23,653 nt of DNA, taken from positions 1 through 23,653 of IMG/VR virus record IMGVR_UViG_3300024348_000255. One strand, given 5' to 3'. The notes beneath the pieces are model-generated. The model was given only the letters and a program-made list of their open reading frames with translations. It was not told where the DNA came from and ran no database searches. This document shows, one piece after another, positions 1 to 23,653 of the stretch. A program made the position numbers and the translations under genes. This DNA is from a virus. The stretch's first letter is position 1. Every line of letters begins with the position of its first letter.

Positions 1-65
1 GTGCTGAGCTCAAGACCTTCAAACTTACAATTTACTTCGTCTTTGATAATCAGTTTAGTTTTCAT
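1..65 (-). CDS. uvsW: Probable UvsW-type helicase, N-terminal 21 codons only
   Basis: Only the first 21 codons are in the window; the gene runs off the left edge. The visible peptide starts MKTKLIIKDEVNCKFEGLEL, which resembles from memory the N-terminal substrate-recognition region of UvsW helicases in marine T4-like phages (a KDEV...K.EGL pattern). UvsW is a superfamily 2 helicase that remodels branched DNA during recombination-dependent replication. A consensus sigma70 promoter lies directly upstream, with its -10 box ending 6 bases before the ATG, and no Shine-Dalgarno is visible. The protein identity rests on a very short stretch and is an inference; the existence of a coding start here is better supported by the promoter and by continuous reading to the window edge. 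Confidence 0.5.
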   Translation of the reverse strand, partial: MKTKLIIKDEVNCKFEGLELS

Positions 66-71
66 AATATT

Positions 72-100
72 ATTATACGCTTTTTAAATAAATGTGTCAA
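72..100 (-). promoter_or_regulatory. Consensus early promoter of the uvsW-like gene
   Basis: On the minus strand the -35 TTGACA (95-100) and -10 TATAAT (72-77) are both perfect, with a 17-base spacer. The predicted start of transcription (7 bases past the -10) falls on base 65, the A of the ATG, so the message would be leaderless. No other promoter in the window matches the consensus this well. Confidence 0.85.
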
Positions 101-113
101 TCGTTAATAAGAT

Positions 114-140
114 GAGGGGACTAGTATTACTAGCCCCCTC
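114..140 (-). terminator. GC-rich stem-loop between AAA ATPase and uvsW-like genes
   Basis: Arms 114-125 and 129-140 form a 12-bp stem with a 3-base loop. Read as minus-strand RNA it is fully paired (GAGGGGGCUAGU with ACUAGUCCCCUC, one G-U pair); read as plus-strand RNA the same position is an A-C mismatch, so the structure favours minus-strand transcripts. No U-tract follows, so it may act as a weak terminator, an RNA-processing site or a 3'-end stabiliser for the AAA ATPase message. Confidence 0.5.
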
Positions 141-143
141 CTT

Positions 144-197
144 ATACTAATTGACTTGAGTGAGAGTGCAGACAGAGGAGTCCTAGTCAATTAGTAT
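144..197 (-). repeat. 12-bp inverted repeat with 30-base loop
   Basis: ATACTAATTGAC (144-155) and GTCAATTAGTAT (186-197) are perfect reverse complements separated by 30 bases. The element sits directly after the AAA ATPase stop codon in transcription order and just before the GC-rich hairpin at 114-140. Together they fill the 138-base gap before the uvsW-like gene. On the plus strand the second arm is followed by four T residues. Function unknown. Confidence 0.6.
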
Positions 198-203
198 TTT
201 CCG

Positions 204-1220
204 TTAACCTCGCTTCATGCAGGTCATTTCCACATAACGTTTCCACTTTACACCGTTCATCTTCTTGAGATCGGCAATTTTAAGTACCATACGCAAGCTC
301 ATCTCACGTAGCTTAGTACGGTTATCATGTATGTGATTCAACATGTCCTGCTTTTCGTCTTGAGGGAATTTGTATTCATCTAGCATGCCATCTGAAACAA
401 TCTGCTTACAACGCAACCACTTTTCGTGCATTGTGTCTAGTGTAAGGTCCAGGTAGTGGCAACGTGACATAATAGCATCTAGGTGATCCTTAATCTTACC
501 ACGTGTTTTCTCAAACTTAAGGTTAGTAATAAAGATAATACTTCCTTTAAATTCGAACTTATCTGGAATTCCTTCGTTATGCAGTACACGGCTTTCGCTA
601 CGCCAGCTTAGGAACCGCTTTGGGCTACTGTCTAATGCTGCCTTTAACAAGTTAAGCGAAGTTTCATCATACAGTACACTATCGCAATCATCTAGTACAA
701 GTACACTTCCTGCATTTGCATATTCAAATAGTAGCTTGTACAAACCAATGGCACTTGCTGCACCTTTTTCCATTCCATATTTGCGTCCAGTTGATTCTGC
801 ACCTCCACTTAGTTTGTTCATAGTTTCAGCTTCACGCATTACTTTTTCAACACCGTATGATTTGCCTACGCCTGGAGGACCAGTAACAACCATACCACGG
901 ACAACACCATCACATGATGCGTATGTCATATCTTCTAATACTTGAAAACGCTCACGCAGACGTTCAATTATTTCTGCGTCTGTTTCAGTTTTTTCTGGAA
1001 CAGTTACTTGTGGCTCTCCAGTTTCTGACATTAAAGAAAAACAAGTTTTATCTGACACACCAATTCTTACATTACGATCTGGCATATTAATTTGGTCAGT
1101 TCCGTCTACTGTAATATACGCACCGTTTGCACCGTTACGAAAATCTTTTGTTAGATTAAAAACTCGTTCAGTTACTGGTTCGTTACGATATGTTCCGTTA
1201 TGTACTAACACTTGCTGCAT
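204..1220 (-). CDS. AAA-family ATPase
   Basis: A 338-residue P-loop ATPase. Walker A is GPPGVGKS at about residues 114-121, Walker B is VLVLDDCD at about 173-180, a sensor-1-like IIFITN ends near residue 233, and a candidate arginine finger is in MSRC near 252. The order and spacing match AAA+ ATPases; the first 100 residues are not recognisable. The reading frame extends to an ATG at 1241, but that codon lies about 7 bases from the predicted transcription start and has no ribosome site. The ATG at 1220 has GGAG about 10 bases upstream and is preferred. The gene has its own early promoter at 1255-1282. It may remodel a replication or virion complex, but nothing in the sequence identifies the substrate. 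Confidence 0.8.
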   Translation of the reverse strand: MQQVLVHNGTYRNEPVTERVFNLTKDFRNGANGAYITVDGTDQINMPDRNVRIGVSDKTCFSLMSETGEPQVTVPEKTETDAEIIERLRERFQVLEDMTYASCDGVVRGMVVTGPPGVGKSYGVEKVMREAETMNKLSGGAESTGRKYGMEKGAASAIGLYKLLFEYANAGSVLVLDDCDSVLYDETSLNLLKAALDSSPKRFLSWRSESRVLHNEGIPDKFEFKGSIIFITNLKFEKTRGKIKDHLDAIMSRCHYLDLTLDTMHEKWLRCKQIVSDGMLDEYKFPQDEKQDMLNHIHDNRTKLREMSLRMVLKIADLKKMNGVKWKRYVEMTCMKRG

Positions 1221-1254
1221 GGTTCTCACTCCGTTTTGCATTAACTATATGTAT

Positions 1255-1282
1255 ATAATAGCATCACTGTATTATATGTCAA
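1255..1282 (-). promoter_or_regulatory. Early promoter of the AAA ATPase gene
   Basis: -35 TTGACA at 1277-1282, 16-base spacer, -10 TATTAT at 1255-1260, preceded by TGC (extended -10). Predicted start near base 1248 gives a leader of about 28 bases to the ATG at 1220. Confidence 0.75.
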
Positions 1283-1296
1283 CTGTTTTTTGTATT

Positions 1297-1851
1297 TTAA
1301 TAAAAAACTGCATTAATTATTGCTCTAAATCCCACCGCTTCATAATTAGGATGCACGGCTTTGTGTGGTATACGAGTATCAAATAATACCATTCTTCCAG
1401 GAACATATTCACTACAGTATTCTATATTTTTTAAATCCTTAGATTTAAAAATAGTTTGACCGTCCCAGTCTGGATCCCATTTTAAATTTGGATAAAACAG
1501 CATACTCATTGAATTTGGTTGAATATGGTCTACATGATATCGATATAATTCCCTGCCAGTATGTAAGTTTATCCAAGCACGTTGTTGTGTTCTACTATCA
1601 AGATGTGATTTTACATTTTTCCAGTTAGGATGCCGTTCTAATCCAAAGTTATCCCATTGTTCTTTACTCCACTGGACGCCCAATGTACTTGCACTTTTAA
1701 AGTCAGTAACTTGGCTATCCCAGGATGTAGCAAAACTAAATTGACATTGATATATCATATTCATCATTAGGGTTCTGTCATTGAAATTGAACAAATCATC
1801 AATGACAATTATTTTTAAACCATCTCTGGTATTAATAATTTCTTGTTTCAT
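1297..1851 (-). CDS. 2-oxoglutarate/Fe(II)-dependent oxygenase (prolyl 4-hydroxylase-like)
   Basis: A 184-residue protein with the facial triad of 2OG-Fe(II) oxygenases: HVD at residues 106-108, the distal His in RIPHKAVHP (H163), and the 2OG-binding Arg in GFRAI (R176), each in the expected order and spacing for the double-stranded beta-helix core. The stretch PGRMVLFD before the distal His is also typical. Such enzymes hydroxylate proteins or small molecules using 2OG, Fe(II) and oxygen; they are common in large marine myoviruses, where targets are mostly unknown. The start codon overlaps the stop of the upstream gene by 4 bases (ATGA), implying coupled translation from the promoter at 2569-2596. 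Substrate cannot be told from sequence. Confidence 0.82.
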   Translation of the reverse strand: MKQEIINTRDGLKIIVIDDLFNFNDRTLMMNMIYQCQFSFATSWDSQVTDFKSASTLGVQWSKEQWDNFGLERHPNWKNVKSHLDSRTQQRAWINLHTGRELYRYHVDHIQPNSMSMLFYPNLKWDPDWDGQTIFKSKDLKNIEYCSEYVPGRMVLFDTRIPHKAVHPNYEAVGFRAIINAVFY

Positions 1852-2540
1852 TGCTGTATCCTAACATAATTGAATACTGTTTCTTTACAGTCACTAAATT
1901 TACTAATATCATGTGTTTTAACTTTACCAGTAAGCATAGCATCTTTCCCTTCAATAATACCTGAAATATCAGGCTCTTTATTAAAGAAGAATTTAATAAT
2001 ATTTTTATTATTATCAACACAAGTTACCAAGTGTATTGAATACTTACTAATGAATTTAACATCTTTAATATGTACAGCGAGCTTAATACGATCCCCAATA
2101 ACACCAACGAATTCACTAGTTTTACGATGTGCATCAAACCATTCATCAAGTGTTTGTCGTTTAGACTGTACTCTAAAACTATTAGGCAAACTTGCTAGTA
2201 CAGCAACACCAAATGCCTCAACAGTTTCATTACTGATGCTTTGTAAAACATTTGTTTCAAAGTCATTAATGCGTCCTGACATTTTCTTGCCAATTAATTC
2301 TAATTTAAAACTTTCAATAATTTCTTCAACTTGTGTCATTATATCCTGATCAATTTCTGGCATTTCTGCTTCGCCATTGATATAATTCATAATAGTTGTT
2401 TTATTATCATATATCATAGTAGCATTTTCTTGATCATAATAACCATAACCGCTCTTAACAAAACCTTGTGCTTTATCAACATAGATGGCTAATTGAAGGA
2501 TCTGCTGAGTGTTATATGTTGGTTTTTGTCGCTTTGTCAT
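1848..2540 (-). CDS. Unrecognised phage protein with possible C-terminal OB-fold
   Basis: A 230-residue protein. The N-terminal 140 residues are helical in character. From about residue 148, a segment starting GVIGDRIKL and continuing with alternating beta-like stretches (FFFNKEPDISGIIEGKD, then MLTGKVKTHD and TVFNYVRI) looks like the small OB-fold repeats seen in phage and DNA-binding proteins, where a GKVK-type turn precedes the last strands. This is a pattern-based inference. The start has AAGGA at 7 bases and an early promoter at 2569-2596. It is translationally coupled to the downstream 2OG oxygenase. Confidence 0.6.
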   Translation of the reverse strand: MTKRQKPTYNTQQILQLAIYVDKAQGFVKSGYGYYDQENATMIYDNKTTIMNYINGEAEMPEIDQDIMTQVEEIIESFKLELIGKKMSGRINDFETNVLQSISNETVEAFGVAVLASLPNSFRVQSKRQTLDEWFDAHRKTSEFVGVIGDRIKLAVHIKDVKFISKYSIHLVTCVDNNKNIIKFFFNKEPDISGIIEGKDAMLTGKVKTHDISKFSDCKETVFNYVRIQQ

Positions 2541-2566
2541 TTTCTTATCCTTGTTTTTTCTTATTT

Positions 2567-2710
2567 TTATAGTAGCACTGGAAATATTAATGTCAATAAT
2601 ATAATAGTGTATATTACGACTTTTATAGTGCTTGGCTTTTTAAAGCTAGTGGTAAATGTGTGTTGAAGATCACGTTCTGCCGCTTCAACACTTAGGTACT
2701 CAGGTTCCAT
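2567..2710 (-). CDS. 47-residue tail-anchored membrane protein, hypothetical
   Basis: A short reading frame whose ATG overlaps the stop codon of the upstream gene in the arrangement TAATG (TAA at 2710-2712, ATG at 2708-2710), a configuration typical of translational re-initiation. The product starts MEPEYLSVEAAERDLQ, has a polar, probably helical first half, then KKPSTIK and a C-terminal hydrophobic run of about 17 residues ending FPVLL, so it would be a single-pass, C-terminally anchored inner-membrane protein. It is too short for usual gene callers. Its end contains the -10 region of the next promoter. No function can be assigned. Confidence 0.6.
   Translation of the reverse strand: MEPEYLSVEAAERDLQHTFTTSFKKPSTIKVVIYTIILLTLIFPVLL
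2569..2596 (-). promoter_or_regulatory. Early promoter of the OB-fold-like / 2OG oxygenase pair
   Basis: -35 TTGACA at 2591-2596, 16-base spacer ending TGC, -10 TACTAT at 2569-2574 (an alternative -10, TATAAA, lies 3 bases further on). Same TGC-TAT extended -10 form as the promoters at 1255 and 8220. Confidence 0.65.
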
Positions 2711-3261
2711 TACGCATATTCATTATAAACATGTTGCCACATTTGGCTAATGTTCATAATCTCACTGTCTACTTTAAGTGCAAAATTTGAAATACGATTT
2801 GCAGTCAGATCTACTTCACCTTTGTAAAAACAATCTTGCAACATGTTAACTGCATGGTTTTTAACTTGTGCATGCCGTAGATTTTCAATCTTTGTGGCAC
2901 GCCATTTGCTTCCTGTATATTTTCCAGTTTGTGTACGGAACCGAGGATGCCGACTAATACAAGTATAACCTTCATCTTCTAACAGTTTAGCATAAATTTC
3001 TGCTTGTGCTTTTGATTCGTCTATGCTTACGTCTCCTAGTTCAACGTAGTCTACATCCCAATCTGTTTGGTTTGTACACATTGCTACACGAAACAAGCTA
3101 CTACTTGCACTACCTTGTGAATTGTCTTTACCTGATAGTGCATCTTTAGCTTTACTATACAAGTTGGTTACATTAACATTTTTACGCCAGTTAACTTGAG
3201 AAGTAGTCCAAATATGGAAAATATTTTCTGCATCGTTTTTAAAAACTGCTAGGGTATACAT
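2710..3261 (-). CDS. Conserved-looking hypothetical phage protein
   Basis: A 183-residue soluble protein that I do not recognise. It has no signal peptide or membrane segment. It contains a Ser/Gly-rich stretch near residue 50 (GKDNSQGSASSS), then an acidic segment, and a basic Arg/Lys-rich middle (SRHPRFRTQTGKY). The frame could begin 6 bases earlier at 3267, but there AAGGA is only 1 base from the ATG; from the ATG at 3261 the spacing is 7 bases, so 3261 is preferred. It has its own promoter with an operator-like palindrome (3292-3320) and is coupled by TAATG overlap to the 47-aa membrane protein. Confidence 0.65.
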   Translation of the reverse strand: MYTLAVFKNDAENIFHIWTTSQVNWRKNVNVTNLYSKAKDALSGKDNSQGSASSSLFRVAMCTNQTDWDVDYVELGDVSIDESKAQAEIYAKLLEDEGYTCISRHPRFRTQTGKYTGSKWRATKIENLRHAQVKNHAVNMLQDCFYKGEVDLTANRISNFALKVDSEIMNISQMWQHVYNEYA

Positions 3262-3291
3262 ATTCATTTCCTTTTTGTTTAACTTACGTGC

Positions 3292-3320
3292 AAGTTAACA
3301 CCGAGATATCTCGGTGTCAA
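3292..3320 (-). promoter_or_regulatory. Early promoter with embedded 20-bp palindrome (operator candidate A)
   Basis: -35 TTGACA at 3315-3320, 17-base spacer, weak -10 TAACTT at 3292-3297. The spacer together with the last three -35 bases is a perfect palindrome, ACACCGAGATATCTCGGTGT at 3298-3317. The same layout occurs at 3748-3776. A protein bound here would block RNA polymerase, or the palindrome could bind an activator that compensates for the weak -10. Confidence 0.6.
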
Positions 3321-3332
3321 CCTCTTATTTTA

Positions 3333-3716
3333 TTATGCGTAGTCGTATGCACAATGTGGACTAGTATAACCACGGCGAGCTTCTTGCTTTGCTTTGAAAG
3401 CAAACATCACTTTGTAATACCAGTCCTCATTTTTGTTTTTAAGGATTTGTAATGGTGAGCTGTCAAGACCATCTTTTGCTCTCTCAGCTACATACTCTTC
3501 AACTGTGAAGTTTTTAATAAGTTGTGCAAGGAATTTAGCTTTAGTAAATGGCGTTCCTGAATACTTGAAACGTGCAATAAACAAATCAATTCCACGTCCA
3601 ACATTACTGGGGTGAACATTTTTACCTGCTTCATAAACTGGACGACCTTCATAATCGCCTGTGTACATTAAGTATCCGCCATGGTAGCTAAAATCTGCTT
3701 TATTAAACTGTGTCAT
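3333..3716 (-). CDS. Hypothetical phage protein behind an operator-type promoter
   Basis: A 127-residue soluble protein beginning MTQFNKADFSYHGGYLMYTG. It is rich in aromatic residues and lysine, with a helical second half (VEEYVAERAKDGL). I do not recognise the family. The open frame starts 6 bases earlier with a TTG at 3722, but that codon abuts the GGAG ribosome site; the ATG at 3716 has a 6-base spacing and is chosen. It is transcribed divergently from the HNH gene. Its promoter carries the second 20-bp palindrome, suggesting shared control with the gene at 2710-3261. Confidence 0.65.
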   Translation of the reverse strand: MTQFNKADFSYHGGYLMYTGDYEGRPVYEAGKNVHPSNVGRGIDLFIARFKYSGTPFTKAKFLAQLIKNFTVEEYVAERAKDGLDSSPLQILKNKNEDWYYKVMFAFKAKQEARRGYTSPHCAYDYA

Positions 3717-3747
3717 GTTCAACTCCGTTTGTTTAACTTATGTATAT

Positions 3748-3776
3748 GTTCTAACACCAATACGTCTTGGTGTCAA
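3748..3776 (-). promoter_or_regulatory. Early promoter with embedded 20-bp palindrome (operator candidate B)
   Basis: -35 TTGACA at 3771-3776, 17-base spacer, -10 TAGAAC at 3748-3753; predicted start near 3741, leader about 25 bases. ACACCAATACGTCTTGGTGT (3754-3773, plus strand) is palindromic apart from one base pair and occupies exactly the position of palindrome A relative to the -35. Both promoters are also followed by the shared sequence TAAGTTAAACAAA. Confidence 0.65.
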
Positions 3777-3800
3777 CAATAAAAGTGAACTTTTTTAACC

Positions 3801-3808
3801 TATAAATA
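3801..3808 (+). promoter_or_regulatory. T4-type late promoter of the HNH gene
   Basis: TATAAATA, the exact T4 late promoter -10 element, lies 25 bases upstream of the HNH start codon with no sigma70 -35 box at the right distance. Late T4-type promoters are read by RNA polymerase carrying gp55, so the HNH gene would be expressed late. Confidence 0.65.
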
Positions 3809-3833
3809 TTATTATATCAAAAAGGAATATCAC

Positions 3834-4343
3834 TTGGCAGACACACTGTTATTAAACGCAGATGCACAACCAGTTTCATACTTACCAATTAGCGCAATAC
3901 AATGGAAAGAAGCAATTACATACCTTTGGCTTGATAAAGTACATGTACTAGAATGGTATGATGATTGGATGGTAAGATCAGAAAAGTGGGAGACTCGAGT
4001 CCCGGCTGTAATGATGCTTAAAGAAATGCAGCGGAGGAAATCTAATCCAAGATTTTCAAAAGTAAACTTATATATACGTGATGTATATACTTGCCAGTAT
4101 TGTAATACACCCTATGGTAAAAGCAATCTAACATTAGATCATGTTTTACCACTAAGCAAGGGAGGAAAAACATCATGGGAGAACATTGTAGCTGCATGCG
4201 GTCCATGCAATCACAGTAAAGGTGACAAAACGCATATGAAACCAATCAAAGTTCCGTATGCGCCTGATTATTACGATCTTGTTAATAAACGTAAACAACT
4301 AGATATGAATATTCAACATCCTAGTTGGAGTTCTTACCTCTAA
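3834..4343 (+). CDS. HNH endonuclease, free-standing
   Basis: A 169-residue protein and the only plus-strand gene in the window. The C-terminal half is a zinc-stabilised HNH nuclease: CQYC (C87, C90), LDHVLPLSKGG (D102, H103), N117 and CGPCNHSKGDKT (C122, C125, N126). All catalytic and zinc-ligand positions are intact. The N-terminal half has the usual layout of this bacterial/phage HNH family (a short strand-rich segment with LNADAQP). The start is TTG, with AAGGA 7 bases upstream; no nearby ATG fits. Its last codon overlaps, tail to tail, the stop of the membrane protein at 4340-4753. Opposite orientation and its own late promoter suggest an independently acquired gene, perhaps a homing endonuclease, but a role in packaging or host DNA breakdown is also possible. 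Confidence 0.9.
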   Translation: MADTLLLNADAQPVSYLPISAIQWKEAITYLWLDKVHVLEWYDDWMVRSEKWETRVPAVMMLKEMQRRKSNPRFSKVNLYIRDVYTCQYCNTPYGKSNLTLDHVLPLSKGGKTSWENIVAACGPCNHSKGDKTHMKPIKVPYAPDYYDLVNKRKQLDMNIQHPSWSSYL

Positions 4344-4753
4344 CGTATCCAAGCTATTTTTTCACCAGCGGCTGTTCTGCGTTCTTGTTCAGCAACTGTG
4401 CCTGGATATCTCCACGCCCAGATTGCGACCAGTGCCATAAAACCACCGCTCCATACAACTGCCATAATATTGCCAGTAGTAAACCAAAGAAATGCAAGTG
4501 ATGATGACATCACAATTACCATTGCATATTTTCCCTTGGTTGGAAATACTCTTTTCTCTACCCAATTAGTTAAAAACGGGCCAAAGTATTTGTGATTGTA
4601 TAACCAATCGTGCATACGTTTACTAGACTTAGCAAATGCCCAAGCTGCAATAACCAAGAAGATACTAAATGGTATCCCTGGTACTACAACTCCAACGTAG
4701 GCCATACCTAGACATAAAAATCCTAGAGCCATGTACAAATATTTTTTAATCAT
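4340..4753 (-). CDS. YbaN-like (DUF454) inner-membrane protein
   Basis: A 137-residue integral membrane protein. Residues 5-40 hold two hydrophobic segments around the family signature (GFLCLG...GVVVPGIPFSIFLVIAAWAFAKSS), followed by RMHDWLYNHKYFGPFL, which matches the DUF454/YbaN pattern of LP.P-type turns and a WL.NH.YFGP segment. Two further membrane segments span about residues 75-115. The molecular role of DUF454 proteins is not established. The ATG has AAGGA upstream and overlaps the preceding gene by 8 bases. Presence in a phage suggests a host-derived accessory gene acting on the cell envelope. Confidence 0.8.
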   Translation of the reverse strand: MIKKYLYMALGFLCLGMAYVGVVVPGIPFSIFLVIAAWAFAKSSKRMHDWLYNHKYFGPFLTNWVEKRVFPTKGKYAMVIVMSSSLAFLWFTTGNIMAVVWSGGFMALVAIWAWRYPGTVAEQERRTAAGEKIAWIR

Positions 4754-4994
4754 TTACTTTCCTTATTTGATTGGCATATTCAACTGAATGTTTTCTTACT
4801 ACTTCATTGGTTAAAATACCGTTAATATAATTGTTAGCTGCATCCTTTACATAATGAAAACTATTATCAGGATAATGTATAGTTCCAATATGTTCATTAT
4901 TTTCATAACAAACTAGCATTAATACTTCATCATCCATTATGCTAATAGATGCAGTTTTATTATTTTCTTTATTTTTAAATTCATTATAAGACAT
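4746..4994 (-). CDS. Small hypothetical protein
   Basis: An 82-residue soluble protein starting MSYNEFKNKENNKTASISIM, rich in Asn, Glu and Lys, with a beta-like centre (DDEVLMLVCYENNEHIGTI) and a helical C-terminus. Not recognised. The ATG has AGGA 6 bases upstream. It lies 8 bases after the HAD phosphatase gene and overlaps the YbaN-like gene, so the three are probably co-transcribed. Confidence 0.6.
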   Translation of the reverse strand: MSYNEFKNKENNKTASISIMDDEVLMLVCYENNEHIGTIHYPDNSFHYVKDAANNYINGILTNEVVRKHSVEYANQIRKVND

Positions 4995-5002
4995 CTTAAT
5001 TC

Positions 5003-5608
5003 CTACGTAATAGCATCAGCTAATGCACTTAGTGAGTCAACCACTGATACTTTCTTTGCAATAGAACGATACGTAAATTTATGAAGTTCCTTTTCTGTAG
5101 CTTCTCCATAACCAGTTCTAACTAAAATTGGTCGAGCTCCTATCTTAACAGCGGCTTTCATGTCAGAAAGTTTATCTCCAACATATAATCCACTTTTAAA
5201 TTTTATATGTGGATGTTCTTTTTGGCAACGCTGAAACATGCCTAAATTTGGCTTAGCGTAAATATCGTCTTTTCGACTACTAGTACTATAATATAGTGCA
5301 TCAATACTACTGCATCCAGCCTTCCCTAGAAGTTCAAACATATACTCATGAAGTTTATCTACATCAGCTGGAGTAAACAAACCTTTTTCAATACCACCTT
5401 GATTGGTGATGATCACAATTTTATGTCCTGCATTGCGTAACCTAGCTATTGCTTCTATACTACCAGGTATAGGCTGGAAGTCAGCAGATCTAAATGTGTA
5501 AGTTCCTCGGTCCACATTAATTACACCATCTCTGTCCAGACCAATAACACACTTATCATATAAAGAAATATTGTTACTAACTTGACCTAGTTCTGTAATA
5601 TTAGCCAT
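5003..5608 (-). CDS. HAD phosphatase, GmhB-like (histidinol-P/heptose-bisphosphatase group)
   Basis: A 201-residue HAD-superfamily phosphatase. Motif I is LDRDGVIN (nucleophile D25, acid/base D27), motif II is ITNQGG (T68), motif III Lys is in AKPNLGMF (K119) and motif IV is VGDKLSDM (D145, D149). The compact cap and TNQ signature place it with D-glycero-D-manno-heptose-1,7-bisphosphate 7-phosphatase (GmhB) and the histidinol-phosphatase domain. The zinc-binding CPH...C.CRKP loop of typical GmhB is replaced by YYSTSSRKDDIYAKP with no cysteine, so the zinc site is lost. GmhB acts in ADP-heptose synthesis for lipopolysaccharide, but with the altered loop the substrate here is uncertain; another sugar or nucleotide bisphosphate is possible. 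No clear ribosome site precedes the ATG. Confidence 0.82.
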   Translation of the reverse strand: MANITELGQVSNNISLYDKCVIGLDRDGVINVDRGTYTFRSADFQPIPGSIEAIARLRNAGHKIVIITNQGGIEKGLFTPADVDKLHEYMFELLGKAGCSSIDALYYSTSSRKDDIYAKPNLGMFQRCQKEHPHIKFKSGLYVGDKLSDMKAAVKIGARPILVRTGYGEATEKELHKFTYRSIAKKVSVVDSLSALADAIT

Positions 5609-5642
5609 CTACAATTAATATCTTTTCTTTATTTTAGCTAAT

Positions 5643-5843
5643 TTAGCTAAAATGTACATTTAACATTTCAATACGATCAGTTGCCGCGGCCATTTTATCA
5701 AGTTCTTCTTGAATAGCCTCAACAATATCACTGTGTTCACCAATACCTACACTATTGTTCATGTACACCATGATGTTAGTCTTTGCACGTTCTAGCTCAC
5801 CTTCAGCATGCATACGTGCGGCTTTTACTAATTGTTCTTTCAT
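5643..5843 (-). CDS. Conserved small T4-like marine phage protein, unknown function
   Basis: A 66-residue mostly helical protein beginning MKEQLVKAARMHAEGELERA and containing VGIGEHSDIVEAIQEELDKM. From memory, short proteins with this AHAEG...VGIGEH.DI...EELDK pattern recur in cyanophages, always as hypotheticals. GGAG lies about 10 bases before the ATG. The gene sits between the small membrane protein and the HAD phosphatase. Confidence 0.7.
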   Translation of the reverse strand: MKEQLVKAARMHAEGELERAKTNIMVYMNNSVGIGEHSDIVEAIQEELDKMAAATDRIEMLNVHFS

Positions 5844-5856
5844 CTTTGTTTCTCCG

Positions 5857-6288
5857 TTAATTATGTTCGCCGCCTAAACCGCGGCCATTATATGCGCCAA
5901 ACATATTTGGTTTACGTTTGGCTGTTTCAAATGTTGCTACTGTAATTGCAATAGCTCCTATCAATACTACATGTATCATCATAGAAACTACTCCTGCCCA
6001 CATACTACCTACAATAAATGCAAATGTAATACACCACATCCATGCAAGTACTTGCATAATCATATGTCGTGTGCTGAAGTCTGGAATGTTACATAGCGGA
6101 TTCTTTTCATGATCCATTACTACATTCCAACAATCATAAACCCATTCTTTCATCGAAATTACCTTTCTAAAAGTTACTTTTAATGGATAATGTGCATCGA
6201 CGTCATCACGATATTCAATTGCATCGTTCACATCATGAAACTCTTCTGAGACTTTACGATCTTTAAACCATGCTGTTACTCTATACAT
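5857..6288 (-). CDS. Small membrane protein of marine T4-like phages
   Basis: A 143-residue protein with a soluble N-terminal part (MYRVTAWFKDRKVSEEFHDV) and two hydrophobic segments at about residues 77-98 and 100-120, ending in a polar tail. The part starting MKEWVYDCWNVVMDHEKNPL is the portion I recall as conserved in related phages. The annotated ATG at 6288 has no ribosome site and follows tRNA-Thr by only 20 bases. An internal ATG at 6153 (residue 46) has AAAGG 8 bases upstream and would give a 98-residue protein beginning MKEW. Either form or both may be made. Function unknown. Confidence 0.65.
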   Translation of the reverse strand: MYRVTAWFKDRKVSEEFHDVNDAIEYRDDVDAHYPLKVTFRKVISMKEWVYDCWNVVMDHEKNPLCNIPDFSTRHMIMQVLAWMWCITFAFIVGSMWAGVVSMMIHVVLIGAIAITVATFETAKRKPNMFGAYNGRGLGGEHN

Positions 6289-6308
6289 TATTTAATCCAT
6301 TGTTGTTG

Positions 6309-6384
6309 TGGTGCCGCAACCAAGATTCGAACTCGGGACCTACTGATTACAAATCAGTTGCTCTACCAACTGAGCTATTGCGGC
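6309..6384 (-). tRNA. tRNA-Thr (UGU)
   Basis: A 76-base cloverleaf with acceptor GCCGCAA/TTGCGGC, D arm AGCTCAGTTGG, anticodon arm CTGAT-TTGTAAT-CAG with UGU anticodon, T loop TTCGAAT, A73 and an encoded CCA. It reads ACA and related Thr codons. Its 5' end is one base from the stop codon of the 24-codon zinc-ribbon gene. Confidence 0.95.
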
Positions 6385-6385
6385 G

Positions 6386-6460
6386 TTATCGTTTTACTCT
6401 GCAATTAGGACAAAAATCGTTATGACCTAATTCTGTTTTACAATCTGGACAAGTTTTCAT
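6386..6460 (-). CDS. 24-residue zinc-ribbon microprotein
   Basis: A complete frame encoding MKTCPDCKTELGHNDFCPNC followed by RVKR. The two CPxC knuckles, 10 residues apart, are the four ligands of a minimal zinc ribbon. It fits exactly between tRNA-Leu and tRNA-Thr, ending one base before the tRNA-Thr gene. Ribosome-site support is weak (GGA about 13 bases upstream), so the evidence is the motif itself and the absence of any other use for the gap. It could bind nucleic acid or a protein partner; it may also be a remnant of a larger zinc-ribbon protein. Confidence 0.55.
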   Translation of the reverse strand: MKTCPDCKTELGHNDFCPNCRVKR

Positions 6461-6485
6461 AAAAATACTTATCCGTGGTTTAATT

Positions 6486-6569
6486 TGGTACTCGCACCCG
6501 GACTCGAACCGGGACGCCTTACGGCCACAGATTTTAAGTCTGTTATGTCTACCATTCCATCATGCGAGC
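6486..6569 (-). tRNA. tRNA-Leu (UAA)
   Basis: An 84-base class II tRNA with long variable arm. The acceptor GCTCGCA pairs with TGCGAGT with a G1-U72 wobble; anticodon loop CTTAAAA gives UAA; T loop TTCGAGT; A73 and an encoded CCA. It reads UUA/UUG, which suits AT-rich phage codon use. Confidence 0.93.
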
Positions 6570-6572
6570 ATC

Positions 6573-6662
6573 TGGCAGTGAGGGTGGGATTCGAACCCAC
6601 GGAACGCTTGCACGTTCTCCGGATTAGTAATCCGGCGCTTTCGGCCACTCAGCCACCTCACC
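6573..6662 (-). tRNA. tRNA-Ser with ACU anticodon
   Basis: A 90-base class II tRNA: acceptor GGTGAGG with CCTCACT (G1-U72 wobble), D arm GGCTGAGTGGCC, anticodon stem CCGGA/TCCGG, long variable arm GAACGTGCAAGCGTTC, T loop TTCGAAT, G73 typical of Ser, and encoded CCA. The 7-base anticodon loop is TTACTAA, so the anticodon is ACU (A34), matching the Ser codon AGU. Bacterial Ser tRNAs for AGU/AGC normally carry GCU. Confidence 0.9.
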
Positions 6663-6852
6663 TTAACACTTGTAGGATTCAGGAAGGTCACTAGGTAATT
6701 ACTCCTATTAATTTCCAACGCCTGTCGAAGCTAGATATGACTATGCATAGATTTTAACTATCTAGTCTTCCGACGATTTTCCTACTGTACAAAGAACGTT
6801 GCAGTTTACTCTTATCAGTTTATTCCTGCGGTGTTCTCTGCACCATAAACTT
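6663..6852 (-). other. Structured non-coding gap inside the tRNA cluster
   Basis: These 190 bases lie between tRNA-Ser and tRNA-Trp and hold no credible gene or seventh tRNA (no acceptable T arm). They contain a long imperfect hairpin: GTCGAAGCTAGATA (6724-6737) pairs with the segment from 6759 to 6774 (TATCTAG, one bulge, CTT, one bulge, CGAC), with a loop that holds the palindrome CTATGCATAG. A second, shorter hairpin pairs 6694-6701 with 6709-6716 (one mismatch). The region would be transcribed with the tRNAs. It may be an uncharacterised small RNA, a tRNA-processing spacer or a decayed tRNA. Confidence 0.6.
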
Positions 6853-6926
6853 TGGCAAAGGTGAGGAGAATCGAACTCCTGCTTCTGGTTTTGGAGACCA
6901 GCGTGATACCATTTCACCACACCCTT
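6853..6926 (-). tRNA. tRNA-Trp (CCA)
   Basis: A 74-base tRNA: acceptor AAGGGTG/CACCTTT with a G-U pair, anticodon stem CTGGT/ACCAG with loop CTCCAAA (anticodon CCA), T arm GGAGTTCGATTCTCC, G73 and encoded CCA. The D loop is short. Confidence 0.92.
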
Positions 6927-6931
6927 ATAAT

Positions 6932-7008
6932 TGGTACTCCCCACAGGACTCGAACCTGTAACCAAAACGTTATGAGCGTTCTGCTCTAACCAATTGAGCT
7001 AGAGGAGT
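6932..7008 (-). tRNA. tRNA with CAU anticodon (Met; Ile2 possible)
   Basis: A 77-base tRNA: acceptor ACTCCTC/GGGGAGT with one G-U pair, D arm AGCTCAATTGGTTAGAGC, anticodon loop CTCATAA (CAU), T loop TTCGAGT, A73 and encoded CCA. The paired first base argues against initiator Met. A CAU tRNA can be elongator Met or, if C34 is lysidinylated, Ile for AUA; sequence alone does not settle this. Confidence 0.9.
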
Positions 7009-7016
7009 ACATATTC

Positions 7017-7093
7017 TGGCGGACCCTAGAGGATTCGAACCTCTGACCTAGTGCTTAGAAGGCACTTGCTCTATCCAGCTGAGCTAAGGGACC
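7017..7093 (-). tRNA. tRNA-Arg (UCU)
   Basis: A 77-base tRNA: anticodon stem AGTGC/GCACT, loop CTTCTAA (UCU), T arm AGAGGTTCGAATCCTCT, G73 and encoded CCA. The acceptor GGTCCCT faces AGGGTCC, leaving a U3-U70 mismatch. Its first 10 bases are also the last codons and stop of the SGNH hydrolase gene. It reads AGA/AGG, and is the first tRNA after the promoter at 7142-7170. Confidence 0.9.
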
Positions 7094-7947
7094 TGTTTCA
7101 TTTTATAAACATCATATTTACTGTTGTAACTTGTTGCATTAACTATATTAGAAATAAACCCTGTTGTCAAGTCTAAAGTTTCATTTTCTGTTATGGTTTT
7201 AAATAATTTATCAGCTAGTATAGTATGGTTATCCATTATTAGATGGTTAACCCTGCCGTCAGCTCCACCGCAAATATCCATAAATGCTGTCCAAAGACTT
7301 TCTTCATCTCTTTTTTCTGATTGCCATTCATTAGCACTAACTGAATTTAAATTTCCAATTGAATTAAAATTATTATTCCATTTAGTTACTTCACTATTTT
7401 CATAAATTGGGATATTAATTATTTGATACCCCTCATGCTGTTGCATATTAAAATACGCTAATACAGATACTCCGTACAATTCCTCCATTACTGGATCAGC
7501 TATATTAATAACATATTGCCTAGCTGCTTCTGCTTGATAAAAAGACTTTTGTCTTGTTTCATGATCATGACGTAGTGTCATTTTTTTAAGATATTCTACG
7601 TTTAGTGTGCTATCTGTTTTGATAAAATTAATAAAGTTACTAAGCTCTGGTGATCCTTGTATAAACCATCTACGAGCAGGTGATGTGTGTCCAATTATAA
7701 CGACATCATTTTCTTTATTAATTTTAGGCCTTTCTTGAACATATCTCCATTGAATGTAATCTAATCCTATTCCTGGAATACTGTGATTACAGACTTCAGA
7801 CAACCCAAGTTTTTGACATAATGCAATTTGCCAAGTCATTGAATAATCTCTTTGAATTTCATCTGTAAACATCAAGTCAGCTGATAGCATTCCTTTTTCC
7901 AATGGTGCGTTTAGAAAACTATCACCAAAAATCCATAGTTTACCCAT
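7084..7947 (-). CDS. SGNH/GDSL-like hydrolase
   Basis: A 287-residue protein opening with MGKLWIFGDSFLN, where GDS (residues 8-10) is block I of the SGNH hydrolases with the nucleophilic Ser10. Block II Gly/Asn residues are in NHSIPGIGLDYI, block III is represented by VVIIGHTSPARRW (a GHTS variant of GxND), and the catalytic His is probably in MDNHTILADKLF. Such enzymes remove acyl groups from carbohydrates or lipids; in phages they may modify surface glycans. No signal peptide is seen. The start follows the upstream stop as TAAATG. The frame ends inside the tRNA-Arg gene, and an internal promoter near its end drives the tRNA cluster. Confidence 0.75.
   Translation of the reverse strand: MGKLWIFGDSFLNAPLEKGMLSADLMFTDEIQRDYSMTWQIALCQKLGLSEVCNHSIPGIGLDYIQWRYVQERPKINKENDVVIIGHTSPARRWFIQGSPELSNFINFIKTDSTLNVEYLKKMTLRHDHETRQKSFYQAEAARQYVINIADPVMEELYGVSVLAYFNMQQHEGYQIINIPIYENSEVTKWNNNFNSIGNLNSVSANEWQSEKRDEESLWTAFMDICGGADGRVNHLIMDNHTILADKLFKTITENETLDLTTGFISNIVNATSYNSKYDVYKMKQVP
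7142..7170 (-). promoter_or_regulatory. Promoter of the tRNA cluster
   Basis: -35 TTGACA at 7165-7170, 17-base spacer, -10 TATAGT at 7142-7147, inside the 3' part of the SGNH gene. Predicted start near 7135, about 42 bases before tRNA-Arg. It would give the tRNAs expression independent of the upstream genes. Confidence 0.75.
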
Positions 7948-8184
7948 TTAAAATGCCATTTCAATTTGTGTATCAACAGCAACTTCTTCTTCTTCATTTG
8001 CAATAATAGCTGACACAATTTCATCAAATGATTCATAAAACTGTTCATCATCTTTCCAGAAAGAACGACATTCTGCGTATGCATCTGCATCCACGAAGCT
8101 CCAATTAATAGAACCATCTTCATTAAGGTTCTCTTCTTTTTCAATTGCGTCACGGATTTCGATTTCTAACATTGAGTGAATCAT
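7948..8184 (-). CDS. Small acidic hypothetical protein
   Basis: A 78-residue, strongly acidic protein (MIHSMLEIEIRDAIEKEENL at the start, EEEEVAVDTQIEMAF near the end). No recognisable family. AAAGGA lies about 8 bases before the ATG, and it has its own strong early promoter at 8220-8248. Small acidic early phage proteins are often inhibitors or DNA mimics, but nothing here proves such a role. It is coupled to the SGNH gene. Confidence 0.65.
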   Translation of the reverse strand: MIHSMLEIEIRDAIEKEENLNEDGSINWSFVDADAYAECRSFWKDDEQFYESFDEIVSAIIANEEEEVAVDTQIEMAF

Positions 8185-8219
8185 TTAGTATTCCTTTGTT
8201 TCGCTGTTTCTATATATCA

Positions 8220-8248
8220 TATATAGCATCAAGAGTTCCTAGTGTCAA
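8220..8248 (-). promoter_or_regulatory. Strong early promoter upstream of the 78-aa acidic protein
   Basis: -35 TTGACA at 8243-8248, 17-base spacer ending TGC (extended -10), -10 TATATA at 8220-8225. Predicted start near 8213 gives a 29-base leader. The -35 lies within the last codons of the metallopeptidase gene. Confidence 0.8.
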
Positions 8249-8621
8249 CACTGTTATTAAAACTTTCTAACATTTTTTCTTGTTCAGCATATGCTTCAAT
8301 CTCCCAAGGACGGTCAAAATAAGGAATGTCACTAGGCTCAAACATTGGAAACTCTTTACGTACTGCCTGCTTTACATGTACCATTTCGTGAAAGATAGCA
8401 GTAATCAAATCTTCGTAGCTAAGTCCTTTGCGAACTCTTAGTTCATATTCTCTATCATCATCACCATCTAATAGATCTGCTTCAGCACTTAGTCCAGATG
8501 CAATTTCAACATCAACTGTTAGTTTACGATGCCTGGGAAGTAGATATGATTTAGCAAACCAAAGTGCTTCAGTTACCGCTGCACGTTCTTTTTTAGTTCC
8601 GCCAATTACTGAATAAAGCAT
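8229..8621 (-). CDS. Small HExxH zinc metallopeptidase-like protein
   Basis: A 130-residue protein with the zinc-binding helix ITAIFHEMVHVKQ (HEMVH at about residues 78-82) and a downstream WEIEAYAEQ, whose Glu (about residue 109) is the likely third ligand, the arrangement of minimal gluzincin-type or SprT-like domains. All catalytic residues look intact. The frame begins at 8630, but there GGAG touches the ATG; the ATG at 8621 has a 9-base spacing and is preferred. It may cleave a host or virion protein; substrate unknown. It has its own promoter (8649-8677). Confidence 0.75.
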   Translation of the reverse strand: MLYSVIGGTKKERAAVTEALWFAKSYLLPRHRKLTVDVEIASGLSAEADLLDGDDDREYELRVRKGLSYEDLITAIFHEMVHVKQAVRKEFPMFEPSDIPYFDRPWEIEAYAEQEKMLESFNNSVDTRNS

Positions 8622-8648
8622 ATGTACCATCTCCGCTATTACTCTTAT

Positions 8649-8677
8649 ACCATATAGTAAGACGTATTGGTAGTCAA
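8649..8677 (-). promoter_or_regulatory. Early promoter of the metallopeptidase gene
   Basis: -35 TTGACT at 8672-8677, 17-base spacer, -10 TATGGT at 8649-8654. The spacer contains ACCAATACGTCTT, 13 bases identical to the core of operator candidate B at 3754-3773, although the outer arms here are not palindromic. Confidence 0.6.
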
Positions 8678-8685
8678 CCTTTTTC

Positions 8686-9108
8686 TTAAAGTTTTTCTAT
8701 TCTTTTTTCGTGTCTGCCACCTTCAAATTCTGTAGTGAGAAAGGTGTCAACTATGTTAATAATCCAAGCTGGATCAGTTACTCTAGCACCCAAACATAAT
8801 ACATTTGCATTGTTATGCTGTCTTGTAAGCATTGCAGTATGTGTATCTTTACAAAGCCCTGCACGAATCTTTGGATTACGATTAGCTGTCATACTCATAC
8901 CAATACCTGTGCCGCACACTAGGATACCAAAGGCTGCGCCGCCACCCGCTACAAGTTCACATACACCTTTAGCAAAGTCTGGGTAGTCACAACTTTCCTC
9001 ACTATCACAACCCCAATCTCGAACATTGTGTCCTTGGTCCATTAACCATTCACTAATTGCTTGTTTTGTTTTGTAACCTCCATGATCACTTGCTATTGTT
9101 ATAATCAT
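8686..9108 (-). CDS. rpiB: Ribose-5-phosphate isomerase B
   Basis: A 140-residue RpiB/LacAB-family sugar-phosphate isomerase, full length for the family. It opens MIITIASDHGGYKTK (D8, H9 of the substrate pocket). The catalytic Cys is in VCGTGIGMSMTANR (C65), the ring-opening His in TRQHNNANVLCLGAR (H98), and phosphate-binding Arg residues are in GGRHEKRI. All look intact. RpiB interconverts ribulose-5-phosphate and ribose-5-phosphate, the step that feeds PRPP and nucleotide synthesis, which fits phage takeover of the pentose phosphate pathway. Its ATG overlaps the upstream stop (ATGA), and it lies at the end of the uvsX operon. Confidence 0.93.
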   Translation of the reverse strand: MIITIASDHGGYKTKQAISEWLMDQGHNVRDWGCDSEESCDYPDFAKGVCELVAGGGAAFGILVCGTGIGMSMTANRNPKIRAGLCKDTHTAMLTRQHNNANVLCLGARVTDPAWIINIVDTFLTTEFEGGRHEKRIEKL

Positions 9109-9320
9109 TTTCTCTTTGCTTTCCTCGCTTTGGGTTTAGCCTTAGGCTTTATTTCTTCAACTTTCTTTAAGTTACTATATCGTAACAATGGACCAACAGC
9201 CGCTTCTACTTGGCTATCAGTCCATTTAAATTTTTTCTTTACATCACTATACAACAACTCTTTATCACTATAGATGGAAATCATACTATGAAGTATCTTA
9301 TCAATTTCCATCCAATTCAT
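9105..9320 (-). CDS. Small basic protein, possible nucleic-acid binder
   Basis: A 71-residue protein. The first 50 residues look like a small helical domain (helices around DKILHSMISIYS, YSDVKKKF and TDSQVEAAVGPLLR) and could form a winged-helix-like unit; the tail, KPKAKPKARKAKRK, is strongly basic. That combination suggests DNA or RNA binding, but no family is recognised. It overlaps both neighbours by 4 bases. Confidence 0.55.
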   Translation of the reverse strand: MNWMEIDKILHSMISIYSDKELLYSDVKKKFKWTDSQVEAAVGPLLRYSNLKKVEEIKPKAKPKARKAKRK

Positions 9321-9775
9321 AAACTAATATCTTCCAGACCTGCTGCACGTAGTTTTACAATGTTATTAATTTGAAATTGTTTGGCATCAAGTGCTTTAAC
9401 TAATCCCATAAACTTGTTCCTTACTAATGAAAGCTCATTAATAATATGTTGTTGGTCAATTACTTCACTTTCGCCATCAGCAAATTTTTCTGCATCTCTA
9501 CTTGAAAGTGCCTTGTTATATCCTTCCAAATATATGCGATAATGCTTATTGCGTATTTTACGCATTTCAATATTCAAATATTCAAGTATAGCTTCTAGTT
9601 CCTGTAACTGATTAAATCGATATTCTACTATACCAGGCATATCTCTACTGTGTCTCTCAACGTTTCCTTTGAGACCACATTCAAGTTTTGCTTCTTGTAA
9701 TTGTAGTTCGAAGTAATCAATTGCAGGAATAATGTTAGCTAAGTCTTGGCGTATTTTACCAAACCATGCGCTCAT
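9317..9775 (-). CDS. Helical protein downstream of uvsX (UvsY-like candidate)
   Basis: A 152-residue, almost wholly helical protein with coiled-coil character around EYRFNQLQELEAILEYLNIE and a C-terminal segment AKQFQINNIVKLRAAGLED. The size, helical content and this terminal FQI.NI...R pattern recall UvsY, the mediator that loads UvsX onto gp32-coated DNA, and the position in the gp32-uvsX operon would suit such a role. The match is by eye and weak; it may instead be an unrelated conserved protein. Its ATG overlaps the previous stop (TAATG). Confidence 0.5.
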   Translation of the reverse strand: MSAWFGKIRQDLANIIPAIDYFELQLQEAKLECGLKGNVERHSRDMPGIVEYRFNQLQELEAILEYLNIEMRKIRNKHYRIYLEGYNKALSSRDAEKFADGESEVIDQQHIINELSLVRNKFMGLVKALDAKQFQINNIVKLRAAGLEDISL

Positions 9776-10029
9776 TACCAGTCGTCATCCTCATCTTGTT
9801 CATAGTCACCACCAGTGGGCTCACTATAAAAGTTTTCTTTGAGTGATTTATCAAGTGTATTATCATAGCCAAACCATTCATCACCAACTTCACTTAAATC
9901 ATGTAAATTTTCATTAATCAGTTCTAAATATTTTTCGCATGCAGAATCTCTATCTTTAGAATTAATGTAAGGCTTTAACGAAATCCAAATATCAATAAAC
10001 GTAGATAGTTCTGTTTCACTCATTTTCAT
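9775..10029 (-). CDS. Conserved small acidic protein after uvsX
   Basis: An 84-residue acidic protein. The C-terminal third is nearly all acidic and ends EQDEDDDW, a pattern I recall in the gene following uvsX in marine T4-like phages. The N-terminal part (STFIDIWISLKPYINSKDRD) is helical. Two in-frame ATGs (10029 and 10023) both overlap the end of uvsX; neither has a strong ribosome site, so it is probably coupled to uvsX. Function unknown; an acidic tail could interact with recombination proteins. Confidence 0.7.
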   Translation of the reverse strand: MKMSETELSTFIDIWISLKPYINSKDRDSACEKYLELINENLHDLSEVGDEWFGYDNTLDKSLKENFYSEPTGGDYEQDEDDDW

Positions 10030-11131
10030 ATGATTCGTTGTCCTCTAATACTTGGTCATCAGCTTGGTTATTTAGTTCATCGGCTGCTTTGTCAACAGCG
10101 ATGTCATCCCATTCTGTCATAACTAGGTCAAGAGCACCATCTTTATTAGCATTCCAAGGTTTACGAAACATTTTAATTACTTCGCCAGTTACATGACTAG
10201 TATATTCTAAACTATTGCCACTTTTCTTAAGAACCTCTTTTGCTTCTAAAAACTCAACAAGTCCACTATATGGTGACATTCCTGTCTCATATGGAATCTC
10301 CACTTGTACACTTTCAAAAGGTTTAGCATAACGTGTTTTCATTACTTTACACGCCGCTCTAATACCATGTACCTGTGATGTTTTGTTACCATCTGCATCA
10401 GTTTTTAGTTTAAGTTTACGCATGGCAACTACAATACTACTTGCGTAGATAAAGCCTTGCCCGCCACTAATCTTGTCATCTGGATCAAACATATCTTGTG
10501 ATGCATATGTATGGTTAGTTGCCATTAGTCCTACATTGTATTCTCCCAACATATTGACAGTATTACGAACCAGTGACGTTAATGCCTTAGGCTTACGACC
10601 CAAGTCACCTTTCATATCACCTGCTTCAAACTGTTTAACATCAGTTGGCGTCAACATCATACCTAATGAGTCAATTACAAACAATACTTTAGGACGTTCG
10701 TCCTTTTCTTTGTCTGCCCATTCTTTTTTGTAGTCTGTCATAAAATCACTCATAACTTTGGCTACATCGTCAATCATTGCTAAGTTAAGTTTTAGCAATT
10801 TGTCTGGACTTGTGTCTACATCCAGTGCATGTAACCAAGTCTCATCTAGAGCGTTTTCAGTATCAATTAGCACAACAAAGATGTTTTGGTCTTGTGCTTG
10901 TTTAACAATATTACCAGCCGCAATATATGACTTACCTGCGCCACTTTCTCCAGCCAATACTGATACTTTACCTAGTGGAATACCTTTATTAAAGTCTCCA
11001 CTGATTAGTTTGTTTAGTGTATAATTACCTGTTGAAATCCATGTATCTGGATCATTAAACCCAACACTTAGTCCGGGCACCGCTTTGGTAATACTTTTGC
11101 GGAATTTACTTACGTCAAAAGGTCTTGGCAT
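10016..11131 (-). CDS. uvsX: UvsX RecA-like recombinase
   Basis: A 371-residue RecA-family strand-exchange protein. Walker A is GESGAGKS at residues 61-68, followed by a Walker B-type VLFVIDSLGMM and the conserved MATNHTY segment and a glycine-rich ISGGQGFIYAS loop 2 region. In T4-type phages UvsX forms filaments on single-stranded DNA and drives recombination-dependent replication together with gp32 and UvsY. The C-terminus is acidic, as in RecA proteins. The ATG has AGGAGA upstream. It follows the gp32 gene after a 65-base gap with a hairpin, and starts a chain of overlapping genes ending with rpiB. Confidence 0.95.
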   Translation of the reverse strand: MPRPFDVSKFRKSITKAVPGLSVGFNDPDTWISTGNYTLNKLISGDFNKGIPLGKVSVLAGESGAGKSYIAAGNIVKQAQDQNIFVVLIDTENALDETWLHALDVDTSPDKLLKLNLAMIDDVAKVMSDFMTDYKKEWADKEKDERPKVLFVIDSLGMMLTPTDVKQFEAGDMKGDLGRKPKALTSLVRNTVNMLGEYNVGLMATNHTYASQDMFDPDDKISGGQGFIYASSIVVAMRKLKLKTDADGNKTSQVHGIRAACKVMKTRYAKPFESVQVEIPYETGMSPYSGLVEFLEAKEVLKKSGNSLEYTSHVTGEVIKMFRKPWNANKDGALDLVMTEWDDIAVDKAADELNNQADDQVLEDNESYENE

Positions 11132-11155
11132 TTATGTCTCCTAATAAGAATAATA

Positions 11156-11178
11156 GAAGGCAGCATAGTACTGCCTTC
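11156..11178 (-). terminator. Hairpin between gp32 and uvsX
   Basis: GAAGGCAG (11156-11163) and CTGCCTTC (11171-11178) form a perfect 8-bp stem with a 7-base loop. The bases after it on the minus strand are T-rich (TATTATTCTT) but not a clean U-tract, so it probably reduces rather than stops read-through from gp32 into uvsX. This would help make more gp32 than UvsX. Confidence 0.65.
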
Positions 11179-11196
11179 TTTAAGATGTAAGGTTAA

Positions 11197-12249
11197 TTAT
11201 GATCCGCGGTTACGGATAGCAGCAAGTATATCTTGTGCTGATGGTTTAGCTTCATCACCACCTGCTATCGCTGGCTCTGCTACTGGAGCAGGCTGCGGTG
11301 TTGGTACTACTACTTCCTGTTGAACAGGAGGAGCAACTGGTACAGGCGCTGGTTGGCCATCAGCAACTGGTGCTGGTGCTACTGGTGCTTGTGGAATGCT
11401 TGCTGCTGGTGCTTTACCAGCTGACGTATTTGGCGCACTATTTGATGTATCGATTTGTACACCACTTGGACGATAAAAATTACCCCAACGCTCTGCATCA
11501 TATAATTGCCCATCTACACTAGCTTCAAACATTTCAGCAATTACTGCTAATTCAGATTCGCTAGGTTGTTTAGGAAGATAGTCATTTAAGTTATACAACC
11601 CATGAGTGTCAATTGCTGAACGCTCATTACTGTCTAAACTACGCTCACGGCGTGCCCAACTACTCGTACTATAATCACTATATTGACCTTTAGTAGTTTT
11701 AGTAAGACGGAAGTCAGTACCTTGTTCAATATCTGTTGGAAGTTCAACAAAATCTGTATCCATTAATGCACCTTTGATAATATTAAAGATACTTGGATTA
11801 ATAATAAATCTACGGATTGGATTATCTGGAGATTCCTCTTGTAAGCTATTTTCAGTTACAAAGCCTTGGAATACATATGAACGTTTTTTCCAATACTTGC
11901 GACCCATTTCTTCTAAGTTAGGATCTTTAAACCAGGCACGTACTTCAGATAGTACTGGGCAACTGCCTACTGGTCCCCACATTTCATTACATGGAATATT
12001 AACAATCACTTTACGACTGTCTGGTTGGTTTTTTACACCCGCAAATTCCATGCGGATCATTTGACGCTCTCTCCAAAAATACGGATTTTCCGTATCTCCA
12101 TCTGGTAAAAAGCGAATCACGCTAGTTGTATTTTCTGGGATGTTCCAAAATGGGAAGATAGCGTTATCTCCACCAGTTGCTCCGCCTTGGCGTTGATTGC
12201 CTTGCTCAGATGCTTGTAATTTTGCTCGAATTTCTGCTAATGATGCCAT
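11197..12249 (-). CDS. 32: Single-stranded DNA-binding protein, gp32 type
   Basis: A 350-residue gp32-like protein. The N-terminal MASLAEIRAKLQ is the basic cooperative-binding region; the core contains RFLPDGD, the aromatic-rich RKYWKKRSYVFQGFV and RFIINPSIFNII. T4 gp32 has a zinc site with one His and three Cys; here only two Cys (IPCNEMWGPVGSCPV, about residues 87-97) are visible, so the zinc site may be incomplete. A proline/alanine-rich linker (about 270-325) leads to a short tail ending AAIRNRGS instead of the strongly acidic T4 tail. gp32 coats single-stranded DNA in replication and repair. AGGAG precedes the ATG; promoter at 12331-12359. Confidence 0.93.
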   Translation of the reverse strand: MASLAEIRAKLQASEQGNQRQGGATGGDNAIFPFWNIPENTTSVIRFLPDGDTENPYFWRERQMIRMEFAGVKNQPDSRKVIVNIPCNEMWGPVGSCPVLSEVRAWFKDPNLEEMGRKYWKKRSYVFQGFVTENSLQEESPDNPIRRFIINPSIFNIIKGALMDTDFVELPTDIEQGTDFRLTKTTKGQYSDYSTSSWARRERSLDSNERSAIDTHGLYNLNDYLPKQPSESELAVIAEMFEASVDGQLYDAERWGNFYRPSGVQIDTSNSAPNTSAGKAPAASIPQAPVAPAPVADGQPAPVPVAPPVQQEVVVPTPQPAPVAEPAIAGGDEAKPSAQDILAAIRNRGS

Positions 12250-12264
12250 AGTTTTAATCTCCTA

Positions 12265-12296
12265 TTTGCCTATGTTTGTTTGCCTAAGTATGCCTT
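12265..12296 (-). promoter_or_regulatory. Repeat-bearing leader of gp32 mRNA (autoregulation candidate)
   Basis: On the minus strand TAGGCAAA occurs at 12279-12286 and 12265-12272, with a related AAGGCATA at 12289-12296, ending just before the AGGAG ribosome site. T4 gp32 represses its own translation by binding an unstructured repeated leader. Similar placement here suggests the same logic, but this is inference. Confidence 0.45.
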
Positions 12297-12330
12297 TGTG
12301 ACAACAGTGTATATAATAATACATGTTACC

Positions 12331-12359
12331 ACTATATTACGTTTTGTCTAGATTGTCAA
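12331..12359 (-). promoter_or_regulatory. Early promoter of gp32
   Basis: -35 TTGACA at 12354-12359, 17-base spacer, -10 TATAGT at 12331-12336. Predicted start near 12324, giving a leader of about 75 bases, the longest in the window. Confidence 0.8.
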
Positions 12360-12363
12360 GATT

Positions 12364-13716
12364 TTATTTAAATAAATCATCAAACTCATAACTGTCGAGT
12401 GTGCTTTCAAATTGTGCTTCATAATCTACAGTGTTACGTTCACTGCTTTCACTTGTTTTAGCAGAAAGTTTTGGCATCATATTTTTGACTGCCGTAATAC
12501 CTGCTGCTATTGTTGATTGCTCAGTAACATCAGTTACCATACTACCAAACTGTTCAAGTAATCCTGATAGTTTTTCGTTTTCACAAACTGCTTCTGAAAA
12601 GTATTTCATTGTCATTGCAAGTTGTGTATTAGCTGACGCAGATGCTGAATGTTCATTAACTAATGGATTTTCTGGATCTGATTTTGGATCAGCACCAGTG
12701 AAATTAATAGTTTCCATTTCTGCAATTGCTTCTGCTAGTTCTTTAACTGTATTAGACGCTGCAATATTTGCTTCCTTAACGCCATTTATCTCTTTCATAA
12801 TTGAATTAACATATGGTAACGCATCTTCTAAATTTTCGTCAAAATGCCGTACTGTAAATTGGTTGCGTAGTGAAGTCTTATCTCTTTCGTTAATTTTTAA
12901 CTCTCTTGATTCGAATGTATCACGCATAGCAGCATATCCTTTACTGCCTTTCATTTTACTAATTGTTTCTCTAACATGTTCTATTCTTGCTGTAACTGCT
13001 TCTAGAATATCGTTTGTCTCTTCATTTACTAATCCATTACGTTGACTATACTTTTTAAACTCTTTTAGTTTACTAAGTTCTTTACACTGTTCAATAATAT
13101 GTTCTCCAAGATCGTCATGCATTTGTCCACCTTGTTGTATATGACGCAACATTGCTCGGCCACCTGCTAGATTTTTACTTGGAAATTTATGTCTTTCACC
13201 ATCTGCGTTTTCAATATAGATAGCACTAATATTTCTACTTCTGCTACCACGTGTTTCTTCATTGACTGGTTTAGTGTGTTTAATAACCAACTTTGCTGAT
13301 TCTAATTTTTGATAACTACTTTTTGTGCTACCATATGCTGTGCTAATGCCTTCTTGTACATCTTGTTTCATATCTCTCGCCTTTTGTGCTTCAAAATCTT
13401 GATCTTTAGGAGTAATAGCTTTAGAAAAACTCTTTAGTGTATATTCTACTATACTTTTATTGGCTAAATTTTTTAACTGAGCCAATGTATCTTTTAGTTG
13501 TTCTACACTAGTGGTTTGACTAACACTAACTCTAATTTCTCTATTAGCATTACTAGTTTCAAAATTAACCATTGCTCCCATATCTTTAACATAGAATCTA
13601 CGAGCATTATTTGGATCAATAGTATTTTCACCTTCTTCAGTAAATAATTCTATATTATAACCGTTGCCTTTTAAAATTTTAAAAATACCAGTTGTTATTT
13701 TGTCATCACTAATCAT
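12364..13716 (-). CDS. Large helical protein between gp17 and gp32, unknown function
   Basis: A 450-residue protein. The first 75 residues look like a small alpha/beta domain (ITTGIFKILKGNGYNIELF, then RRFYVKDMGAMVNF); the rest is helical with coiled-coil stretches (for example around LKDTLAQLKNLANKSIVEY and ELAEAIAEMETINF) and an acidic end, YEFDDLFK. No catalytic motif is visible. Proteins with this opening seem to recur in marine T4-like phages without assigned role; a virion or DNA-metabolism role is equally possible. AAAGGA precedes the ATG and a late-type promoter (CATAAATA, 13733-13740) lies just upstream, favouring late expression. Confidence 0.65.
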   Translation of the reverse strand: MISDDKITTGIFKILKGNGYNIELFTEEGENTIDPNNARRFYVKDMGAMVNFETSNANREIRVSVSQTTSVEQLKDTLAQLKNLANKSIVEYTLKSFSKAITPKDQDFEAQKARDMKQDVQEGISTAYGSTKSSYQKLESAKLVIKHTKPVNEETRGSRSRNISAIYIENADGERHKFPSKNLAGGRAMLRHIQQGGQMHDDLGEHIIEQCKELSKLKEFKKYSQRNGLVNEETNDILEAVTARIEHVRETISKMKGSKGYAAMRDTFESRELKINERDKTSLRNQFTVRHFDENLEDALPYVNSIMKEINGVKEANIAASNTVKELAEAIAEMETINFTGADPKSDPENPLVNEHSASASANTQLAMTMKYFSEAVCENEKLSGLLEQFGSMVTDVTEQSTIAAGITAVKNMMPKLSAKTSESSERNTVDYEAQFESTLDSYEFDDLFK

Positions 13717-13732
13717 ATTACGTCCTTTGTAT

Positions 13733-13740
13733 TATTTATG
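13733..13740 (-). promoter_or_regulatory. Late-type promoter CATAAATA
   Basis: CATAAATA directly follows the gp17 stop codon. A start 5-6 bases later would give a short leader that still holds the AAAGGA ribosome site of the 450-aa gene. Confidence 0.55.
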
Positions 13741-15288
13741 CTAAAAGACCATAATTGGCATTGGTGCATCAGTTCCATCTTCATCAAAACTATCTTTAAG
13801 CTCTTCATAAGTTACTTCGTCATACTGTGCAACCTGTTGAGCTATACGGACAACTAGTACACTTGCCATAACTAAATCATCTGTTTCGCTAGATTTAGCA
13901 GCAAAACTTGATCCCCTAGCAATAAACGTTTTAAGCTCTTGTAATAACGCTTCGCTGTTAACCACCATTTTTCCAGTTTCAATCCAGTTCTTTAATCTAC
14001 TACATGCCTCAAGTTTACTTTTATTAGTTGTTGTAAATCCTTTTCTGTGTCCTCTATTACTGCTTTTTGGCTGACTAATTAATGTACCAGGAATGTTTTC
14101 TTCACCCATTTCCGCTATGACCACAAGGGCAGCTTCACCCAGCGTGTTATTTTCCACACTCCAATATATTTCAGTATCGGTTACTTCTTGTTCTATTTCC
14201 TTCAGTATTTGTCTGAGTATTCTTATCTGTTCCGTGATTGGCGTCTTGTTGTGCATCCATTCAGCTACTTGATTCATTCCTGGTAGTTCAAAAACTTGTA
14301 TTGCTGCATTATCACCACCAGTACCTAAACTTGGATCAAGCCCTGCAATATAAGTTTTTCCCTTTTGTAAATTTTTATACCAGCGTACTTGACCTGTACG
14401 TTTGTATACTTCTTTAGACTCTAGTGTTGGCAATATTAGTCCACTAATAAGTGTTTCGTCAGCACTAATAAATTCACATCCGTGTTCTCGTCTAAATCTT
14501 TCTTCACCAATTTTAGCTGCTTCTTCGTCAGCCCATTCTTGATCTCTATCCGGATGTTCTCTCCAATCAACTAGAATATGTTTAAATCCATTAACTCCTA
14601 CTTTTGTTTCATTACCATATTGATCAATAGTTTTATTTGCTGCTTTCCAAATTTGTGCAAATTGATCATTATCCTGGTTTGGTGTACTTGTGATCATACA
14701 TTTACCACCTGTACTAAGTGTTGGACTCAGTGCTGTCCAAAACTCTTTGGCAATACGGGGTGGCACAAATGCAAACTCGTCTAAGTATACTAATGATAAT
14801 GATAAACCACGTCCTGTATTTTCTGTTGTAGCTTGTGCAATAATACGACTGCCATTATCAAACTCTAAACTTCCTTTGTTATATGCAGTAACACCTGCAC
14901 GTATATGATTAGGTAATGTTTCATATGCAAACCGTATACGTTGCATGATCTCTTGAGCGCCACTGTACTTGTGTGCTGCAATTAGAATAGTTTGGTCTGG
15001 ATTAAACATTGCATACCATAGCAAGTATCCTGCCGCACATGTTGATTTACCTGTTTGTCTGGGTAACATAGCAATACTATAACGATTTTGATGATATACT
15101 TCTACTAAACGTTTTTGATATGGATACAATGAAAATTTCATACGTCCCTTAGTGGGATGTTGAATATAGCAGTGTTCTAACATAAAGTATTCTGGATCAA
15201 CAGCACAACGAGCAAGTTCTTGGAATTGCTCGGTTGTAAATTTTTCCTTTTGATATGGTTTTTTTATTAAATTTGTATCTACTGACAT
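13741..15288 (-). CDS. 17: Terminase large subunit (gp17)
   Basis: A 515-residue DNA-packaging motor. The ATPase half has the terminase Walker A variant PRQTGKS (residues 76-82), Walker B with catalytic Glu in LSLVYLDEF (D170, E171) and a coupling motif MITSTPN near residue 200. The nuclease half begins YIAGLDPSLGTGGDNAAI (first acidic residue near 312), as in RNase H-like terminase nucleases. It translocates and cuts concatemeric DNA at the prohead portal. The length is shorter than T4 gp17 (610). It lies behind a strong terminator, with only a CATAAGTA late-like element (15294-15301) immediately upstream and no ribosome site. Confidence 0.95.
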   Translation of the reverse strand: MSVDTNLIKKPYQKEKFTTEQFQELARCAVDPEYFMLEHCYIQHPTKGRMKFSLYPYQKRLVEVYHQNRYSIAMLPRQTGKSTCAAGYLLWYAMFNPDQTILIAAHKYSGAQEIMQRIRFAYETLPNHIRAGVTAYNKGSLEFDNGSRIIAQATTENTGRGLSLSLVYLDEFAFVPPRIAKEFWTALSPTLSTGGKCMITSTPNQDNDQFAQIWKAANKTIDQYGNETKVGVNGFKHILVDWREHPDRDQEWADEEAAKIGEERFRREHGCEFISADETLISGLILPTLESKEVYKRTGQVRWYKNLQKGKTYIAGLDPSLGTGGDNAAIQVFELPGMNQVAEWMHNKTPITEQIRILRQILKEIEQEVTDTEIYWSVENNTLGEAALVVIAEMGEENIPGTLISQPKSSNRGHRKGFTTTNKSKLEACSRLKNWIETGKMVVNSEALLQELKTFIARGSSFAAKSSETDDLVMASVLVVRIAQQVAQYDEVTYEELKDSFDEDGTDAPMPIMVF

Positions 15289-15293
15289 ACAAC

Positions 15294-15301
15294 TACTTAT
15301 G
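15294..15301 (-). promoter_or_regulatory. Possible late promoter of gp17 (CATAAGTA)
   Basis: CATAAGTA, one base from the late consensus core ATAAATA, lies 5 bases before the gp17 ATG and directly after a terminator, where a new promoter is needed. The resulting message would be leaderless. Confidence 0.35.
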
Positions 15302-15303
15302 AT

Positions 15304-15338
15304 AGGAAAAAGAGGCTACAATATTATGCAGCCTCTTT
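15304..15338 (-). terminator. Rho-independent terminator before gp17
   Basis: AAAGAGGCUGCA pairs with UGUAGCCUCUUU on the minus strand (15327-15338 with 15309-15320; one G-U pair), giving a 12-bp stem with a 6-base loop whose descending arm runs into UUUUU. It ends the gp16-to-15352 transcript. Confidence 0.85.
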
Positions 15339-15351
15339 AATGTAAACCTAC

Positions 15352-15639
15352 TTATAAGATGCCTGATAACATCTTAAGAGTATTAATTGATTCGTTTGTT
15401 TCTAATGATTCTTCTGTATTTCCGCCATTGGCACCTAAGTGTGCTACACAGTCATGATGTCCACGTTCCAATGCATCATATAGCTCGTCAAATGCTTCTT
15501 GGATTTCGGTGAAGTCTGAGTCACCGCCAATTTCAGAACATGCTTTCGACAACCCGCCTTCATTACGGAAAACTTTCTGTAATGCGTCTACTTTACTCAT
15601 TGCACCCATAAAAGTTCTGTCTATTTTTTGTTCTAGCAT
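15352..15639 (-). CDS. Small acidic helical protein, hypothetical
   Basis: A 95-residue acidic protein with one predicted long helical region (FTEIQEAFDELYDALERGHH) and scattered His/Cys residues. AGGAG lies upstream of the ATG. It starts 2 bases after the acidic CxxC protein ends and is followed by a terminator, so it closes the packaging transcript. Its C-terminus (INTLKMLSGIL) resembles the hydrophobic end motif of the neighbouring acidic protein (DMLRKLAGV). Function unknown. Confidence 0.65.
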   Translation of the reverse strand: MLEQKIDRTFMGAMSKVDALQKVFRNEGGLSKACSEIGGDSDFTEIQEAFDELYDALERGHHDCVAHLGANGGNTEESLETNESINTLKMLSGIL

Positions 15640-15641
15640 TA

Positions 15642-16886
15642 TTAAACTCCTGCTAACTTTCTTAACATATCAATGTCGTCATCCATACGCATTGTATCAC
15701 GCATTGCATGTGCAGCATCGTCTGCAGACATTGTTTGTCTATCTTCTTCTTCGTCTCTAATCTGATCAATGTATCGCATTTCTTCCTCTTGTGATAATGG
15801 AACATATTGATCATTTCTATTATATGCTTCTAGGTTCCATGTTTCACCATCATCGGTTGACCAACGAATCATTAGTTGTTCGTCATCATCGTACATTTCA
15901 CCCTCAGCTTCTGTTACTTTGTAGGTTTTACCGTCTACTTCAAACTCATCTTGGTTGGCGTCTTTTGCTTTTTTAAGTTCTAGTGAGAATTTGTTGCCCT
16001 CTTCAACATCGACCTCTTCCATTTGGTCCCAGTCGTAGTCTTCATCTTCAACTTCACCCTCACCGTTACAAGTCTCACATGTTTCCATATGACTGTCAAT
16101 CTCACCAATATCTCTGCTAAAACTTTGTGGACTGTATGTTTCAACTTCAACCTCTCCGTCACCATCGCAATCAGTACACTTTGTCATTGGAGTAAAGTCT
16201 TCTTCTACTGACTCATCTACTGCATACTGTGCAAACATTTCTTCTAAATCATCCATGTTATGTTTGATCCACTCTTGTTCTTCAGGATGTGCCATAGAAA
16301 AAATATGAGAAACTGAATCATTTGGCGTAAATTCATGACGTACAGCATTTTCAGCATGCTGTCTCATTTCATCAGTTGGCCAATCCATATCATGGAGGTT
16401 TTTAGATTCTGTTGCAACCTCATCACTACATCCACAATCTTCACATCCACAATCTTCACATCCACAATCTTCTGCTAGTTCAGAGTTTTTTTTAAAGTCA
16501 GAGTATGCTTCAGATACACTATCTATTGTATGATCTGGGTATATTGTTTCGTCTACAGAAACATGGTCTCCCTTTGCTCCTAAATAACGTCTTAAACTTG
16601 TATCGCCAGCAGTATCATTTGGTTTTACTTCTCTTGCCTTACCATCATAGCCCATCTCTGCACCACTATTAGCATAGCCTTCACCTTGTCCACCTGGATC
16701 GCTAACAACTTCTTCAACTTCTGTTGTGCCTTGTAATTTATTTAAAAGTTCTGGAGAAACTAACGCAATCATTGCTTGCATGTGTTCTCTATCACCTATT
16801 GGTTGTTCAGATACTTCTGTTGGCTCTATTGCAGGTGTATCATTTTTTTGAATTCCTGCTAATTTGTATAAATCATTTAAATCCAT
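15642..16886 (-). CDS. Highly acidic protein with DnaJ-type CxxCxGxG motifs
   Basis: A 414-residue, Asp/Glu-rich protein. It has a Cys cluster CGCEDCGCEDCGC (about residues 141-153) encoded by three tandem 15-base repeats, then two CxxCxGxG motifs (CTDCDGDG near 237-244 and CETCNGEG near 270-277) of the type that bind zinc in DnaJ. The ends carry related short motifs, LNDLYKLAG and DMLRKLAGV. The open frame extends to 16916, but AAGGTG is 6 bases before the ATG at 16886, which is 1 base after the upstream stop; that start is used. Location between gp16 and gp17 suggests a head, scaffold or packaging role; this is not proven. The family is not recognised. Confidence 0.7.
   Translation of the reverse strand: MDLNDLYKLAGIQKNDTPAIEPTEVSEQPIGDREHMQAMIALVSPELLNKLQGTTEVEEVVSDPGGQGEGYANSGAEMGYDGKAREVKPNDTAGDTSLRRYLGAKGDHVSVDETIYPDHTIDSVSEAYSDFKKNSELAEDCGCEDCGCEDCGCSDEVATESKNLHDMDWPTDEMRQHAENAVRHEFTPNDSVSHIFSMAHPEEQEWIKHNMDDLEEMFAQYAVDESVEEDFTPMTKCTDCDGDGEVEVETYSPQSFSRDIGEIDSHMETCETCNGEGEVEDEDYDWDQMEEVDVEEGNKFSLELKKAKDANQDEFEVDGKTYKVTEAEGEMYDDDEQLMIRWSTDDGETWNLEAYNRNDQYVPLSQEEEMRYIDQIRDEEEDRQTMSADDAAHAMRDTMRMDDDIDMLRKLAGV
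16428..16472 (-). repeat. Three perfect tandem 15-bp repeats within the acidic protein gene
   Basis: ACATCCACAATCTTC (plus strand) occurs three times head to tail without change, encoding repeated EDCGC. Perfect DNA identity suggests recent expansion, and copy number may vary between strains. Confidence 0.9.
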
Positions 16887-16887
16887 G

Positions 16888-17394
16888 TTACACCTTATAT
16901 TCTTTGTATAGCTCACTAGATCCTACTGCATCTTTAATCATTTTTTCATTATATGCATCACCATAATGCTCACTATGGTCAACCTTTTCTGAGTCTTTAT
17001 ATTCTGCATCGGCAAGAACACTTGTTACATCTTCATCTACAGCTTCTTCATCTGTTTCCCAAAGCTCTTGTGATTCATGTTTACTATTGACTATTAATTC
17101 GCCTTCTGAAAGTCCACAACATACTCTAATTTCATCTTTTAGTTGTGCAGTTGTTACTGGCAACTTGGTGGCAATATCAGTGACAAATACTTCTCTAGGA
17201 CCCAAGTCTGCATTAAATCCTCTAGGAGTTTGTTGCATAATTGTTTTCTTAGGAGAGCTCACACTCTCAACATTATATTTTTTCATATGCATTTCTAATT
17301 TATCAATTTGTTCGTTTGACATATCTACAACACTACGTAATCTAAACTCGTATGTTCTTTCATTTTCTGCCAAATAATGTTTTAAACTTTTCAT
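16888..17394 (-). CDS. Conserved protein of the packaging cluster, hypothetical
   Basis: A 168-residue protein that starts MKSLKHYLAENERTYEFRLR; the first 105 residues look like a ferredoxin-like alpha/beta domain (strand-helix-strand with KKYNVESVSSPKKT) and the remainder is acidic and probably unstructured (ETDEEAVDEDV). Proteins with the MKSLK.Y opening followed by a YxFR strand occur in related marine phages near the head/packaging genes, as far as I recall; none has a defined function. AAGGA precedes the ATG and a GATAAATA late element lies at 17416-17423. Confidence 0.65.
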   Translation of the reverse strand: MKSLKHYLAENERTYEFRLRSVVDMSNEQIDKLEMHMKKYNVESVSSPKKTIMQQTPRGFNADLGPREVFVTDIATKLPVTTAQLKDEIRVCCGLSEGELIVNSKHESQELWETDEEAVDEDVTSVLADAEYKDSEKVDHSEHYGDAYNEKMIKDAVGSSELYKEYKV

Positions 17395-17414
17395 CGCGAA
17401 TATCCTTGTTACTA

Positions 17415-17942
17415 TTATTTATCTTTATTAGACGATTGAGTGCCCATTTTATCAAGTACTGCATTAATTAAACTGTTTCGATCTTCAAATTCTTCAGCTT
17501 CTCCTTGCATCATACCATCGTCTTTTGCTCCCTTGGTAGCTTGTACCTGTACTGTATGATCCAGTTTAGCTTTTTGTAACTGTAACTGTACCATTTTAAG
17601 TTTTTTATCCATTTTTGCTGTTTTGGCAGTGATAGCATTTCCCATCATTGTACTTGCCACAGCAAAAATATTAGCAGCGTGTCTGTCTTCAACATTTTGT
17701 CCAAGATCCATTAAGTCTGCAAATGCATGCATTGCTTTATCAGCGTACTTGTCCATATCAGCATCTAAATTATCTAAATCTCTAACCATTGGTAGTGCTG
17801 AATCAATCTTATCCGCATTATCTAAAATTGTACTCATTGTACCAATATCAAAGTCTGACTGTGGCAAACTAATCGTCGACTCTTCTTGTTCAATATCGTC
17901 TGCACTAGGCAAATTAAGTATTTCTTCTATTTTCTTTGTCAT
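17415..17942 (-). CDS. 16: Terminase small subunit (gp16-like)
   Basis: A 175-residue, largely helical protein, close to the 164 residues of T4 gp16. A central coiled-coil region (ANIFAVASTMMGNAITAKTA, then MDKKLKMVQLQLQKAKLD) matches the layout of T4 gp16, where a similar FATLMGQM...NREILKLHKDMKD segment forms the oligomerisation core. The N- and C-terminal parts are acidic and flexible. gp16 recognises DNA ends and stimulates the gp17 ATPase. It starts directly after the upstream stop (TAAATG). Identity rests on this pattern and on context with gp4 and gp17. Confidence 0.75.
   Translation of the reverse strand: MTKKIEEILNLPSADDIEQEESTISLPQSDFDIGTMSTILDNADKIDSALPMVRDLDNLDADMDKYADKAMHAFADLMDLGQNVEDRHAANIFAVASTMMGNAITAKTAKMDKKLKMVQLQLQKAKLDHTVQVQATKGAKDDGMMQGEAEEFEDRNSLINAVLDKMGTQSSNKDK
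17416..17423 (-). promoter_or_regulatory. Late-type promoter GATAAATA
   Basis: GATAAATA overlaps the gp16 stop codon and lies 21 bases before the ATG of the 168-aa protein. A start 5-6 bases downstream leaves the AAGGA ribosome site in the leader. Confidence 0.55.
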
Positions 17943-18197
17943 TTAAAACCCCAACTTAAATATTATTATTAATACAATTACTGTAATTACTTTTACTAGA
18001 AACATTTTTCCAATACCTTTTCCAGTATCTTTAACTGGGTGTTTCCAAGTTTCCCAACGTCCTAATTTAGCCCATTCTTCTTTAGACGTCCATAATCCAC
18101 CCACATGTTTAAGCCACTGTTTAAAGGTTTTATCCTTATGACGTTTTCGTTCATTATACCATTCTTCTAGTATGTCTATAATGTCACCAGGCTTCAA
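17943..18197 (-). CDS. Small C-terminally anchored protein, hypothetical
   Basis: An 84-residue protein with a basic, Trp-rich soluble part (EEWYNERKRHKDKTFKQWL, then GLWTSKEEWAKLGRW) and a C-terminal membrane segment (FLVKVITVIVLIIIFKLGF). The start is TTG at 18197, overlapping the gp4 stop as TTGA, with AAGAGA upstream. It resembles the acyl-chain of small phage proteins lying between gp4 and gp16 only by position; function unknown. Confidence 0.6.
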   Translation of the reverse strand: MKPGDIIDILEEWYNERKRHKDKTFKQWLKHVGGLWTSKEEWAKLGRWETWKHPVKDTGKGIGKMFLVKVITVIVLIIIFKLGF

Positions 18198-18637
18198 TTT
18201 CTCTTTTTAGGGTTATTGAATAATTCATTTTCAGTTAGTACTCTAAACCCTACTCCTTGACGTTTAGCAAAAGCAGTAGCCGCTTGCCATTTAGCTTCGT
18301 TTACTATAGCTGCAATTTTCTGTGCTTGACTTTTAGCAAATTTCATTGTTTGCCCTGCAGGCTTTATTTCTATAAACTCAGCTCTCTGTTGTTTGTTTTT
18401 ATCTTCATAAACAATGAAAAAATCTGGTACATATGTTGTCGATTTACCAGTTGCTGGATGCCTATATGGTATTCTATGACTTTCACTAGCCCATGCTTTA
18501 ACATAAGGATGCCCGTCTAACAATCTCATGAATTTTAATTCCCAACCACTTCTATACCTAGGCGCACCTTTGCCTATGTACTTATTAGGATTCTTTACTT
18601 GGTAGTTTCCTTGTTGAAAATGTGTTTTTCTAGGCAT
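18194..18637 (-). CDS. 4: Head completion nuclease (gp4)
   Basis: A 147-residue protein of the T4 gp4 head-completion family, about the expected size. The opening QGNYQVKNPNKYIGKG followed by YRSGWELKFMRLLD is the family signature. A PD-(D/E)xK-type nuclease core is visible: E33 in WELKF, D72 in YVPDFFIVY and E90-I-K92 in FIEIKPAGQ. In T4, gp4 acts after packaging to complete the head before tail joining. An AATAAATA late element is 8 bases upstream, and there is no ribosome site, so the leader would be only a few bases. Confidence 0.88.
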   Translation of the reverse strand: MPRKTHFQQGNYQVKNPNKYIGKGAPRYRSGWELKFMRLLDGHPYVKAWASESHRIPYRHPATGKSTTYVPDFFIVYEDKNKQQRAEFIEIKPAGQTMKFAKSQAQKIAAIVNEAKWQAATAFAKRQGVGFRVLTENELFNNPKKRN

Positions 18638-18645
18638 TATGTAAG

Positions 18646-18653
18646 TATTTATT
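18646..18653 (-). promoter_or_regulatory. Late-type promoter AATAAATA before gp4
   Basis: AATAAATA overlaps the last base of the upstream tail gene and lies 8 bases from the gp4 ATG. The predicted start is about 3 bases before the ATG, giving a nearly leaderless message. Confidence 0.4.
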
Positions 18654-19705
18654 TACTGTGGTCCAGCTGCAAATGTTATTGTGCCATTATTTAATTTTTT
18701 TGCTGTTTCACTATTATTAGAGTCATTTGGTATAACCATACCTGGGTCAACATTTACTGACATACCATCACCAATGGTTGGCATATTAACTGGTTTACCA
18801 ATATTTGTAATAGTAGGTAACCTACTATTAGTAGGTACTTGTACAAGCCCACTTTGTTGTTCTTGTAGTGATCTAAGAGTATCACCAACAGTAGTTCCTC
18901 CAATTTGTGGAGGTGTATACGATTGTGCTATAGTTGTATCTGATTGAGTTTGTTTATTTGTTCCTGATCTATTACCAATTGTGCTAGCAGTTGTATTACC
19001 AGTTTCTGCTTGTTGTCTTGCTGCCTGTTGAACATTAACACTATTTTCAGGTGCTGAACCTCCTAATGGATCAAAGTTAACATGCTCTGGTTGTATTGCT
19101 ACCTGCCACATCACTGGTTGACTGTCACTATAATCTAATCTATCGTACTGTACATTGTTTATCATACAATTATACATTGTAGTTGTTTTTCCACCCTGTG
19201 CTGTATCTTTTTGATGCACTCTTATTTCTTCAAACATAAATCTAGTGTCATGCGTAATTGATTCAGCACCAAATGGTTGACCTGCACCAGTGCTAAATTG
19301 TTCTTGTATTATATTATTTCCACTAAAATTCCTAGGGTCAAGCTGATGACCATGAAAATAATGCCCAGCATACGCCATCATTAAATGTAAAAATTGATTA
19401 TCTTTTGTATCATAAAAGGTAATACCAGCTGGTCCTGTTTCTAACCTAGTAGGGACATATCTAGGTCTGTTATATTGATTAAGTCTCTGAACACTGTAGT
19501 CAAAGTCTGGTAGACTTATACCTAACACTCTGTGAAACGTAAAAGACCTACCATAACTATCGTCAATTAATGGGATATTTTCGTTTAGTATAAACTCTAT
19601 ACTAAAGTTAAACTTCTGCCTTGGATATCTTAAGGTAACAGGGTCGTCTGAACCAAAATGATCTGCCGCAGCATTATAAAAGCCAGTATTAGAAGTTAAT
19701 CCCAT
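18653..19705 (-). CDS. Tail-tube-like paralogue (gp19/gp54-type fold)
   Basis: A 350-residue protein placed right after gp19. The first 215 residues have the layout of tail-tube proteins: FNFSIEFILN strand, ISLPDFDYSVQRLNQY loop region, ITFYDTKDNQFLHLMMAYAG, and late strands TTTMYNCMINNVQYDRLDYS and WQVAIQPEHVNFD. The last 135 residues are Gln/Thr/Asn-rich and low in complexity, probably disordered. In T4 the baseplate proteins gp48 and gp54 share the tube fold and start tube assembly, so this could be such an initiator or a minor tube component. The start has no clear ribosome site. Confidence 0.65.
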   Translation of the reverse strand: MGLTSNTGFYNAAADHFGSDDPVTLRYPRQKFNFSIEFILNENIPLIDDSYGRSFTFHRVLGISLPDFDYSVQRLNQYNRPRYVPTRLETGPAGITFYDTKDNQFLHLMMAYAGHYFHGHQLDPRNFSGNNIIQEQFSTGAGQPFGAESITHDTRFMFEEIRVHQKDTAQGGKTTTMYNCMINNVQYDRLDYSDSQPVMWQVAIQPEHVNFDPLGGSAPENSVNVQQAARQQAETGNTTASTIGNRSGTNKQTQSDTTIAQSYTPPQIGGTTVGDTLRSLQEQQSGLVQVPTNSRLPTITNIGKPVNMPTIGDGMSVNVDPGMVIPNDSNNSETAKKLNNGTITFAAGPQ

Positions 19706-19713
19706 ATTCTATA

Positions 19714-20319
19714 TTAACCCTGTGTACCAGCACCTGATGCATTACTTAATGTTTGATCAAGTGTTTCTCCAGTTAGTGTTGCATTACCTGCTGCATCATA
19801 AATTTCTGCATTGTCATAACGAATACTTACTGTTACTTGTACTTGTTCACTACTACCATAAGCCATATCGCCATAATTAATATTTTGGATATAGCAACCT
19901 GCTAATTCAAATTTGTCTAACACTCCTGGTGTTGGGCTTGCACCATCTAATGATTCAAGTGTAAATTGGAATTTATAAGCACTTCCTGAACGGCTTGCAC
20001 TTTGGTTTGCATGATCGACTTGCATATTTAATTGTTTGTTCATTTCTTTAATTACTACACTATCAACATCATCACGGAAGGTTACAGTAACCATATCCCA
20101 TGTGTGTTTTCCTGCTGCATAAATTCTACTATTGTAGGATTCAATAATTACATCTTCGTGTGTTAACGAAGGCCTAGTTGCGCTAATAACACTACGTGTA
20201 GGTGTACTGCTAAAAGCTGCCCCAATGAATGTCGCTCTAAAACGATATTGTAGTTTGGGCATTATTGTTGTGGTGCTACCTGCATTGTCTGGTACACCAA
20301 GTGTTGTGATAACTGCCAT
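19714..20319 (-). CDS. 19: Tail tube protein (gp19)
   Basis: A 201-residue tail tube subunit (T4 gp19 is 163). Recognisable parts are KLQYRFRATFIG, the region around VIIESYNSRIYAAGKHTW, VTFRDDVDSVV, and the closing strands CYIQNINYGDMAYGSSEQVQ and VTVSIRYDNAEI. It forms the inner channel of the contractile tail. The extra length is a Ser/Thr/Gly-rich C-terminal tail. The ribosome site AAGGAG is excellent, and an AATAAATA late element lies upstream (20348-20355) after a strong terminator, so it is a separate late transcript from gp18. Confidence 0.93.
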   Translation of the reverse strand: MAVITTLGVPDNAGSTTTIMPKLQYRFRATFIGAAFSSTPTRSVISATRPSLTHEDVIIESYNSRIYAAGKHTWDMVTVTFRDDVDSVVIKEMNKQLNMQVDHANQSASRSGSAYKFQFTLESLDGASPTPGVLDKFELAGCYIQNINYGDMAYGSSEQVQVTVSIRYDNAEIYDAAGNATLTGETLDQTLSNASGAGTQG

Positions 20320-20347
20320 CGAATTTCTCCTTTATACCGGCTGTTAG

Positions 20348-20355
20348 TATTTATT
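20348..20355 (-). promoter_or_regulatory. Late-type promoter AATAAATA of gp19
   Basis: AATAAATA lies between the gp18 terminator and the gp19 ribosome site, giving a leader of about 23 bases. Confidence 0.6.
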
Positions 20356-20365
20356 AAAACCTGCT

Positions 20366-20395
20366 CAAAAAAATAGGCCCAATAAAGGACCTATT
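20366..20395 (-). terminator. Rho-independent terminator after gp18
   Basis: AATAGGTCC (20387-20395) and GGGCCTATT (20372-20380) form a 9-bp stem (one G-U pair) with loop TTTATT, followed by a run of seven T residues on the minus strand. This is the clearest terminator in the window. Confidence 0.92.
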
Positions 20396-20415
20396 AAGTA
20401 TTATGTTAATTTTAT

Positions 20416-22908
20416 TTAGTTAGTAGTGGCTAATGTGCCAGTATTAACTAATCTAATTGGAATATAGATGAATTCTGCTGCTTTTGAAGGTTCAATTGCA
20501 ACATCAACGTAAAATTCATTACGATCAATTCTTGCTGGTGTGTTATTACTTGTATCACAAACAACTGCAAAATCTGTAAGTCCACGTCTGCTTAAAATGT
20601 CTGCGAGGAATCTTTCAAATGCAATCTTTGCTCTTGCTCTTGTTTGTTCATCATTAATCTCAAACAAGAACGGACGTCCTAGTTCATCAAATCTGTCACG
20701 CAAGTATGCAACTAATCTAGCAACATTAACTCTATCTAATGCACTAGTTCCAGCATGTAAAGTTTTCTGTCCAAATACTATTGTGCCTTGTCCAGGGAAA
20801 GTTGTGATTGGATTTAGCTTTGCTGTATACATTGCATCACGCTGTCCTTGTGTAAGGCTAATTGCTTTAAATTCGCCTTCAGTTGTTAAGTATCCAACAC
20901 TAGTAGCATTTTGTACCACACCACGTGTTAGTCCAGCTGGTGCAAACCATTGGAAACTAATATTATCGTTATATGCAAATGTATATAATGCCATATGACT
21001 TGGTGGTACCATTACTGATGCACCAGTTGATGGCAATGTAGAACTGCCAGATGGGTAATAAACTGCACTATATGTATTATTAGTTACCAGACCATCTTCA
21101 CCGTTTTCTGATGCACTTCCTGTATTATTAGTCCAATTAATAACATCTGTTGGACTCTTACGCATTGGTGAGTCAACAATAATAAATGCAGTTTCGCCTC
21201 TATCACTATTAAGTGTAACCATTTCATCAACTAGTTCAGGATAGTTAGGTGCTGCAATTAAACTAAATGCATTACTTGGATCTCTAAGATCTGCACCTGC
21301 TGCCACTGCCTGCATTGCAGTTGCAATAACACCACGTTGGGCATATCTACCAAAACGTCCGCTACCATCTGCATGATTGCTTGCACCATTTCTCCATGCT
21401 GTACCGTTCCATTTACGCACTGTGTTTTTACTCTGCCCCATATTAACAGCTACCATTCCATTTGGATACACTGCTGGGTTTGGACCGCCACTAATAACTG
21501 TAGCATTACCACTATTAGTAGCATCGCCTGATGCGTCTGTAATATCTGCAAACAATACGCCTGTTGTAGTTGTTTGATCTGTATTGTCATGTGAAATCCA
21601 TGCACTTCCGTTATAAACTTTGATGTGTGGATAAGCACGTTCGTTAGTTTGGTTTTCTGCTGCTAGTGATGTATCAACCCAAATATCATTTAGAGAAGCA
21701 CCTGTTGGAGCAGTTGAGCTATAAGTTGCTGACTTTGGTAAAAATTCACCTGCTGTAATTACATACAAATCTAACTTATCAATTGTATTATCAAACCAAT
21801 ATGTACCTGTAGCTAGTGTTCCAGTTGGTGTTGCAGCTTGTCCTAATACTGTAGTTGCTGTTAAATCGCCTACTGCACCCGCTGTTATAACTTCTCTAAT
21901 AACAACAGTAGCTTTGGTATTTGCTTGTTGGTCTAACAAATAAGCACCTACTGTAGCTGTGCTTGCGGATAATGCAGTTGTGCTTGAACCGTCTTGTGCT
22001 ACAAAATCACCAATGGCTCCTGCACCATCAGCTTGTGTAGTACTAATACCTTGTACTGTAGCTGTTGTAAATGCCGTGCCATTGTGTGTGCTTAGTGCTA
22101 GTGCTAAACCGTTGCCCGGGCGTGTTGTTTTAATCCAAACATCGTTAGCTGCTGGGCTTGAAGGAGCTGTGTAGTGAGGTGCATATGATACGCCAATTGC
22201 GCCTGTCATGTCTGTATCACTGTCCATTACTTCCCATGCGCCAGCTACACCATAAAAGTATTCAATACTCATTTGACGAGCTACACTTGTGCTTGTTTCG
22301 TTGTCAACATGAACAACAACTAGGAATGTTCCATCTGTTGCACCGCTTGCGGCTGTAGTTGGTGTATGTACATCACCGTCAACATCTGATCCATCGTCTA
22401 CGTTAATTTCAACTGCTGGTATTTTGTTTTCCCATTTGCTAGTTGTGCTGTTCCACTGATGGATACCATACTTACTTGCATCTGTGTCTAACCAAAGTGT
22501 GTTAGCAGTACTATACGCCACCGTTGGTGCAGTTGCACTATTTTCTAATTGTGCAAGATCAATATCTGCTCTTACAACAAATGCTTGGCTTCCTTGTCCA
22601 AGATAACTATATGCAGCTAACAGACCATATTCACTTGTTTCACTTCCTTGTGAAACTGTTGAGCCAACTGTGGTAAATGTTGGGTTTCCAAAAAATTGTG
22701 TTAATTCTCTTTGGCTAGTAACTTTCACTACTTCGCCAGCGGCTGTGGATTTAGTTTTTGCCGCAATATTATCTGCCGATCCGCCGGTTGGATCTGCTTT
22801 GTTTGATCTAGTAGCTAGAACTAATAGTGGTACAGTACCGGATCCTGGTGCACCATATGCACTCTCATCAACTACCGATACTTGTACGCCTGGTGACGTT
22901 AAGGCCAT
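20416..22908 (-). CDS. 18: Tail sheath protein (gp18) with large repeat-bearing insertion
   Basis: An 830-residue contractile sheath subunit; T4 gp18 is 659. The N-terminus (MALTSPGVQVSVVDESAYGA) and the C-terminal domain (LVAYLRDRFDELGRPFLFE, FERFLADILSRRGLTDFAV, VDVAIEPSKAAEFIYIPIRL) are typical. About residues 121-510 form an insertion, rich in Thr, Ala and Asn, with five related modules built on the pattern W-x-D-T followed by N-G-x-x-W (near 138, 258, 371, 410 and 487-505). This part should project from the sheath surface. AGGAG precedes the ATG. Confidence 0.93.
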   Translation of the reverse strand: MALTSPGVQVSVVDESAYGAPGSGTVPLLVLATRSNKADPTGGSADNIAAKTKSTAAGEVVKVTSQRELTQFFGNPTFTTVGSTVSQGSETSEYGLLAAYSYLGQGSQAFVVRADIDLAQLENSATAPTVAYSTANTLWLDTDASKYGIHQWNSTTSKWENKIPAVEINVDDGSDVDGDVHTPTTAASGATDGTFLVVVHVDNETSTSVARQMSIEYFYGVAGAWEVMDSDTDMTGAIGVSYAPHYTAPSSPAANDVWIKTTRPGNGLALALSTHNGTAFTTATVQGISTTQADGAGAIGDFVAQDGSSTTALSASTATVGAYLLDQQANTKATVVIREVITAGAVGDLTATTVLGQAATPTGTLATGTYWFDNTIDKLDLYVITAGEFLPKSATYSSTAPTGASLNDIWVDTSLAAENQTNERAYPHIKVYNGSAWISHDNTDQTTTTGVLFADITDASGDATNSGNATVISGGPNPAVYPNGMVAVNMGQSKNTVRKWNGTAWRNGASNHADGSGRFGRYAQRGVIATAMQAVAAGADLRDPSNAFSLIAAPNYPELVDEMVTLNSDRGETAFIIVDSPMRKSPTDVINWTNNTGSASENGEDGLVTNNTYSAVYYPSGSSTLPSTGASVMVPPSHMALYTFAYNDNISFQWFAPAGLTRGVVQNATSVGYLTTEGEFKAISLTQGQRDAMYTAKLNPITTFPGQGTIVFGQKTLHAGTSALDRVNVARLVAYLRDRFDELGRPFLFEINDEQTRARAKIAFERFLADILSRRGLTDFAVVCDTSNNTPARIDRNEFYVDVAIEPSKAAEFIYIPIRLVNTGTLATTN

Positions 22909-22995
22909 TTCATTACTCCTCTTTGTTTACATAATGTTATATGTATTTAACAAGATTGCCATTTATCCAGGGGGTTACGGTAGTTATCTTAGTAG

Positions 22996-23508
22996 TTAAC
23001 TAACACTATAAGAATCAATATGTGTCAATAATTGTCGTACATTAAATGCAAGATCATCTAATGTTCCATTATTATCAATAGTATGATCTGCCATCCATTG
23101 TTGTAAACTCATACTGTTTATACTTTCTGGTGGTAAATGATCACTACGGTCAACCCATATAACCTTATCAAATACGCCTGTATTCTGCATTGCAAAGAAT
23201 TCACGTTTGTTACGTAATCCACAATAGATATCATGTTCTTTAAATATTTCTCTTCCTAGAGATGCACCATCTTTTACATTATAGTTGCATATTGCATTAT
23301 ACCATTCTGCTCTGTGATTATGTCTATCAGCATAGCATTCTTCTTCATTTAAATAGTTATATTTGTTTTTTAAGTCATTATATATGAATAGTTTACTACA
23401 AAACTTACTACTACTTTCAAAAGTATAACCATACCGATCTCTCAGTATTTCACAAACTGTATCTTTGCCATGACGTCCATGGCCTATTACAAGTAATTTT
23501 AATTTCAT
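22996..23508 (-). CDS. Deoxynucleoside monophosphate kinase-like protein (gp1 type)
   Basis: A 170-residue P-loop kinase. GHGRHGKDT (residues 9-17) is the nucleotide-binding loop, in the GxxxxGKD form of phage dNMP kinases. Further conserved segments are ESSSKFCSKL, ADRHNHRAEWYNAICNYN, the GLRNKREFFAM region and KVIWVDRS. In T4, gp1 phosphorylates dNMPs (including hydroxymethyl-dCMP) to supply DNA synthesis. The substrate here cannot be read from sequence. Its promoter (23514-23542) puts transcription start at the ATG and no ribosome site is visible. Confidence 0.82.
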   Translation of the reverse strand: MKLKLLVIGHGRHGKDTVCEILRDRYGYTFESSSKFCSKLFIYNDLKNKYNYLNEEECYADRHNHRAEWYNAICNYNVKDGASLGREIFKEHDIYCGLRNKREFFAMQNTGVFDKVIWVDRSDHLPPESINSMSLQQWMADHTIDNNGTLDDLAFNVRQLLTHIDSYSVS

Positions 23509-23513
23509 AATTT

Positions 23514-23542
23514 ATGATAACAGATTTATATACAAATGTCAA
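23514..23542 (-). promoter_or_regulatory. Early promoter of the dNMP kinase gene
   Basis: -35 TTGACA at 23537-23542, 17-base spacer, -10 TATCAT at 23514-23519. The predicted start coincides with the ATG (23507-23508), so the message would be leaderless. The -35 starts on the base after the stop codon of the upstream Cys-rich gene. Confidence 0.75.
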
Positions 23543-23653
23543 CTAAGATTTTGTTTTGCAATCACAGTGTCCGCATACATCATTTACACAATCAGGACAA
23601 TTTACTTTGTCACAATGACAAGCGTGTCCACATTTTGTACAAGTTTTTGTATG
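23543..23653 (-). CDS. Cys/His-rich metal-binding protein, C-terminal 36 codons only
   Basis: The frame is open at the right window edge, so the start is not seen. The visible 36 residues contain nine Cys and three His, in pairs TCTKCGHACHC, NCPDC and VCGHCDC, enough for two to three zinc or other metal sites. It does not match a family I can name. Its stop TAG is immediately followed by the -35 of the dNMP kinase promoter. It shares the CPxC theme with the 24-aa zinc ribbon at 6386-6460. Confidence 0.65.
   Translation of the reverse strand, partial: HTKTCTKCGHACHCDKVNCPDCVNDVCGHCDCKTKS

Follow-up and report, generated by a model that had tools for sequence, protein, structure and literature searches.

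What does a 20-bp palindrome do between the −35 and −10 boxes of two neighbouring early promoters of a T4-type phage, and, if it is an operator, which protein reads it? The stretch of DNA analysed here (the window), a 23.7-kb virus record from IMG/VR, belongs by its terminase, tail sheath and RecA-like genes to the T4-type phages; its terminase most resembles those of jumbo phages, among them PA5oct (57%), Phosso (55%) and Atu_ph07 (50%). A first-pass annotation had read the two palindromes as a shared operator of a regulator, set in identical register in two promoters that are followed by the same short sequence and precede two adjacent unrecognised genes. The elements concerned, together with a third operator-promoter that this annotation had overlooked and a possible fourth, are as follows.

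3298..3317: operator 1, perfect 20-bp palindrome ACACCGAGATATCTCGGTGT, 10/10 pairs
3754..3773: operator 2, ACACCAATACGTCTTGGTGT, reading ACACCAAGACGTATTGGTGT on the gene strand, 9/10 pairs
3320-3292, minus strand: sigma70-type promoter of the 185-aa gene, TTGACA-CCGAGATATCTCGGTGT-TAACTT, its 17-bp spacer being operator 1
3776-3748, minus strand: sigma70-type promoter of the 129-aa gene, TTGACA-CCAAGACGTATTGGTGT-TAGAAC, its 17-bp spacer being operator 2
3274..3286, minus strand: shared leader TAAGTTAAACAAA after promoter 1, read from the sequence
3728..3740, minus strand: shared leader TAAGTTAAACAAA after promoter 2, read from the sequence
2710..3267, minus strand: P0001, 185-aa ORF, no Pfam or PHROG match
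3333..3716, minus strand: P0002, 127-aa ORF (129 aa from the TTG at 3722), phrog_22119 (unknown function)
8677-8649, minus strand: third, weaker operator-promoter, TTGACT-ACCAATACGTCTTACTA-TATGGT
8229..8630, minus strand: 133-aa ORF behind the third operator-promoter, with HEMVH seen by eye
8220..8248, minus strand: possible degenerate fourth copy, TTGACA-CTAGGAACTCTTGATGC-TATATA, before the ORF at 7948-8184

The basic layout is as it had been described: both palindromes start at the third-last base of TTGACA and fill the 17-base spacer, the window sequence carries the leader behind both promoters, and two adjacent small unrecognised genes lie downstream as minus-strand ORFs at 2710-3267 and 3333-3716/3722. 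The promoters agree with the sigma70 type (TTGACA, a spacer of 16-18 bp and a TATAAT-like −10 box) in their exact −35 box and 17-bp spacer; the −10 boxes are weak in the window, where TAACTT agrees with TATAAT at three of six positions (by eye) and TAGAAC at four of six, and near consensus in relatives. In T4 middle promoters, as the cited passages of a T4 review describe them, the −35 box is replaced by a MotA box (PMC2988021), whereas TTGACA is intact at both window sites. The leader, or a close form of it, also follows a number of the relatives' operator-promoters; it lies about where transcription is expected to start and is perhaps a conserved initial transcribed sequence. Since the −10 box predicts a start downstream of the palindrome, the palindrome itself should not act as an RNA hairpin. 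An AlphaFold2 model of P0002 (mean pLDDT 87.9) found structural matches solely among uncharacterized phage proteins, so that no function was gained, and the best Pfam match of the 133-aa ORF at 8229..8630, DUF3920 (E 0.026), is below its cut-off. Divergent from the operator-controlled pair lies an HNH endonuclease gene (3834-4343, plus strand), about 92% identical in record G001 and about 91% in G005, and six clustered tRNA genes (Thr, Leu, Ser, Trp, Met, Arg) occupy 6309-7093 on the minus strand. A near-identity search of the phage collection with window positions 2500-6000 gave no match.

The two operators are the only 20-base windows in the stretch with at least 9/10 pairs. Under a first-order Markov model of the window the mean number of such palindromes is 1.12, with two or more in 61 of 200 simulations, and since about one per window is thus expected by chance, palindromicity alone proves nothing. 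The search pattern of the first-pass annotation, allowing up to two mismatches, has 2 matches against a mean of 0.28 in shuffles (2 or more in 5/100), the pattern having itself been derived from the two window sites. The significance of the palindromes rests on their placement in promoters and their recurrence in relatives.

The operator core, AAGANNTCTT, recurs in a clade of uncultured jumbo T4-like phages, inside promoters of the form TTGACA-N17-TATA, while the outer arms vary by lineage (CACCAAGACGTCTTGGTG in that of the window, GTAAGACRTCTTAC or ACCAAGACRTCTTRC in others) and show little covariation. A scan of IMG/VR for TTGACAN{2,4}AAGANNTCTTN{3,5}TATA matched at least 120 stretches, and among those listed a single stretch contained as many as five matches; with its palindrome scrambled, the pattern matched 50 stretches in total, once each. 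Eighty loci (L145-L224) hold 104 such promoters, near-duplicates included, of roughly the form aaaggTTGACA-AGTAAGACRTCTTRCYG-TATAMT. Promoters with the complete core number five in the whole record of G009, twelve in that of G025 and seven in that of G032; nine large records chosen from operator matches, and hence positive by selection (9/9), have it at 44 places, with up to 9 sites in a single 204-kb record. When gapped 4-base inverted repeats in TTGACA spacers were counted without a preset motif, AAGA-N2-TCTT proved the commonest in 4/4 clade records examined, where it is found in 12 of 44 promoters (G025), 7 of 41 (G026), 7 of 25 (G032) and 5 of 23 (G009). One operator is thus repeated at many sites of a phage genome, as in a dispersed regulon, and this recurrence against the scrambled control supports, at the level of sequence, the earlier proposal of a shared operator of a regulator. 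Outside the clade, none of seven cultured phages (PA5oct, Phosso, Atu_ph07, Vibrio 2.275.O, GAP32, 121Q and Melnitz) matches, and the promoters of seven records that encode the 129-aa gene (G006, G007, G011, G012, G017, G019 and G020) contain no complete core, with one 7-of-8 core each in G007 and G019.

Several genes in these large records were recognized by eye. A bS21-like gene (L350:3729-3986, that is G026:163729-163986) stands behind an operator-promoter, TTGACA-AGTAAGAAATCTTACGT-TATACT, and host-like genes for ClpP, ClpX, IF-3 and an iron-sulfur scaffold each occur in several of G025, G026, G030, G032 and G033.

Upstream sequences were also compared among relatives of the two window genes. 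An IMG/VR search with P0001 returned four, G001 to G004. The outcome that the first-pass annotation had named as telling against it, conserved flanking genes with the palindromes lost, is not what is seen inside the clade: before the 185-aa gene the operator is retained in G001 with one base changed and is present in drifted form in G002 (TTGACA-GTAAGACGTCTTGATGT-TATAGT), although G003 and G004, at 56% protein identity, have kept it only in part (TTGACA-TACCGAGATGTCATGCT-TATATT). The arms before this gene read GAGA..TCTC in the window and AAGA..TCTT in G002, and because both arms differ symmetrically the dyad is preserved. Relatives of P0002 are encoded in 206 stretches, of which the best 80 were kept; upstream sequences were inspected at 67 of these 80 loci, and the operator core is present in nine of the 67, in three sequence types, while homologs at greater distance have a different spacer or lack a clear promoter. 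With the core in so few of these upstreams and the others different, the operator is a property of the clade and not of the gene. The 185-aa gene and its promoter, for their part, are missing together from one relative.

2722..3331, minus strand: cassette of the P0001 ORF (minus its last bases) and its operator-promoter, absent as a unit in G005

Identity between the window and G005 is 98% over 1-2721 and 96% over 3332-5834. In G005 the two stretches lie side by side, and the 610 bases with the 185-aa gene and its operator-promoter are absent; the joint falls at the two stop codons, which sit in ten-base stretches resembling each other. A comparison of G001 with G005 gives the same absence of gene plus operator-promoter. 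An early gene was thus gained, or lost, jointly with its switch.

Within the clade, the excess of operators is confined to promoter spacers. Strict sites (YAAGAYNTCTTR) number 84 in 15 records, 59 of them in promoter spacers, or 62 counting three read from the other strand, and the other 22 are close to the count of 18 for a scrambled motif. There is no operator upstream of UvsX (11 upstreams) or gp32 (9), and no TTGAC promoter upstream of the terminase (0/14) or the sheath (0/7). The position of the operator inside the spacer is less strict than the window suggested. Among 226 promoters of distinct context (cores with 8 or 7 of 8 letters, mostly from operator-selected records, close relatives included), the gap from TTGACA to AAGA is 3 in 148, 2 in 53, 8 in 9, 5 in 8, 4 in 6 and 1 in 2, and at gap 8 the right operator half extends into the −10 box. 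An identical register, which the first-pass annotation had taken as a signal in itself, is accordingly no rule of the clade, and we dropped this idea. We take the shifting of the dyad within the spacer to point to steric repression instead.

These positions bear on two other explanations. An activator or polymerase-remodelling factor, MerR-like, could bind the spacer and turn the promoters on, and MerR-type activators do bind at this promoter location; however, a consensus −35 box with 17-bp spacing should need no remodelling, and the operator shifts by up to 7 bases, which makes activation very unlikely in our view. Alternatively, there may be no regulator, the palindrome being a favoured spacer sequence or DNA structure that tunes promoter strength. 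The aaagg flank before TTGACA is conserved too, so that promoter context in general is under selection, but such tuning sits poorly with a dyad whose constant core occurs at several registers, with the symmetric change of its arms between the window and G002, with the excess over the scrambled palindrome and with the many promoters in the same records that have no operator, and we give it hardly any credence.

If a repressor reads the operator, is it encoded by the host or by the phage? A narrower pattern, TTGACANNNAAGAYNTCTTRNNGTATA, has 4 single matches in the GTDB collection, which holds one genome for each of 84,980 species; no sequenced host therefore shows such a promoter family in this register, which makes a phage-encoded regulator more likely. 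Were a host repressor such as MetJ-SAM to read the sites, phage early genes would sense the methionine state of the host, and the commonest core, AGACRTCT, does contain the met box consensus AGACGTCT, the 8-bp core of MetJ operators (PMC12925634). A MetJ regulon, however, is marked by two or more contiguous 8-bp met boxes, and according to the cited passages of the same source the met genes of E. coli as a rule carry two to five, whereas the consensus here is a single core between −35 and −10; the window copies, moreover, read AGATATCT and AGACGTAT, and the four single GTDB matches indicate no regulon of this form there. Control by a host repressor such as MetJ thus appears improbable, and we return to a repressor encoded by the phage.

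Known DNA-binding families were considered in turn. A phage protein of the MetJ family was rejected, none being found in 17 phage records, and the candidate discussed below gives a probability of 1.2% against E. coli MetJ by hhalign. The operators of the P22 c2 and 434 repressors are AAG..CTT-type dyads in early promoters, as here, but HTH_3 is present in none of 15 clade records, and a lambdoid repressor was likewise set aside. RHH_1 occurs in 0/17 clade records and HTH_39 in 7/17, with none in G001, G002 or G005. Among HTH_3, MetJ, RHH_1 and HTH_39, no known DNA-binding family tracks the operator. The HTH_39 protein, a small winged-helix protein encoded at 156159-156398 of G025 and in relatives, near an AAA ATPase gene and behind an operator-promoter, is a second candidate regulator in part of the clade.

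The leading candidate, which we put forward tentatively, is a family of 93-98 aa. It is the broadest small clade-confined protein in our clustering, present in eight lineages and in none of seven outside records, and was not found there in the window or in the partial records G001-G004, G008, G027 and G029. It has no Pfam or PHROG match and no match in cultured phages. The promoter of its own gene offers a further clue: in 23 distinct upstreams, from loci chosen by the protein, 16 have the right operator half TCTT alone, two a near-complete operator, two neither half and three no TTGAC promoter, and with operator-selected records added the 25 upstreams fall into these classes as 16, 2, 4 and 3. 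Such a half operator is expected of a self-limiting repressor, and a weakly regulated target would look alike.

Does the operator follow this family? We chose 16 records through the 93-98-aa protein and not through the operator (16 of 80 loci, mostly longer contigs). TTGACAN{2,8}AAGANNTCTT occurs in 13 of the 16, at 43 sites, while the reversed pattern occurs at 2; the 43 are not all independent, as records overlap and G042/G043, G034/G035 and G046/G049 give the same sites; within each record the sites are confined to one strand. Leaving out G037, itself an operator match, 12 of 15 are positive. The remaining three comprise G039, with a 7-of-8 copy (TTGACA-CCAAGACGTTTTGGTGC-TATATT), G038, where the protein goes with a doubtful operator variant, and G041, where it is present and nothing convincing was seen. 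Because the query profile of the protein was built from operator-bearing records, and because records overlap, this result shows that the clade has the operator, and much less that the operator is linked to the protein. Operators around the 93-98-aa gene number 2.79 per 100 kb (17 of 80 loci), little more than the 2.16 around P0002 homologs (8 of 80), and the co-occurrence of family and operator may be plain clade membership.

Structure prediction gives the candidate an outline. In the model (mean pLDDT 74.9), helices at 23-35, 41-46, 49-63 and 75-88 come after short strands; against the PDB none of 14 aligned chains reached Z 2, and against a viral library the best E was 0.21, with three unnamed matches at Foldseek probabilities of 0.99, 0.90 and 0.90. 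The best PDB sequence match of the profile, KEOPS Pcc1 (E 9.5e-5, about 27 residues), was judged a short beta-alpha likeness and rejected. The family shares the alternating motif R-I-x-A-K-x-E-V-P and, after it, an invariant NKR where a helix begins, an arrangement that we take to resemble ribbon-helix-helix repressors; family and fold searches gave no confirmation.

Weighing these lines of evidence, we consider it probable, judging from sequence, that the palindrome serves as operator for a dimeric repressor which the phage encodes and which keeps host RNA polymerase from early promoters. A homodimeric phage protein, made early, would bind the operator in the promoter spacer, and the bound repressor would keep RNA polymerase away, as the variable register of the operator fits occlusion; blocking would then end the expression of a set of small early genes, with a timing that we likewise infer. 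If the 93-98-aa family is that protein, its own promoter, with one intact operator half, may be subject to weak self-repression. A fuller version of this proposal, which we advance only as a possibility, concerns lytic jumbo T4-type phages: 93-98-aa repressors, perhaps diverged ribbon-helix-helix proteins, would time the early-to-middle switch from the spacers of some ten or more early promoters in each genome, the half operator would let their own gene stay on, and new early genes would join the circuit as cassettes of operator, promoter and ORF. The cassette seen in the window suggests how such phages could add early genes that are already wired in. The operator may also serve as a sequence tag for the early promoters of uncultured jumbo phages, and so predict which unknown genes act first.

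A second palindrome, different from the clade operator, occurs in cultured and hence testable phages. The hexamer AGTACT is present in 903 copies in phage 121Q (L482-L499) and 1011 in phage GAP32 (L500-L517), and is enriched in TTGACA spacers, where it is found in 22 of 91 promoters of 121Q (3.7 expected from genome density) and 11 of 69 of GAP32 (3.1 expected); it often appears as AGTACTG directly before TATAAT.

Repressor sites repeated over a phage genome are already known from temperate phages, as the cited passages of two studies describe (PMC10516654, PMC9283540). In SPbeta, one conserved element, SPBRE, is repeated over the large phage genome and bound by the master repressor MrpR (PMC10516654), and mycobacteriophages carry many dispersed repressor sites, the stoperators (PMC9283540). 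The several dispersed operators of the same sequence in each genome here resemble both, as would be expected if they served an immunity repressor of a temperate or carrier-state phage, on the pattern of SPbeta or the cluster A mycobacteriophages. Contrasting with temperate SPbeta, the present phages are T4-type, their sites lie in sigma70-type spacers, and tyrosine integrase (PF00589, the tyrosine type only) is found in 0 of 14 possibly incomplete records; contrasting with the stoperators, whose recognition sequence is asymmetric in the passages cited (PMC9283540), the element here is a dyad tied to promoter spacers. An immunity function appears unlikely. T4 itself, the textbook lytic phage, likewise has host sigma70 early promoters (PMC2988021). 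According to the cited passages of that review, T4 early transcription still falls rapidly when ModA or AsiA is missing, and the shut-off is put down to strategies as yet unknown; the main text of the review contains no word starting with "operator" or "palindrom", and we found no report of operators in T4-type early promoters among the open-licence PMC texts listed. An operator regulon in T4-type phages, if true, would supply a concrete mechanism of early shut-off in the wider group to which T4 belongs and would make the question of early shut-off testable with a short DNA probe.
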